Positions 1-64,000 of a stretch of DNA of 64,000 nt are shown piece after piece (position 1 is the first letter of the stretch; each line of letters opens with the position of its first letter). Below the pieces are notes generated by a model, which was given only the letters and a program-made list of their open reading frames with translations, had not been told where the DNA came from and searched no databases. Location of the stretch: contig NZ_QKSD01000001.1 of assembly GCF_003234085.1 (NCBI RefSeq), positions 62,001 to 126,000 of the forward strand. The letters run 5' to 3'. The translations under genes and the position numbers were made by a program. Source of the DNA: Curtobacterium sp. MCPF17_052 (GTDB lineage: Bacteria > Actinomycetota > Actinomycetes > Actinomycetales > Microbacteriaceae).

Positions 1-262
1 TGAGCGTCACGATGGCGCGCTTGGTGTCCTTGCGCTTGCCGATCCCGAACTTGGTCCGGCGGGTCTTGCCCGGACGGTTCAGCGTGTTGATGCCGGCGAC
101 CTTGACGTCGAAGATCTTCTCGATCGCGAGCTTGATCTCGGTCTTGTTCGCACGGGGGTCCACGAGGAACGTGTACTTGCCCTGGTCGATGAGGCCGTAG
201 CTCTTCTCCGACACGACCGGCGAGATGATGATGTCGCGCGGGTCCTTGTTGAAGCCGCTCAT
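1..262 (-). CDS. rplW: 50S ribosomal protein L23, 5' part only
   Basis: Large-subunit protein that sits at the peptide exit tunnel. The minus strand reads [21 protein letters not shown] and continues with an L23-type stretch ([16 protein letters not shown], then [16 protein letters not shown]) until the window edge. The gene runs off the left end, so only about 87 codons are visible. Its ATG (260-262) overlaps the TGA of rplD (259-261) as ATGA, so translation is probably coupled. It is the fourth gene of the S10 operon here. Confidence 0.93.
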
Positions 263-918
263 GCGGTGATCTCCTTCGCGGTCTTCGACGCGATGAAGGC
301 GTCGAGGGCGCTCTTGCTGAAGACGACGGCGTCCGCACGGAGGACGTCGTAGGCGTTCAGCTGGCCGTACGAGAGCGCGTGGACGTTCGGCAGGTTGCGG
401 ACGCTCTTGAGCGTCAGCTCGTCGCCCGACTCGAGCACGATGAGCACGTGCTTGACGGGTGCGACCTTCTCGAGCAGCGTGCGGGCGGTCTTGGTCGACG
501 GCAGTTCTGCCTCGACGAAGCCCTCCACAGCGGAGATGCGGCCACCGCGGGCACGGTCCGAGAGCGAGCCGAGCAGAGCTGCGGCGATCATCTTCTTCGG
601 GGTGCGCTGCGAGTAGTCACGCGGGGTCGGTCCGTGGACGACGCCACCACCGGTGTGCTCCGGGGCGCGGACCGAACCCTGACGGGCGCGGCCGGTGCCC
701 TTCTGCTTGAACGGCTTGCGACCGGCACCGCGGACTTCGCCACGGTTCTTGGTCTTGTGGGTGCCCTGACGCGCGGCGGCGAGCTGCGCGGTGACGACCT
801 GGTGGATGAGCGGGACGTTGGTCTCGACGTCGAAGATCGCTGCGGGGAGCTCGACGGAGCCGGACTTCACGCCCGAGGCGTCGAGGACGTCGATCGTGGT
901 TGCGGTCGTGGTGGCCAT
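259..918 (-). CDS. rplD: 50S ribosomal protein L4
   Basis: L4 binds 23S rRNA and lines the exit tunnel; in some bacteria it also represses its own operon. The protein is 219 residues from this ATG, the usual size. It contains the conserved loop rich in basic residues ([22 protein letters not shown]) and the [15 protein letters not shown] stretch typical of L4. A GTG at 924, in frame and overlapping the rplC stop, is an alternative start; ATG 918 is preferred because GGG of AAGGGTAAG lies about 9 nt upstream. It is the third gene of the S10 operon. Confidence 0.95.
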
Positions 919-920
919 GA

Positions 921-1574
921 TCACTTACCCTTCACGGCGGTGCGGACGAAGACGGAACGGCCACGAGCACCGGGGACGGCGCCCTTGACGAGCAGCAGAC
1001 CCTTCTCGGCGTCGACGGCGTGGACCGTGAGGTTGAGGACGGTCACGCGGTCGCCACCCATGCGACCGGCCATGCGCATGCCCTTGAAGACACGCGACGG
1101 GGTCGAGGAGGCGCCGATGGAACCGGGCTTGCGGTGGTTGCGGTGCGAACCGTGCGAGGCGGAGACACCGGCGAAGTTGTGACGCTTCATGACACCGGCG
1201 AAGCCCTTGCCCTTGCTGGTGCCGACGACGTCGACCTTCTGGCCGGCCTCGAACGTGTCGACGGTCAGCTCCTGACCGAGCGAGTACTCCGCGGAGTCGT
1301 TCGTGCGGATCTCGGTGAGGGTGCGTCGCGGCGTGACACCGGCGGCCTCGAAGTGGCCAGCGGCCGGCTTGTTCACCTTGCGGGGGTCGATCTGGCCCGC
1401 GGCGATCTGGATCGCCTCGTAGCCGTCGCGCTCGATGTTGCGGATCTGGGTGACCACGTTCGGGCCGACCTCGATCACGGTGACGGGGATGAACTTGTTG
1501 TTCTCGTCCCACACCTGGGTCATCCCGAGCTTCTTGCCGAGGAGGCCCTTGACGGTCTTGGTTGAGTTCGCCAT
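921..1574 (-). CDS. rplC: 50S ribosomal protein L3
   Basis: L3 is an early-assembly 23S rRNA-binding protein near the peptidyl-transferase centre. It has 217 residues, with the N-terminal [11 protein letters not shown] signature and the central loop [17 protein letters not shown] and [19 protein letters not shown], all strongly conserved in L3. AAGGGGG lies about 9 nt before the ATG. Only 14 nt separate it from rpsJ, so the two are co-transcribed. Confidence 0.96.
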
Positions 1575-1588
1575 GAGTTCCAGCCCCC

Positions 1589-1897
1589 TTACAGCTTGAT
1601 CTCGATGTTGACGTCGGCCGGGAGGTCGAGACGCATGAGCGAGTCGACGGCCTTCGGCGTCGGGTCGACGATGTCGATGACCCGCTTGTGCGTGCGCTTC
1701 TCGAAGTGCTCGCGCGAGTCCTTGTACTTGTGAGGGGAACGGATCACGGGGATCACGTTCTTCTCGGTGGGGAGCGGCACCGGGCCGACCACGGTCGCAC
1801 CGGCACGGGTCACCGTGTCGACGATCTTCCGGGCCGACGTGTCGATGACCTCGTGGTCGTACGACTTGAGCCGGATGCGGATCTTCTGTCCCGCCAT
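1589..1897 (-). CDS. rpsJ: 30S ribosomal protein S10
   Basis: S10 is a 30S head protein and, as NusE, part of transcription antitermination complexes. The 102-residue protein starts [19 protein letters not shown] and contains GPVPLPTEK and the [12 protein letters not shown] signature. The reading frame stays open well upstream, but this ATG gives the family length and has AGGA 8 nt before it. It is the first gene of the S10 operon, which continues leftwards with rplC, rplD and rplW. Confidence 0.96.
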
Positions 1898-2397
1898 GTG
1901 TTTTCCTGTCCTCTCTGCGCCGCGCACCCTCAGGCCGCCTGACGCCGCCGGGGCTCCGCTGTCGCGTGCCCGGCTGTTTACGTGAACCACCGGCTCCATC
2001 CGCAGGGATGACCGCTGTTCTCCTGTCAACCGCGCGAGTACCCGGGGCACACGCGTGGGCATGTCGTCACCCACGCACCGTGGTGCTGGCGGATGTCGAG
2101 CGTGTTCTGCTGCCTGCGGCCCAACCCAGCCCTGCTGAACAGGGGGGTTGTGCACTGCCAGAGCAGTGACCCCACGGGCGCGAACGCCCGCGGAATTTCG
2201 GAACCGGACAAGTCTCGCATAGGCCATGCCTCCGTGCAACCCGGGCGTGTCGCGATCTCGACGGCGTGTTGCGGAGCGCGCCACGGGCCTCCCGGCCGGG
2301 CTCCCACCGCCGGTCCGGAGCCGGACTGGAGGCACTGGCCGCGCCCGCCAGGTCGGCTCCCGTCGGGCCCTCCGAACGCCGCTGCTAGCCTTCGCGC
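1898..2397. other. Divergent intergenic region upstream of rpsJ and the rRNA methyltransferase gene
   Basis: About 500 bases without a convincing gene, between the divergent starts of rpsJ and the TsnR-like gene. It must hold the S10 operon promoter and leader. A perfect TTGACA on the minus strand (2024-2029) has no acceptable -10 hexamer at 16-18 nt, so I do not call a promoter. A short inverted repeat (cgggcgcgaacgcccg) lies near 2178. Confidence 0.4.
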
Positions 2398-3195
2398 ATG
2401 CCCGATCTCGATGTGCTCGCCGATCCTTCCGACCCCGCCGTCCAGCGGCTCAGCGACCTCGCCAAGCCCGCCCGCGGCGCCGTCCGGACCGCGATCATCG
2501 AGGACCAGGAGCCGCTCGTGCAGGCCCTCCGCGCGGGAGTCCGGTTCATCGAGGTCTACGGCGAGTCCACGCGGGAGTTCCCCGACGACCTCGCGGCTCT
2601 CTGCGCCGAGCTCCGGGTGCCGGTCCGCCTCGTCGAACCGGCCGTGCTCACCAAGGTGTTCCGCAGCGAGAAGCGCCCGAAGGTCTTCGGCGTCGCGAAC
2701 ATCCCCGCACCCGCCCGTTTCTCGGCGCTTGCGGAGGGCACCGGCGACGTGCTGGTCCTCGACGGGGTGAAGATCGTCGGCAACATCGGTGCCATCGTCC
2801 GGACCGCCGTCGGCCTCGGCGCCCGCGGGGTCGTCCTCGTCGACAGCGACCTGCCGACCATCGCCGACCGCCGGGTCGTCCGCGCGAGCCGCGGTCACGT
2901 GTTCTCGGTCCCGGTGCTGCTGGAGTCACGGGAGCGTGTCGCACGCTGGCTCGCCGAGTCCGGCCTGCGGGTCGTCGACGTGGACATGGACGGCTCGCTG
3001 TCGCCCGAGTCGCTCGGCGAGCTCGAGGGCGACGTGGCCCTGCTGCTCGGTGCCGAGAAGACCGGCGCTTCGGACGTGCTGCAGGACCTCGCGGCGGACA
3101 CGGTCTCGGTGCCTATCGACAGCCGGGTCGAGTCGCTCAACGTGTCCGTGGTCGCCGGCATCGTCCTCTACGCCCGCAGCCGGCGCAGCGCCTGA
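2398..3195 (+). CDS. TrmH/SPOUT-family rRNA 2'-O-methyltransferase, TsnR/NshR-like
   Basis: SAM-dependent SPOUT methyltransferase of 265 residues. The N-terminal half has a TsnR-like substrate-binding region ([20 protein letters not shown], residues 34-53). The C-terminal half has the three SpoU motifs: GNIGAIVRT (128-136), LLLGAEKTG (215-223) and [10 protein letters not shown] (246-255). [15 protein letters not shown] and DSD.PTIADRR are close to the thiostrepton/nosiheptide resistance enzymes, which methylate 23S rRNA A1067 in the L11-binding region. Exact target and any resistance role are inferred from family resemblance. It is divergent from rpsJ and convergent with the DarT-like gene. 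Confidence 0.75.
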
Positions 3196-3220
3196 AACAG
3201 GGACACCCGACATCCGGACA

Positions 3221-3278
3221 CCGGACGCACAGAACGCCCCGGCCCGCACGTGCGGGCCGGGGCGTTCTGTGCGTCCGG
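3221..3278. terminator. Perfect 58-bp palindrome, bidirectional terminator
   Basis: Two 29-nt arms are exactly complementary with no spacer (centre between 3249 and 3250); I checked every pair. It lies 25 nt after the methyltransferase stop and 3 nt before the stop of the convergent DarT-like gene, so it most likely terminates both. There is no clear U tract, as is common for actinobacterial terminators. Confidence 0.8.
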
Positions 3279-3281
3279 GGA

Positions 3282-4079
3282 TCAGTCCTCGGGCAGCGGC
3301 GGGACGAACCACGGCGGGAAGACGGCCACGCGCGGAGCGGGCCCACCGTGTTCGGCGAAGACGGCCTTCACCTGCTGACGGACCTTGTCGTTCGGCACCC
3401 CCACCAGGGCGACCGAGGACATCGGCACCTGTGGGCCGGCGAGCAGCTCCACACCGTGCATGGACGGGTCGGTGATGTCGGTGCGGCGGAGGAGGTTGGT
3501 CGCTGCGTCCGGGCCGACGGCGAAGCGCACGTCCGGGTCGTCGGCGTCGGTGTCGGCCAGGATCACGGACGCACCGAACGCGGTCGTCGGGACGACGAGG
3601 ACGACGAACTCGGTCGCGCGGGTGCGCCGGGCGGCGTCGGACCAGCGGTCCTCCTCGGCGCCGGAGCGCAGCTCGTCCCACCGGCGGGCATCGGGTGAGA
3701 GGGTGAACGGGACGTGGCCGGCCACGCTGGAACCGTCGGGGGCGGTGGCCGCAGCACGGGCCTCCCGGGTGGCGGCGGAGCTGACGTCCACGGCCGGCGT
3801 GGCCTGGTCCGACGCGACGATCGCGCCGTCCGCCACGATGCCGGGGAGGTTGTCGATGTGGGTGACGTGGTGCGCGCGGAGCGCACCGAAGTCACGGGTC
3901 GCCGGCAGCACCTGCTCCGGGACCTTGCCGCCCGGCGTCGACGGCGTCGACCGCAGTGACGTGGTCACGCGGGTCCGACGCGGCGTCGGGGTCTTGATGA
4001 TGTCCTCCGGATCACGCTGCCGTGGGGAGCAGATGTCGCAGAGTTCGATGGGGAAACCGTGGATGCACTCGTCGGTCAC
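3282..4079 (-). CDS. DarT-like ssDNA thymidine ADP-ribosyltransferase (DUF4433)
   Basis: DarT enzymes use NAD+ to ADP-ribosylate thymidine in single-stranded DNA and are toxins normally held in check by the macrodomain hydrolase DarG. This 265-residue protein has the DarT-like N-terminal segment HHVTHIDNLPGIVADG (70-85), then VAGHVPFTLSPD (119-130). In DarT the catalytic glutamate lies in a motif matching VELLAGPQVP, which would make it E211. The N-terminus adds a possible zinc knuckle with C5, C14 and C17. No macrodomain gene is next to it. GTG start; the next gene upstream is a topoisomerase. Family call is by motif only; an inactive or housekeeping relative is possible. Confidence 0.62.
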   Translation of the reverse strand: MTDECIHGFPIELCDICSPRQRDPEDIIKTPTPRRTRVTTSLRSTPSTPGGKVPEQVLPATRDFGALRAHHVTHIDNLPGIVADGAIVASDQATPAVDVSSAATREARAAATAPDGSSVAGHVPFTLSPDARRWDELRSGAEEDRWSDAARRTRATEFVVLVVPTTAFGASVILADTDADDPDVRFAVGPDAATNLLRRTDITDPSMHGVELLAGPQVPMSSVALVGVPNDKVRQQVKAVFAEHGGPAPRVAVFPPWFVPPLPED

Positions 4080-4177
4080 GACTGATGGGTCCTTCCGTGC
4101 CTCGTGGGGTGGGCGGGCACGACCACCAACGCTACGTCATCACGGCACTGCCGGCGACCGTTCACCACTCCACCACG

Positions 4178-5155
4178 TCATTGTCGGTAGAGCAGCGCCC
4201 GGACCTCGGACTCGGCCGCGTGCAGACGTCGGGGGTCGATCGTCTCGCCGTGCTCGTACGCGTCGAGCAGCCTGGGGTCGATGTAACTCTGTCTCGCGAC
4301 GGTCGGTGTGTTGCCCAGGACCTCGCTCGCGGCCTTGACGGCGTGCGAGATGGCCTTCTTCCGTTTCGCCTGACTCGACAGCACGCCCGTCTGGGCCAGG
4401 TCGACGGCGGCCGCGACCGTCCCGTGCAGCGTCCGGAAGTCCTTCGCGGTGAAGTCCTCCCCCGCACGCTCCTTGACGTAGGCGTTGATGTCCTCAGCGG
4501 TCACCGGCTCCCAGTCGGCGCCGCGGCGCTCCCGGAACGACAGCAGGCGGGCGTTCGGACCGCGACGCTTCATGCCGACGAGCACACGCGCCAGGTCCGC
4601 GTCGTGGATCGTCGACGACCACGCCTGGTGGCTCTTGCCGGGGAACTCGAGCTCGATGTCATCGCCCGAGATGTGGGCGTGCGTGCAGAGGAGCGTCGAC
4701 AGACCGTGACTGCCGTGCTCGGTGGCGTACCGCTCGGACCCGACGCGCAGGGAACCCTGGTCGAGCATCCGGAACGCCGCGGCCAGTGCACGGCGTCGGT
4801 CCGGCTCCGGACGGCGGAGGTCCTGTGTCACCATCCGTCGCGCAGCCGGCAGGGACTCGGCCAGGGCGAGCGCGCGGTCGTACTTGATCTTGTCCATGCG
4901 GTCGCGCCAGGACGGGTGGTACATGTACTGCCGGCGTCCGGCACCGTCGATGCCCGTCGCCAGGATGTGCCCGTTCTCGTACGGGGAGATCCACACGTCG
5001 TCCCACGCCGGCGGGATGACGAGGTCCTCGAGACGCTGGCGGACCTCCGGATCGGTAACAGTCGTACCGTGCGGGTCCTTGTAGGAGAAGCCCTTGCCGC
5101 TCCGGAGGCGGTGGTAGCCCCGACCCTTGGTCGAGGAACGGCGGAGACGTGTCAC
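4178..5155 (-). CDS. DNA topoisomerase IB (poxvirus type)
   Basis: Type IB topoisomerases relax supercoils by nicking one strand through a 3'-phosphotyrosine. The 325-residue protein has the bacterial topo IB layout: an N-terminal DNA-binding part (RQYMYHPSWRDRMDKIKYDR), the LRVGSERYA active-site arginine region, FTAKDFRTLHGTVAAA with the His/Arg catalytic residues, and the nucleophile in PTVARQSYIDPRLL (Y291). Size matches bacterial homologues. It starts with GTG. It lies between tuf and the DarT-like gene on the same strand as both, but a terminator separates it from tuf. Confidence 0.88.
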   Translation of the reverse strand: MTRLRRSSTKGRGYHRLRSGKGFSYKDPHGTTVTDPEVRQRLEDLVIPPAWDDVWISPYENGHILATGIDGAGRRQYMYHPSWRDRMDKIKYDRALALAESLPAARRMVTQDLRRPEPDRRRALAAAFRMLDQGSLRVGSERYATEHGSHGLSTLLCTHAHISGDDIELEFPGKSHQAWSSTIHDADLARVLVGMKRRGPNARLLSFRERRGADWEPVTAEDINAYVKERAGEDFTAKDFRTLHGTVAAAVDLAQTGVLSSQAKRKKAISHAVKAASEVLGNTPTVARQSYIDPRLLDAYEHGETIDPRRLHAAESEVRALLYRQ

Positions 5156-5244
5156 GTTCCCGATGCAACACCATGGGGGCTGCCCGACGGGGCAGGAACG
5201 TACCCCGGTGCGCGTGCTGGCCCGGACGGCGAGGGCAAACGGAA

Positions 5245-5276
5245 AGCGGGGCCGGACCCGAAGGTCCGACCCCGCT
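5245..5276 (-). terminator. Rho-independent-type terminator after tuf
   Basis: AGCGGGG-c-CGGACC, loop CGAA, GGTCCG-a-CCCCGCT: a 14-bp stem with one mismatch and a tetraloop, starting 17 nt after the tuf stop codon. It closes the str operon and separates it from the topoisomerase gene. Confidence 0.75.
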
Positions 5277-5293
5277 GACGCAAGTGACCGGAG

Positions 5294-6481
<1,188 letters not shown>

Positions 6482-6579
6482 TGTGGGTCCTCCTCAGGAC
6501 TCGGATGCGTCGCCCCCAGCAGGACCTGGTCGGTCCTGCGCTGTTGGCGCGCGGTGTGTGTGTCTCTACTTTACTTGGT

Positions 6580-6610
6580 GGCGAGGGGCCCGTCGCCGGG
6601 CACCCTCGCC
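6580..6610 (-). other. Hairpin in the fusA-tuf spacer
   Basis: GGCGAGG-GTGCCCG, loop, CGGGC-CCCTCGCC forms a strong stem-loop between fusA and tuf on the transcribed strand. It is followed by TAAAGT (revcomp of 6568-6573), which could be a -10 element for a tuf-specific promoter, but no good -35 is in place. It may be an attenuator or RNA-processing site; function is inferred only. Confidence 0.35.
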
Positions 6611-6629
6611 TGGGGATGACGCGGGAGCG

Positions 6630-8744
6630 TCAGGCCCCGGTGCTCTTCTGGATGATCTCGTCCGCCACGTTGCGCGGGACCTCGTTGTAGGTCTCGAACA
6701 CCATGGAGAAGACAGCACGACCAGAGGTCTTGGAGCGCAGGTCGCCGACGTAGCCGAACATCTCGGACAGCGGGACGCTCGCACGGACCACCTTGACGCC
6801 GGACGCATCCGTCATCTCGGAGATCTGGCCACGACGCGAGTTCAGGTCGCCGATGACGTCGCCCATGTACTCCTCGGGCGTACGGACCTCGACGGCCATG
6901 ATCGGCTCGAGCAGCACGGGACCGGCCTTGCGGGCCGCTTCCTTGTACGCGATCGAGCCGGCGATCTTGAACGCCATCTCGGACGAGTCGACGTCGTGCG
7001 CCGCGCCGTCCTTGAGGGTCGCCTTGACACCGACGGTCGGGAAGCCGGCGAGGACGCCGACCTGCATCGCGTCCTGGATGCCCGCGTCGACCGAGGGGAT
7101 GTACTCACGCGGGACGCGACCACCGGTCACGCCGTTCACGAACTCGTACACCTTCTCAGCGGTGACGGGCATCGGCTCGAGCGCGATCTGCACCTTCGCG
7201 AACTGACCGGAACCACCGGTCTGCTTCTTGTGGGTGTAGTCGTAGCGCTCGACGACCTTGGTCAGGGTCTCGCGGTAGGCCACCTGCGGCTTGCCGACGT
7301 TCGCCTCGACCTTGAACTCACGCTTCATGCGGTCGACGAGGATGTCGAGGTGGAGCTCGCCCATGCCCTTGATCGTCGTCTGACCGGTCTCGGCGTTCTG
7401 CTCGACGCGGAACGTCGGGTCTTCTTCAGCGAGCTTCTGGATCGCGACCGAGAGCTTCTCCTGGTCCGCCTTCGTGTTCGGCTCGATGGCGACCTCGATG
7501 ACCGGCTCCGGGAACGTCATCGACTCGAGGACGACCTGGTTCGACGGGTCGCACAGGGTGTCACCCGTGGTGGTGTCCTTGAGGCCGATGACCGCGTAGA
7601 TGTGACCGGCGGTGACCGAGTCGACCGGGTTCTCCTTGTTGGAGTGCATCTGGAAGATCTTGCCGATGCGCTCCTTCTTGCCCTTGGTCGAGTTGATGAC
7701 CTGGGCACCGGAATCGATGTGACCGGAGTACACGCGGACGTAAGTGAGGCGACCGAAGAACGGGTGCACCGCGACCTTGAACGCGAGCGCCGAGAAGGGC
7801 TCGGAGGACTCCGGCTTGCGGATGATCTCGACCTCTTCGTCCTTGACGTCGTGGCCGATCATCGGCGGCACGTCGAGGGGCGAGGGGAGGTAGTCGATGA
7901 CCGCGTCGAGCATCGGCTGCACGCCACGGTTCTTGAACGCCGAGCCACAGAGGATCGGGTAGACCTCGGAGTTGATCGTCAGCTTGCGGATCGCAGCCTT
8001 GATCTCGGCCTTGGTCAGCTCTTCGCCACCGAAGTACTTCTCGAGCAGTGCGTCGTCGGTCTCGGCGACACGCTCGACGAGCTTGGCGCGGTACTCCTCG
8101 GCACGCTCCTGGAGGTCCGCGGGGATCTCCTGGACCTCGTACTGGGCGCCCATCGTGACGTCACCCTTGGCGTCGCCCGGCCACACCTTGGCGTGCATCT
8201 CGATGAGGTCGATGACGCCGGTGAAGTCGTTCTCGGCACCGATCGGGAGCTGGAGCACGAGCGGCTCCGCACCGAGGCGGTTGATGATCGTGTCGACGGT
8301 GAAGTAGAAGTCGGCGCCGAGCTTGTCCATCTTGTTGACGAAGCAGATGCGCGGGACGTTGTACTTGTCCGCCTGACGCCACACGGTCTCGGACTGGGGC
8401 TCGACGCCCTCCTTGCCGTCGAAGACGGCGACCGCACCGTCGAGGACGCGGAGCGAACGCTCCACCTCGACCGTGAAGTCCACGTGACCCGGGGTGTCGA
8501 TGATGTTGATCTGGTTGTTGTCCCAGAAGCAGGTCGTCGCGGCCGACGTGATCGTGATGCCGCGTTCCTGCTCCTGCGCCATCCAGTCCATCGTGGCAGC
8601 GCCGTCGTGGACCTCACCGATCTTGTGCGTGATGCCCGTGTAGAACAGGATGCGCTCGGTCGTCGTGGTCTTGCCAGCATCGATGTGCGCCATGATGCCG
8701 ATGTTGCGGACCTTGTTCAGGTCGGTGAGCACGTCCTGTGCCAC
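6630..8744 (-). CDS. fusA: Translation elongation factor G
   Basis: EF-G is the GTPase that drives ribosomal translocation. The chosen GTG start gives 704 residues beginning (V)[15 protein letters not shown], with AHIDAGKT at 19-26, DTPGHVDFT (switch II) and [10 protein letters not shown] further on. GGAGG lies about 5 nt before the GTG; the open frame upstream of it ([13 protein letters not shown]) is not EF-G sequence. Third gene of the str operon, 87 nt after rpsG. Confidence 0.96.
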
Positions 8745-8831
8745 AGGTTCCTCCGGGAGAGTTGTAGGAGAGGGTGGCGGCCGTCCGGGCGCCGCGGCTC
8801 TTGGCCGAGGCACCCGGACGGTGCCGGATGA

Positions 8832-9302
8832 CTACCAGCGGTAGTGCGCGAAGGCCTTGTTCGACTCGGCCATCTTGTGGGTGTCCTCACGGCGCTTGAC
8901 CGCGGCACCGAGACCGTTCGACGCGTCGAGGATCTCGTTCATGAGACGCTCGGTCATCGTCTTCTCGCGACGGCCCTTGGCGTACGAGGTCAGCCAGCGG
9001 AGCGCGAGGGTGTTCGCGCGGTGCGGCTTGACCTCGACCGGGACCTGGTAGGTCGAGCCACCGACGCGGCGGCTGCGGACCTCGAGGGTCGGGCGGACGT
9101 TGTCGAGCGCCTTCTTGAGCGTGACGACGGCGTCCTGGCCGTTCTTGGAGGAGACCCCTTCGAGCGCGTCGTAGACGATGCGCTCGGCGAGGCCCTTCTT
9201 GCCGTCGAGGAGGATCTTGTTGACGAGCTGGCTGACGACGGGGGCGCCGTAGACCGGATCGGCGACGACGGGGCGCTTCGGGGCGGGACCCTTACGAGGC
9301 AT
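8832..9302 (-). CDS. rpsG: 30S ribosomal protein S7
   Basis: S7 nucleates assembly of the 30S head and binds the 3' domain of 16S rRNA. It has 156 residues, the standard length, with [39 protein letters not shown] and the [11 protein letters not shown] loop. It starts 5 nt after the rpsL stop, consistent with co-transcription. Confidence 0.97.
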
Positions 9303-9307
9303 CTAAC

Positions 9308-9676
9308 TCAACCCTTCTTCGCACCGTAGCGGCTACGAGCCTGCTTACGGTTCTTGACGGCCTGGGTGTCCAGGGCACCGCGGATGATCTTGTAACGCAC
9401 ACCCGGGAGGTCCTTCACACGACCGCCGCGGACGAGCACCATCGAGTGCTCCTGGAGGTTGTGGCCCTCACCGGGGATGTAGGCCGTGACCTCGGTGCCG
9501 TTCGAGAGCTTCACACGAGCGACCTTGCGCAGGGCGGAGTTCGGCTTCTTCGGGGTGGTGGTGTAGACGCGGGTGCACACGCCACGCTGCTGGGGGTTCG
9601 CCTTCAGTGCCGGCGCCTTGGTCTTGACGACCTTCGGCGTACGACCCTTGCGAACGAGCTGCTGGATGGTAGGCAA
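9308..9676 (-). CDS. rpsL: 30S ribosomal protein S12
   Basis: S12 lies at the decoding centre and is the streptomycin resistance target. The 122-residue protein has [13 protein letters not shown] and [13 protein letters not shown], so both lysines whose change gives streptomycin resistance (K43 and K88 in E. coli numbering) are wild type. The start codon is TTG (9674-9676) with AGGAG 6 nt upstream; no ATG gives a complete N-terminus. First gene of the str operon; its promoter is at 9841-9869. Confidence 0.96.
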
Positions 9677-9840
9677 CTGTTCTCCTGGTTCTTCGCTCGT
9701 GCTCTCTGGCCGACGCGGTCCGTCGGCTTCCTCATCCCACGCGGACCAACGCCTGACGGCGGAGGGAGATGGGGGATGGAGTGATCGGGAGGCCAGAGGC
9801 CTGCAAGATCTGGGCGCGCCCGAAGGCGCACACCCGGAAG

Positions 9841-9869
9841 AGCCTAGCCGTCGCGACAGACGAGGTCAA
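9841..9869 (-). promoter_or_regulatory. Promoter of the str operon (rpsL-rpsG-fusA-tuf)
   Basis: On the minus strand TTGACC (-35, 9864-9869), a 17-nt spacer and TAGGCT (-10, 9841-9846) fit a housekeeping sigma promoter. Transcription would begin near 9834, giving a leader of about 160 nt before the rpsL TTG. Confidence 0.7.
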
Positions 9870-9926
9870 TCCGTGGTAGGTCGGACACCGGCGCGTCCGC
9901 TGTGGGCGTGACCGGGGTCGTCGACG

Positions 9927-11075
9927 TCAGGACCCGGAGTCGGACTGGCCGTTGCCGACGGCCGACACGAAGGTCGCGCCGTCGTCGCTGAACGCGGTGA
10001 TCCACCCCGAGGCGTTCACCGTGATCGGCCCGGCGGTGGCGGTGCCTCGGCCGGCCGGACCCGTGAACTGCGCCCGGAACGTCGCCGAGCCCGCCGAACG
10101 GGTCTCGACCGCCCACCCCTTCGACGCCCAACCCCCGACGGCAACCGACGGTCGCGCATCGAGCGTCCATTCCTGGCCGGAGTAGGTGTTCGCCGGGTCC
10201 TCGCCGTAGGCGTAGAAGCTGCAGCCGTCGGGAGCCGCGGAGGTCGAGGCAACACAGGCGTCCACCCACGCGTCCACGGCCTTCGACGCCGCCTGCGCCC
10301 CCGCGTCGGTCAGGGTCGTCGCCACCACGACCGGGGTGCCGGCAGCGCCGAAGCCGGGGACCGCCGCGGTCGAGTCCGTCGCCGTGAACCACTTGCCCCC
10401 GTCGAGGTGCACCCCGTACGAGCCCGGGAACGCCCGGAGGTCAGCACCACCGGAAGCGTCGGTCCCGACGTCGACGCCCGCGACCTGCACGGTGCTGCGT
10501 GGCGGCCCCTGCACGACGACCTGCACCGACCCCAGCGCGGGCGCCCGCAGCGACCAGACGGGGAAGACACCCCAGTCGGTGCCGGACCGCTCGAGTTCGA
10601 ACGTCGCCGGGACGATCCGGCCCGCCTGGGTCAGCACGGCCTGGACGGTCGCCCGGTCCGGCCCCTGCTGGACGGAGGTGATCCGGTGCGCCGTGATCTT
10701 GTCCCCGGCACGCGCGTAGGCCGCGTCCGTGAGGAGCACGTCGTCGCGACCGCGGTCGATGCCGGCGGTCCGGAGGGCGTCGGCGAGGTGGCCGTGCTCG
10801 ACGTCGTCCAGGAAGGACTCCACGGGCCGCTCGGCCGAGTGGCTGTCCGATCCGACCGACCACCCGATGCCCCCGGCGACGACGAGCAGGACCACTGCTG
10901 CGACACCGGCCACGATCCCGACGACCACGCCACGGCGCATCGGTCGACGCCCGCCGCTCGAGGTTGGCGCCGACTGGGTGACGGTCATGGCGGGCGGCAG
11001 CACACGGTCGCCGTGCAACGACTCGTCGTCCGGCACCGACTCCCAGCCCGGCGTGCGGTCAGCTCGGTCGGTCAT
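9927..11075 (-). CDS. Membrane-anchored protein with large extracytoplasmic region, unknown function
   Basis: A 382-residue protein from this ATG. An arginine-rich cytoplasmic segment (GGRRPMRRG) precedes one transmembrane helix (VVVGIVAGVAAVVLLVVAGGIGW), so most of the protein is outside. After the helix comes a small alpha/beta region (ESFLDDVEHGHLADALRTAG to TQAGRIVPATFELER), then a beta-rich region with PPRSTVQVAGVDV. It contains two cysteines (VDACVAS and DGCSF) that could form a disulfide. The start was chosen because GGGGGA lies just before it; an ATG at 11093 is possible. Not assigned to a known family. Confidence 0.6.
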   Translation of the reverse strand: MTDRADRTPGWESVPDDESLHGDRVLPPAMTVTQSAPTSSGGRRPMRRGVVVGIVAGVAAVVLLVVAGGIGWSVGSDSHSAERPVESFLDDVEHGHLADALRTAGIDRGRDDVLLTDAAYARAGDKITAHRITSVQQGPDRATVQAVLTQAGRIVPATFELERSGTDWGVFPVWSLRAPALGSVQVVVQGPPRSTVQVAGVDVGTDASGGADLRAFPGSYGVHLDGGKWFTATDSTAAVPGFGAAGTPVVVATTLTDAGAQAASKAVDAWVDACVASTSAAPDGCSFYAYGEDPANTYSGQEWTLDARPSVAVGGWASKGWAVETRSAGSATFRAQFTGPAGRGTATAGPITVNASGWITAFSDDGATFVSAVGNGQSDSGS

Positions 11076-11150
11076 CGGTCCCCCATGGTCCATCGGTCAG
11101 CGCTTCCCAGGAATCGTACCGGCCGGGGCGGGGGCGGGCCGCGCCTCCCG

Positions 11151-11606
11151 TCAGTCCTGTGGACGGACCGGCGGCCGCTGTGACCCCTGTGGATGACTCG
11201 CCTGCCAGCGCACCGCGGAGATGCCGCCGACGACGGTCACGAGGGCGACGACGACCGCACCCACCACGAAGGGACTGAGGGCGTAGCCCGTGGGGAACAC
11301 CAGGAGCTCCGCGACGTCGGACCGGACCAGGGCGTAGCCCACCGCGCCGACCCCGAGCATGACCAGGTAGGTGGTCGCGGCGGCGACCAGACCGGTGACG
11401 CCGGGGTTGCCCTCCCGGGCGCCCATCGCGGTCGAGAGGAACACGACGAGCGCGGCACCGACGACCATTGCCGGGCCGAGGTACGGGGTCGCGTCGGGCT
11501 GGCGGATCGCCTCGGCATCGGCGAGCAGGGCTTCGAAGCCCGCCACCGCGATGACGAGCGCGATGAAGAGGACGGACGTCATCGTCGCCACCAACCACCG
11601 GGACAT
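11151..11606 (-). CDS. Small four-helix membrane protein, unknown function
   Basis: A 151-residue protein with four predicted transmembrane helices: near 7-24, 44-62, 71-92 and 108-130. The C-terminal tail is short, polar and cytoplasmic (RWQASHPQGSQRPPVRPQD). No catalytic motif is visible. It lies 42 nt after the CBU_0592-like gene on the same strand and is probably co-transcribed with it. Confidence 0.6.
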   Translation of the reverse strand: MSRWLVATMTSVLFIALVIAVAGFEALLADAEAIRQPDATPYLGPAMVVGAALVVFLSTAMGAREGNPGVTGLVAAATTYLVMLGVGAVGYALVRSDVAELLVFPTGYALSPFVVGAVVVALVTVVGGISAVRWQASHPQGSQRPPVRPQD

Positions 11607-11648
11607 GGGCCGATCGTAGCCCTCCCCTGCTGGCGGGCAGCGACGTGA

Positions 11649-12323
11649 CTACGGGGCGTCGGCGCGTTCCGGCTCGGGGGCGTGGTCGGCGGGCCGCGGG
11701 GTCGTGTCGTGCCGGGTCCGGTGCTGCTGGGTCGCGTGCTGTTGGGTCGCGTGCTGTTGGGTCGCGTGCTGTTGGGTCGCGTGCTGTTGGGTCGCGGCTC
11801 GGACGAGGGCGAGGGCGATCGTCGCGGTGATGACGGGGACGGACTCCGTCATCGGGGCGGGGGCATCGGTGCCGGTTCCGGTGCCGGTGCTGGCTCCGGC
11901 TCCGGCTCCGGGCGCTTCCACGGCCGGGAGGCTCGGGGCCGCGTCGGCGACGGACGTCACGTCGTCGTCGTGGTCGCGGAGCGCGGGACCGATGACGGGG
12001 ACGACCGCAGTGGTCGCCGGCAGTTCGGCGTGGAGGTCGGGGAGCCGGTTCTCGGACGACCCGGTCGCGCGACGGCCGCGGGCTCGGCGCAGACCCATCC
12101 GGACCAGGACGACGGCCGCGACAACCGCCCAGATGCCGTTGACGATGGTCGACGGCACGGCGTGGTGCGCGGCGACGTTGACCGCCACGGAGACTCCTCC
12201 GACCAGGTTGAACAGCTGGTACACCGGGCCGTTCGGGATCTTGCCGAGCGAGAAGAGCAGGTAACCAGCAAGAACGGTCACTGCTCCGAACCATCCGAGG
12301 AACTCGATGACACCGACGAACAC
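11649..12323 (-). CDS. CBU_0592-like membrane protein with TQQHA-repeat tail
   Basis: A 224-residue protein with a GTG start. Residues 1-75 match the short CBU_0592-type membrane domain: GWFGAVTVLAGYLLFSLGKI, then GPVYQLFNLVGGVSVAVNVAAHH and VNGIWAVVAAVVLV (three helices). The function of that family is unknown. The remaining 145 residues are low complexity: an acidic and Ala/Gly/Thr-rich linker, then five copies of TQQHA, then a Pro/Glu/Arg end. The repeat comes from a five-unit 15-bp array, so its copy number may vary between strains. Confidence 0.62.
   Translation of the reverse strand: MFVGVIEFLGWFGAVTVLAGYLLFSLGKIPNGPVYQLFNLVGGVSVAVNVAAHHAVPSTIVNGIWAVVAAVVLVRMGLRRARGRRATGSSENRLPDLHAELPATTAVVPVIGPALRDHDDDVTSVADAAPSLPAVEAPGAGAGASTGTGTGTDAPAPMTESVPVITATIALALVRAATQQHATQQHATQQHATQQHATQQHRTRHDTTPRPADHAPEPERADAP
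11721..11795. repeat. Five-copy 15-bp tandem repeat inside a coding region
   Basis: The unit GTGCTGTTGGGTCGC occurs five times head to tail, with a single T-to-C change in the first copy. Because the unit is a multiple of three, it encodes TQQHA on the minus strand and can gain or lose copies without a frameshift. Confidence 0.9.
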
Positions 12324-12541
12324 GCGCGACTCCGGGCACGACGAGGAGCGCCCGTTTCGAGGGGCGTCCGAGAGGGAGATGGGCAGCCGCGAGCGCGGGC
12401 CCGAGCAGCATCGTAAACGGAGCCGGCGGGCGGCGGAAGTGGGAGCGGCGTGGCGGGGTGGCCCCGGTGGTGGGGGGGGTGGCGCTCGGCCTCGCGGCGC
12501 CTGTCCCCCGGCGCTCCGCCTGACCGTCTCGCAGGCACCGG
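12324..12541. other. Intergenic region between pilO and the CBU_0592-like gene
   Basis: No gene seen. On the minus strand TACGAT near 12410 could be a -10 element for the downstream membrane-protein gene, but the matching -35 (TTCCGC) is poor. There is no clear terminator for the pilus operon; only short GC-rich inverted repeats are present. Confidence 0.3.
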
Positions 12542-13318
12542 TCAGCCGACCGCCGTTGGCGATCCGGACGGCGCCGACGTCGCGGCCGCGCCGGATGCCG
12601 AGGACCCGAGTGCTTCATCGGCCTGACTCGCGTGCACGACGTAGATGTACCCGGCGAGCGACCACGACTGGGCGGTGGCAGAGTCCTCCTTCGTCGTCTG
12701 CGAGAGCGAGTCGACCAGGAACAGACGCTGCCCGTGCTGCAGTCGTTTCGCGACGTCGAGGGCCTGCTCGTAGCTCGTCGCGTCCACCGCGATCGTCACC
12801 GGGAGGAGGTCGAACGTGTTCGAGGTGATCTGATCGTTGCGGTAGGGCTGCGGCGCGGCGGGTGCTGCCGGGCTGCTGGGCGAGGGTACAGCGGTCGCAG
12901 TGGGGGCCGGCGTCGGCGATGCCGTCGGAGTGGATCCGGCCCCTGCCTGCGCCCCGGCCGCGTCCGTCAACGGGACGTACGCGCTGAGTGCGCCGAAGGT
13001 GAGGGACGTGAGTTGCACGCCCGATGACGACACGGCCTCGTCGACCTCACGAGTGAAGCCCGCGGTGTCCGGGGTGGACGGAACGGACTTCTGGAGTTCG
13101 GCGAGCGCCCGCTGCGATCGAGGGAGTTCCCGGAAGTCCGCCTCGAGCTTGCGCAGAACATCGCGATTCGTGGTGTTGGTCGACTCGATCGTGGCGCGCT
13201 GGGCGTCGTCGGCAGCAGCAGAGGCGAGCTGCGGCTGGATGCCGATGAACCAGCCACCAGCGACGAGGACCGCAGCGGCCATACCGGCCCCGATCAGGGA
13301 GAGCTTGTGCTTGTCCAC
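12542..13318 (-). CDS. pilO: Type IV pilus inner-membrane alignment protein PilO-like
   Basis: PilO pairs with PilN to link the cytoplasmic PilM ring to the pilus base. The 258-residue protein has one N-terminal helix (LSLIGAGMAAAVLVAGGWFIG), then a coiled-coil-like region (ATIESTNTTNRDVLRKLEADFRELPRSQRALAELQ, cited in parts) and a ferredoxin-like C-terminal part (TFDLLPVTIAVDATSYEQALDVAKRL). A Pro/Ala/Thr-rich linker near 140-175 is an unusual insertion. The GTG start (13316-13318) overlaps the pilN stop region; AGGCGG is about 9 nt upstream. A TTG nearer the stop is too close to that RBS. Confidence 0.75.
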   Translation of the reverse strand: MDKHKLSLIGAGMAAAVLVAGGWFIGIQPQLASAAADDAQRATIESTNTTNRDVLRKLEADFRELPRSQRALAELQKSVPSTPDTAGFTREVDEAVSSSGVQLTSLTFGALSAYVPLTDAAGAQAGAGSTPTASPTPAPTATAVPSPSSPAAPAAPQPYRNDQITSNTFDLLPVTIAVDATSYEQALDVAKRLQHGQRLFLVDSLSQTTKEDSATAQSWSLAGYIYVVHASQADEALGSSASGAAATSAPSGSPTAVG

Positions 13319-13319
13319 C

Positions 13320-14132
13320 TTAGTCAACCGCCTTGTACTCGTACGTCTCGTCGAAGGCTGCCGGTCCGAGCTCGAGGGACACCTGCCCGGTGAAAGCGGC
13401 ACCCTCATCGGCACTCGCAACGGCGGTGATGCTGGCGCCGACGTATCCCGGCACCTGCTGCAGGCTGTCCGACAGGCTCGGGATCGACGGAACCGTCGGG
13501 CTGCTGATCGTGATGTCGATGGTGGCGACCCGGCTCTGCGCCAGAGGCACCGTCGACTGCCCGAAGCCCTTCAGCGGGTCCATCGAACTCACCGTCAGGC
13601 CGGTGATCGTCGTGTCGGCGGGAAGCGCTGCGCCGACGGAGCCGAGGACTTCCGACCAGTCGATCTGAGCGGCCCCGCCGACGGCCTGAGCGGCCTTGAT
13701 GAGGTCGGTCTCGCGTAGTACCGTCCGGACGTCGCTGAAGCGCAGCTGCTCCTGCAGCACTCCTGCCCCGTCCGCCTGACTCCGGGTCAGATCGGCGCCG
13801 GCTCGGAGGCTCTCGGCCGTGGCCGCACCGGTCGCGAGCACGACTACGACGCCCACCACGACCACGGCGAGCCAGGCCCGACGCGCGGACGCCCGTGCTC
13901 GGCGCTCGTCCGCGACCTCCATCGGCAGCAGGTCGACCCGCGGCTCCGCCCCGACCGCTTGGATTGGTGTCCGCCGACCCCGCCGGGCACGTCCGGGCTC
14001 CGAAAGGGGGCGGTCGACCTGTGGCTCAGCGGGTTCTTCCCTGGCCCGGCCCTCACGCACGCCCAGACGACGGCCGAGTCCCCGGGCTCGCCCACGCCGG
14101 TCGTCGATGACGTTGACATCGAGTTTGCTCAT
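13320..14132 (-). CDS. pilN: Type IV pilus assembly protein PilN-like
   Basis: PilN is a bitopic membrane protein whose cytoplasmic tail docks to PilM. This one has 270 residues. The PilM-binding motif of the family, usually near the start (NLLP), appears here as RVDLLPMEV about 66 residues in, after an Arg/Glu-rich extension that is probably cytoplasmic and disordered. It is followed by a helix (AWLAVVVVGVVVVLATGAAT) and an extracytoplasmic alpha/beta domain. The ATG overlaps the pilM stop as ATGA. Confidence 0.75.
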   Translation of the reverse strand: MSKLDVNVIDDRRGRARGLGRRLGVREGRAREEPAEPQVDRPLSEPGRARRGRRTPIQAVGAEPRVDLLPMEVADERRARASARRAWLAVVVVGVVVVLATGAATAESLRAGADLTRSQADGAGVLQEQLRFSDVRTVLRETDLIKAAQAVGGAAQIDWSEVLGSVGAALPADTTITGLTVSSMDPLKGFGQSTVPLAQSRVATIDITISSPTVPSIPSLSDSLQQVPGYVGASITAVASADEGAAFTGQVSLELGPAAFDETYEYKAVD

Positions 14133-15181
14133 GCTGCTCTGCTCCCGACCGCGAGGCCGTAGGCGACCGTGATGGACTCACGCTGACGCGCGATGTCGTC
14201 GCTGCTGATCGAACGTGCGAGGACGGCGTCCGCGAATGCGTCGCCGCGCTCGACCGGCAACCGGGTTTGCCGCGACAACGCTTCGGCGAAGCCGTGCATC
14301 CGTGAACCGCCGCCGGTCAGCAGGACCGAGCTGACCGGTTGGTCGGGCCGGGTGTTGACGAAGTAGTTGATGGTGTTGCGGAGGCTCGCGAGCACCTCGC
14401 CGACTGCCTCTGTGGTGATCGCGACGGCTTTGACGTCGTCAGGTGTGCGTGCGCCGTCACCCATGCCGAGCCACTGTTTGACCGATTCGGCTTCCTCGGT
14501 CGGGATCTCCAGCCGCCCGCTGAGCGTCCGGGTCACGTCGTTGCCACCGCTCGGGATGATCCGCACGAACTGCGGCGTCCCGTCCGTCGCCACGACGACA
14601 CTCGTCGTGTCCGCTCCGAGCTCGATGAGGGCGACCGTGCCGGGGAGACGCCGACGCGTGATCAACGTCCGGGTCAGTGCGAACGGGATCAGGTCGACGC
14701 CGGCGGGGGTGAGACCTGCCAACTGAACGGCTCGGACGTTCGCGAGCACAGCGTCCTTCACCGCGGCGATCAGCAGCCCGGAAACCGTCGGTCCGCTCTC
14801 GCCGGTCCCTGCGGAGGTCGCGTAGAAGTCGAGGATCGCGTCGCCGACCGGGACGGGGAGCATGTCCTGGACCTGGAACGGCAGGCTCTCTCGCATCTGG
14901 GCGTAGGGGACGTGCGGAATTGTGAGGTCGCGGGCGAGCACGCGTTGATTTCCCATGCCCAGGACCACGCGACGGGACCGGAACCGGCCCGTGCGCCAGA
15001 GGTCTCGCAGTGCCTGTGCGACGGTGTTGGGCTCCAAGACCTCGCCGCGGCTTATTGCGCCGACCGGGGCCGGCACCTCAGCGACGCGGAGGACCGAGGG
15101 CTTTGCCTTGTCGGGATCACCGACCTCGACTGCCCGGATCGACGTACCGGTGAGGTCGACCCCGACGATGCTCTTCGCCAT
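14129..15181 (-). CDS. pilM: Type IV pilus assembly protein PilM (actin-like ATPase)
   Basis: PilM is a cytoplasmic FtsA-like ATPase that forms a ring with PilN/PilO below the pilus. The 350-residue protein begins MAKSIVGVDLTGTSIRAVEVG, the first phosphate-binding loop. VALIELGADTTSVVVATDG is the second, and SSVLLTGGGSRMHGFAEALS carries the adenosine motif. The ATG at 15181 is chosen because it starts the conserved domain. It sits 25 nt after pilD and overlaps pilN. Confidence 0.88.
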   Translation of the reverse strand: MAKSIVGVDLTGTSIRAVEVGDPDKAKPSVLRVAEVPAPVGAISRGEVLEPNTVAQALRDLWRTGRFRSRRVVLGMGNQRVLARDLTIPHVPYAQMRESLPFQVQDMLPVPVGDAILDFYATSAGTGESGPTVSGLLIAAVKDAVLANVRAVQLAGLTPAGVDLIPFALTRTLITRRRLPGTVALIELGADTTSVVVATDGTPQFVRIIPSGGNDVTRTLSGRLEIPTEEAESVKQWLGMGDGARTPDDVKAVAITTEAVGEVLASLRNTINYFVNTRPDQPVSSVLLTGGGSRMHGFAEALSRQTRLPVERGDAFADAVLARSISSDDIARQRESITVAYGLAVGSRAA

Positions 15182-15206
15182 ACTCACTGCTTTCAACAGG
15201 GACTGG

Positions 15207-16046
15207 TCAGACCAGACCGAACGAACGGACGTACGCGGACCACAGCTGCGCACCGACGAAGACGCCGAGCCACGCGCCGATCAGCATCGACGGTCCGAAG
15301 GGAATCCCGCCGCGCCACCGCGCACGTCCGATGACGAGGAGGACGACGGCGAAGATACCGCCGACGAGGAATGCTCCGAAAGCTCCCACTGCGAGGGGTC
15401 CCCATCCGAGGTACGCGAGGACGAAGCCAAGTACGACCGAGAGTTTGACGTCGCCGAGCCCCATCCCGCCAGGCACGGCGAGGGCCAGCGTGAGGTACAC
15501 GGCGCCGAGGCCGACAGCACCTATCGCTGCCCGTCCGAACGCTCCCCAGTCCCCGCTGAGCGCTGACGCGACAGCCAACAGGACCACCAGGACGATTGCC
15601 GACGAGTAGGTGACAGGGTTCGGGAGACGGTGGGTGTCGAGGTCGATGAGGGCCAACGCAACGCTGGCCGCCATGAGGTAGAGCAGCGCGACGAGTACCA
15701 CCCAACGGCCCGCGTACCCAGGCTGGTCGACGCGCAAACCGGGGCGCACGATGACGGCCACGAGGACGAACAGCACCGCGGTACCGGCCTCGACAGCGGG
15801 ATACCGGTACGGAATCGGGACGCGACAGTCTCGGCATCGGCCACGGAGCGCGATCCACGAGAGCACCGGGACGTTGTCGCGCCGTCGGATCGCATGCGAG
15901 CAGTTGGGGCACGAGCTCGGCGGGCTCACCACCGACACACCGGCAGGCACCCGGTGGACGACGACGTTGAGGAACGACCCGATCACCAAGCCCAGCACCG
16001 CCGTCACTGACAGGGCGAGTCCGACCGGCAGTGACGCGATGATCAT
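15207..16046 (-). CDS. pilD: Prepilin peptidase / N-methyltransferase
   Basis: An aspartyl membrane protease that cleaves the leader from type IV prepilins after glycine and methylates the new N-terminus. It has 279 residues and about eight helices. The cytoplasmic zinc-binding cysteines of the methyltransferase domain are present (C46, C49, C71, C74). The two protease aspartate motifs are LIDLDTHRLPN (133-143) and GMGLGDVKL (194-202). The ATG overlaps the TGA of the preceding minor pilin gene. It would process the five prepilin-like proteins of this locus. Confidence 0.92.
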   Translation of the reverse strand: MIIASLPVGLALSVTAVLGLVIGSFLNVVVHRVPAGVSVVSPPSSCPNCSHAIRRRDNVPVLSWIALRGRCRDCRVPIPYRYPAVEAGTAVLFVLVAVIVRPGLRVDQPGYAGRWVVLVALLYLMAASVALALIDLDTHRLPNPVTYSSAIVLVVLLAVASALSGDWGAFGRAAIGAVGLGAVYLTLALAVPGGMGLGDVKLSVVLGFVLAYLGWGPLAVGAFGAFLVGGIFAVVLLVIGRARWRGGIPFGPSMLIGAWLGVFVGAQLWSAYVRSFGLV

Positions 16047-17917
16047 CGGCAGACCCCCGCGGGCGTCCGAGCACAGACACCGTTGGCCTGGAAGGCGGGC
16101 TGGACCTCGACTTGGGTGGTCACGCCGTAGGAAGTCGAGACCGGCTGGAGGAACTTCGGCGGTGCCGTCGTCAAGAACCGGCTGTCGTACACGTAGTCCT
16201 TCGCGAATCCAGTGGAGATCGTCCCGCCGCCGGTGGCGACGATGCCGCGCCAGTTCTGTGCGATGGAGCCTTTCACGGTCAGCGTCCCCAGCGGACGACC
16301 GAGGTCGTAGTTCTGGTTCCAAAACGTCCCGGCGTTGCTCGCGATCCCAGCGTCGACCTCGAAGTCCTCGCCCCCATTCCTGCGAAGCAGCGACGCGCTC
16401 GTACACGCCGTCCCCGAGAAGCTCGAACACTTCGCCGGGTTCCAGATCTCGACGGCGTCCTGGCCGACGAGCCCGAGCACATCGGTGTTCGCGTTGACGT
16501 ACGTGACGTTTCCGGTGAGCCAGATCGTGCCGGACGCAGCTATGGTCATCGCTCCCGAAAAGCCGCCCGAGAGGAAGACGTCGCCCTCGGTGCAGCTGTA
16601 GGTGTCGGAGACCGAGCCGGTCCTCCAGAAGGTGGTGCCGTACTGGCTGTAGGAGCCGCCGTTCATCCACTCGCCGGCGACCGGGTAGCCGGCTCCGTTG
16701 CTGTACGTCGAGGTCGCGGAAGTCGTCGCTGTCCCGTTCGAGACGTTGACCTTCGTGTTGCAGTAGGTGTTCGAGAACCCGCTCGGGAAGGCAGATCCCC
16801 AGTAGTTGACGTTCGTCGGGGTGTTGGTCTGCGGAACGTCCTGCACGAACACGAGGTTCGAGGGCAGGGTGGGGATCGTCGCCCCGTTCGCGCTCTGCAG
16901 CGCGCTGACGGTACCGCAGAGAGACGCAGCGCGGGCGGTGTCCGACGCGGAGGTCGAACCGTCAGCGGCCGTCCTGAACTGGGTGGCCTTCGTCCATGGC
17001 GATCGCACCGTCATCGTGCCGTCTCCGTTCAACTTGACGGTCGTCGGACCCGTGTAGAGGCACCCCGGACGCGGAACCAACGTCGGGAGGTCTGCACGGG
17101 CTTCCTGAGACATGTTCGAGTTCAGCGCCGGCAGGCCGAGGTAGGCCGCCGACTCGGGTGTCCCTCCCAGGTACGTCGAACTCGCACACCCACTGGGTCG
17201 ATTTACCGTGCCGTCGTGGTCTTCGACACTTCCGTTGAAGACCGCGCCGCACGAGGTGAAGGTGTCATTCGTCCGGATCGGCCCGTTGAGGACGTCTCGG
17301 GCCGCGAACTGCACGTACCCACACGTGTTCGACACGTTTGTCTGCCACTGGTAGTTGGACGTGCAATTCGCGCCGGTGATCGACGGCTGCGCCGACTCGT
17401 AGTTGGTGAAGTACAGGTAATTGATGAAGCCGTCGCCCTTGAGGTTCGCGACGATCGACCGCGTCGTCATCCCGCTCTTCCCTGTGACCCGGACCTTGAG
17501 GATGCCCTGAGCGGCGTATTGGGAGTTGTCGACCTCGTACCGGTACCACTCGTCGTTCGTCTTCGGTACGCCGACCCAACCCACGAATGCGGGGTTCGTC
17601 GTGCCGTTCGGCCCGAGCCCCTGGAACACGGCGTTCGCCGTGCTGCTGAACTGCGCGTTCGCTGTCGTGCCGTAGACGGCGTACCCATTGTCGTTGGAGA
17701 TCTTCGACTGGTAGTCCGCGAGTCCGGCGTAAGCGGCGGCAACAGCGTTCTGGTAGTCACGGTCGGATGCTGACTTCACGGCACCGGAGGTCGACAGGAC
17801 GAGCAGCCCTGCGACGACCATCATGAGGACGGTACCGAAGATGATCACGTTCGCGAGGACGATGCCACGGTCGTCGTCGTGCGCTCGCCGGAGTGCGGCT
17901 CGGAAGAGGCGGTTCAT
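16043..17917 (-). CDS. Large pilin-like protein, PilX/GspK-type candidate tip protein
   Basis: A 624-residue protein with a type IV pilin-like N-terminus: a short charged leader ending DDDRG, then a hydrophobic helix (IVLANVIIFGTVLMMVVAGLLVLS). If cleavage is after G18, position 5 of the mature protein is N23 rather than the usual Glu. Loss of Glu5 and large size are features of GspK/PilX-like proteins that cap pseudopili or pilus tips. The exported body is rich in Ser/Thr/Asn/Gly and holds several cysteines. It lies between the PilW-like gene and pilD, with ATGA overlaps on both sides. The tip role is inferred. Confidence 0.6.
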   Translation of the reverse strand: MNRLFRAALRRAHDDDRGIVLANVIIFGTVLMMVVAGLLVLSTSGAVKSASDRDYQNAVAAAYAGLADYQSKISNDNGYAVYGTTANAQFSSTANAVFQGLGPNGTTNPAFVGWVGVPKTNDEWYRYEVDNSQYAAQGILKVRVTGKSGMTTRSIVANLKGDGFINYLYFTNYESAQPSITGANCTSNYQWQTNVSNTCGYVQFAARDVLNGPIRTNDTFTSCGAVFNGSVEDHDGTVNRPSGCASSTYLGGTPESAAYLGLPALNSNMSQEARADLPTLVPRPGCLYTGPTTVKLNGDGTMTVRSPWTKATQFRTAADGSTSASDTARAASLCGTVSALQSANGATIPTLPSNLVFVQDVPQTNTPTNVNYWGSAFPSGFSNTYCNTKVNVSNGTATTSATSTYSNGAGYPVAGEWMNGGSYSQYGTTFWRTGSVSDTYSCTEGDVFLSGGFSGAMTIAASGTIWLTGNVTYVNANTDVLGLVGQDAVEIWNPAKCSSFSGTACTSASLLRRNGGEDFEVDAGIASNAGTFWNQNYDLGRPLGTLTVKGSIAQNWRGIVATGGGTISTGFAKDYVYDSRFLTTAPPKFLQPVSTSYGVTTQVEVQPAFQANGVCARTPAGVCR

Positions 17918-18600
17918 GGCGTCGGGCTCGCAGTCGAAGTCGTCGCGTACCCGACGTTGAAGAGGTACAGCGTGTTCTGGAGAGACGTGTTCCCCGCACG
18001 TCCGGCGGTGCCCGAACCGGCTTCGATGTTGACCTGTATCGCGCGGACGGCGGCGGGATTCGACGACGGGTTGCTGATCGGGGAACCGCTACCGTCGAGA
18101 TAGACGAAGAGGTTCCGGCCGTCCACAGTCGGAGACGCCACCGGGCCGCCAAGGGTGATGGTGCGGGACGGTGCGGCGGTCATCGGCGGGAACGTGTAAT
18201 AGCCGCCCGAGTCGGCCACGCCGTCCCACTGCTTCTCGAGCAGGAGCCCGCTCGCGCCGTCACGGACGAACTCGACCTGCGTCGGTCGCTGCGATGTCGA
18301 GCCGGAGAGGTTGACGTACGCGTAGAACGCCACGTCCGTCGGGGTCGCGCGCTGGATGGCAGCTTGGAAGGTTCCGTCGGCGAGGGGTAGCACCGTCGCA
18401 GCGTGGACGTACTGGCTGACCGCGTTCATGATGTTCGAGCCCTGCCGCATGCCCGACTCGCTGATCTGGTCGGTCGAGGCTGCCTTGACCGTCGCCGCGA
18501 AGAAGCCACCGACGGCGGCAAGGATGATCGTGGCCACACCCATCGCGACGAGAAGCTCGACGAGCGTGATCCCATGGTCGTCGCGGAGTCGGCCGCGCAT
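17914..18600 (-). CDS. Minor prepilin, PilW/PulJ-like
   Basis: A 228-residue prepilin. The leader MRGRLRDDHG is followed by ITLVELLVAMGVATIILAAV, giving a prepilin peptidase site after G10 with Glu at +5 (E15). The rest is a beta-rich secreted domain that includes QVNIEAGSGTAGRAGNTSLQ. Minor pilins of this type prime pilus assembly. The ATG overlaps the stop of the preceding PilV-like gene (ATGA). Confidence 0.78.
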   Translation of the reverse strand: MRGRLRDDHGITLVELLVAMGVATIILAAVGGFFAATVKAASTDQISESGMRQGSNIMNAVSQYVHAATVLPLADGTFQAAIQRATPTDVAFYAYVNLSGSTSQRPTQVEFVRDGASGLLLEKQWDGVADSGGYYTFPPMTAAPSRTITLGGPVASPTVDGRNLFVYLDGSGSPISNPSSNPAAVRAIQVNIEAGSGTAGRAGNTSLQNTLYLFNVGYATTSTASPTP

Positions 18601-20045
18601 CACTTCGTCTGTCCTCTGGGGTCCACGAGGACGGTGAAACCACTGATGACGTTGCCGCTCGCCGTTCCCGGCGTGACGTTGCGGACAGCAGCGCCACTCA
18701 GCACGTTGAGGACCGCGCCGGTGATGCTCGAGTAGTAGGTCAGGCGCCACGTCCCGAACGGGAGCGCGAGGGTCTGTGTCCCGGAGGTGGAGGTGGGGAA
18801 CTGCAACGAGTACCCCGCTGAGCATCCAGGGTCCCCCGCTCCCGGCGTCGCTGCGGTCGTCGCCACCACGTACGTCGAACTGGTGAGCCCGCTGACCTGG
18901 ACCACCCCGGTCATGATGGGCAGCGGGTTGATCGATCCTGGCTGCCCTGGAGACGTTCCGACCTGCTGGACCGCGGTGCCCGTCTGGTTCGCGGCATTCG
19001 GGACGCTCCAAGCTGCCGGGTTCGGGCTGAGGCAGCTCGTCGGGCCGTTCGCCGAGTTGTATGCGCCGGCGTACACGGAGTAATTGCCGAAAGGAAAGAC
19101 GTTCACAGTCGTCTTCGTCGCGGAGGTGACCGTCGGGCTCGCTCCCCACGGTGTGATGACATCCTGCCCGCCGCCGCCGGATGCCAGCGTGGTCGGCATG
19201 CTCTGCGAGAGCGTCGCTCCGTAGGTGGTCGCGTACTGGAGCGTCAGCGGCGAGGCAAGGTCGTAGACGAACGGCACGTACGCATTGGCACCAGCGACGA
19301 CGGTCACCGGAGTCTGGACCGCGGGCTGCTTCTGGTTCGTGTCGATTCCGCCGGCCTCCGTTGCCGACACCGTGTACGTCCCCTGCTGCACGTTCACCGC
19401 GACCGTGCACCCCTGGACGTTGGTGGAATCGGGTTGCAGCGTGAGCGCTGCGCCAGAGCCGCCGACCGGCGTGACGGTAACGGCGACACCGGCGTTCCCG
19501 TTGCCGGCGGCCGACTTCACCGAGATCGTGATCGTGCCGTTCCCGGGCGACGTGACGGCGCTCGCCGGGGCGATGGCCGACGTCATCGTCGTCGAGAGCG
19601 TCTGATTGCGGCTCTTCCAGGACACCGTCTCGACGATGCTCTTGTAGGCCAGGTAGCCCGTGGTGGCGGACCCACATGCATTCGTCGCGCCGCTGCTGTC
19701 GACCCAGTTGACGTCACGGGTGATCGTGTACTCGACGCCACCGAGCGTCTTCCGGAGCGGCGCTTCGCCCGGATTCGCCGGAATGCTCGTCACCTGTTGT
19801 ATGCCTGTGGCGGAAGCGGAGGCTTTCTGGCGCAGTCCGTCGATGTCCTGGGAAGCGAGCGACACAGCGGTCGTCCGGCTCCGGCTGGACTGGCTCAGCG
19901 TCAGCGCGTTGACGATGCCGTAGGCGATGCCCATGGACATGATCGCGAAGACCATCATCGCGACCATGACCTCGATGACCGTGAAGCCGGCGTCGTCCTG
20001 TGTGCGGTCCGTGGGACGGAGTACCGCAGCGAGTCGGCGGATCAT
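18600..20045 (-). CDS. Large minor prepilin, PilV-like, with added surface domains
   Basis: A 481-residue protein with the prepilin motif DDAG/FTVIEVMVAMMVFAIM (cleavage after G20, Glu at +5, E25). It is far longer than usual minor pilins (about 150-200). The extra part contains repeated beta-sandwich-like stretches, e.g. ITISVKSAAGNGNAGVAVTV and QGTYTVSATEAGG, resembling carboxypeptidase-regulatory/SpaA-type folds common in adhesins. The start has AGGAGGTGA upstream, a full match to the anti-Shine-Dalgarno sequence. An adhesive role is inferred from domain content. Confidence 0.7.
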   Translation of the reverse strand: MIRRLAAVLRPTDRTQDDAGFTVIEVMVAMMVFAIMSMGIAYGIVNALTLSQSSRSRTTAVSLASQDIDGLRQKASASATGIQQVTSIPANPGEAPLRKTLGGVEYTITRDVNWVDSSGATNACGSATTGYLAYKSIVETVSWKSRNQTLSTTMTSAIAPASAVTSPGNGTITISVKSAAGNGNAGVAVTVTPVGGSGAALTLQPDSTNVQGCTVAVNVQQGTYTVSATEAGGIDTNQKQPAVQTPVTVVAGANAYVPFVYDLASPLTLQYATTYGATLSQSMPTTLASGGGGQDVITPWGASPTVTSATKTTVNVFPFGNYSVYAGAYNSANGPTSCLSPNPAAWSVPNAANQTGTAVQQVGTSPGQPGSINPLPIMTGVVQVSGLTSSTYVVATTAATPGAGDPGCSAGYSLQFPTSTSGTQTLALPFGTWRLTYYSSITGAVLNVLSGAAVRNVTPGTASGNVISGFTVLVDPRGQTK

Positions 20046-20082
20046 GGTCACCTCCTGTCGAGAAGTCGTTCTGGGACGTGCA

Positions 20083-20118
20083 CTGAGCGGGACGCCCTGG
20101 GAAGAGCGCCCCGCTCAG
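20083..20118 (-). terminator. Hairpin between the major pilins and minor pilins, possible attenuator
   Basis: CTGAGCGGG (20083-20091) and CCCGCTCAG (20110-20118) are exact inverted repeats, with three more pairs inside after one mismatch. The stem-loop lies 15 nt after the pilin stop and about 40 nt before the PilV-like start. It could reduce read-through, giving more major pilin than minor pilins, or protect the pilin mRNA 3' end. Confidence 0.5.
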
Positions 20119-20132
20119 ACCGTGCGTTCAGG

Positions 20133-20603
20133 TCACGTGGTGACTGCGGTGCACTGCGCCGGCTTGGTCCCCGTCACGCCGCCCGACTCCGTCGCGTAGT
20201 AGGGCGTCGAGGCGGTGCTGAAACCGGCGACGCAGAACGACGTGGCGCTGATGTACTGGTAGTAGAGCGTCTTGGTGTTCGACGAGAGGGTCATGCCGGC
20301 AGCCGACCAGTCGGGATCGCTTCCCGCCGCCGGGAGGGTGGTCCAGCTCGCGCTGGTGCTGGGCAGCGCACCCTTGTTGGTCTGGACGCTGACCACGGCG
20401 GTCTTGAGGTTCGACACGTCCGACTGGGTGGCGGAGTTCTTGGCGTTGTTCTGCACGCCGAGGTACACCGGGATCGCGATCGCGGCCAGGATGCCGATGA
20501 TGATCACGACCACCAGGAGCTCAATCAGGGTGAACCCGCGATCGCCCTGATCGCGAAGACGTGCGCGCCGGGCGTCCAGCGTTGCGAGAGCTGTGAAAGT
20601 CAT
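20133..20603 (-). CDS. Type IV major pilin candidate (second copy)
   Basis: A 156-residue prepilin with leader cleavage after G23 and Glu at +5 (GFTLIELLVVVIIIGILAAI). The first 55 residues of the mature protein are nearly identical to the pilin encoded just upstream, whereas the C-terminal head differs. The head has two cysteines (SFCVAGF and AQCTAVTT) that could form the D-region disulfide of type IVa pilins. It follows its paralogue by 29 nt. Confidence 0.88.
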   Translation of the reverse strand: MTFTALATLDARRARLRDQGDRGFTLIELLVVVIIIGILAAIAIPVYLGVQNNAKNSATQSDVSNLKTAVVSVQTNKGALPSTSASWTTLPAAGSDPDWSAAGMTLSSNTKTLYYQYISATSFCVAGFSTASTPYYATESGGVTGTKPAQCTAVTT

Positions 20604-20632
20604 CGTTGGTCCTTGATTCTGTCGACGGCCGG

Positions 20633-21085
20633 TCAGGAGATGGTGCAGGCCGTCGTCGAGACGCCGCTCGTCGAAGTCGCGTAGTAGGTGGTGCCGCCAG
20701 CGCTGACACCGATGATGCAGAAGTCGCCGGAGGCTCCGGGGCCGTAGTTGATCGACGTCGTGTTGGAGCTGACGGTCGCGCCTGCGTTGCCGAAGCCGTT
20801 CGGGAGACCGCTCGAGCTGGTCACGGCCGATGCGAACTTCGTCGGCAGGGTTCCGCTGCTCGTCTGCAGGCTGACAACAGCGGTCTTGAGGTTCGTCACG
20901 TCCGACTGGGTCGCGGAGTTCTTGGCGTTGTTCTGCACGCCCAGGTACACCGGGATGGCGATCGCGGCCAGGATCCCGATGATGATCACGACGACGAGGA
21001 GTTCGATCAGCGTGAAGCCGGCCTCGTTCTTCGACGTGAGCGCATTGCGGCGAGCACTCAGCTTGCCCATGAGACGGAAGTACAT
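20633..21085 (-). CDS. Type IV major pilin candidate (first copy)
   Basis: A 150-residue prepilin. The ATG at 21085 has AAGGA about 9 nt upstream and gives a 23-residue leader, the same length as in the second copy; the frame is open further upstream but without pilin features. Helix GFTLIELLVVVIIIGILAAI is followed by PVYLGVQNNAKNSATQSDV. Two C-terminal cysteines (DFCIIG and TTACTIS) suggest a D-region loop. It is the first gene after the pilC terminator. Confidence 0.88.
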   Translation of the reverse strand: MYFRLMGKLSARRNALTSKNEAGFTLIELLVVVIIIGILAAIAIPVYLGVQNNAKNSATQSDVTNLKTAVVSLQTSSGTLPTKFASAVTSSSGLPNGFGNAGATVSSNTTSINYGPGASGDFCIIGVSAGGTTYYATSTSGVSTTACTIS

Positions 21086-21144
21086 TTCGTCATTCCTTCG
21101 GAACAGATTGATGATGGCATGGGCTGCACTCGGCCGCCGCGACG

Positions 21145-21175
21145 AGCATACGGCGACGGCATTCCGGAACGTCAT
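21145..21175 (-). promoter_or_regulatory. Weak candidate promoter for the pilin genes
   Basis: TATGCT (-10, 21145-21150) with ATGACG (-35, 21170-21175) at a long 19-nt spacing, between the pilC terminator and the first pilin. A separate pilin promoter is expected from the hairpin upstream, but this match is weak. Confidence 0.3.
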
Positions 21176-21206
21176 CCCGAGAACGGGGGTGTTCTGCGCG
21201 CGAAAC

Positions 21207-21223
21207 GCCCCCAGTCCGGGGGC
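21207..21223 (-). terminator. Hairpin after pilC
   Basis: GCCCCC-GGACT-GGGGGC followed by GTTTCG on the transcribed strand, about 45 nt after the pilC stop. It divides the locus into an ATPase/platform unit (pilB-pilT-pilC) and a pilin/assembly unit. Confidence 0.55.
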
Positions 21224-21267
21224 GGTGAAACGATTCCGCCCCCAGTACGCGGGTGGTATCTGCGACG

Positions 21268-22497
21268 TCAGGAGCCCTGGATCGCGCTGGTGATGTCGAA
21301 GATGGGCAGGTAGAGCGCGACGATCATCCCGCCCACCACGACGCCCAGGAAGGCGATCAGCAGTGGTTCGATCAGGGAGGTGAGCGCTTCCGTGGTCGCC
21401 TCTACTTCGTCGTCGTAGAAGACGGCGATCTTCTCCAGCATGGTCTCCATCGAACCGGCATCCTCGCCGACGGCGACCATCTGTGAGACCATCTGCGGAA
21501 AGACATTCTCTCGCTGCAGTGGAATACTGATCGATTCGCCTTTCCTAACCGATTCGGCGACGCGCTCGAGCGCCTTCTGCACGACGAAATTGTTCGACAC
21601 CTGACCCACAATCTGCAGCGCTTGCAGAATGGGAACACCCGCGCCGATCATGTTCGAGAAATTGCGTGCGAACCGGGCGATGACGATCTTCCGGTTCAGC
21701 TGTCCGAACACCGGCATCCGCAACTTGATCGGATCAAGGACTGCGCGCACCCGATCCGTGTTCTTCCGCGCTCGGTACCAGAGCCAGATCGTGACGCCGA
21801 CGACGGCGAGGATCGGGGCCAGCCATACCATCGCGTGCGAGAGCACCACGAGGAACTGCGTCGGCAACGGAAGTTCACTGCCGAGCCCCTCGAACATCTT
21901 CGAGAAGATCGGCACGATGAAGACGAGCATCACGACGACACTCACCAGCGACATGATCAGCACGACGATCGGGTAGGTCATCGCCGACTTGATGGTCGTA
22001 CGGAGCTTGTGCTCCTTCTCGAAGTTCACCGCGATCGAGTCCATGGCCTGGTCGAGGAACCCACCGGCTTCACCCGCTCGGATCATGTTGATCATGATCG
22101 GCGGGAAGTCGACCGGGTACTTCGCGACTGCGTCCGACAGAGACACACCCTGCTCGACCTCGTCACGGACCTTCGCGAGGATGTCCTTCAGCTTCTTGCT
22201 CTCGGTCTGTTCGGCCAGGATCGAGAGGGCTTTGAGCAGCGACAGACCCGAGGCGAGCATCGTGGCCGCTTGACGGGCCATGATGGCAAGGTCCTTGAGC
22301 TTGACGCCCTTCTCGAACCCGGGGATCTTGATCTCAGCCTGCAGGCCGGTGCCAGCACGAGCCTCGCTCAGCGCGATCGGGGCGATGCCCATCGTGCGGA
22401 GTCTGGCCGCAGCCGCCCCCTCGGACGCGGCGTCGAGCTTGCCCTTGACGAGCTTCCCCGCCCCGTCCCGCCCGCGGTAGTCGAATGCGAGGGACAT
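21268..22497 (-). CDS. pilC: Type IV pilus inner-membrane platform protein PilC
   Basis: PilC is the polytopic platform that couples the PilB and PilT motors to pilin insertion or removal. The 409-residue protein has two GspF domains, the first starting near LKDLAIMARQAATMLASGLSLL and the second near IARFARNFSNMIGAGVPILQAL, plus three main membrane segments. The C-terminal ALTSLIEPLLIAFLGVVVGGMIVALYLPIF is characteristic. The ATG overlaps the pilT TGA. Confidence 0.93.
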   Translation of the reverse strand: MSLAFDYRGRDGAGKLVKGKLDAASEGAAAARLRTMGIAPIALSEARAGTGLQAEIKIPGFEKGVKLKDLAIMARQAATMLASGLSLLKALSILAEQTESKKLKDILAKVRDEVEQGVSLSDAVAKYPVDFPPIMINMIRAGEAGGFLDQAMDSIAVNFEKEHKLRTTIKSAMTYPIVVLIMSLVSVVVMLVFIVPIFSKMFEGLGSELPLPTQFLVVLSHAMVWLAPILAVVGVTIWLWYRARKNTDRVRAVLDPIKLRMPVFGQLNRKIVIARFARNFSNMIGAGVPILQALQIVGQVSNNFVVQKALERVAESVRKGESISIPLQRENVFPQMVSQMVAVGEDAGSMETMLEKIAVFYDDEVEATTEALTSLIEPLLIAFLGVVVGGMIVALYLPIFDITSAIQGS

Positions 22498-24134
22498 CAG
22501 TAGCCTCCGGAGAACTTGTCGCCGAAGTCGATCCCGCTCGCGGCGATGGCGTCGGCGGATGCGTCGGACGGGGATTCGACGCGCTGCACCAGTCGGTCGA
22601 AGCCCTCGAGGTCGTGGACCTTCTCGAGCGCCGCCTTGCGGGTGATGGTGCCGACGTTGACCAGCTCGGCGAGGTCCTGGTCCATCGTGTGCATGCCCGA
22701 GTCGCGCCCGGCCTGCATGGCCGAGGTGATCTGGTACGTCTTGCCCTCACGGATGAGGTTGCCGATGGCGGGGGTGGTCTTCATGATCTCGGTGGACACG
22801 ATGCGACCGGTGCCGTTGGCCTTGGGGACGAGGGTCTGACAGACGACGCCTTCGAGGGTGGCGGCGAGCTGGGTGCGGATCTGGCCCTGCTGGTGCGGCG
22901 GGAACACGTCGATGACGCGGTCGATGGTGCCGGGGGCACTCTGCGTGTGCAGGGTGGCGAACACCAGGTGGCCGGTCTCGGCGGCGGTGAGCGCGACGGA
23001 GATCGTCTCGAGGTCGCGGAGCTCACCGATGAGGATGACGTCCGGGTCCTGGCGCAGCACGTGCTTGAGCGCTCGGGCGAACGAGTGCGTGTCCGCGCCG
23101 ACCTCGCGCTGGTTGATGATCGCCTTCTTGTGCTCGTGCATGAACTCGATCGGGTCCTCGACCGTCACGATGTGGTCGGCCCGGGTCTCGTTGACCAGGT
23201 CGATGAGCGCGGCCAGGGTGGTCGACTTGCCGGAGCCGGTGGGTCCGGTGACGAGCACGAGGCCGCGCGGCAGCTTGGCGAAGTCCCCCACGTACTCGGG
23301 GATGCCGAGCTGCTTGAGGGTCTTGATCTTGGTGGGGATGATGCGGAAGGCCGCGCCCCAGTTGCCGCGCTGCTGGTAGTAGTTCACGCGGAAGCGGAAC
23401 TCGGGCGACAGCGAGTACGCGAAGTCGAGTTCCTGTTCCTGGTCGAACTGTGCGGCCTGCTCGGCGGACATGAGCGTCTTGAGGGCGGCGATGACCTTGT
23501 TGCGCGCCCACGGGCCTCCCGGCACGGCGGGACGCAGCGAGCCGTCGACGCGCACGGTCGGCGGTGCGTCGGCGGTGACGTGCAGGTCGGACGCCCCCTG
23601 GTAGACGACCTGGGCCAGGGCGGTCACGAGGTCGGAGTCGGCGTCTTCGCGGGCGTGGCGCGTGAAGTTGATCTCGGCGCTGCCCGTCGGGGCGACCATC
23701 TGCACCGGCGGGGCGGCGACGGTCTGGAGGTTCGTGGTGGCGACCGCAGGCACCACCGGCAGCCGTTCGGTCACCTGGTACCCGAGAGCCGGGTCCGGTT
23801 CGTACCCGTAGCTCGCGGTCGACGGCGGCACCGCGGCGGGAGGTGTGGCCGGTACGGCGTACGGCTGCGCGACGGGGACGGCGACCGGCACGCCACTCGG
23901 GGCGGCCCAGCCGGCGAGGTCGTCGCTGAGGTCGTAGACGGGGGCGGCTGGTGCGGCTGGTGCCGCTGATGCGGCAGGGACGACGGGCGCCCCGGATGGT
24001 GCCGGGGACTGCTGCGCGGCCTGCGCGAGGCGCGCAGCACGGCGTCCACCGACCTCGAGACCGGGGGTACCGGGGTGCCAGCCGTCGACGGGTTCGTCCC
24101 CGGCGGGGCTCAGGTCGTACACGGAGTCGGTCAT
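22497..24134 (-). CDS. pilT: Type IV pilus retraction ATPase PilT with long N-terminal extension
   Basis: PilT is a hexameric ATPase that depolymerises the pilus and powers twitching. The core is standard: ASDLHVTADAPPTVRVDG (181-198), Walker A GPTGSGKST (297-305), the VEDPIEF Asp box, GELRDLETI Walker B and the ATLHT His box. At 545 residues it is about 190 longer than typical PilT. The extension is Pro/Ala/Val-rich and carries the motif VYDLS twice (5-9, 66-70). The start has GGGAG 9 nt upstream and lies 17 nt after pilB. Confidence 0.92.
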   Translation of the reverse strand: MTDSVYDLSPAGDEPVDGWHPGTPGLEVGGRRAARLAQAAQQSPAPSGAPVVPAASAAPAAPAAPVYDLSDDLAGWAAPSGVPVAVPVAQPYAVPATPPAAVPPSTASYGYEPDPALGYQVTERLPVVPAVATTNLQTVAAPPVQMVAPTGSAEINFTRHAREDADSDLVTALAQVVYQGASDLHVTADAPPTVRVDGSLRPAVPGGPWARNKVIAALKTLMSAEQAAQFDQEQELDFAYSLSPEFRFRVNYYQQRGNWGAAFRIIPTKIKTLKQLGIPEYVGDFAKLPRGLVLVTGPTGSGKSTTLAALIDLVNETRADHIVTVEDPIEFMHEHKKAIINQREVGADTHSFARALKHVLRQDPDVILIGELRDLETISVALTAAETGHLVFATLHTQSAPGTIDRVIDVFPPHQQGQIRTQLAATLEGVVCQTLVPKANGTGRIVSTEIMKTTPAIGNLIREGKTYQITSAMQAGRDSGMHTMDQDLAELVNVGTITRKAALEKVHDLEGFDRLVQRVESPSDASADAIAASGIDFGDKFSGGY

Positions 24135-24151
24135 CTGTTCGTCTCCCACGG

Positions 24152-25819
24152 CTACGCGACCACGCGCAGGATCTCGTCGACGCTCGTCAGGCCGAGCTTG
24201 ACCTTCTCCCACCCGTCCATGCGGAGGGTGAGCATGCCCTGCGCCTGGGCGACCCGGCTGATCTCGGCGCTCGAGGCCCGGGACACGGCGAGGCGCTCGA
24301 TCTCCTCGGTCACGGTCATCACCTCGTGCAGGGCGATGCGTCCCCGGTACCCGGTGTTCGAGCACACCGAGCAGCCGATCGGGGCGAAGAAGTCGGGCAC
24401 GGGGGCGTCGGCGCTGTCGAGGAACCCGAGCGCGTGGAGCTGCTCGGCCTCGTAGAACGCCGGGGCCTTGCACCGGTCACAGAGCTTGCGGGCGAGCCGC
24501 TGGGCGACGACGCAGTCGAGCGCCGATCCGACGAGGAACGGCTCGATGTCCATCTCGGTGAGACGGGTGATCGCCGAGGGGGCGTCGTTCGTGTGCAGGG
24601 TGGAGAGCACGAGGTGCCCGGTGAGGGACGCTTCGATCGCGATCTGGGCGGTCTCGTGGTCGCGGATCTCACCGAGCAGGACGACGTCGGGGTCGGAGCG
24701 GAGGATGCTGCGGAGCGCCGAGGCGAAGGTCAGCCCGGCCTTCGGGTTGACCTGCACCTGGTTGACCCCCGCCATCCGGTACTCGACCGGGTCCTCGACG
24801 GTGATGACGTTGATCTCGGGCTTCGCGACGGCGTTCAGCGTCGTGTAGAGCGTGGTCGACTTTCCGGAGCCGGTCGGGCCGGTGACCAGGATCATGCCGT
24901 ACGGCTTCGAGTAGGAGCGCTGGTAGGCCGCGGCGTTCCGGTCGAGCAGGTTGAGGTCCTTGAGGGTCAACGACGTGTTCGTGTTGTCGAGGATCCGCAT
25001 GACGACCTTCTCGCCCCACACCGTCGGCAGCGTCGCCACTCGGAGGTCGATCTGGCGGCCACCGTGCCGGACGGACATGCGGCCGTCCTGGGGCTTCCGT
25101 CGCTCGGCGATGTCGATGTCGCTCATGATCTTGAGCCGGCTGATCACGCCGTTCTGGATGTTCTTCGGCGCCGGGCTCATCTCGTGCAGGACGCCGTCGA
25201 TGCGGTAGCGGACCCGGACCTCGTGCTCGCCGGGCTCGATGTGGATGTCGGACGCGTGGTCCTGGATCGCCTGCGACACGAGCAGGTTGACGAACCGGAC
25301 GATCGGGACGTCGTCGAGTGAGCCGTCGCCGATGTCGGCCTGCTGCTCGGTGGTGCGCGCCTCTTCTTCGAGCGAGGAGGTGAGGTCGTTGAGCTCGTCG
25401 TCGGCGCGCAGGTAGCGTTCGAAGGCGGACAGCAGGTCACGTTCGTCGACCTGCAGCGGCTTGATCGGCCGGCCCGAGGCGGTGCGTGCGTCGTCGATCG
25501 CCAGGACGTTGGCCGGGTTGACCATCGCGAGCACGAGGGTCTCGCCCTCGAAGCCGATGCCGAGCACCGAGTGCCGACGGCAGAGCGGAGCGGGCAGGAC
25601 CGAGACGGCCGTGCCGTCGACCGGGTAGTCGGTCAGCGGGACCGTCTTCGAGTTGTGCGACGCCGCACGCGCGGTGATGTACTGCGCCTCGCTCACGACG
25701 CCCTGCTCGACGAGTGAGCGGATCGCCTGCTCGTCGACGTCTTCGTGACCGGTCATCGCGTCGAGGTACTCGATCGGGAGGGCGCCGTTGAGGATCAGGA
25801 TCTCGGACAGGGTTGCCAT
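24152..25819 (-). CDS. pilB: Type IV pilus extension ATPase PilB
   Basis: PilB is the GspE-family ATPase that drives pilus polymerisation. The 555-residue protein has an N-terminal MshEN-like domain (about 1-140), QDHASDIHIEPGEHEVRVRY, Walker A GPTGSGKST (314-322), VEDPVEYRM, GEIRDHETA and a tetracysteine zinc site (CDRCKAP and CSVCSNTGYRG). The start has AGGAGG about 10 nt upstream. It is the first gene of the pilus locus as transcribed. Confidence 0.94.
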   Translation of the reverse strand: MATLSEILILNGALPIEYLDAMTGHEDVDEQAIRSLVEQGVVSEAQYITARAASHNSKTVPLTDYPVDGTAVSVLPAPLCRRHSVLGIGFEGETLVLAMVNPANVLAIDDARTASGRPIKPLQVDERDLLSAFERYLRADDELNDLTSSLEEEARTTEQQADIGDGSLDDVPIVRFVNLLVSQAIQDHASDIHIEPGEHEVRVRYRIDGVLHEMSPAPKNIQNGVISRLKIMSDIDIAERRKPQDGRMSVRHGGRQIDLRVATLPTVWGEKVVMRILDNTNTSLTLKDLNLLDRNAAAYQRSYSKPYGMILVTGPTGSGKSTTLYTTLNAVAKPEINVITVEDPVEYRMAGVNQVQVNPKAGLTFASALRSILRSDPDVVLLGEIRDHETAQIAIEASLTGHLVLSTLHTNDAPSAITRLTEMDIEPFLVGSALDCVVAQRLARKLCDRCKAPAFYEAEQLHALGFLDSADAPVPDFFAPIGCSVCSNTGYRGRIALHEVMTVTEEIERLAVSRASSAEISRVAQAQGMLTLRMDGWEKVKLGLTSVDEILRVVA

Positions 25820-26009
25820 GTGCCCTGTACCTCCTTGCTTGCGCGCGCGACGGATCGGCGTGGTTCGGTGGGCGCCGCCAGGGTTGCGGCGCTCGACCAC
25901 GGTACGTCCGGTGTCGCTGCGCAGAGCAGTCCCAGAAGGAGGGGGCGGCGGGGTCCTGACTGGACCCAGAACAGGGGTACCCGCGGGTATCGAGTTCCGA
26001 GCTCGGTTG
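25820..26009. other. Upstream region of the pilus locus
   Basis: A 190-nt gap between the GNAT gene stop and pilB, which must hold the pilus promoter. A near-palindrome (GATACCCGCGGGTACC on the minus strand) occurs near 25976-25991. No well-spaced -35/-10 pair was found. Confidence 0.35.
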
Positions 26010-27041
26010 CTAGAGGGCCATCGAAGTCGTGATCGTCGCGGTCCCCGCGACGAAGCCGAACCGTTCGTACAGCGCCACGGCACCACTCGGGTTCTCGGCG
26101 TCGACCTCGAGCGACGCTGCGGAGAGGCCGGCGTCACGGACGGCGTCGAGGGTCGCACCGAGCACCAGCGGAGCGAGGCCACGACCGCGTGCGCGACGGA
26201 CGACACCGACCCAGTGGAGGTACCCGAAGCTCCGACCGCGGGCAGCGAAGGCGCCGGGGTCGGACTCGACGACGGTGAAGGCCAGGACGTCCCCGTGCTC
26301 GTCCACCACGACGCGCGACAGGTCCAACCGGCTCTTCTCCGCCGTGAGGTACCCGCGCCAGTCCGCTTCCACCATCGGCTGCGAGCCCCAGTGGTCGCGG
26401 AAGGCGTCGTTCTTGGCCGCGCGCATCGGCTCGACGTCGGCCACCGTCGCCGCGCGCAGTACGAGCCCCTCGGGCAGCGGTGGTCCGGACTGCCGCCCGG
26501 GCGCATCCGCGTCGTCCAGGACGACCTGCATGTCGAGCCACGTCCGCACCGGGTGCAGTCCGGCGTGCGCGGCGAGTGCGAGTGTCGACGATCCCTGCGG
26601 TGCGGTGAGGTCGATGGCACCGGGCAGGTCGAGGTCGAGCCCGGCGAGGTGCTGCCGTGCCCGCCCGGTCTGCCACGCGAGCATCCGTCGGCCGATCCCC
26701 CGTCCGCGGTGCGCGGGGCGCACCGAGCCGCCGAGGATGACCCGGGCAGCGGTGTCCCGCGTCGGGACCGGGATGACGATGGCGTAGGCGTGCACATGCC
26801 CCTCAGCATCGATGCCGACCACCGTGTCACGCTCGGGGTCGAGCCCTTCTGTGGACAGCCGGTGCATGAAGTCCTCCGTGGAGGGATGCGCGTGCGGCTC
26901 GTCGACAGCAGCCGACTCGAGGGCGATGCCGTGCACCTCCGGCAGGTCCGCCATCGTGGCCGGCCGGAACGTCAGGCCACCGACCGGGGTCGGGACATCG
27001 AGGTGAGCCGGAGCCGTGACCCGTTCGCGCAGCGTCGCCAT
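26010..27041 (-). CDS. Double-domain GNAT acetyltransferase
   Basis: A 343-residue protein with two GNAT folds in tandem. The acetyl-CoA binding motif A appears as VRPAHRGRGIGRRML in the first half and VRRARGRGLAPLVL in the second. Tandem GNATs in actinobacteria include mycothiol synthase, but nothing here points to that substrate specifically. ATG 27041 is chosen over more distal starts because the first domain begins soon after. It is divergent from the VOC gene, 56 nt apart. Confidence 0.75.
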   Translation of the reverse strand: MATLRERVTAPAHLDVPTPVGGLTFRPATMADLPEVHGIALESAAVDEPHAHPSTEDFMHRLSTEGLDPERDTVVGIDAEGHVHAYAIVIPVPTRDTAARVILGGSVRPAHRGRGIGRRMLAWQTGRARQHLAGLDLDLPGAIDLTAPQGSSTLALAAHAGLHPVRTWLDMQVVLDDADAPGRQSGPPLPEGLVLRAATVADVEPMRAAKNDAFRDHWGSQPMVEADWRGYLTAEKSRLDLSRVVVDEHGDVLAFTVVESDPGAFAARGRSFGYLHWVGVVRRARGRGLAPLVLGATLDAVRDAGLSAASLEVDAENPSGAVALYERFGFVAGTATITTSMAL

Positions 27042-27097
27042 CCTCACAGCATGCCCTACCCCTCGACGCACCGGGCATCGACGGACCATGATGAGTC

Positions 27098-27496
27098 ATG
27101 GACATCACGAGCGTGACCGTGGGGTTGCCCGTCACCGACCTGGAGGCCTCCTGCCTCTGGTACGGCGCGGTGTTCGAACGGGTCGAGCCCGATCTCGAGC
27201 CCACCGAGGGCGTCGCCGAGTACGAGGTCGGCGGCATCTGGATCCAGCTCCTCGAGGACCCGGACGCCGACGACAACCCCGTCATCGTCCGCTTCGGCGT
27301 CGACGACGTCGTGGCGCAGCACGCCCGGATCGCAGCCCTCGGGATCGACGTCGGACCGGTCGAGTGCGTCGACGGAGCCGTCGACTGGTTCGACGCCCGC
27401 GACCCCGACGGCAACGTCCTGAGCCTGTACTCCCTCGCCGACGAGAGCGGCCGCGGTTCCGGCGGTCGCGACAGCGACGCCGGTCGCTCTGTCTAG
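27098..27496 (+). CDS. VOC-family (glyoxalase/bleomycin resistance fold) protein
   Basis: A 132-residue protein with the paired beta-alpha-beta-beta-beta modules of the vicinal-oxygen-chelate fold. It begins ITSVTVGLPVTDLEASCLWYG and ends the domain with DARDPDGNVLSLYSL. Many such proteins are metal-dependent enzymes; the substrate cannot be told. The Ser/Gly/Asp-rich tail is likely disordered. Confidence 0.75.
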   Translation: MDITSVTVGLPVTDLEASCLWYGAVFERVEPDLEPTEGVAEYEVGGIWIQLLEDPDADDNPVIVRFGVDDVVAQHARIAALGIDVGPVECVDGAVDWFDARDPDGNVLSLYSLADESGRGSGGRDSDAGRSV

Positions 27497-27575
27497 GACC
27501 AGCCACGTCCGGCCGGGAGGCCCGTGACGGGCCCGCCCCGTGCCTCCCGTCCGGTGTCTCCCCCGCGACAGCGGA

Positions 27576-27607
27576 AGGGCCCCGCATCCGACTGGATGCG
27601 GGGCCCT
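27576..27607. terminator. Bidirectional terminator between the VOC gene and rpoC
   Basis: AGGGCCCCGCATCC, loop GACT, GGATGCGGGGCCCT: a perfect 14-bp stem with a tetraloop. It lies 19 nt after the rpoC stop and about 80 nt after the VOC stop, between convergent genes. Confidence 0.85.
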
Positions 27608-27626
27608 CCTTATGGACTCACTCGGT

Positions 27627-31508
<3,882 letters not shown>

Positions 31509-31552
31509 TGTTCTTCTCTCTTGCTGGTTCGAAACGTGTTCAGCGGGCGGGA

Positions 31553-34500
31553 TCAGATGTCGTCGACGGACGACGACTCGAACCGCGAGGAGATGTTGAT
31601 GCCGAGCTCTTCAGCGGCACGGAAGACCTCGTCGTCCGTGTCGCGCAGGCTGACCGCCTGGCCGTCCGCCGAGAGGACCTCGACGTTCAGGCAGAGCGAC
31701 TGCATCTCCTTCATGAGGACCTTGAACGACTCCGGGATGCCGGGCTCCTGGATGTTCTCGCCCTTGACGATCGCCTCGTAGACCTTCACGCGGCCGAGGA
31801 TGTCGTCGGACTTGATCGTCAGGAGCTCCTGGAGGGCGTACGCGGCACCGTATGCCTCGAGCGCCCACACCTCCATCTCGCCGAAGCGCTGTCCACCGAA
31901 CTGCGCCTTCCCACCCAGCGGCTGCTGCGTGATCATCGAGTACGGGCCGGTCGAACGGGCGTGGATCTTGTCGTCGACCAGGTGGTGCAGCTTCAGGATG
32001 TACATGTAGCCGACCGACACGGGCTCCGGGAACGGCTCGCCGGAGCGGCCGTCGAAGAGCTGTGCCTTGCCCGAGGAACCGATCAGGCGCTCCCCGTCAC
32101 GGTTCGGGAGCGTGGAGTCGAGGAGGCCCTCGATCTCGCGCTCGTACGCACCGTCGAACACCGGCGTGGCGACCTTCGTGCCGGGGGCTGCGCTGTGCGC
32201 GGCTTCCGGCAGGTTCTCGGCCCACTCCTGGATGCCCTCGACCTGCCAGCCCTGCTTGGCGAGCCACCCGAGGTGGATCTCCAGGACCTGGCCGAAGTTC
32301 ATGCGACCGGGGACGCCGAGCGGGTTGAGGACGATGTCCACCGGGGTGCCGTCCGCGAGGAACGGCATGTCCTCCACGGGCAGGATCGTCGAGATGACGC
32401 CCTTGTTGCCGTGGCGGCCGGCGAGCTTGTCGCCCGCGGTGATCTTGCGCTTCTGGGCGATGTAGACGACCACGCGCTGGTTGACGCCCGAACCGAGCTC
32501 GTCGTCGCCGTCCTGCGAGTCGAACACCTTGACGCCGATGATCGTGCCCTCTTCACCGTGGGGCACCTTGAGCGAGGTGTCGCGGACTTCGCGCGACTTC
32601 TCGTTGAAGATGGCACGGAGCAGGCGCTCTTCCGCGGACAGCTCGGTCTCGCCCTTCGGCGTGACCTTGCCGACCAGGATGTCGCCGGGGCGGACCTCGG
32701 CACCGATCCGGATGATGCCGCGCTCGTCGAGGTCGGCCAGGAGGTCCGGGCTGACGTTCGGCAGGTCGCGGGTGATCTCTTCCTTGCCGAGCTTCGTGTC
32801 GCGGGCGTCGACCTCGTACTCCTCGATGTGGATCGAGGAGAGCGTGTCGTCCTTCACGAGGTTCTGCGACAGGATCATCGCGTCCTCGTAGTTGTAGCCC
32901 TCCCACGGCATGAACGCGACGAGGAGGTTCTTGCCGAGCGCGAGCTCGCCGTTCTCCGTCGCGGGGCCGTCGGCGATGACCTCGCCCTGCTCCACACGCT
33001 CACCGGCGCTGACGATCACGCGGTGGTTGTAGCTGGTGCCCTGGTTCGAGCGGTCGAACTTGCGCAGGTAGAAGGTCTGCGTGCCACCCTCGTCGAGCTG
33101 CAGGGTCACGGCGTCGGCCGAGACCTCGGAGACGACACCGGCCTTGTCGGCGGTGACGACGTCACCGGCGTCGATGGCGGTGTAGCCCTCCATGCCGGTA
33201 CCGACGAGCGGCGACTCGGAGCGGAGGAGCGGCACGGCCTGGCGCTGCATGTTCGCACCCATGAGGGCGCGGTTCGCGTCGTCGTGCTCGAGGAACGGGA
33301 TGAGCGAGGTCGCGACCGACACCATCTGGCGCGGCGAGACGTCCATGTAGTCGACCTCGTCGCGGGCGACGAGTTCGACCTCTCCGCCCTTCTTGCGGAC
33401 GAGCACCTTGTCGTCGGCGAAGTGGAAGTCGTTCGTCAGCGGGGCGTTGGCCTGCGCGACGACGAACTCGTCCTCTTCCGAAGCGGTCAGGTAGTCGATG
33501 GTCTTCGTGACCTCGCCGTCGACGACGCGACGGTACGGGGTCTCGATGAAACCGAACGAGTTGATCCGACCGAACGACGCGAGTGAACCGATCAGGCCGA
33601 TGTTCGGGCCTTCCGGGGTCTCGATCGGGCACATGCGGCCGTAGTGCGACGGGTGGACGTCGCGGACCTCGACGCCGGCACGCTCACGGGACAGACCACC
33701 CGGGCCGAGGGCCGAGAGGCGACGCTTGTGCGTCAGACCCGCGAGCGGGTTGTTCTGGTCCATGAACTGCGACAGCTGGGACGTCCCGAAGAACTCCTTG
33801 ATCGCGGCGACGACGGGACGCACGTTGATGAGCGTCTGCGGCGTGATGGCCTCGATGTCCTGCGTGGTCATGCGCTCGCGGACGACGCGCTCCATGCGGG
33901 ACAGACCGGTGCGGACCTGGTTCTGGATCAGCTCGCCGACCGCGCGGATGCGACGGTTGCCGAAGTGGTCGATGTCGTCCACGTCGAGGCGGAGCTGGAC
34001 CGGCTCACCGTCACGGACGCCGTCCATGTGGGTGCGCTCCGCGTGCAGGGACACCAGGTACTTGATCGTCGCGACGATGTCCTGCACGGTGAGCACCGAG
34101 TCGGACAGCGGGGCGTCGATGCCGAGCTTGCGGTCGAGCTTGTAGCGACCGACCTTGGCCAGGTCGTAGCGCTTCGAGTTGAAGTAGAAGTTGTCGAGGA
34201 GCGCACGCGCGGCCTCGGCAGCGACCTGCTCGCCCGGACGCAGCTTGCGGTAGATGTCCTTGAGCGCCTCTTCCTTCGTGAGGACGGCGTCCTTCTCGAG
34301 GGTCGACTCCATGGACGCGAAGCCCTGGAACTCCTCCATGATCTCTTCGCTCGTCAGGCCGAGGGCCTTGAGGAAGACGGTCACGGACTGCTTGCGCTTG
34401 CGGTCGATGCGCACGCCCACCTGGTCGCGCTTGTCGATCTCGAACTCGAGCCAGGCGCCACGGGAGGGGATGATACGAGCCGAGTAGATGTCCTTGTCGG

Positions 34501-35041
34501 ACGTCTTCTCCTGCTGGCGCTCGAAGTACACGCCCGGCGAGCGGACGAGCTGCGAGACGACGACACGCTCGGTGCCGTTGATGATGAAGGTGCCGCGCTC
34601 GGTCATGAGCGGGAAGTCACCCATGAAGACCGTCTGCGTCTTGATCTCACCGGTCATGTGGTTCATGAACTCGGCGTTGACGTAGAGCGGAGCAGCGTAG
34701 GTCTTGCCACGCTCCTTGCAGTCGTCGATGGAGTACTTCGGGTCCTCGAGCTCCGGGGACGTGAACGAGAGCTGCATGGTCTCGCCGAGGTCCTCGATCG
34801 GGGAGATCTCCTCGAAGATCTCCTCGAGGCCGGAGTGCAGCGCGAGGTCGGTACGACCCTGCTCCTGCCCTTCGGCGAGGCGGGCCTTCCATGCGTCGTT
34901 GCCGACGAGCCAGTCGAAGCTCTCCGTCTGGAGGGCGAGCAGATCAGGAACCGTGAGGGTGTCCGTGATCTTGGCGAACGAGAGTCGCGAGTGGTTGCGA
35001 CCGTTCTTGGGGTTGGTGGATGCGTTGGGCGCAGCAGCCAA
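31553..35041 (-). CDS. rpoB: RNA polymerase beta subunit
   Basis: The beta subunit forms much of the active-site cleft and the rifampicin pocket. I take the TTG at 35039-35041, which has GGAGG 8 nt upstream and gives 1162 residues beginning (M)[21 protein letters not shown]. The rifampicin region (419-447) is wild type, with D428, H438 and S443 matching E. coli D516, H526 and S531, so rifampicin sensitivity is expected. The frame stays open upstream, but without conserved sequence. Confidence 0.96.
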
Positions 35042-35316
35042 GGGTGTGACCTCCGGTAGGCCCCGTCGGGCCGACACTGACGAAGCAGTGTGTAGGTGAG
35101 TGGATTGATCGCTCGGCGCAACCCGGTGATCAGGACACGAGTACGGTGTGCTCCGGGTCCGGAGCCGCGTGTGGGATGATCGGTGAGCGGGTCCCGCCGC
35201 CATATACGGGACCGGCATCACCAGGCGTGTTCAGCGAAGCACCTGCTGAGAGGCGTCTTCGTGGAACTCGGTCGACCGCAATATGACGACACGGATGCCA
35301 GGGAGCGCGAACTGTC

Positions 35317-35346
35317 ATCATAGGTGGCTCGACAGTGCGCTGTCCA
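35317..35346 (-). promoter_or_regulatory. Promoter of rpoBC
   Basis: TGGACA (-35, 35341-35346), an 18-nt spacer and TATGAT (-10, 35317-35322) on the minus strand. Transcription would start near 35310, giving a leader of about 270 nt before the rpoB TTG. No other gene was found between 35042 and 35401. Confidence 0.68.
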
Positions 35347-35401
35347 GTCCCTGGCTTGACCGAGATCGAGTCCGACGTGTATAAGCCCCGGGCGACCGGT
35401 C

Positions 35402-36046
35402 TCATTCCCCGGTAGAGGGCCTTGCAGGCCCGCCGGGACGGCCACCAGGACCCGTGGCAGCGCCGTCGACAGTGCTGTCGACAGCGGCGCCGTCCAGCGC
35501 CCGCACCGCCTCCTGCGGCCGGTCGCTCCGCACGAACGTCGTCCGTCCCGAAACATCGGTGATCTCCACACCGGGTCCCGGCGTGAGCACGAGGGCCCGG
35601 CGACGACGACCGATCCGCAACCCGAGGCCGCCGTAGGTGTGCGCGTCCGCCTCGATCACCCGGACGGCCGTGATGCTGCGCCGGGCGATGCGCCGCCGCG
35701 GGAGCGGGCGGAAGTGCAGGACGACGGCGTCCTCGGTGACGGTCAGGCCGGCCCGGGCGACCAGCGCCAGGACCCCGACGACGACCGCGACGAGGCCGGG
35801 GATCACGAGCGCCGACTCCGGCGCGTCCCCGGGCCAGCCGAGGACGGCTGCGGTGAGCGCCAGCCCGGCGGCCAGGACGACCCCGCCGACGACGCGCATC
35901 CAGGCCGGCGCACCCTGGTGGTCGTCGACGAGCGGACGGGAGGCACGGCTCGGCCCCGCCGTGCTCCGCACCTGGTCCCGAGCGGACGTCGGCGACCGGT
36001 CCGGTCGGCTCGGTCGGACGGGGACGGACATGGTGTCGGCGGTCAT
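35402..36046 (-). CDS. Membrane protein with PH-like domain
   Basis: A 214-residue protein. An N-terminal Arg/Ser/Pro-rich stretch is followed by two helices (VVGGVVLAAGLALTAAVLGW and ALVIPGLVAVVVGVLALVAR). A beta-rich domain of about 90 residues then starts LTVTEDAVVLHFRPLPRRRI and resembles bacterial PH-like domains of small membrane proteins. AAGGAG lies before the ATG. Function unknown. The tail is Gly/Pro-rich. Confidence 0.6.
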   Translation of the reverse strand: MTADTMSVPVRPSRPDRSPTSARDQVRSTAGPSRASRPLVDDHQGAPAWMRVVGGVVLAAGLALTAAVLGWPGDAPESALVIPGLVAVVVGVLALVARAGLTVTEDAVVLHFRPLPRRRIARRSITAVRVIEADAHTYGGLGLRIGRRRRALVLTPGPGVEITDVSGRTTFVRSDRPQEAVRALDGAAVDSTVDGAATGPGGRPGGPARPSTGE

Positions 36047-36393
36047 GGGGTGCTCCTTCGGGCGCGGGGCCCGGACGTCGTGCGGCGGTGCGTCTGCAGC
36101 GGTGCGTGGTGCAACGCTCGGTGCAGCGGTGCGCGGTGCAGCGGTACGGGTGGACGCGGAGCACGTCGTCGAGACCCGCGACGGGAGCGGGGCTCGTCGT
36201 CGGGCAGGCGTCCGGGTCGGACCCCTGCGGGGACGCCCGAGGGACCGGGACGACGGGCACGACCGGTCGGTGGGGACCCGCGGTCGCGTCGCTCGTCGTC
36301 GTGAGGACCGCACCACGGTACGTCGCGAGGCTTGACGTCCCCTGTCAGTCGATGCAGAAGCATCGAAAAGCGCGGTACGACGAGCCCGGCCGG
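36047..36393. other. Intergenic region with short direct repeats
   Basis: About 350 nt without a supported gene, between the response regulator and the PH-like gene on the same strand. It holds four imperfect copies of a 12-mer (see the separate repeat entry). No terminator or clear promoter was identified. Confidence 0.35.
36081..36148. repeat. Four imperfect copies of TGCAGCGGTGCG
   Basis: Copies start at 36081, 36095, 36122 and 36137, matching TGC(A/G)GCGGT(G/A)CG. Start-to-start distances are 14, 27 and 15 nt. They may be binding sites or a slippage product. Confidence 0.6.
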
Positions 36394-37068
36394 TCAGCGC
36401 AGGACGCGGGCGACCGCCTCCGCCCGGGTCCGGACGCCGAGCTTCGCGAAGACCTGGTTGACGTAGGACTTCACGGTCGGCACGGTCAGGAACAGCTCGG
36501 CGGCGATCTCCGGGTTCGTCCGGCCGTCGGCGATCCGGCTCAGCACGTCGGCCTCGCGCGGGGTCAGCCCCGGGAACCGCTGCCGGAGGTCCCGCCACGC
36601 ACCGGCACCGTCGTCTGCCTCGGCAGCAGCACCGACACCGGCCGCACCAGCGGCGAGCCGCGCCAGCACCTTCGCCCCGACGGTCGCGTCGAACGTGGTC
36701 TGCCCGGAGGCCACCGAACGGATCGCGGTGGCGATCTCGGCGCGGCCGGCATCCTTCGTCAGGTACCCGCGGGCCCCTGCGGCGAGTGCGGTGAGGATCG
36801 AGTCGTCGTCCGCGTGCGTGGTCAGCACGAGGACCGCGACCTGCGGGTGTCCTGCGGTGATCCGCCCGGTCGCCGCCGCCCCGTCGAGGACGGGCATCCG
36901 CAGGTCCATGAGCACGACGTCCGGCGTGAGCGCCTCGACCATCGCGACGGCGGCCGCGCCGTCCTCGGCTTCGCCCACGACGTCCAGGTCGTCGACGAGC
37001 GAGAGCACCGTCACCAGTCCGTCGCGGACGATCGCCTGGTCGTCGGCGACGAGGACCCGGATCGTCAC
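36394..37068 (-). CDS. NarL/LuxR-family response regulator
   Basis: A 224-residue two-component regulator. The receiver domain has D9/D10 and the phosphoacceptor D55 in VVLMDLRMPVLDG, plus T84 and the conserved K105 (GYLTKDAG). A Gly/Ala linker leads to a LuxR-type DNA-binding domain (LTPREADVLSRIADGRTNPE to KSYVNQVFAKLGVRTRAEAV). Its ATG overlaps the stop of the histidine kinase gene, so the two are translated together. Confidence 0.92.
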   Translation of the reverse strand: MTIRVLVADDQAIVRDGLVTVLSLVDDLDVVGEAEDGAAAVAMVEALTPDVVLMDLRMPVLDGAAATGRITAGHPQVAVLVLTTHADDDSILTALAAGARGYLTKDAGRAEIATAIRSVASGQTTFDATVGAKVLARLAAGAAGVGAAAEADDGAGAWRDLRQRFPGLTPREADVLSRIADGRTNPEIAAELFLTVPTVKSYVNQVFAKLGVRTRAEAVARVLR

Positions 37069-38372
37069 GAGGTCCGGCCGGTCGTTCCGTCGACGCCGGG
37101 CGGGTCGGCGACCTGGGCGACGGGCACGTGCATCGCGACGACGAACTCGCCGTCGGACCGCTCCGCCTCGACGGTCGCGTCGGTGCCGAGCTCTTCGAAG
37201 CGCTCGCGCATCCCGAGCAGGCCGTGTCCGTCCGCGGCGACCGGGTTCGCGACCACGACGTCCACGGCGTCGCCGTCCCGGATGACGGACAGGGACACGG
37301 GGCGGCCGGGAGCGTGCCTGCGGGCGTTGCTGAGGGCCTCCCGGACGCCGGCCACGACGACCGCGCGGGTGCGCTCGTCGACGTCGGGCAGGTCCAGGTC
37401 GCCCTGCACGACCGCGGTGCCACCGAAGGAGCGGTGCGCGTCGACCAGGGCGGCGATGCCGTCGCCGGCCGGCCGGGAGGCCCGTGCCGACTCCGGCGCA
37501 CTGCTCTCGTCGGACGAGGGGTCACCCTGGGCGACGGCGGTCTCCGTGTCCGTGTCGGCGTCGACGTCGACGTCGGCGTCGGCGTCGGGCAGGTCGTCGC
37601 GGAGGGCGCGGACGGCCCGACGTGCCTCGGCGAGCCCGTCGGCGGCGAGCGCGCGGGCATCGGTCGCGCGCCGTCGGGCGTCGTCGACCCGGCCGACCTC
37701 GAGCAGGGCCTCCACCGCGTCGAGCTGCAGGACGAGTCCGCCGAGCGAGTGCGCGAGGACGTCGTGCACGTCCCGGGCGACCCGCGCCCGGTCGGCGAGC
37801 AGGCGGGCACGCTGCTGGTCGCGGTCGGCCTGGCGGGCCTGCTCCTCGAGGACGCGCGTCTGTTCCTCCGCAATCCGGAGCTGTCGGCGGCTCATGCCGA
37901 TCACGACGCCGAGTGCCAGGCCGAGGGCGACACCGAGGACCAGGGCGATCGATGTGCCGACGACCGTCGCGATCCCGGCGACGACGACCACGGCGGCGAG
38001 TGCGGCGAGGACGGCAGCCCAGCCGGGGAGGGTCGGCGCGGCTCCGAGGACCACGAGCCCGATGATGACCGGGACGAGCAGGAGTCCGTCGGTGTGGACG
38101 ACCGCGAGCGACCCCGCGGCGACCATCAGCACGGCCGAGGGCACGACGACGCGGGGTGGGCCGTACTCGCGGACCGCCCACGCGGCGAGCGCCACGGCAC
38201 CGCCACCCCAGACCCAGACGGGGAGTTCCTGGGCGACGCCGTTCCGGACGAACCAGAAGGCGACGACGACGATGCCGATCGCGGTGAGCCCGACGGACAG
38301 CCCGGCGCGGGACCGGCCCCGTGCGGAGTCGGTCCCGGCGTCACGCCCCTCGGGGCCGCGGAGGTCGCTCAT
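37065..38372 (-). CDS. NarL-type sensor histidine kinase
   Basis: A 435-residue kinase (HisKA_3 type). The N-terminal half has about five or six helices. The dimerisation domain contains the phosphoacceptor in VARDVHDVLAHSL (H203). The ATPase domain has REALSNARRHA (N box) and GHGLLGMRERFEELG (G box). Between them, about residues 263-295, is an acidic low-complexity insert (DADADVDVDADTDT). With no large extracytoplasmic domain it probably senses a membrane signal. Genes overlap by ATGA on both sides. Confidence 0.9.
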   Translation of the reverse strand: MSDLRGPEGRDAGTDSARGRSRAGLSVGLTAIGIVVVAFWFVRNGVAQELPVWVWGGGAVALAAWAVREYGPPRVVVPSAVLMVAAGSLAVVHTDGLLLVPVIIGLVVLGAAPTLPGWAAVLAALAAVVVVAGIATVVGTSIALVLGVALGLALGVVIGMSRRQLRIAEEQTRVLEEQARQADRDQQRARLLADRARVARDVHDVLAHSLGGLVLQLDAVEALLEVGRVDDARRRATDARALAADGLAEARRAVRALRDDLPDADADVDVDADTDTETAVAQGDPSSDESSAPESARASRPAGDGIAALVDAHRSFGGTAVVQGDLDLPDVDERTRAVVVAGVREALSNARRHAPGRPVSLSVIRDGDAVDVVVANPVAADGHGLLGMRERFEELGTDATVEAERSDGEFVVAMHVPVAQVADPPGVDGTTGRTS

Positions 38373-38878
38373 CACACCATCATGCCGCGGGCGGTGCGGG
38401 CGTCGTGCTGGAGGCGCTGGTCGACGACCAGGGCCCGTGCGGCGCGGTTGACGGCGAGCATGAGGAGGATGACGCCGGTCGAGGTGAGCAGGTGTGCGCC
38501 GAGGCGGGCTCCGACGACGTCGAGGCCGATCCGGACGACGATGAGGGCGATCCAGAGGCCGGCACCGACCCAGCCGGTGCGGGACTGCAGGGTGCGTCCC
38601 TTCCCGTCGGGGGTGCCGACGGTCCGGAAGCGGGTGCGGCTGCCCATCGCGAGGCCGATGCCGACGGAGAGCAGCGCCTCGATGCCGAGGAAGACGACGT
38701 CCTGGCTGTCGATCGTGGCGGCGCTCTGGGCGAGGACCACGATGCCGATGCCGGCCATCACGACCGGGCCGCGCCAGATCCGTGCCGGGTCGAGGTACCG
38801 CCAGGTGGCCTGCTTCCAGGCGAGGTACCCGACGAGTGCGAGTCCGATGACGGTGTTCGTGAGGAGCTGGACGGACAT
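38372..38878 (-). CDS. Small membrane protein in the two-component operon
   Basis: A 168-residue protein with four helices (near residues 3-17, 30-46, 48-66 and 95-130), followed by a short basic C-terminus. GGAGG lies before the ATG, and its stop overlaps the kinase start. Its tight coupling suggests it is the kinase's membrane partner or target, but no family could be assigned. Confidence 0.65.
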   Translation of the reverse strand: MSVQLLTNTVIGLALVGYLAWKQATWRYLDPARIWRGPVVMAGIGIVVLAQSAATIDSQDVVFLGIEALLSVGIGLAMGSRTRFRTVGTPDGKGRTLQSRTGWVGAGLWIALIVVRIGLDVVGARLGAHLLTSTGVILLMLAVNRAARALVVDQRLQHDARTARGMMV

Positions 38879-39009
38879 GGGGTGAGCCTCCCGGTCGTGT
38901 CCGGCGGGGTGTTCCCTGCCGGTGGTCCCATCGTCGCGAGGCCGCGTCCGCCGGCCCACCACCCACGGGTGGGGACCGGGCAGGGGTCCGGGTGGTGTTC
39001 CATGGACGC

Positions 39010-39852
39010 ATGGCTGATGCGTTCGACGGGTTCCGGGTGGGTGCGGGGTACGCGGTCGTCGAACCGGACCGACACCGTCCGGGGTCGTTCACCCTGGTGG
39101 TGGACGGGACGCCGCAGTCGCACGTCGACCTCGAGGACCCGACGCACCTGGCGTTCGAGTACATCCGGCGGATCGGGCACGCGATCGACCTGCTGCCGCC
39201 GGGGCCGGTGACGGCGCTGCACCTGGGCGCCGGCGCGCTGACGCTCCCCCGGTACGTGGCGGTGACCCGGCCGGGTTCCCGGCAGCAGGTCATCGAGCTC
39301 GAACGGGACCTGGTCGACCACGTCCGGGACGCCCTGCCCTTCCCCCGCGGTGCGTCGATCCGGGTGCGGTACGGCGACGCCCGCGAGGTGCTCGAGAAGC
39401 TGCCCGCCGGGCTCCGCGGCACGGTGGACCTGGCCGTCGTGGACGTGTTCTCGGGAGCACGCACGCCCGCGCACGTCACGAGCGTGGAGTTCTACCGCTC
39501 CGTGGCGTCGTTCCTGTCGCCGACCGGCATGGTCGCGGTGAACGTCGCGGACGGTGCCGGACTGGCGTTCGCCCGCGGGCAGGCGGCGACGCTGCAGTCG
39601 GTGTTGCCCGCGGTGGCGGCGGTCGCGGACACCGGGATGCTGAAGGGTCGACGCTTCGGCAACATCGTGCTGCTCGGCTCCCCCGGCGAGTTGCCGATCG
39701 CCGACATGCCCCGGCGGTACTCGTCCGATCCGCTGCCGAGCAAGGTCGTCCACGGTGACGAGCTGCGGTCCTTCATCGCGGGGGCACCCATCGTCACCGA
39801 CACCACGGCCGTCGGGTCGCCCGAACCGAACCGGTCGGTCTTCGGCGCCTGA
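39010..39852 (+). CDS. Spermidine-synthase-like methyltransferase-fold protein
   Basis: A 280-residue protein with the spermidine synthase fold. The SAM/dcSAM-binding glycine loop is HLGAGALTLPRY (71-82), followed by the acidic VIELERD (95-101), then RYGDAREVLEKL and LAVVDVFSGARTPAHVTSVEFY. Actinobacterial homologues are usually annotated as spermidine synthase or fused to transporters, but whether this one makes polyamines is unknown. It is divergent from the two-component unit, 131 nt away. Confidence 0.72.
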   Translation: MADAFDGFRVGAGYAVVEPDRHRPGSFTLVVDGTPQSHVDLEDPTHLAFEYIRRIGHAIDLLPPGPVTALHLGAGALTLPRYVAVTRPGSRQQVIELERDLVDHVRDALPFPRGASIRVRYGDAREVLEKLPAGLRGTVDLAVVDVFSGARTPAHVTSVEFYRSVASFLSPTGMVAVNVADGAGLAFARGQAATLQSVLPAVAAVADTGMLKGRRFGNIVLLGSPGELPIADMPRRYSSDPLPSKVVHGDELRSFIAGAPIVTDTTAVGSPEPNRSVFGA

Positions 39853-39960
39853 GCCCCGGCTGCGGATCACCTCCTGGCCGTACCCCGCGCGGGGGACGCT
39901 GCCAAGATGGGCTGAGCACGCCGCGCCAGCGCGCGACCGCACACCACGAGGAGGCCGCCG

Positions 39961-40641
39961 ATGACCAACGACGATCGCAACGACCAGCAGCCGCGCTACG
40001 GCGAGCGTGTCAGCCCGGAGCAGGGCGGAGCGCCGCGGTACGAGGACCAGCCGACACAGCAGTACGGGCAGCAGCAGTCGGCACCGCAGTGGGGCCAGCC
40101 GACACAGCACGGGCAGCAGCAGTACGGGCAGCCGCAGGACCAGCAGTACGGGCAGCAGCAGTACGGGCAGCCGCAGCAGTACGGCAACCAGCAGCAGCAC
40201 GGCGGGGCGCCCGCCTGGCACTCGTACGAGGAGCCCGCGAAGAAGAAGAAGACCGTCGGCCTCATCGCGTTCGCCGCAGCCGTCATCGCGCTCGTGATCG
40301 GCGTGATCGGCGGCGTCATGCTCGGTACCGCCCTGTCGAGCAGTCAGCTGCTGCAGGACTACGCGCAGAACGGCGGATCCGGCAACCCCGCCGACTCGCA
40401 GGAGCTCCAGCGTCAACTCATGCAGGACCCGGAGGCGATGGCAGGACTCGGCACCGGCGCCGTCCTCATGCTCGTCGGGTCGGTCTTCGGCTTGTGGGCG
40501 ATCGTGCAGGGCATCGTCGCGATCGTCGCGAAGCGCGGTCGGCTCTGGGGTGTCCTGGCGATCGTCCTCGCCGTCCTGGCCTCCGTCGTGGCCGGTGCCG
40601 TCTACATCGGCGTCGCCGCCAGCTCCTTCAACGGGATGTGA
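39961..40641 (+). CDS. Membrane protein with Q/Y/G-rich low-complexity N-terminus
   Basis: A 226-residue protein. Residues 1-92 are disordered and dominated by Gln, Tyr and Gly with repeats of the type QQYGQPQ, ending in KKKK. Three helices follow (VGLIAFAAAVIALVIGVIGG, AVLMLVGSVFGLWAIVQGIV, GVLAIVLAVLASVVAGAVYI). The layout resembles DUF4190-type actinobacterial proteins with a proline/glutamine-rich cytoplasmic head. GAGGAGG precedes the ATG. Function unknown. Confidence 0.68.
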   Translation: MTNDDRNDQQPRYGERVSPEQGGAPRYEDQPTQQYGQQQSAPQWGQPTQHGQQQYGQPQDQQYGQQQYGQPQQYGNQQQHGGAPAWHSYEEPAKKKKTVGLIAFAAAVIALVIGVIGGVMLGTALSSSQLLQDYAQNGGSGNPADSQELQRQLMQDPEAMAGLGTGAVLMLVGSVFGLWAIVQGIVAIVAKRGRLWGVLAIVLAVLASVVAGAVYIGVAASSFNGM

Positions 40642-40751
40642 CCAGCAGCACTCCCGAGCACGGCCCGTCCCGGCGCATCCGGGGCGGGCCGTCCGCGTTC
40701 GTGCGCGTGGCACGGACACCTCCCGGGGCGACGCGGATACCCTCGACCGTG

Positions 40752-41564
40752 ATGTCCCTCCCGCCCGAAGAACGCCGAGACCACGACCGTGCCGACCAGG
40801 CCCGGGAGCCCCGTCATGCCGCTCCGGTGACCGCCGGCGTCAGCCCGGGCAGCACCTTCGCGCCGGTCAGCCTCCGCCCGGCGGTCGACGTCCAGGCCGT
40901 GCAGGACCGCCTGCGGGACCTCGGGCAGAGCCGCAGCACCGACGCCCTGGCCGAACGCGCCGAGCTGCTCCGCCTGCTCGGACGGCTGGACGAGGCGCTG
41001 ACCGTCGCCGAAGAGGTGTTCCGGCTGACGATGTTCACCGGGGAACGCCAGGACAAGGTGGCCGCCCGGATCCGCCGCGCCCACATCCTGCACGACCTCG
41101 GGCGGTACGAACGTGCGGCGACCGAGGCCTCGATGGCGCGGGACACCGCCGCGACCGAGGAGTGGCCGGAGCTCGAGGGCGCCGCCGCCGAACTCGAGGG
41201 CTGGTCCCTCTACGAGCTGTCCCGCTTCGAGGAGGCCCGCGCCGTCCTCAGCCGGTCGTACGACGCGTTCCGCGCTGCCGGCGCCCCGGCGGAGCGCACC
41301 GAGGCGCTCCGGACCGCCGTCGAGGCCGCGCTCCGGGCCTCCATGACGCAGCCCGCGGTCGAACCGGAGGCCGAACGCCCGCGGACCGCCCGCGACTTCG
41401 CGGTGCGCACGGACTCCGAGCCCGCACCTCGTCCGGCCGAGACCGCGCCGCAGGTCCCACCGGCCCCGCGTCGGGTGCTCGGCGCCCCGGACGCGGCGCG
41501 GACCGAGGGCGACTCGCTCTGGGGCCGGCTGGCGCGTCCGTCCCGCACGGACCGGGACGAGTGA
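40752..41564 (+). CDS. TPR-like protein
   Basis: A 270-residue soluble protein. The middle is alpha-helical with tetratricopeptide-like pairs (ALAERAELLRLLGRLDEALT, AARIRRAHILHDLGRYERAA, AELEGWSLYELSRFEEARAV), suggesting a protein-binding scaffold. The C-terminus is Pro/Ala/Arg-rich and disordered. The start is uncertain because the frame stays open upstream; this ATG precedes the charged N-terminus of the domain. Its stop overlaps the GTG of the SprT-like gene, so the two may work together. Confidence 0.6.
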   Translation: MSLPPEERRDHDRADQAREPRHAAPVTAGVSPGSTFAPVSLRPAVDVQAVQDRLRDLGQSRSTDALAERAELLRLLGRLDEALTVAEEVFRLTMFTGERQDKVAARIRRAHILHDLGRYERAATEASMARDTAATEEWPELEGAAAELEGWSLYELSRFEEARAVLSRSYDAFRAAGAPAERTEALRTAVEAALRASMTQPAVEPEAERPRTARDFAVRTDSEPAPRPAETAPQVPPAPRRVLGAPDAARTEGDSLWGRLARPSRTDRDE

Positions 41565-42067
41565 CCCCGCTCGACCACGTGCGGAACCGCGCCGCCGAAC
41601 TGATGGGGCACCACCTGCCCGACGGCTCATGGGCCTTCGCGTTCGACAACGCGAAGACCCGTGCCGGCCAGTGCGACTTCGCGCGACGCCGGATCACGGT
41701 GAGCCGCCACCTCGCGGTCCGCTCCACCCCGGAGGACGTCGAGCAGGTGCTGCTGCACGAGATCGCACACGCGCTGAGCGGGCCGCGCGCCGGCCATGGT
41801 CCCACGTGGCGGCGGACGGCCCAGGGCCTCGGGTACACGGGCTCGCGGCTGCACGACGGCCCGATCGCCAGCGAACTGGCCCCGTGGGTGGGGACCTGCC
41901 CCGCGGGGCACGAGCACTTCCGGTACCGCACACCCACCCGCCCGCTGGCGTGCGCGCGCTGCGGTCGGCGGTTCGACGAGCGGAACGTCATCACCTGGCA
42001 CCGCCGGAACGGAACGGCTAGCCCAGCTTCGGGAGATCGTGTCGGAGGCGCGCCGCGCACCCGTTAG
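41561..42067 (+). CDS. SprT-like zinc metallopeptidase-family protein
   Basis: A 168-residue protein with the metalloprotease motif HEIAH (66-70) and a third ligand candidate H79 in GPRAGHGPTWR. A C-terminal zinc-ribbon-like part follows (GTCPAGHEHFRYRT, then ACARCGRRF). Related SprT/Spartan proteins act on DNA-protein crosslinks, but the bacterial family is poorly studied. GTG start overlaps the TPR gene stop (GTGA). Confidence 0.8.
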   Translation: MTPLDHVRNRAAELMGHHLPDGSWAFAFDNAKTRAGQCDFARRRITVSRHLAVRSTPEDVEQVLLHEIAHALSGPRAGHGPTWRRTAQGLGYTGSRLHDGPIASELAPWVGTCPAGHEHFRYRTPTRPLACARCGRRFDERNVITWHRRNGTASPASGDRVGGAPRTR

Positions 42068-42076
42068 CCTGGGCGG

Positions 42077-42772
42077 ATGCGAACAGGGCAGGACATCCGG
42101 ACCGATGCCGGGTCCTCGTGGTTCTTCGACGCCGGTCGGATCGCCCTGGACTTCGCCCACACCGGTGGGTTCGCCGACGACCCGGACCGTCGACGCCCCC
42201 GCGGTCACCTCGGCGAGCTGCTGGCCACACCCGCTGACCTCGACGAGTGGCTCGGGTTGCACACCGAACCGATCGACGTCGGGGCGACCGCCCGTGAGCT
42301 GCAGGACGCCCGCGCGCTCCGGGCCGCGATCGCCCGCCTGGCCACCGCCGCCGCTCCGGCACCCGCCGACTCCGCCGCCGAACGTACCGCGGTCGCGGCG
42401 GGCCTCCGTGCCGGCACCGGACGGACCCGGCCGGTGCCGGACGACATCGACACGGTGAACCTGTTCGCCGCCCTGCCGGACGTGCCCCCGAGCCTCCCGG
42501 GTGGCCGACGCCGTGCCGGGGCGAACCGGGTGCGGCTGGCGCAGGCACTGTCGAGCGTCGCGCGCGACGCGGTCGCCCTGCTCACCGAGGTCGGGTTCGA
42601 CGACGTCGAGGCCGACGGCCGGGCGGCACGGCTGAGCCGCTGTTCGGCGCCGGACTGCGGTCTCGTGTTCTACGACTCCTCGCGTGGCGGCACGCGCCGC
42701 TGGTGCTCGATGCAGCGCTGCGGCAACCGCGCGAAGGTCCGGGCCCACCGGGCCCGGCGCGCGGCCGTCTGA
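42077..42772 (+). CDS. CGNR zinc-finger (ABATE-domain) regulator
   Basis: A 231-residue protein. The N-terminal domain begins FDAGRIALDFAHTGGF, typical of the ABATE stress-response domain. The C-terminal zinc finger is CSAPDCGLVFYDSSRGGTRRWCSMQRCGNRAKVRAHRAR in two cited parts: C-x4-C at the start and WCS...CGNR at the end. These proteins are thought to be transcription regulators; the target is unknown. It starts 9 nt after the SprT-like gene. Confidence 0.88.
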   Translation: MRTGQDIRTDAGSSWFFDAGRIALDFAHTGGFADDPDRRRPRGHLGELLATPADLDEWLGLHTEPIDVGATARELQDARALRAAIARLATAAAPAPADSAAERTAVAAGLRAGTGRTRPVPDDIDTVNLFAALPDVPPSLPGGRRRAGANRVRLAQALSSVARDAVALLTEVGFDDVEADGRAARLSRCSAPDCGLVFYDSSRGGTRRWCSMQRCGNRAKVRAHRARRAAV

Positions 42773-42835
42773 GCGGAGCTCGGGGCCCGCTCCCCGAAGA
42801 TCCGCGGAGATCGGACGGCACGTCGAAAGTCTGGA

Positions 42836-42849
42836 TTCGGCGAACCGAA
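42836..42849 (+). promoter_or_regulatory. Inverted repeat upstream of the Nramp transporter, candidate metal-regulator operator
   Basis: TTCGG-CGAA-CCGAA lies 21 nt before the transporter ATG. Its position fits an operator for a metal-dependent repressor such as MntR/DtxR, but I cannot match it to a known consensus. Confidence 0.4.
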
Positions 42850-42869
42850 AGCTCTGGCATGGTGGGTGC

Positions 42870-44120
42870 ATGACGGACACCGCTGCCCCGGTCGTGGGCC
42901 ACCGCCCGCCCGGTCGTCGTGCCACCGGACTCGGACTCCTCGGCCCGGCGTTCGTCGCGGCGATCGCCTACGTCGACCCCGGCAACGTCGCCGCGAACCT
43001 GACAGCCGGCGCCCGCTACGGGTACCTGCTGCTCTGGGTCCTGATCGCCGCGAACGCGAGTGCCGTCGTCGTCCAGTACCTCTCCGCCAAGCTCGGCATC
43101 GTCACGGGGAAGTCGCTGCCGGAACTGCTCGGTCTGCGGATGCGCCGCGCACCCCGGCTGCTGTTCTGGGCGCAGGCCGAGGTCGTCGCCGCCGCGACCG
43201 ACGTCGCCGAGGTGATCGGCGGCGCCCTCGCCCTGCACCTGCTCTTCGGCGTCCCGCTCGTGGTCGGCGGCGTGATCACCGGCGTGGTCTCGATGGCGAT
43301 CCTGCTGCTGCAGCACCACCGCGGTGCCCGGACCTTCGAGGCCGTCGTCACGGCGATGCTCGCGGTCCTGACGATCGGGTTCTGCGCGGGACTGCTGTTC
43401 GCGCAGGTCTCCCCCGGGGCGCTGCTCGCGGGCATCGCGCCGCGGTTCGCCGACTCCGGCTCGGTGTTGCTCGCGGCGTCGATGCTCGGTGCGACGGTGA
43501 TGCCGCACGCCGTCTACCTGCACTCGGCGTTGGCCCGCGACCGGCACGGCGACACCCCGGTGGGTCCGGAACGCCGACGTGTGCTGCTCGCCACGCGGTG
43601 GGACGTGGCGCTGGCGCTCGTCCTCGCCGGCGGGGTGAACATCAGCATGCTCGTCCTCGCCGCCGCCACACTGCAGGGGGTGTCGGGTACCGACTCGATC
43701 CCGGGAGCGCAGCACGCCATCGCCGAGAACGTCGGCCCCGTCGTCGGGGTGCTCTTCTCGATCGGTCTGCTGGCGTCCGGGCTCGCGTCGACCTCTGTCG
43801 GCTGCATGGCCGGAGCGGAGATCATGCACGGCCTGTTGCACATCCGGGTCCCGCTCGTCGTGCGGCGGCTCGTGACGCTCGTGCCGGCGATCGTCCTGCT
43901 GGCGCTGCAGTACGACGCGACGCAGCTGCTGGTGATCAGCCAGGTGGTGCTGAGCTTCGGGATCGCCTTCGCGATCGTGCCCCTGGTGGCCTACACGTCG
44001 CGGCGGAGCGTCATGGGCGACGACGTCAACGCGGTCGGGACGCGGGTGCTCGCGTGGCTCATCGCGGCGGTGATCGTCGCGCTGAACGTCGCGCTGATCG
44101 TGCTCACCGTCACGGGGTGA
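42870..44120 (+). CDS. mntH: Nramp-family Mn2+/Fe2+ transporter
   Basis: A proton-coupled importer of divalent metals, mainly manganese. The 416-residue protein has about eleven helices and both metal-binding signatures: DPGN (36-39) in helix 1 and MPH (211-213) in helix 6. The consensus transport motif region GVITGVVSMAILLLQHHRGA is also recognisable. The frame is open upstream, but this ATG gives the standard N-terminus. Confidence 0.93.
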   Translation: MTDTAAPVVGHRPPGRRATGLGLLGPAFVAAIAYVDPGNVAANLTAGARYGYLLLWVLIAANASAVVVQYLSAKLGIVTGKSLPELLGLRMRRAPRLLFWAQAEVVAAATDVAEVIGGALALHLLFGVPLVVGGVITGVVSMAILLLQHHRGARTFEAVVTAMLAVLTIGFCAGLLFAQVSPGALLAGIAPRFADSGSVLLAASMLGATVMPHAVYLHSALARDRHGDTPVGPERRRVLLATRWDVALALVLAGGVNISMLVLAAATLQGVSGTDSIPGAQHAIAENVGPVVGVLFSIGLLASGLASTSVGCMAGAEIMHGLLHIRVPLVVRRLVTLVPAIVLLALQYDATQLLVISQVVLSFGIAFAIVPLVAYTSRRSVMGDDVNAVGTRVLAWLIAAVIVALNVALIVLTVTG

Positions 44121-44133
44121 CGCGACCAGGGTG

Positions 44134-44171
44134 CCGCGGCCGCGCCGCACGAACGTGCGGTGCGGCCGCGG
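44134..44171. terminator. Bidirectional terminator between mntH and the DUF427 gene
   Basis: Two 18-nt arms (44134-44151 and 44154-44171), CCGCGGCCGCgCCGCACG and its complement with one G-U pair, separated by AA. It sits between the convergent stops at 44120 and 44176. Confidence 0.8.
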
Positions 44172-44175
44172 GTGC

Positions 44176-44478
44176 TCACTCGGAGACCTCGACGTCCTTC
44201 CAGAACGCCACGTACCCGCTGTAGTCCTTGCCGACACGGTCGAACGACGTCGGGATCGGGTCCGGGTAGGACCATGCGTTGTCGACGTGCTGCTGCCCGT
44301 CGACGGTCACGGTCCAGTACTGCGTGTCGCCCTTCCACGGGCAGTGGTACTGGGTGGGGCTCTCGCTGAAGAGCTCGGTCTTCACGCTCGCCGGCGGGAA
44401 GTACCAGTTGCCCTCGATCTGGATGAGGTCCGTCTCCGGGGCCTCCGCGATGACGGTGTCACCGATCAGTGCCTGCAT
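44176..44478 (-). CDS. DUF427 protein
   Basis: A 100-residue single-domain protein. It has the conserved NWYFPPASV, YHCPWKGDTQYW and NAWSYPDP stretches of DUF427, a small beta-barrel family of unknown function found across bacteria and fungi. C46 in the CPWKG motif is the family's conserved cysteine. Confidence 0.9.
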   Translation of the reverse strand: MQALIGDTVIAEAPETDLIQIEGNWYFPPASVKTELFSESPTQYHCPWKGDTQYWTVTVDGQQHVDNAWSYPDPIPTSFDRVGKDYSGYVAFWKDVEVSE

Positions 44479-44528
44479 GGCTCACTCCTCGTTCTTCGCC
44501 GTCGGTGGGACGGCATCGAACCGGGACG

Positions 44529-45131
44529 TTACGCCCGCTCGGTGGACGGCCGCAGCGTGACCAGCTCCGGACCGACGGCGAGCGCCGCGTGGACGCGCTC
44601 GACACCGAGCACGTCCGCCGACTCGGACGCGGTCACCAGGTGTCTCGCGGCCCGCCGGAGGCCCGTCCACGCCGCGCAGGCAGCCGCCGCCTCGGGTGAG
44701 GTGTGGTCGATCCCGGTGGTCACGAGCGCGTCGACGACGGCGCCCGCCGCGAGCAGGTCCTCGACCGCGAACTCCGGCACCGCGGGCACGTCGGGGAACT
44801 CGCCGGCGTCGTCCGCCGCACCGCCACCGACGGGCTCGTCGAGGTGACCGGCAGCGACGACCGCCACGACGCAGCGGTCGCCGCGGTCGGCCTGGAGGCG
44901 CAGCACCCGTTCCGCGACGGCCGTCACGTTCCCCAGGTGGCCGAGCACGACCTCCGGCCCGACCGGCAGCTGCGTGCGGGGCGCGCGGTGTCCGTCCGGT
45001 GCCGCTGCTGCTGCGAGGGTCGGGAGGACGTCGACCCAGACGAGGAGGTGCGCGTCCGGGGCGATCCGTGCCGCTCCCGCCGCACCCCAGCCGAACCGGA
45101 CCTGGTACCTCCGCTGCCCTCGTTCCTGCAC
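44529..45131 (-). CDS. 2-phosphosulfolactate phosphatase-like (ComB family) protein
   Basis: A 200-residue protein. It begins MQERGQRRYQVRFGWGAAG (GTG start) and has HLLVWVDVL, then VLRLQADRGDRCVVAVVAAG. In methanogens ComB makes sulfolactate for coenzyme M; actinobacteria do not make that cofactor, so the role here is unknown. The frame is open to 45230; the start was chosen by resemblance to the family N-terminus and is uncertain. Confidence 0.55.
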   Translation of the reverse strand: MQERGQRRYQVRFGWGAAGAARIAPDAHLLVWVDVLPTLAAAAAPDGHRAPRTQLPVGPEVVLGHLGNVTAVAERVLRLQADRGDRCVVAVVAAGHLDEPVGGGAADDAGEFPDVPAVPEFAVEDLLAAGAVVDALVTTGIDHTSPEAAAACAAWTGLRRAARHLVTASESADVLGVERVHAALAVGPELVTLRPSTERA

Positions 45132-45289
45132 CCCGACACGATACCGAGACGGGAGCGGGCGCCCGCCGTCTCGTCCCGGGTGCGCGGCGGTCGCTGGATG
45201 CACCGTGCATCCCGTGTGTCGCGTGCACACGGGATGTGATGGCCCGCACGCAGCCTCGGTGTCCGCGCCGGCCGGTACGATCCGATGCC

Positions 45290-45922
45290 ATGGAGACCGA
45301 CCCCGCGCCCACCCTCACCGGCGACCGCGTCACGCTCGAGCCCCTGTCGCTCGAGCACGCGGACGACCTCCGGGCAGCGGTCGCGGACGGGGACCTCTGG
45401 CGCGTCTGGTACACGTCCGTCCCCGCGCCGTCGCAGGTCGACACCGAGATCGCTCGACGCCTGTCCGAGCAGGCCGCCGGTCGGATGGTGCCCTTCGCCG
45501 TGCGGGACCGCCCGACGGGCCGGGTCGTCGGCGCCACCACGTTCCTCGGCCTCGACCGTGAGAACCGCCGGGTCGAGGTCGGGGGGACCTTCCTCGCCGC
45601 GTCGTCACAGCGCACCGGCATCAACACCGAGGCGAAGCTGCTGCTCCTCTCGCACGCGTTCGAGACCTGGCAGTGCATCGCCGTCGAGTTCCGGACGCAC
45701 TGGCACAACACCCGGTCCCGTGCGGCGATCAGCGGGCTCGGCGCGAAGCAGGACGGCATCATCCGGAACCACTCGATCGGGCGGGACGGCAGCATGCGCG
45801 ACACCGTGGTGTTCTCCGTGATCCAGTCGGAGTGGCCGACCGTGCGGCTGTCGTTGTCTGAACGTCTGCGCAGCCACGACCGGGCGGAGGGTGCGCGCCG
45901 CCGCTCGGCTCGTCACGCCTGA
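45290..45922 (+). CDS. RimJ/RimL-type GNAT acetyltransferase
   Basis: A 210-residue acetyltransferase. It starts ETDPAPTLTGDRVTLEPLSL, the usual entry of this subfamily, and has MVPFAVRDRPTGRVVGATTF, GINTEAKLLLLSHAFE and CIAVEFRTHWHNTRSRAAI (helix and beta strands of the acetyl-CoA site). The typical Q/RxxGxG/A loop is reduced to SQRTGIN. Substrate unknown. Located 158 nt from the divergent ComB-like gene. Confidence 0.8.
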   Translation: METDPAPTLTGDRVTLEPLSLEHADDLRAAVADGDLWRVWYTSVPAPSQVDTEIARRLSEQAAGRMVPFAVRDRPTGRVVGATTFLGLDRENRRVEVGGTFLAASSQRTGINTEAKLLLLSHAFETWQCIAVEFRTHWHNTRSRAAISGLGAKQDGIIRNHSIGRDGSMRDTVVFSVIQSEWPTVRLSLSERLRSHDRAEGARRRSARHA

Positions 45923-45990
45923 ACCCGGGCCCGCCCCTCACCGCTGAAGTGCGCGGCCGGACCCCAGCCCGTCCGCGTAGCGTCCGCCGC

Positions 45991-46464
45991 ATGCACGTCG
46001 GTCTCCGCATCGTCCTGGACGCTCCCGTCGACGCCGCCCGGGACGCCCTCCTCCGGCCGTCCGTGATGGTCGCCGTCACGAAGCCGTTCCTCGTCTACCG
46101 CTCGCTCGACCCCGCCGGGTTCCCCGAGCACTGGACCCCGCATCAGCCGCACCCGATCAGCGCGTCGACGTTCGGCCTGGTGCCGAGTGGGTCGAGCCAC
46201 GTCGACATCGACCTGCACCAGACCGACGGGGTCCCGGTCCAGGTCGACCGCGGTGGCGGCACGAGCGGCCTGTTCGCCCGGATGGACATGCGGCACCGGA
46301 TGGCCGTCTCCGCGCTCCCCGACGGCCGGACCCTGTTCCGCGACCGCCTGACCTACCGCACGCGCCCCGCGCTCCTCGGCGTCGCGCTCTGGCCCGGCAT
46401 GTGGGTCATCTGGCAGTGGCGGGCGTTCCGGATGCGCGCACTCGCCCCCACCTGGCGGGCGTGA
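45991..46464 (+). CDS. SRPBCC/START-fold protein
   Basis: A 157-residue protein. HVGLRIVLDAPVDAARDALL at the start and LFRDRLTYRTRPALLGVALW near the end match the helix-grip fold seen in polyketide cyclase/START-like proteins, which bind hydrophobic ligands. Ligand unknown. It starts 68 nt after the GNAT gene and precedes the DUF1684 gene by 16 nt. Confidence 0.55.
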   Translation: MHVGLRIVLDAPVDAARDALLRPSVMVAVTKPFLVYRSLDPAGFPEHWTPHQPHPISASTFGLVPSGSSHVDIDLHQTDGVPVQVDRGGGTSGLFARMDMRHRMAVSALPDGRTLFRDRLTYRTRPALLGVALWPGMWVIWQWRAFRMRALAPTWRA

Positions 46465-46480
46465 GCGTACGCTCGATGAC

Positions 46481-47113
46481 GTGACCCAGACGGAGACCGC
46501 CGACCGCGTCCGCACCGCCCTCGCCACCGCCGACTGGCGTCGCGAGACGTTCGACCTCTTCCGCCGGGTCCGGGCCACGCCCGAACCCGAGGCGGCGCAC
46601 ACGCTGTGGCGCGAGGGCCGCGACGCGATGTTCGCCGGACACCCGGCCAGTCCGCTGCTCCCCGAGGACGCCGCCGGGTTCACCTCGCTCCCCTTCCCGG
46701 CGTACGACCCCGCCTGGCGCTTCCACGTCCGGATCGAGGAGGCCGAGCCACGGGTGCTCGACGTCGAGACCGGCACCGACGGCATCGTGCACTTCGACCG
46801 ACTCGGCGTGGTGCAGGTCCCCGGCGTGGGCTCGCTCGACGTCTGGGCGCACGGCGGGTACGCGGGCGGGCTGTTCGTCCCCGTGAAGGACGCGAGCGCC
46901 GGCAAGCCGGGCGGCACGTACGGCGGCGGGCGCTACCTCATCGACACCATCAAGGGCTCCGACCTGGGTGGCGACGACGGCGTGCTGGTCCTCGACTTCA
47001 ACTTCGCGTACAACCCGTCGTGCGCGTACGACCCGGCGTGGGCGTGCCCGCTCGCGCCTCCCGGCAACACCCTGCCCGTGGCGGTCCCCGTCGGCGAGCG
47101 GTACGGCTCCTAG
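46481..47113 (+). CDS. DUF1684 protein
   Basis: A 210-residue protein with GTG start. The diagnostic C-terminal region is present: GGRYLIDTIKGSD, VLVLDFNFAYNPSCAYD and ACPLAPPGNTLPV. DUF1684 proteins have unknown function and often keep the NPSCAYD...CPLAP pair of cysteines seen here. It is followed 10 nt later by the GntR regulator. Confidence 0.88.
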   Translation: MTQTETADRVRTALATADWRRETFDLFRRVRATPEPEAAHTLWREGRDAMFAGHPASPLLPEDAAGFTSLPFPAYDPAWRFHVRIEEAEPRVLDVETGTDGIVHFDRLGVVQVPGVGSLDVWAHGGYAGGLFVPVKDASAGKPGGTYGGGRYLIDTIKGSDLGGDDGVLVLDFNFAYNPSCAYDPAWACPLAPPGNTLPVAVPVGERYGS

Positions 47114-47123
47114 GGTGGACCGC

Positions 47124-47483
47124 ATGTCGGGATTCGTCGCGATCGACGCCGGTGGCCGCGTGCCGCCCTTCGAGCAGGTCCGCTCGCAGCTCGCCGCCCA
47201 GATCGCCGCCGGGTACCTGGTCGACGGCGAGCGCCTGCCCAGCGTCCGCGGACTGGCCGCCGAACTCGGGCTCGCCGCCGGGACGGTCGCGAAGGCCTAC
47301 CAGCTGCTCGAGGAAGCGGGGCTCGTGCAGACCGCGCGCGGCGCGGGGACCCGGGTGGTGCGCCCCGCCGCCGTTCCCGACTCGGTGACGCACGCCGCGG
47401 CCGCCCTGGTCACGGCCGCCCGCGAGGCCGGTCTGTCGGCTGACCAGACGGCGGCCGCGCTGCACGACGCCTGGCCCGCGTAG
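47124..47483 (+). CDS. GntR-family regulator, YtrA-like short form
   Basis: A 119-residue regulator that consists of the winged helix-turn-helix (PPFEQVRSQLAAQIAAGYLV, LPSVRGLAAELGLAAGTVAK, YQLLEEAGLVQTARGAG) and a short helical tail (AAREAGLSADQTAAALHDAW). YtrA-type regulators lack a large ligand domain and often repress neighbouring genes. The ATG lies 10 nt after the DUF1684 gene, so they probably form an operon. Confidence 0.9.
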   Translation: MSGFVAIDAGGRVPPFEQVRSQLAAQIAAGYLVDGERLPSVRGLAAELGLAAGTVAKAYQLLEEAGLVQTARGAGTRVVRPAAVPDSVTHAAAALVTAAREAGLSADQTAAALHDAWPA

Positions 47484-47516
47484 CCCCGCACACCACCGCA
47501 TCCGCGCTCGACACGA

Positions 47517-47541
47517 GGCCTCCCCGGGGCGCCCGGGGGCC
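47517..47541. terminator. GC-rich imperfect palindrome between gntR and the GH114 gene
   Basis: GGCCTCCCCGGGG-CGC-CCGGGGGCC lies between the convergent stops at 47483 and 47554 and is the likely shared terminator. The stem has mismatches. Confidence 0.45.
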
Positions 47542-47553
47542 GTCCGGGTCCGC

Positions 47554-48450
47554 TCAGCAGTGGCGGAAGACGTACCCGTCCTCGCCGGCAGCGACGAGTT
47601 CCCGGTCGCGGAGGATCGTCATCCGCGGGCGGTCGGTCATCGAGCAGACGGCGGACCACTTCCCCTGCAGCGTGTCCGCGTACTCGACGTCGATCACCCG
47701 CGCCCCGTACACGTCCGTGTAGGCGGCGCACTCGTCGTACTGCACGCACTCCTCGGCGACGGCGAAGTCGAACCCGGTGCGCTCCCGCCCGGCGACGCCG
47801 AGTTGCGGGGTGTTCTTCTGTGCGGCGGCCAGGCCGTGCTGGTGGGCGGCCCGGACGAGCGACGTCGCCAGTGCGAGGTTCCCCGAGCGGGTCAGACGTC
47901 CACCGGAGCGGGTCCACGAGTCCAGGTTGTCGAACTCGACGGCGTCGAACCCGCGATCGGCGCACCGGGCGATCGACCGCGTCAACACCGAGGTGATCGT
48001 GGCCCGGGCGTTCGCGGTCCGGGTGTCGAGGATGAGCTCGTCCGGCCAGCCCGGGTCGATGACGGGCTTGCCGGCCGCCGTGCGGAGGACCGCTCCCGGG
48101 TGCTCGGACAGCCAGGAGGCCCGGTCCTCCGGCTGCGTCTGGAACCCGTTGACGTAACAGATGCCGTACACGTCGGCAGCGGGCTTCTCCGTGCTGTCCC
48201 GCTCGACGATCGTCACCCCGTCGGGTGGCGTGTACGACCCGCCGAGCTGGTAGTCGGGGATGCCGCCGGTGGGCAGTGCACGTGCGGCGACGTCGACACC
48301 TGCGGTCGCGCCTCCCGTCCCGGCGTCGTCGACGGTGCGGTGTGCGCCGGGCGTGGTGTCCGCGCCGCCGGTACCGGCGGCGCAACCCGTCAAGCCGGTG
48401 ACGGCGACTGCGAGCAGGGCGGTGGTGACGAGGGACCTGCGGGAGAGCAC
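47554..48450 (-). CDS. GH114 endo-alpha-1,4-polygalactosaminidase-like lipoprotein
   Basis: A 298-residue secreted protein. It has a GTG start, a signal peptide and the lipobox LTGC (C23), so it is a lipoprotein. The mature part is a TIM barrel of the GH114 type, with VYGICYVNGFQTQPEDR, the FDAVEFDNLDSW strand carrying likely catalytic acids, and LAAAQKNTPQL. Known members cleave galactosaminogalactan-type polymers. The substrate here is not shown; a role in cutting back a surface polysaccharide is an inference. Confidence 0.78.
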   Translation of the reverse strand: MLSRRSLVTTALLAVAVTGLTGCAAGTGGADTTPGAHRTVDDAGTGGATAGVDVAARALPTGGIPDYQLGGSYTPPDGVTIVERDSTEKPAADVYGICYVNGFQTQPEDRASWLSEHPGAVLRTAAGKPVIDPGWPDELILDTRTANARATITSVLTRSIARCADRGFDAVEFDNLDSWTRSGGRLTRSGNLALATSLVRAAHQHGLAAAQKNTPQLGVAGRERTGFDFAVAEECVQYDECAAYTDVYGARVIDVEYADTLQGKWSAVCSMTDRPRMTILRDRELVAAGEDGYVFRHC

Positions 48451-48859
48451 GAGGCATCCTCGCACGTCGTCGTGACCCGCTCGTGCCACCGTGCAGGAGG
48501 CCGCATCGCCACGCTCGACGCGAACACCCCTCCCGTTCCGACGCCCGAGCCCGCTATGCTGGGACCACTCGAGGCACCGATCGCCTCGTGCGTCGTACGG
48601 ACGCCCCCGAAACCTCCCGGTGTCCCGCACGAGTCCACGTGACTCCCGCGGAACCGACACCGATGTGTATCGTGCACCACCCTCGCCCCGGAACCCGTCC
48701 GGTGGCGCAGATCCCGGTGCCAGGCTCTCTGCTGCGGCGACAGCACCCGCACTCCAGCGCCGACGTCCTCCCGGACCCGGACCGCTGAGCGGATGCGCTC
48801 CCGCCCGCGCCGGCCTCGACCGCGCGCCCTTCCGGCCCTCACGGGCCCGAGAGGTCACC
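48451..48859 (+). other. Long leader region of the DEAD-box helicase gene
   Basis: About 400 nt between the divergent GH114 and helicase starts. No gene is supported. TATGCT (48555-48560) is a possible -10 element for the helicase, with no good -35; it would give a leader of about 290 nt. Long structured leaders are common for cold-regulated DEAD-box helicases, but no named motif was recognised. Confidence 0.35.
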
Positions 48860-50494
48860 ATGACCACCCAGAACACCACCCAGAGTGCTGACAGCACCGA
48901 CGTCCGGTTCGCCGACCTCGGTGTCCCCACGCCGATGGTCGACGTCCTCGTCGCCCAGGGCAAGGAGAACGCCTTCCCGATCCAGGTCGACACCCTGCCC
49001 GACTCCCTCAAGGGCAAGGACGTGCTCGGCCGCGGCCGCACGGGTTCCGGCAAGACGATCGCCTTCGCGATCCCCCTCGCCGCCCGTCTCGCCGCGTCGG
49101 CCCGCAACCGTCGCGCCGGTCGCCCCCGCGCCCTCGTGCTCGCACCGACCCGCGAGCTCGCGACGCAGATCGACGCGACCCTCGCCCCCCTCGCCAAGGC
49201 GATGGGCCTGAACACGACGACCATCTTCGGTGGTGTCGGTCAGGGCCGTCAGGTCGAGGCACTGAACCGCGGCGTCGACATCGTCGTGGCCTGCCCGGGC
49301 CGCCTGGCGGACCTCATGCAGCAGGGCCACGTGCACCTGGACGCCATCGAGGTCACCGTCCTCGACGAGGCCGACCACATGGCGGACATGGGCTTCCTGC
49401 CCGGCGTCACCAAGATCATGCAGGCGACCCCGGTCAAGGGCCAGCGTCTGCTGTTCTCCGCCACGCTCGACAACGGCGTGGACAAGCTCGTCAAGAAGTT
49501 CCTGCACGACCCGGTGATGCACTCGGTCGACGACGAGAACAGCCCCGTCGAGGCGATGACCCACCACCTCTTCGAGGTCGCGGACGCCGACGCCAAGAAG
49601 GACCTGGTCAAGGCCCTCGCCTCCGGCACCGGCCGTCGCATCCTCTTCATGCGCACGAAGCACCACGCCAAGCGCCTCGCCAAGCAGCTCTCCAGCCAGG
49701 GCATCCCGGCCGTCGACCTGCAGGGCAACCTGTCGCAGGGTGCCCGCGAGCGGAACCTCGCCCGGTTCTCCTCCGGCGACGCCCTGGTCCTCGTCGCGAC
49801 CGACGTCGCCGCCCGCGGCGTGCACGTCGACGCCGTCGAGCTCGTCGTGCACGTCGACCCGCCGACCGAGCACAAGGCGTACCTGCACCGCTCCGGCCGC
49901 ACCGCCCGTGCCGGTTCGTCAGGTGACGTCGTCACCGTGACGATGCCCGCCGAGCGTCGCGACGTCGCGCAGATGATGCGTGCCGCCGCGATCAAGGTCA
50001 CCCCGCAGCACGTCACCGCGACCTCCCCGGCCGTGACCGAGCTCGTCGGCGAGGTCGCCCCGTACCGCGAGGACACCACCCCGGCGCCCCAGCAGCAGCA
50101 GCAGCCGCGCCGCCAGTCGTCCGGTGACACCGCCGGCCAGGGCCGTGGCCGCTCGCGTGGTCGTGGCGCCCCCGCCGGTGGCACCGGTGGCCGGTCTGGA
50201 GGCTCGTCCTCCGCCGGTCGTTCCGCCGCCGGTTCCGAGTCGACCGGTTCCGGCGCACGCCGTGGCGGTCGCGCCGAGGGCGCCGGTCGTGACGACCGTC
50301 GTGGCGCCTCGGCCGGTCAGCGTGGCGGTGCCCCGCGCCGTGCCGGTTCCGACACCACCCGCGGTGGCTCGGCGTCGGTCTGGTCCTCGGACGGCGGCTA
50401 CAGCGCCGGCCGTGCCCCGCGCGACGACGCTGCTCCCGCAGGCCGTCGTGGTGGCTCGCGCCGCGCCTCCCGTCCGGCCGGCTCCGGCCGCTGA
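48860..50494 (+). CDS. DEAD-box RNA helicase with Arg/Gly-rich tail
   Basis: An ATP-dependent RNA helicase of 544 residues. It has motif I GRTGSGKT (59-66), Ia APTREL, II DEAD (169-172), III SAT, then the second RecA domain with the HRSGRTARAG motif VI. From about 410 the tail is Gly/Arg/Ser-rich (RSRGRGAPAGGTGGRSGG and similar), which in other helicases binds RNA and can drive condensate formation. GAGAGG precedes the ATG. The extra N-terminal open frame is not helicase sequence. Confidence 0.94.
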   Translation: MTTQNTTQSADSTDVRFADLGVPTPMVDVLVAQGKENAFPIQVDTLPDSLKGKDVLGRGRTGSGKTIAFAIPLAARLAASARNRRAGRPRALVLAPTRELATQIDATLAPLAKAMGLNTTTIFGGVGQGRQVEALNRGVDIVVACPGRLADLMQQGHVHLDAIEVTVLDEADHMADMGFLPGVTKIMQATPVKGQRLLFSATLDNGVDKLVKKFLHDPVMHSVDDENSPVEAMTHHLFEVADADAKKDLVKALASGTGRRILFMRTKHHAKRLAKQLSSQGIPAVDLQGNLSQGARERNLARFSSGDALVLVATDVAARGVHVDAVELVVHVDPPTEHKAYLHRSGRTARAGSSGDVVTVTMPAERRDVAQMMRAAAIKVTPQHVTATSPAVTELVGEVAPYREDTTPAPQQQQQPRRQSSGDTAGQGRGRSRGRGAPAGGTGGRSGGSSSAGRSAAGSESTGSGARRGGRAEGAGRDDRRGASAGQRGGAPRRAGSDTTRGGSASVWSSDGGYSAGRAPRDDAAPAGRRGGSRRASRPAGSGR

Positions 50495-50607
50495 CCCCGG
50501 TCCTGGACGCTTCCTCCGAAGCGCGCGGATCGCGCGCGTACGGTTCTGGTCACCGGCGGGTGCGCGAGCAGCCGTCGGGGAACTTTCCGTTGTCGAGAGG
50601 AGCGCAC

Positions 50608-50808
50608 ATGGCTGGGATCGAAGACATCAAGAACGCCGCTGAGAAGGCGGCTGGCAAGGCCAAGGAAGGCTTCGGCAACGCCACGGACAACGACCGCCTG
50701 AAGGCCGAGGGTCAGACCGACCAGGGCAAGGCCTCGGCCAAGCAGGGCGTCACGGACGTGAAGGACGCGGCCCACGGCGTCGCTGACAGCTTCAAGAACG
50801 ACAAGTAA
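50608..50808 (+). CDS. CsbD-family stress protein
   Basis: A 66-residue, highly charged helical protein (AGIEDIKNAAEKAAGKAKEG and NDRLKAEGQTDQGKASAKQG). CsbD-like proteins are abundant general-stress proteins of unknown mechanism. GAGAGGAG lies before the ATG. It is a single-gene unit closed by the palindromic terminator that follows. Confidence 0.9.
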   Translation: MAGIEDIKNAAEKAAGKAKEGFGNATDNDRLKAEGQTDQGKASAKQGVTDVKDAAHGVADSFKNDK

Positions 50809-50832
50809 CGAAGCCGGTCTCGTACCGCGCTG

Positions 50833-50868
50833 CGAAGCCCCCGGATCCGATCGGATCCGGGGGCTTCG
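50833..50868. terminator. Perfect 36-bp palindrome after csbD
   Basis: CGAAGCCCCCGGATCCGA and its exact complement, with no spacer, 24 nt after the CsbD stop and before the convergent Nudix-like gene. Likely a bidirectional terminator. Confidence 0.8.
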
Positions 50869-50905
50869 TCGTTCTCGGCTTCGTCGTTCGTGGGCTTCGT
50901 CGTTC
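50862..50905. repeat. Three copies of GGCTTCGTCGTTC
   Basis: Exact 13-mers start at 50862, 50877 and 50893. The first overlaps the right arm of the terminator palindrome, so the array may have arisen by duplication of that arm. Confidence 0.75.
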
Positions 50906-50929
50906 ACGGGCCCGGACGCGTCCCAGCGG

Positions 50930-51484
50930 TCAGTGCAGCGCGCCGACCGAGGCGAGGCCGGCGCGGAGGAGCGTGCCGCGACCGCCCTCCATCTCGTCCG
51001 CGACAGCGTCGGACGCGGCCTCCATCGGGCTCATCCAGGTGAGCTCGAGGGCGTCCTGCCGCGGCTCGCACGTCCCGGTGACGGGGACGACGTACGCCAG
51101 GGAGATCGCGTGCTGCCGCTCGTCCGTGTAGACCGAGGCTCCGGGCAACGGGAAGTACTCGGCGACCGTGAAGGGGTTCGGGCTCGCCGGCAGCTGCGGG
51201 AACGCCATCGGCCCGAGGTCCTTCTCGAGGTGGCGGAACAGTGCGGTGCGGATCGACTCGCCGTACATCACGCGGCCGGAGACCAGCGTCCGGGCGATCG
51301 ACCCGCTCGGCGACACCCGCAGCAGCACCCCGACCTCGGTCACGACCCCGAGGCCGTCCAGGCGCACCGGCACCGCCTCGACGTAGGTGATCGGGAGACG
51401 ACGGCGGACGGACGCGAGTTCCTCGTCCGACAGCCAGCCGGAGCCGGAGTCGGGATCGGGATCGGGGGTGCGCAGCGAGGACAT
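50930..51484 (-). CDS. Nudix-like protein with degenerate Nudix box (DUF4916 type)
   Basis: A 184-residue protein whose centre resembles a Nudix fold. The box reads GRVMYGESIRTALFRHLEKDLG: the first Gly, Glu and the Arg are kept, but the REUxEE core is RHLEKD, so two metal-binding glutamates are lost. It may be a binding protein rather than a hydrolase. An N-terminal acidic stretch (TPDPDPDSGSG) precedes the domain. Convergent with csbD. Confidence 0.65.
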   Translation of the reverse strand: MSSLRTPDPDPDSGSGWLSDEELASVRRRLPITYVEAVPVRLDGLGVVTEVGVLLRVSPSGSIARTLVSGRVMYGESIRTALFRHLEKDLGPMAFPQLPASPNPFTVAEYFPLPGASVYTDERQHAISLAYVVPVTGTCEPRQDALELTWMSPMEAASDAVADEMEGGRGTLLRAGLASVGALH

Positions 51485-51592
51485 GCACCGTTCCTACCAG
51501 GCCCGGTCGCGGAAACGGCCCCCGGCGCGGCTTCTGTGGACACCGACCGCTCGCGACGAACGGACGGACTGTGGTGCTGCGGTGCGGACCGC

Positions 51593-52294
51593 TCAGTCGC
51601 TGAGGACCTGGAGCAGGTCGCGGCGCAGGCCGTCGATCTTCTCGGTGGCGGCCTGCGTCTGCTCCTCGGTCGCGCTCGTGCGGAACACGTGGACCACGCC
51701 CACGAGCTTCCGGAGGGCCTCGAAGAACTCGCGCTGCGAGTCCGGCATGCCGGGCGTGGACTCCCACGCGGCGGCGATCTCGTCGGCCTTGGCCTCGGCC
51801 TCGGCCCGACCGGCGTCGGTGAGCTCGAACAGGGTCTTCCGACCGTCGCCCGTGGAGACCACGAGCTCTTCGTCGACGAGCTGCTCGAGCGTCGGGTAGA
51901 CCGAGCCGGGACTGGGCTTCCAGGCGCCGCCGGTGCGCTCGGCGATCGTCTTGATGACGGCGTAGCCGTTCTGCGGGCCCTCGGCGAGGAGCCCGAGGAT
52001 GGCGAGGCGGACGTCGCCGCGGCGACGGCGCTCGCGGCCGGGGCCGAAGCCCGGACCGAAGCCGCCGCCGAACCCGGGGCCGAAGCCCGGTCCGCCGAAC
52101 CCCGGGCCACCGAAGCCGGGACCGAAGCCCCGCCCGCCGCGGCCACCACGGCCGTGTTCGTGGTCACCGTGGTCACGGCCGGGGAACCCGGCACCGTGGT
52201 GCTGGCGGGCGCTGCCGAAGCGGGGCCCGCGGGAGCCGCGACCGAAGGGGTCACGGGGGGACGTGGAGCTGTTCTCGTCGTTCATGGGGTGCAT
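51593..52294 (-). CDS. PadR-family transcriptional regulator with Gly/Phe-rich N-terminus
   Basis: A 233-residue regulator. The PadR winged helix spans about residues 92-170 (RLAILGLLAEGPQNGYAVIK, GSVYPTLEQLVDEELV, ELTDAGRAEAEAKADEIAAA), followed by the C-terminal dimerisation helices. Before it is a 90-residue low-complexity stretch with GFGPGFGG-type repeats, not needed for the PadR fold. AAGGAG lies before the ATG. It is divergent from lhr with its promoter in the shared gap, suggesting autoregulation. Confidence 0.88.
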   Translation of the reverse strand: MHPMNDENSSTSPRDPFGRGSRGPRFGSARQHHGAGFPGRDHGDHEHGRGGRGGRGFGPGFGGPGFGGPGFGPGFGGGFGPGFGPGRERRRRGDVRLAILGLLAEGPQNGYAVIKTIAERTGGAWKPSPGSVYPTLEQLVDEELVVSTGDGRKTLFELTDAGRAEAEAKADEIAAAWESTPGMPDSQREFFEALRKLVGVVHVFRTSATEEQTQAATEKIDGLRRDLLQVLSD

Positions 52295-52352
52295 GACGAC
52301 TCCTTTCGTGAAGTTGGTTGGCGATGGGTTCAGGACCGCTCGCGATGCTGTA

Positions 52353-52382
52353 ACGATAGATCGCTAATGTTCTCGTTGTCAA
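52353..52382 (-). promoter_or_regulatory. Promoter of the padR gene
   Basis: A perfect TTGACA (-35, 52377-52382), 18 nt, then TATCGT (-10, 52353-52358) on the minus strand. The -10 area (GATAGATCGC) contains short inverted repeats that may be a PadR operator; the TATCGT sits within AT-rich sequence unusual for the window. Confidence 0.65.
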
Positions 52383-52435
52383 GCATCGATCCGCACGGCC
52401 TCCTGTCGGTGGTCAGGAGCAGGATGGAGCGGACC

Positions 52436-55400
52436 ATGACGGACGTCTTCGAGCGCTTCTCCCCCGCCACCGCCGAGTGGTTCCGGGGGGCCTTCCGCGA
52501 ACCGACGGCAGCGCAGGCCGGGGCGTGGGACGCCATCTCCACGGGGCAGCACGCGCTGGTCATCGCCCCGACGGGCTCCGGCAAGACCCTGGCCTCGTTC
52601 CTGTGGTCGATCGACCGGCTCATCTCGGCGTCGGACACCCCGCCCGCCAAGCAGCGCACCCGGGTGCTCTACGTCTCACCACTCAAGGCGCTCGGCGTCG
52701 ACGTCGAGCGGAACCTGCGCTCGCCGCTCGTCGGGATCACCCAGACGGCCAAGCGGCTCGGCCTCGAACCGCCGGACGTCACCGTCGGCGTCCGGAGCGG
52801 TGACACCCCCTCGTCCGACCGGCAGAAGCTGCTCCGACTGCCGCCGGACATCCTCATCACCACGCCCGAGTCCCTCTACCTGATGCTGACGTCGAAGGCG
52901 CGCGAGACCCTGGTGAACGTGGACACCGTCATCGTGGACGAGGTGCACGCGGTCGCGGCGTCGAAGCGCGGCGCCCACCTCGCCGTCTCCCTCGAGCGCC
53001 TCGACGACCTGCTCGAGAAGCCCGTACAGCGCATCGGACTGTCCGCGACGGTCCGCCCCGCCGAAGAGGTCGCCCGGTTCCTCGGCGGTCGGGCTCCCGT
53101 GCAGATCATCGCCCCGCCCGCGCAGAAGACCTTCGACCTGCGCGTGGTCGTCCCGGTCGACGACATGACCGAGCTCGGCGCTCCGCCGGTCGGGGCGGAC
53201 GCGACGTCCGGACCGACGAACGGATCGATCTGGCCGCACGTCGAGGAATCCGTCGTCGACCTGGTCGAACAGCACCGGTCGACGATCGTCTTCGCCAACT
53301 CCCGGCGGCTCGCCGAACGGCTGACCGCTCGACTCAACGAGATCCACGAGGAACGGGCCCTGGCCGCAGCCGGCGACGGGGTCCTGGTCCCCGCGGGGGT
53401 CGTGCCCGAGGACGACGACCTGCCCGCTGCCCGACCAGCGGCGCGACCGGCCCCGACGCGTCCGCCCGCGCAGCTGATCGGTGGGTCCGGCCAGACCGAC
53501 GGCGGTGGCTCCGACCGGACCGTCCCGGTGCTCGCCCGTGCGCACCACGGCTCGGTGTCGAAGGACCAGCGCGCGATCATCGAGGACGACCTGAAGTCCG
53601 GGCGACTCCGATGCGTGGTCGCCACCAGTTCGCTCGAACTCGGCATCGACATGGGCGAGGTCGACCTCGTCATCCAGGTCGAGGCACCGCCCTCGGTCGC
53701 CAGCGGCCTGCAGCGCGTCGGCCGCGCCGGGCACCAGGTCGGCGAGATCTCGCGCGGCGTGCTCTTCCCGAAGCACCGGGCCGACCTGGTCAACAGCGCC
53801 GTCACCGTCGAGCGCATGGTCGCCGGGCAGATCGAGTCGATCTCGGTCCCCGCGAACCCGCTCGACGTCCTCGCGCAGCACACCGTCGCCGCCGGGGCCA
53901 TCGACACCGTCGACGTCGAGCACTGGTTCGAGCTCGTCCGCCGCAGTGCCCCGTTCAGCAGCCTGCCCCGGTCGGCGTTCGAGGCCACGCTCGACCTGGT
54001 CACCGGCCGCTACCCGAGCGACGAGTTCGCCGAACTCCGGCCGCGCCTGGTCTGGGACCGCGTGCACGGCACCCTCACCGGACGTCCGGGGGCCCAGCGC
54101 CTGGCGGTGACGAGCGGCGGCACGATCCCGGACCGCGGCATGTTCGGCGTCTTCATGGTCGGTGAACGGGCCTCCCGCGTCGGTGAACTCGACGAGGAGA
54201 TGGTCTACGAGTCGCGCGTCGGCGACGTCTTCGCCCTCGGTGCCACCAGCTGGCGGATCGAGGAGATCACCCACGACCGCGTCCTCGTCAGCCCTGCGTT
54301 CGGGCAGCCCGGCCGCGTGCCGTTCTGGAAGGGCGACGGGTTGGGTCGACCGGCCGAGCTCGGTCGTGCCACCGGCGCCTTCGTCCGTGAAGTGGAGTCC
54401 GCGTCCGACGAGGACGCCCGCACCCGCGTGGCCGCCGGCGGGCTGGACGAGCGTGCCGTGACGAACCTCATCACCTTCCTCCGCGACCAGCGCGCCGCCA
54501 CGGGGCACGTGCCGAGCGACACCACGCTCGTCGTCGAGCGCTTCCGCGACGAACTCGGCGACTGGCGGCTCATCCTGCACTCCCCCTACGGCATGACCGT
54601 GCACGCGCCGTGGGCCCTCGCGGTCGCTGCCCGACTGCGGGAGCGGCACGGGATCGACGGCGGTGCCATGGCCGCGGACGACGGCATCGTCGTGCGGATC
54701 CCGGAGACGGACGCCGAGCCCCCCGGGGCGGAACTGTTCGTCTTCGAGCGGGACGACCTCGAGACGATCGTCACCGACGAGGTCGGGGGTTCCGCGCTGT
54801 TCGCCGCACGCTTCCGCGAGTGCGCCGCGCGCGCGCTCCTGCTCCCCCGCCGTGACCCCGGACGCCGATCGCCGCTCTGGCAGCAGCGGCAGCGGGCGTC
54901 CCAGCTGCTCGAGGTGGCGCAGAAGTACCCGACGTTCCCGATCCTGCTCGAGACCGTGCGCGAAGTGCTGCAGGACGTCTACGACGTCCCCGCCCTGCTC
55001 GGCATCGCGGACGAGATCGCCCGACGACGGATCCGCCTGGTCGAGAGCGAGACCGAGCAGCCCTCGCCGTTCGCCCGCACCCTGCTGTTCGGGTACGTCG
55101 CCGCGTTCATGTACGAGGGTGACTCCCCGCTCGCCGAACGCCGGGCCGCCGCACTGTCGCTCGACTCGACCCTGCTCAGCGAACTGCTCGGTCGCGCGGA
55201 GCTCCGCGAGCTCCTCGACCCGGCCGTCATCGACGGCGTCGAACGCGACCTGCAGCGGCTCTCCCCGGACCGCCGCGCCCGCGATGTCGAGGGCATGGTC
55301 GACGTGCTCCGGCTCGTCGGTGCGCTGGGCCTCGACGAGCTGGTCGACCGGAGCTGGCTGGCTGAGGCCACCGACCGAGCCGACGCCCAGGCAACGCTCC

Positions 55401-57184
55401 GGACGGCGCTCGGCGGACTCGAGCGCGACCGCCGGGTCCTGGCGTTCTCGCACGCCGGGGCCACGCGCTGGGCCGTGATCGAGGACGCCTCCCGGCTCCG
55501 CGACGCCCTCGGGGTGCCGCTGCCGATCGGCGTGCCCACCGCCTTCGTCGAGCCGGTCGCGGACCCGCTCGGGGACCTGGTCGGCCGGTACGCCCGCAGC
55601 CACGGCCCGTTCGGCGCGCACGAGGCCGCAGCACGCCTCGGCCTCGGCGTCGCCGTCGTGCAGGACACCCTGCGCCGACTGACCGCCGACCGTCGCCTGG
55701 TCGAGGGCGAGTTCCGCCCGGACCGCCAGGGCGCCGAGTGGTGCGACTCCGAGGTGCTCCGACGGATCCGCACGAAGTCGCTCGCGGCACTCCGGCACGA
55801 GGTCGAGCCGGTCGCCCCGGACGCCCTGGCCCGTTTCCTGCCCGCGTGGCAGCACGTCCGCGTACCCGGTGCGCGCGGCGGCCTGCGCGGCATCGACGGC
55901 GTGCTGCAGGTCGTCGACCAGCTCTCCGGGGTCGCCCTGCCGGCGAGCTCGTGGGAGTCGCTCGTGCTGCCCTCCCGCGTCTCCGACTACGCCCCGAGCA
56001 TGCTCGACGAGCTGACCGCCACCGGCGAGGTGCTCTGGTCCGGCGGCGGCACCCTGCCCGGCAACGACGGCTGGGTCCGGCTGCACCTCGCGGAGACCGC
56101 CGCGACCACCCTCGCCGAGGCCGCGGGCGACGAGACCACCGAGCTGCAGCGGGACGTCCTCGGCGCCCTGGCCGGCGGTGGCGCGTACTTCTTCCGGCAG
56201 CTCGGCCAGGCCGTCGGCAGCACGGACGACTCGGCGCTCACGACCGCGCTGTGGGACCTGGTCTGGGCCGGCCAGATCACCAACGACACGTTCGCGCCAC
56301 TCCGGGCGATGCTCGGCGGCAAGGCCCGCACCTCCAGCGCGCCGCGCACCCGCGCCTACCGCGGGCGGCGCCGCCCGACGCTGCCGACCCAGTCCGGTCC
56401 GCCGAACGTCGGCGGACGCTGGTCGTTGCTGCCGCTCGCCGAACCCGACGCCACCGTCCGGGCGGCGGCGACCGCCGAACTGCTGCTGGAGCGGTACGGC
56501 GTCGTCACCCGTGGTGCCGTCCAGGTCGAGGGCGTCCGGGGCGGCTTCGCCGGGGTCTACCGCGTCCTGGCGAAGTTCGAGGAGTCCGGCCGTGCCCGAC
56601 GCGGGTACTTCGTCGAGGGGCTCGGCGCCGCGCAGTTCGCCACCGGGCCGACCGTCGACCGCCTCCGCACGTACGCCCGCGACCTGGACGACGAGGAGCG
56701 CGCCGACCCCGACCGGGCACGCGAAGCCCTGACGCTGTCGGCCACCGACCCGGCGAACCCCTTCGGTGCGGCCCTGCCCTGGCCGCACGACGCCGCAGCG
56801 GTCGACCCCGACGACCCCACCGCAGCCGACCCCACCGCCGCCGGTGTCGGGCCGGTGGCACAGACCAGCGTGAGCACCGCCCCCGCGAACGGCGGTGCCC
56901 GCGGACACCGTCCGGGTCGCAAGGCCGGTGCGCTCGTCGTGCTCGTCGACGGGCGGCTGGCCGTCTACGTCGAACGCGGCGGCAAGAGCGTGTTGACCTT
57001 CACGGAGGACCCGGCCGACCTGGCGGCAGCGGCCACCTCGATCGCGGCGACCGTCCGGAGCGGACTCGGCAAGCTGTCCGTCGAACGGGTCGACGGGGTC
57101 TTCGTGCTCGAGGCCCCGCTCGGCGACGCCCTCCGCACCGCCGGCTTCACCGCCACCCCGCAGGGGCTGCGACTCCGTGCCTGA
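52436..57184 (+). CDS. lhr: Lhr-type ATP-dependent DNA/RNA helicase
   Basis: A large SF2 helicase of about 1582 residues. It unwinds 3'-tailed duplexes and is linked to DNA repair in mycobacteria. Visible motifs are Walker A APTGSGKT (44-51), DEVH (168-171), SAT (203-205), then second-domain QRVGRAGHQ and the winged-helix and beta-barrel parts of the Lhr core. The C-terminal third is the extended actinobacterial Lhr region. ATG 52424 is an alternative start. Downstream, the glycosylase gene starts 8 nt after its stop, supporting a shared repair role. Confidence 0.92.
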   Translation: MTDVFERFSPATAEWFRGAFREPTAAQAGAWDAISTGQHALVIAPTGSGKTLASFLWSIDRLISASDTPPAKQRTRVLYVSPLKALGVDVERNLRSPLVGITQTAKRLGLEPPDVTVGVRSGDTPSSDRQKLLRLPPDILITTPESLYLMLTSKARETLVNVDTVIVDEVHAVAASKRGAHLAVSLERLDDLLEKPVQRIGLSATVRPAEEVARFLGGRAPVQIIAPPAQKTFDLRVVVPVDDMTELGAPPVGADATSGPTNGSIWPHVEESVVDLVEQHRSTIVFANSRRLAERLTARLNEIHEERALAAAGDGVLVPAGVVPEDDDLPAARPAARPAPTRPPAQLIGGSGQTDGGGSDRTVPVLARAHHGSVSKDQRAIIEDDLKSGRLRCVVATSSLELGIDMGEVDLVIQVEAPPSVASGLQRVGRAGHQVGEISRGVLFPKHRADLVNSAVTVERMVAGQIESISVPANPLDVLAQHTVAAGAIDTVDVEHWFELVRRSAPFSSLPRSAFEATLDLVTGRYPSDEFAELRPRLVWDRVHGTLTGRPGAQRLAVTSGGTIPDRGMFGVFMVGERASRVGELDEEMVYESRVGDVFALGATSWRIEEITHDRVLVSPAFGQPGRVPFWKGDGLGRPAELGRATGAFVREVESASDEDARTRVAAGGLDERAVTNLITFLRDQRAATGHVPSDTTLVVERFRDELGDWRLILHSPYGMTVHAPWALAVAARLRERHGIDGGAMAADDGIVVRIPETDAEPPGAELFVFERDDLETIVTDEVGGSALFAARFRECAARALLLPRRDPGRRSPLWQQRQRASQLLEVAQKYPTFPILLETVREVLQDVYDVPALLGIADEIARRRIRLVESETEQPSPFARTLLFGYVAAFMYEGDSPLAERRAAALSLDSTLLSELLGRAELRELLDPAVIDGVERDLQRLSPDRRARDVEGMVDVLRLVGALGLDELVDRSWLAEATDRADAQATLRTALGGLERDRRVLAFSHAGATRWAVIEDASRLRDALGVPLPIGVPTAFVEPVADPLGDLVGRYARSHGPFGAHEAAARLGLGVAVVQDTLRRLTADRRLVEGEFRPDRQGAEWCDSEVLRRIRTKSLAALRHEVEPVAPDALARFLPAWQHVRVPGARGGLRGIDGVLQVVDQLSGVALPASSWESLVLPSRVSDYAPSMLDELTATGEVLWSGGGTLPGNDGWVRLHLAETAATTLAEAAGDETTELQRDVLGALAGGGAYFFRQLGQAVGSTDDSALTTALWDLVWAGQITNDTFAPLRAMLGGKARTSSAPRTRAYRGRRRPTLPTQSGPPNVGGRWSLLPLAEPDATVRAAATAELLLERYGVVTRGAVQVEGVRGGFAGVYRVLAKFEESGRARRGYFVEGLGAAQFATGPTVDRLRTYARDLDDEERADPDRAREALTLSATDPANPFGAALPWPHDAAAVDPDDPTAADPTAAGVGPVAQTSVSTAPANGGARGHRPGRKAGALVVLVDGRLAVYVERGGKSVLTFTEDPADLAAAATSIAATVRSGLGKLSVERVDGVFVLEAPLGDALRTAGFTATPQGLRLRA

Positions 57185-57192
57185 GGTGATCC

Positions 57193-57972
57193 GTGCCTGA
57201 GGGCGACACCGTCTTCCGCGCCGCGGCACGGCTGCACACGGCGCTGGCCGGCAAGGTCCTCACCCGCAGCGACTTCCGGGTGCCGGCGTTCGCCACGCTC
57301 GACCTGGTCGGCCGCACCGTGGACGAGGTCGTCCCGCGCGGCAAGCACCTGCTGCACCGGATCGGCGACCTGACCGTGCACTCGCACCTCAAGATGGAGG
57401 GCCGGTGGGACGTCTACGCCCCCGGTGAGCGCTGGCGGCGGCCGGCGTTCCAGGCACGGGTCGTCCTCGATGCCGCCGACGTCTCGACCGTCGGCTTCAC
57501 CCTCGGTGTCCTGGAGGTCGTACCGCGCGACCGGGAGTCCGAAGTGGTCGGGCACCTCGGACCGGACCTGCTCGGGCCGGACTGGGACGCCGAGGTGGCC
57601 CTCGCGAACCTCACCGCGGAGCCGGACCGACCCGTCGGTCTGGCGCTCCTCGACCAGCGGGTGATGGCGGGGCTCGGCAACGTGTACCGCAACGAGCTCT
57701 GCTTCCTGCGGGGCGTGCTGCCCACCCGGCCGGTCAGCGAGGTGCGGGACCCGGCGCGGATGGTGACCATGGCCTCCCGGCTGATCGTCGCGAACCGCGA
57801 CCGGAGCAACCGGGTGACCACGGGTGTCGACCGGCCGGGACAGCGCTTCTGGGTCTACAACCGGGCCGGCAAGCCGTGCCTGCGCTGCGGGACCCGGGTG
57901 CGGTCAGGCGATCTGGGCGAGTCGGAACTCACCCTGCGGGACACCTACTGGTGCCCGCGCTGCCAGACCTGA
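57193..57972 (+). CDS. Fpg/Nei-family DNA glycosylase (Nei2-like)
   Basis: Removes oxidised bases through an N-terminal proline nucleophile and cleaves the abasic strand. The 259-residue protein begins MPEGDTVFRAAARL with catalytic P2 and E3. The helix-two-turn-helix region contains VMAGLGNVYRNELCF. The C-terminal zinc finger is CLRC...CPRC (Cys4). PEGDTV indicates the Nei2 branch rather than MutM. GTG start follows lhr by 8 nt. Confidence 0.92.
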   Translation: MPEGDTVFRAAARLHTALAGKVLTRSDFRVPAFATLDLVGRTVDEVVPRGKHLLHRIGDLTVHSHLKMEGRWDVYAPGERWRRPAFQARVVLDAADVSTVGFTLGVLEVVPRDRESEVVGHLGPDLLGPDWDAEVALANLTAEPDRPVGLALLDQRVMAGLGNVYRNELCFLRGVLPTRPVSEVRDPARMVTMASRLIVANRDRSNRVTTGVDRPGQRFWVYNRAGKPCLRCGTRVRSGDLGESELTLRDTYWCPRCQT

Positions 57973-57975
57973 CGC

Positions 57976-58009
57976 GGCCCGGATGGAACAGCCCGGTCTG
58001 GTCCGGGCC
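57976..58009. terminator. Inverted repeat between the glycosylase and the lipoprotein gene
   Basis: GGCCCGGA and TCCGGGCC (8 nt each) with an 18-nt loop, in the 48-nt gap between convergent stops. A weak terminator candidate. Confidence 0.4.
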
Positions 58010-58020
58010 CCGTCGGTGCG

Positions 58021-58539
58021 TCAGTGGTCGACGGCCTCGATGATGCAGCTCTGGACCTGCTTCGCGGCGTCCGAGGTCTCGGAGAAGTCGGACGGCGCGG
58101 CGGTCGCGGTGCTCTCGTCGGCGACGACGTCCTCGGCGACCTTGTTCACCGGCACGACCATGCCGTCGAAGTCCTCGGCGGTGGGGTCGGACTCGGTACC
58201 GAAGATCGCGACCTCGTCGTCGTTGGGGTCGTCGCTCTGGTTCGGGGCGACCGAGACGCCGAGGTACCAGCCGGCATCGCCCTTCGTGACGCTCGCGACG
58301 TCCGTGTTGTCGTGCGGCCCCACGGCCTTGTCCACAGCGTCGACGGCAGCGCTCGAGGCGACCTGGCACGGGGCGCTGTTGCGCTGACCCGGGTCCGTGC
58401 GGGTGGCGGACTCCTCCGAGCCGGGCACCTTCGCCACCGGGTCACCGTTCTGGGCGCCGGCGTTCGAGCAGCCGCCGAGCAGCATGCCGATGGTGGCGAG
58501 GCCGACGAGGGTGGCAGTGGTCTTCGCGCGCATGGTCAT
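58021..58539 (-). CDS. Small secreted lipoprotein, unknown function
   Basis: A 172-residue protein with a signal peptide and lipobox LGGC (C24). The exported part is Ser/Ala/Asp-rich, with a cysteine pair candidate (C58 in APCQVAS and the last in QSCIIEAV). No family recognised. It lies downstream of the glucanase gene on the same strand, but a hairpin terminator separates them. Confidence 0.6.
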   Translation of the reverse strand: MTMRAKTTATLVGLATIGMLLGGCSNAGAQNGDPVAKVPGSEESATRTDPGQRNSAPCQVASSAAVDAVDKAVGPHDNTDVASVTKGDAGWYLGVSVAPNQSDDPNDDEVAIFGTESDPTAEDFDGMVVPVNKVAEDVVADESTATAAPSDFSETSDAAKQVQSCIIEAVDH

Positions 58540-58565
58540 GCCGTGGACGGTAGGCCGACGCAGGT

Positions 58566-58603
58566 GTGCCGGAGCCCAGGAGTGCGTCCTGTGGCTCCGG
58601 CAC
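58566..58603 (-). terminator. Terminator of the GT2-adaptor-GH81 operon
   Basis: GTGCCGGAGCC (58566-58576) and GGCTCCGGCAC (58593-58603) pair exactly, with an inner AGGA/TCCT pair, 12 nt after the GH81 stop. Confidence 0.75.
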
Positions 58604-58614
58604 GCCGACTCGCG

Positions 58615-60687
58615 CTACTCGTGCGACATGATCCAGGCGAGCAGGTACGACCGGGTGTTGCCGGTGTCGATGTCCTCCGCCGGCAGGTCCCGGGCGACGG
58701 CGAGCGCCGCCTTCGCCTGACTGCCGGACGCCAGCGCCCGGTACATCAGCAGGTAGTCACCGAACTGCACCGCGTAGTCGCCCTCCGGGACGGCCTCGTC
58801 GAGCACCTTCGCGATCTGCTGCTTGCCCCCGACGGCCACGTAGTCCGCGGCGACGGCGGGCATCGGGATGAGCTCGATGCCGGCCGGTGCCGCCGGGTCC
58901 GCGCTGAACCACGTGGCGTGGTCGCGCTTGCCGCCCCAGTTCAGGGACACGACGGTGTGCTGGAACCCGGGGAAGGTCCGGAGGTCCGGGTCGAGGACGT
59001 CGCGCCGCGCTGATGCAGCCTCGTTCGCCAGCAGCCAGTCGCCGAGTCGTTCGGTGGCTCGGGAGCCGGAGACCTGTCCCCAGCGGGCGAGCCCGTTCCA
59101 GGCCGACACCGCCTCGGACGACGACTCCTGGTTGTTCCCGTCCGCGAACGGCGAGTACCCGGAGGCCCACGAGTGCTGTGCGTACGGGTCGTACACGCGG
59201 AGCTCCGGGAACGACTTCGTCGCCTCGGGGGACGCGATGTCGTCCGCCACCAGGTCGAGGACCGGCTTCCACTTCGCGACGAGGTCGTCCGACCCGTCCG
59301 CCACGATGGCGGCTGCGGACAGCAGGTACCCGTAGTGGAAGTGGTGGTCGTTGAACTCGTCCGAACCGAACGAGGGCGCCTGTCCGACGAGCCCCTTCAC
59401 GGTGTCGTCGTACGCGAAGCACCGGGTGCCGCTCACGCCACACCCGTCGGGGTCGGTCCACTGGTCGATCTGGGTGACGAGTTGCTGCTGCAGGCCGGCG
59501 GCGACGTCGTCCAGGTCGAGCTGTGTGGCGAGCCGGTACAGGTTCGCCACCCGGTACAGGTCCTTGCCGCCGCCGTAGCTGTCGGCGCCGAAGGACGCCT
59601 CCGACACCCCGCCGGCGTCCGCGCGGACCTGGGCGACGAGGGTGGCGCGCTGCGCCGACGTCAGGCCCGACAGGTCGAGCCGGTCGGCGGCCGGGAGGCT
59701 CGGTGCCGCGATCCGCAACACGTCACCGATGCAGACGGGCGCGTCCCCGGTGATGGTCGCGTAGTGCAGTCCGGTGCAGCTCAGACCCGTGGTTCCCTGG
59801 CCGGGTTGCGGCACGATGAGGGTCTTCCCCCTCGCGGCGGTGCGGTAGCCGAGCGCGGTCCGCTGCTCCCCGTCGGATGCGGTGCCGGTGGACGAACGGG
59901 CCATCGTGACCCCGGTCAGGGGCGACGCGGCGGCCGCGGACAGCGCCCGGACCTGCTTCGCGGTGGCGTCGTCCGGCACCGCGAAGAGCACGACCGAGCC
60001 GCCGGCGGCCAGGCGGATGCCACTGCCGCTGACGTCACCGGTGGTGACGACGCCCCAGGTGCGGCCGTCGGCGGTGATGGTGCCCGTCGTCGTGCCGTCC
60101 GGACCGTCGGTCGTCTCGGAGACCGTCCCCGTGGCGGTGACGGACTGCGCGCCCTCCGCCGTGTACGAGACGAGGGGTGAGCCCTGCGCGAGCACGGTGT
60201 GGCCGAGGACGGTGGAGCCCTTCCGGTGCTCGACCGTGACGGACACCTGGTCGTACGCCGACACCAGGGTACGGTCGGCGCCCAGGTGCAGGCCGACCTG
60301 CTGCACGGCACCGCCGGCGATCGTCTTCTCGGTCGCGCTGACGACGGGCAGGCCGGCGGCGAACCCGTCGTCGGTCACCTGCCACGAGATCGGCGTCGGG
60401 AAGACGGGCTGTGGTGCTGGGCCGTGGACGAGGCCGGAGAACCACCGGTTCGTGGGCGGGACCAGGCCGTCGGCGAGACGCATCGTGCCCGCGGTGGTCT
60501 TCGCGACCGAGCCGAGCGCCCGGAGGGCCCGCTGCTGGGCCGCATCGTCCACGGAGGGTGACGCCGTCCCGGTGGCCCGGTCGGAGCCTCCCGTCCCGGT
60601 CTCACCGCCGGTGCCGGTGCAGGCGGTGAGCACGAGTGCTGACGCGGCCACCAGGGCGACGGCGCCGACGCGGAACCGCACCGTCAC
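58615..60687 (-). CDS. GH81 endo-beta-1,3-glucanase lipoprotein
   Basis: Hydrolyses internal beta-1,3-glucosidic bonds. The 690-residue protein has a signal peptide with lipobox LTAC (C23), so it should be tethered outside the membrane. GH81 hallmarks are PPTNRWFSG (77-85), FNDHHFHYGY (445-454) and the catalytic-acid segment NNQESSSEAVSAWNG (518-532) with E521 and E525. It overlaps the adaptor gene by 4 nt. The overlap with the synthase operon implies it edits or releases a beta-1,3-glucan. Confidence 0.88.
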   Translation of the reverse strand: MTVRFRVGAVALVAASALVLTACTGTGGETGTGGSDRATGTASPSVDDAAQQRALRALGSVAKTTAGTMRLADGLVPPTNRWFSGLVHGPAPQPVFPTPISWQVTDDGFAAGLPVVSATEKTIAGGAVQQVGLHLGADRTLVSAYDQVSVTVEHRKGSTVLGHTVLAQGSPLVSYTAEGAQSVTATGTVSETTDGPDGTTTGTITADGRTWGVVTTGDVSGSGIRLAAGGSVVLFAVPDDATAKQVRALSAAAASPLTGVTMARSSTGTASDGEQRTALGYRTAARGKTLIVPQPGQGTTGLSCTGLHYATITGDAPVCIGDVLRIAAPSLPAADRLDLSGLTSAQRATLVAQVRADAGGVSEASFGADSYGGGKDLYRVANLYRLATQLDLDDVAAGLQQQLVTQIDQWTDPDGCGVSGTRCFAYDDTVKGLVGQAPSFGSDEFNDHHFHYGYLLSAAAIVADGSDDLVAKWKPVLDLVADDIASPEATKSFPELRVYDPYAQHSWASGYSPFADGNNQESSSEAVSAWNGLARWGQVSGSRATERLGDWLLANEAASARRDVLDPDLRTFPGFQHTVVSLNWGGKRDHATWFSADPAAPAGIELIPMPAVAADYVAVGGKQQIAKVLDEAVPEGDYAVQFGDYLLMYRALASGSQAKAALAVARDLPAEDIDTGNTRSYLLAWIMSHE

Positions 60688-61424
60688 AGGCCGATCTGCC
60701 GGAGGAAGTCGCGGAAGCCGTCGGTGACGCCGGACAGACGACCGTCGTCGCGGAGGTGCAGGGTCGCGTCGACCGGCGTGCCCGGGCTGGTGACACCGGA
60801 GGACGGCGAGGCCGACAGCTCCGGACTCTCCACCGACACGGTCGTCTTCGCCTGGCCGTCACCGTCGGTGACGACGCTGACGTTCTTGACCTTGCCCTCG
60901 AGCGAGCGGTCGTTCGGCAGGAGCAGGTCGACGGTCGCGCCGTCGGCGATCCGGCCGTAGTCGCGGGGGCTGACGAGGAACTCCGACGTCACGAACAGGC
61001 TCTGCGACTTGTGGATGGTCCCCAGCTCGGAACCGGCCTGGACGTAGCCGCCGGCCTTCACGTCGAGCTTCGCGACGGTACCGGAGACCTCGGCCTTGAA
61101 CGTGATGAGGCCGTCCGGGGCGATCTCGTACGCGCTCGTCTTCGTGTTCGCGCCGACGACGCCCTTCCGGATGTCCTGGGCGAGCTGCAGGCTCTGGACC
61201 TGCATCAGCTTCTCGCCCTCCTGGACGGTGTCGCCCTCTTCGACGTACTCCTCGGTGACGGTCCCGCCGTAGTCGGTGCCGACGGCGTACTCCTGCGCGG
61301 TGATCGCGGCCGAGGTGCTGGCGACGGCGCTCTGCCGCTGGTTGAAGACGAGCGTGCACGCCGCCACGACGACGAGCACCACGAGGATGCCGCCGTACAG
61401 ACGGAGTCGGTTGGTCCAGGTCAC
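60684..61424 (-). CDS. HlyD-like membrane-anchored adaptor protein
   Basis: A 246-residue protein with one N-terminal helix (GGILVVLVVVAACTLVF). The exported part has two lipoyl-like half motifs (GGTVTEEYVEEGDTVQEGEK and EVSGTVAKLDVKAGGYVQAG), then a beta-barrel region, as in membrane-fusion proteins, but lacks their long coiled coil. ATGA overlaps join it to the synthase before it and the glucanase after it. By analogy with Alg44/BcsB it may guide the nascent polymer; this is inferred. Confidence 0.75.
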   Translation of the reverse strand: MTWTNRLRLYGGILVVLVVVAACTLVFNQRQSAVASTSAAITAQEYAVGTDYGGTVTEEYVEEGDTVQEGEKLMQVQSLQLAQDIRKGVVGANTKTSAYEIAPDGLITFKAEVSGTVAKLDVKAGGYVQAGSELGTIHKSQSLFVTSEFLVSPRDYGRIADGATVDLLLPNDRSLEGKVKNVSVVTDGDGQAKTTVSVESPELSASPSSGVTSPGTPVDATLHLRDDGRLSGVTDGFRDFLRQIGL

Positions 61425-63436
61425 GAGGCGACCTCCACGGGGGTCGGGGTGCCGGAGGCGGCACTCGCGGTGATCACGTCGCGTGCGGGCTGCAGCGAGT
61501 CGGGTCGGACCACCTGGGTCCGGAGGGCCGGTGCGGGCTCGAGCCCGGCAGCGGCGGCGAGCACGAGCACCGGCGCGGTGTCGGCGTCGCGCTCCTGGCG
61601 GGCCGCCCGACGGTTCGCCGACTGCTCACGGAACGCGGTGATGATGAACGCGCCGAAGATGAGCGAGTTCGTGATGTTCCACGCGGTCGCCAGGGTCAGT
61701 TGGCCGTTCGAGACGTCACGCCAGATCGCGACGACGCTCGTCAGGGACAGGAACACGAAGACGAGCACCTGGGGCACGATGAAGTTGAACGGTGACGGCG
61801 CCCGGCCTCGACCGGCTCCGGTGACGTGCCACGCCTGCTCCTTCCCGCAGAGGACGTTCCACAGCGCACGTGCGTAGATCGGGAAGGACACCGCCGCGAG
61901 CAGCAGCGTCTCGTAACGGAACGACCCGAGCGCGTAGAACGCCAGGACGACCTGCATGAGGTAGAAGCCCAGGTAGAAGAGCACCCACTCGCCCACGCCG
62001 ATCGACATGTTCATCGGTCGGAGGTCGAAGAAGATCTCGAGCGGCGGGACCAGGAGCAGCAGTCCGGGCACGATGCCGGTCAGGTAGAAGCTCGCCGTCA
62101 CGAAGTACTGCAGGCGCTGGTCCATCGTCAGCTTGCGCTTCGGGTTGAACGGGAAGTGCGTGAGCAGGATCTCGAATCCACCGGTCGCCCAGCGGAGCTG
62201 CTGCTTGCTGTACGCCTCGATCGTCTCGGGGGCGTCACCGACCGCGAGGGTCATCGGGATGAAGACCGACTTCCAGCCGCGCTCGTGCAGGTGCAGGCTC
62301 GTCCAGACGTCCTCGGACTTCGAGTCGGTGTGGATGCCACCGACGTCGTCGATCGCGGCGCGACGGAAGATGACGTTCGTACCGACGCAGAACGCCGCGT
62401 TGAAGCGGTTCCGGCCGGGCTGGATGAAGCGGTAGAACACCGTCTGCATGTAGCCGGCACCGCGGGAGACGAGGTTGTGCAGGTTGCCGTAGGTCTGCGG
62501 CGTCTGCACGAAGGCGATCGAACCGTCCGCGAAGAACGGCACGGTCTCGAACAGGAAGTCCTTGCCCGGCACGAAGTCGGCGTCGAAGACCGCGAAGTAG
62601 TCGCCCTTCGCCAGGGTCAGGGCGTGGTTGATGTTGCCCGCCTTCGCGCCGTTCGAGGACAGGCGCCGGACGTACCGCGCGCCGAGGCGGTCCGCCAGGG
62701 CCCGCACGTCGTCGCTCCGGCCGTCGTCGAGGATCCAGGTGCGGTGCTCGCCGCGCATCGCGACGGCGGCGGCGACGGTGGCCGCGATCTTCGTCAGCTC
62801 CTCGCCGTAGACCGTGATGAACACGTCGACGACGACACGCTTGCCACGGACCCGCATCGGCCACAGGTGGCTGCGGTTCGTGAGCCCCTCGCGGTCGATC
62901 TCGTCCAGGTCGAACATCGTGTCCTGGGTGTTGTGGAACGCGAAGTCGCGAGGGTCCGAGCCACCGGACAGGATCGTCCACATCGACAGCAGCGACTGCC
63001 CGACGAGGACGCTCTCCGCCACGATGACCAGGCCGTAGGGCAGGAAGTCGCCGCGGTTCGCGGGGTTGAGCAGGAACACCGCGTAGGTGACGACGCCGAG
63101 CGTCGCCAGCAGCACGATCAGCACCATCACGGGGCTGTGGGCCCGGGTGTCGGCGCGGGACCGACCGGTGGCGGCGGTGCCGGTCAGGCGCTGGAGCTGC
63201 TCGCGGTCGCGCTGGTCGCGCTCGTCACGGCCGCGCTGGTCACGGTCGCGCTGCTCGCCGACACGGCGGACGGAGCGGCGGGTGGCGGCACGGCCGCGGG
63301 GGTCGGACGCCGCTCCGGTGCCGGGTCGCTCGCCGCCCCGCTCGTTCGCGGGGACGTCGATCACGACCTGTTCGGCCGGGTCGTTCGGGGGTTCTGGGGT
63401 CGTCCGGGGTCGCCGGACGTCCGTGGGTGCGGACAT
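61421..63436 (-). CDS. Processive GT2 polysaccharide synthase
   Basis: A 671-residue membrane glycosyltransferase of the cellulose/curdlan synthase class. The catalytic set is LDDG (D237/D238), FDADF (D285, D287), SEDVW (E375/D376) and QQLRW (412-416), with FCVGTN (349-354) before the third. Two helices precede the domain and about five follow it. The first 100 residues are disordered and basic/acidic (RDRDQRGRDERDQRD). There is no PilZ domain. AGGAG lies 8 nt before the ATG. With GH81 next to it the likely product is a beta-1,3-glucan; that is inferred. Confidence 0.85.
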   Translation of the reverse strand: MSAPTDVRRPRTTPEPPNDPAEQVVIDVPANERGGERPGTGAASDPRGRAATRRSVRRVGEQRDRDQRGRDERDQRDREQLQRLTGTAATGRSRADTRAHSPVMVLIVLLATLGVVTYAVFLLNPANRGDFLPYGLVIVAESVLVGQSLLSMWTILSGGSDPRDFAFHNTQDTMFDLDEIDREGLTNRSHLWPMRVRGKRVVVDVFITVYGEELTKIAATVAAAVAMRGEHRTWILDDGRSDDVRALADRLGARYVRRLSSNGAKAGNINHALTLAKGDYFAVFDADFVPGKDFLFETVPFFADGSIAFVQTPQTYGNLHNLVSRGAGYMQTVFYRFIQPGRNRFNAAFCVGTNVIFRRAAIDDVGGIHTDSKSEDVWTSLHLHERGWKSVFIPMTLAVGDAPETIEAYSKQQLRWATGGFEILLTHFPFNPKRKLTMDQRLQYFVTASFYLTGIVPGLLLLVPPLEIFFDLRPMNMSIGVGEWVLFYLGFYLMQVVLAFYALGSFRYETLLLAAVSFPIYARALWNVLCGKEQAWHVTGAGRGRAPSPFNFIVPQVLVFVFLSLTSVVAIWRDVSNGQLTLATAWNITNSLIFGAFIITAFREQSANRRAARQERDADTAPVLVLAAAAGLEPAPALRTQVVRPDSLQPARDVITASAASGTPTPVEVAS

Positions 63437-63688
63437 GCGCGTTCTCCTGTCGGGTGTCGGAGATGTCGTCCGCCGGGCCCACGGGGGCATGACGGACGAC
63501 GGCGTCGGCGACGGTGGCGACAGGACCCGGACGCGGTGGTCCGGCGCGGACGGAGGCTAGGGTTCCTCGTCCGTGGCACGGTGCCCGCCGAGGGTGCGGC
63601 GCGCACCGGAGCGGTCCGCCCTCGGGAGACGGGACCGGTGTTCGGTGTGTGTTCGGATGTGTGCCGACGACCCGTGCCGTCGGTGGAG

Positions 63689-63728
63689 CGATCGTACGTC
63701 ACGGTCCGCGCTCCCCATGTGACGATCG
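63689..63728 (-). promoter_or_regulatory. Inverted repeat upstream of the glucan operon, operator candidate
   Basis: CGATCGTACGTCAC (63689-63702) and GTGACGATCG (63719-63728) form an imperfect inverted repeat with a TAC bulge. It lies about 250 nt before the synthase start and overlaps a possible -10 hexamer (TACGAT). Confidence 0.35.
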
Positions 63729-63736
63729 CGTGAACA

Positions 63737-63756
63737 TGCCCCCTGAGCAGGGGGCA
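63737..63756 (-). terminator. Terminator after the partial LysR gene
   Basis: TGCCCCCT, loop GCTC on the minus strand, AGGGGGCA: an exact 8-bp stem with a tetraloop, about 70 nt after the LysR stop. Confidence 0.6.
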
Positions 63757-63824
63757 CGGGCCTGTCGCCCGGCGGGTCGTGCGTTCTGGGGACAGTCACA
63801 GGCGGGCGGCGCGCCCACGCCCGG

Positions 63825-64000
63825 TCACCCCGGCTGGTGCAGCCGTTCCGCAGCGACCGTGCGCACGGCATCGGTCACACGTTCGAGCAGCGGCGACGCC
63901 AGGTTCCACCGCTGCCACCAGAGCGCCACGTCCGCCCGGCGCCCGGGCGTGAGCTCGACCAAGTCGCCCCGCTCGAGTGCCTCGAGACACTGCGCTTCGG
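63825..64000 (-). CDS. LysR-family regulator, ArgP/LysG type, 3' part only
   Basis: The C-terminal 57 codons of a gene that starts beyond the right edge. The minus strand reads EAQCLEALERGDLVELTPGR, then RADVALWWQRWNLASPLLER and VTDAVRTVAAERLHQPG, then TGA. This is the end of ArgP/LysG-type LysR proteins, which sense lysine or arginine and activate the LysE exporter. lysE is usually divergent and would be outside the window. The call rests on the C-terminal stretch only. Confidence 0.68.
   Translation of the reverse strand, partial: EAQCLEALERGDLVELTPGRRADVALWWQRWNLASPLLERVTDAVRTVAAERLHQPG

Follow-up and report, generated by a model that had tools for sequence, protein, structure and literature searches.

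A conserved GT2-HlyD-GH81 operon of monoderm actinobacteria as a candidate system for beta-1,3-glucan export

Introduction

Which polymer is made by a processive synthase that shares its operon with a HlyD-like protein and a GH81 lipoprotein, and how would this polymer leave a cell that lacks an outer membrane? The question is raised by a compact three-gene operon of Curtobacterium sp. MCPF17_052. The 64,000 nucleotides analysed here (contig NZ_QKSD01000001.1, positions 62,001 to 126,000) are referred to as the window, and on its minus strand a GT2 synthase gene is followed by a HlyD-like gene and a GH81 lipoprotein gene. The host is a plant- and soil-associated actinobacterium with a Curtobacterium-type genome. 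An original prediction, made from the letters of the window, took the operon for a possible beta-1,3-glucan secretion system.

Results

Operon structure

The three genes sit where they had been predicted (Table 1) and overlap by 4 nt at both junctions, i.e., GT2/HlyD-like and HlyD-like/GH81, but the overlap letters are GTGA and not ATGA as originally given. Reading the sequence, we find AGGAG 5' of the GT2 start codon. Pfam matches, motifs and the lipobox confirm the gene products as a processive GT2, a HlyD-like protein with one helix and a GH81 lipoprotein. A closing terminator had also been proposed. A strong hairpin does follow the GH81 gene, with 14-nt arms that are 93% complementary, and the 81-nt stretch around it folds at -47.1 kcal/mol versus -33.0 +/- 3.2 in shuffles (z = -4.4), but scanning for terminators revealed none with a T-tract. 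The hairpin is the probable end of the operon.

Table 1. Features of the operon in the window.
Feature	Position	Strand	Detail or basis
GT2 processive synthase gene	61421..63436	-	671 aa, ATG start at 63436
GT2 channel-entrance site, Gln331 to Arg342	62411..62446	-	aligned to BcsA Asn298/Leu309, CrdS Gln259/Lys270
GT2 gating-loop site WHVTG (residues 536-540), replacing FxVTxK	61817..61831	-	alignment and motif counts
HlyD-like gene	60684..61424	-	246 aa, GTG start
GH81 gene	58615..60687	-	690 aa, GTG start
Lipobox LTA/C of GH81 protein	60619..60630	-	sequence
GH81 conserved Asp447 in NDHHFHYGY	59347..59349	-	alignment with solved GH81
GH81 conserved Glu521 in NNQESSSE	59125..59127	-	alignment with solved GH81
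GC-rich hairpin without T-run, 3' of GH81 stop	58563..58606	-	terminator scan, hairpin search, folding

Conservation and distribution

The search for conserved neighbourhoods in actinobacteria suggested along with the original prediction shows that the unit recurs. For gene order, HlyD length and motifs, the counts draw on the best 80 of the 173 named relatives; in all 80 loci the HlyD gene comes after the GT2 gene, and in 78 the GH81 gene is next, while two loci end at contig ends. Of 248 genomes surveyed in the order, 28 carry the GT2, and each of these also has a GH81 gene downstream in the same orientation; any GH81 was found in 7 of the 220 others. Presence of the GT2 is patchy (10 of 36 genus genomes). 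Of 93 loci, 87 have GT2 and HlyD genes that overlap by 4 nt; this set of 93 was used for overlap, motif and residue counts and includes about four near-duplicates because some species came from two collections. As every complete locus repeats the same gene order and strand and this overlap is so widely kept, the arrangement is more than chance. GT2 and GH81 co-diverge over 85 loci, six loci with cut or broken frames having been dropped beforehand (L025, L038, L051, L054, L095, L107), and the GT2-HlyD pair is duplicated in Demequina (L074, L103) and in locus L178.

No general fourth gene was found when all frames were searched, with flanks to 9 kb where the contig allows. Each of the three cassette genes was recovered in 26 of 26 genus labels and their antisense frames in 13-26; no other family exceeded 8 of 26, and the most frequent of these is located about 5.4 kb downstream. 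A search with one frame per place, which is a weak test, recovered GH81 in 20, GT2 in 15 and HlyD in 8 of the 26 labels. Neither the HlyD nor the GH81 model of the cassette matched in eight flanks of the nearest non-cassette GT2s of the phylum, several of them ended by the contig. The recurrence of the unit supports an operon that is strongly conserved in monoderm actinobacteria and common to many related genera.

Carriers include Cellulosimicrobium and Cellulomonas, and GT2 genes named in PMC3544764 were considered for a link to Cellulomonas curdlan. The GT2 is present in Cellulomonas fimi (P0146, P0149, P0155) and the full cassette in Cellulomonas gelida (L100); Cellulomonas flavigena is not named among the matches listed (best 120 of 2889). 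In databases, cassette synthases are often called cellulose synthase or plain glycosyltransferase.

The GT2 synthase

The window GT2 matches PF13632, PF13641, PF00535 and part of PF03552. Its DDG, DAD, SED and QQLRW motifs give the D, D, D, QxxRW signature of BcsA, together with a BcsA-like fold. In the model, the catalytic domain is predicted to be flanked on both sides by membrane helices, as in BcsA, and the N- and C-tails appear disordered, the latter being modelled with low confidence. A Pfam scan of the protein found no PilZ domain. The best solved relatives are cellulose synthases, and the curated BcsA/CelA model TIGR03030 scores 243.1 bits, below its cut-off of 699.1.

The gating loop is unlike that of all three known families (BcsA, BgsA, CrdS): Wx[VA]TG occurs in 89 of the 93 cassette loci and FxVTxK in none, nor does any carry QTPH. 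At the channel entrance, the CrdS residues (AtumCrdS Gln237, Gln259, Lys270) are matched by the Gln of Q[ST]PQ and by the second Gln in 93 of 93 loci each, and the Lys270 position holds Arg, which is basic but not Lys, in 88, with five unread. Because three aligned distant actinobacterial GT2s with unassigned product (L118-L120) share this set of Q[ST]PQ, Gln and a basic residue, it may be ancestral. At the site of BcsA Glu299 we find Ala (52), Thr (32), Ser (8) or Gln (1) and in no case Arg, which was reported there for CrdS and BgsA (PMC6821405). By our count, the CrdS His374 site corresponds to Val446 in the window GT2.

In the tree, 29 cassette GT2 rows form one group with support 100/100 outside BcsA, BgsA and CrdS, and an assignment to any of these three families was rejected. 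The deep forks have supports of 87-92 with a bootstrap that had not settled, CrdS is represented by two near-identical rows only, and long branches lead to the NodC root, to the second synthase of the host itself and to some of the phylum rows. A position of the GT2 among cellulose, hyaluronan or chitin synthases with unrelated neighbours had been named beforehand as speaking against the original prediction. We observe no grouping with BcsA, and the neighbours are conserved; hyaluronan and chitin synthases enter this comparison through a single representative, the NodC root.

The HlyD-like and GH81 proteins

The HlyD-like protein matches HlyD_3 (PF13437) and has a single N-terminal helix and an extracytoplasmic body. 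Its model suggests a barrel-sandwich domain built from two half-motifs and a beta-barrel, as in HlyD/RND-type membrane fusion proteins. The half-motifs are about 30 residues apart, and the model places only a helix (79-86) between them and no long coiled-coil hairpin. Matched stretches in the 80 named relatives span 239-248 residues; longer proteins occur in L030 (276 aa, with a low-complexity linker) and as one copy in L178.

The third protein matches Glyco_hydro81C (PF17652) with 144.9 bits (cut-off 25.6) and is a putative endo-beta-1,3-glucanase of this family, with Asp447 and Glu521 as what we take to be the general acid and the general base. The strict acid and base motifs are each found in 83 of 91 loci. 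All eight loci that miss the acid motif retain NDH (NDHYFHYGY in six Frigoribacterium, and two Cellulomonas variants), while the base motif is missed by four variants that keep QE and by four cut or broken frames. A lipobox passes the strict test in 67 of 91 loci, four more have LSACT, and the other 20 have none by this test.

The remaining GH81 proteins of the order mostly have long frames and form a separate group in the GH81 tree. Five rows labelled as other, from four loci (L149, L176, L177 and two of L178), are cassette genes by place, so that the true non-cassette members inside the cassette group are L163 (same as L150), L168 and the long-branched L170. Two genomes (G508, G592) carry a cassette-group GH81 although a genome-wide search at 1e-150 finds no GT2 and no HlyD gene lies within 18 kb, and thus this GH81 type can serve elsewhere.

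Discussion

Proposed function

We consider it fairly probable that the operon encodes a synthase-guide-hydrolase system which makes a beta-1,3-linked glucan and exports it from a monoderm cell. Judging from the GH81 partner and a few residues, the product is most likely beta-1,3-linked, either curdlan-like or with long beta-1,3 runs. Fold and motifs suggest that the GT2 would use UDP-glucose in the cytoplasm, add glucose processively and carry the growing chain outward through its own membrane channel. In the putative complex, the HlyD-like protein would sit at the channel exit, anchored by its helix, where it probably forms a ring that receives the chain and guides it through the wall zone; the hairpin that reaches an outer-membrane duct in diderm relatives is missing from its model. 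The GH81 lipoprotein may be tethered on the outer face of the membrane, cut misfolded or retained chains and set release and length, as thought for BcsZ and AlgL.

The beta-1,3-glucan reading is weakened because the GT2 lies outside the CrdS and BgsA groups, has no Arg at the Glu299 site and Val at the His374 site, and shows a divergent gating loop. The channel-entrance set that may be ancestral and the two genomes with a cassette-group GH81 but no GT2 count against it too. It is weakened as well because Cellulomonas gelida, in spite of its full cassette, is reported not to produce curdlan (Kenyon 2005, cited by PMC3035266, excerpt).

A first alternative is a mixed-linkage (1,3;1,4)-beta-glucan as made by Sinorhizobium BgsA, with GH81 trimming its beta-1,3 runs, which we regard as unlikely. 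GH81 enzymes are known for runs of beta-1,3 bonds, and a strictly alternating polymer has none. BgsA, too, is paired with a HlyD-like protein (excerpt of PMC9495663) and its channel entrance has QTPQ, the Gln and a basic residue as well, and the monoderm Romboutsia makes such a glucan with a GT2 (excerpt of PMC10374906), but the cassette GT2 falls outside the BgsA group and shares neither its Arg at the Glu299 site nor FxVTxK.

It also seems improbable that the GT2 makes cellulose or another glucan while GH81 does not act on this polymer but has a separate task in defence, in competing with fungi or in obtaining food. The solved relatives, several database names and the two genomes holding a cassette-group GH81 without the synthase would fit, but GH81 adjoins the GT2 wherever the contig does not end within the locus and co-diverges with it, and most other GH81 of the order are of the different, long-frame group. 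The low CelA model score (243 versus 699) and the absence of QTPH and FxVTxK from all 93 loci argue in the same direction.

Several carrier genera, among them Cellulomonas and Cellulosimicrobium, are known as degraders of plant walls, which would suit a glucan-degrading operon whose GT2 is a wall or teichuronic-type synthase grouped by history; the 4-nt overlaps, the duplicated GT2-HlyD pairs and a patchy presence unlike that of an essential wall enzyme make this very improbable. We find it hardly credible that the HlyD-like protein serves an efflux pump instead of polymer export: it is coupled to the GT2 in all of the best 80 of 173 named loci, and any other family nearby is limited to 8 of 26 genus labels at most.

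Starting from beta-1,3-glucan export, a wider proposal can be made, though tentatively: the operon may represent a monoderm-specific export class, common across Micrococcales and Propionibacteriales, with a WxVTG GT2 subfamily, a hairpin-less HlyD-like exit cap replacing BcsB and a membrane-tethered GH81 trimmer, and may be a candidate source of some of the curdlan-type polymers reported from Cellulomonas. If so, many soil and leaf actinobacteria would own a small complete glucan machine with a synthase often named cellulose synthase in databases. Beta-1,3-glucan is read as fungal by plants and animals, and the operon would be a genetic candidate for its actinobacterial form, a test case for the choice of GT2 enzymes between 1,3 and 1,4 bonds, and a minimal system of export to set beside Bcs and Crd.

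Comparison with known systems

Full-text searches of open-access papers brought up no description of a GT2-HlyD-GH81 operon. The original prediction knew of no well-described system with exactly this layout, which was overstated, because the Xcs, BgsBA, CrdASC and CcsZABHI systems share parts of the arrangement (excerpts of PMC12430437, PMC9495663 and PMC7710045). BcsAB-BcsZ is set apart by the PilZ domain, QTPH and FxVTxK of BcsA, all absent here, by GH8 in place of GH81, and by BcsB where the HlyD-like protein stands. The cyanobacterial XcsA-XcsB(HlyD)-XcsC cellulose operon, e.g., Synechococcus elongatus 1398-1400 and Nostoc punctiforme F6499-F6501, has the same gene layout of synthase, HlyD-like protein and endoglucanase (excerpt of PMC12430437). 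It differs in its product, in the PilZ domain on the synthase, in an endoglucanase that is not GH81, and in a diderm cell with a proposed TolC duct.

A GT2 paired with a HlyD-like protein is described for Agrobacterium CrdASC and S. meliloti BgsBA (excerpt of PMC9495663). In CrdASC, a beta-1,3-glucan GT2 adjoins the HlyD-like CrdA (L137), and CrdS resembles the cassette GT2 in QTPQ, Gln259 and the basic residue at the channel entrance; it differs in its separate clade and FxVTxK loop, and CrdA has 484 aa versus 246 here. CrdC has no family match above cut-off, and thus no hydrolase is recognised in CrdASC. BgsBA likewise combines a HlyD-like protein with a PilZ-less GT2 (excerpts of PMC9495663 and PMC10374906), but this GT2 belongs to a separate clade, and in L142 the half-motifs of the HlyD-like partner are about 190 residues apart, the first being a weak match, versus about 30 here. 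No glycoside hydrolase is annotated in the surrounding 8 kb.

The clostridial CcsZABHI system resembles the operon described here in that a synthase operon of a monoderm includes a hydrolase of its own and has no outer-membrane part (excerpt of PMC7710045). It differs by cellulose as the product, a GH5 cellulase, a CcsB that is not HlyD-like and acetylation genes; there, the polymer was inferred from the specificity of the hydrolase, according to the same excerpt.

Operon structure

All three genes of the original prediction were verified in the window sequence at their positions on the minus strand. Pfam assigns the window proteins, in operon order, to GT2, to HlyD_3 with a biotin/lipoyl half-motif, and to Glyco_hydro81C. 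The genes overlap by 4 nt as predicted, although the sequence reads GTGA and not ATGA. The operon closes with a strong hairpin that lacks a T-run. Of 93 loci, 87 show a GT2/HlyD overlap of 4 nt. The source is a Curtobacterium-type actinobacterium; among the named matches listed, the closest GT2 relative belongs to Curtobacterium salicis (94%). The own assembly comprises 3.54 Mb and is 77% complete.

Features of the window and of the loci fetched from the own and other genomes
Feature	Location	Positions	Remark
GT2 synthase	window	61421-63436	operon, minus strand
HlyD-like protein	window	60684-61424	operon, minus strand
GH81 lipoprotein	window	58615-60687	operon, minus strand
Lipoprotein-like protein	window	58021-58539	172 residues, no Pfam match; operon neighbour in some Curtobacterium relatives, not found in others
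PadR-like regulator	window	51593-52294	long Gly/Arg-rich N-terminus; judged from translation only
Second cellulose-synthase-like GT2	L006, own contig 3	8205-10298	long catalytic-domain insertion, FRVTPK gating loop; within no GT2-HlyD-GH81 unit in the surrounding stretch examined
YD/RHS-repeat-like protein	L006	204-5636	1810 residues; judged from translation only
Long-frame-group GH81	L161, own contig 28	592-6513	1973-residue open frame
Cassette-group GH81	L179	8703-10697	GT2 and HlyD absent in 18 kb
Cassette-group GH81	L180	8619-10868	GT2 and HlyD absent in 18 kb
Second, long-frame GH81	L088, Cellulomonas	12739-16404	after cassette
Second, long-frame GH81	L093, Cellulomonas	12988-16482	after cassette
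Second, long-frame GH81	L094, Cellulomonas	12860-16327	after cassette

Conservation of the unit

The three genes are one unit. A conserved neighbourhood, looked for in actinobacterial genomes, was present in the same order at nearly all of the best 80 named loci and at every locus of a 59-genome set, where 13 genomes including our own carry the GT2 (E <= 1e-80) and the HlyD-like and GH81 genes follow in 13/13 cases; within the genus, 10 of 36 genomes are carriers. For the best 80 of 173 named GT2 relatives, the HlyD-like gene always adjoins the GT2 (80/80) and GH81 comes next in 78, both exceptions stopping at contig ends. Carrier genera include Curtobacterium, Frigoribacterium, Cryobacterium, Microbacterium, Cellulomonas, Cellulosimicrobium, Isoptericola, Sanguibacter, Demequina, Microlunatus and Propionicimonas.

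When 248 genomes were sampled evenly from the order, 28 had the GT2 (E <= 1e-150) and 35 a GH81 domain. Such a domain lies 1.75-2.3 kb downstream of a GT2 domain on the same strand in 28/28 GT2 genomes, and any GH81 occurs in 7 of the 220 others (Fisher p = 9e-31, a guide only, since species are not independent). From 396 genomes drawn across the phylum, our own was the sole clear GT2 member, the next score being 310 against 1109 bits. The three proteins co-diverge (r 0.81-0.88, 85 loci). With one locus per genus label, each is present in 26/26 loci, and no fourth family, antisense operon frames excepted, occurs nearby in more than 8.

Cassettes or GT2-HlyD pairs are doubled in various arrangements (L074, L103, L176, L177, L178), e.g., GT2-HlyD-GT2-HlyD-GH81. 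Two of these loci, from Demequina (L074, L103), double the pair ahead of a single GH81, which suggests that GT2 and HlyD-like protein act as a pair.

Proposed function

On balance we favour reading the operon as a synthase, exit guide and trimming hydrolase for a predicted beta-1,3-linked glucan. The GT2 would synthesize the chain, the HlyD-like protein would guide its exit, and GH81 would trim it. Deriving the polymer from the specificity of a linked hydrolase follows reasoning applied to Clostridial cellulose in PMC7710045. A main weakness is Cellulomonas gelida, which carries a complete cassette and is cited in PMC3035266 as making no curdlan.

The GH81 catalytic-site residues align with those of solved members, and the motif variants observed keep the acid-site Asp. 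GH81s of the cassette group separately from the long-frame GH81 proteins of the order (frames of 940-1973 residues). The link of the cassette type to synthases has exceptions, because two genomes of the order sample (G508, G592) carry it without one.

In the predicted model of the HlyD-like protein (mean pLDDT 90), a single N-terminal helix is followed by a barrel-sandwich and a beta-barrel, with a short helix at the C-terminus. Its half-motifs are about 30 residues apart with a single short helix within, whereas about 190 residues separate them in the BgsA partner of a Sinorhizobium-type locus (L142). Matched stretches span 239-248 residues in the best 80 of 173 named relatives, a length exceeded by two copies in other genomes (L030, one in L178). 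A protein search gave 157 relatives (E <= 1e-5), with 240-303 residues among the 120 matches listed. As modelled, the protein can sit on a synthase and could hardly reach an outer membrane, in agreement with a monoderm cell. We infer that it may cap the synthase channel.

Comparison with known systems

Searches of open full-text papers showed no description of a GT2-HlyD-GH81 operon. The layout itself, originally thought to lack a well-described match, is shared with cyanobacterial cellulose operons, for which PMC12430437 describes a synthase, an HlyD-like protein and a glucanase encoded together. The GT2-HlyD pairing is likewise known from BgsBA and CrdASC. As far as can be seen, the new elements are the GT2 clade, the hairpin-less HlyD partner, the presence of GH81, the occurrence in monoderms and a broad distribution that has so far gone without a name.
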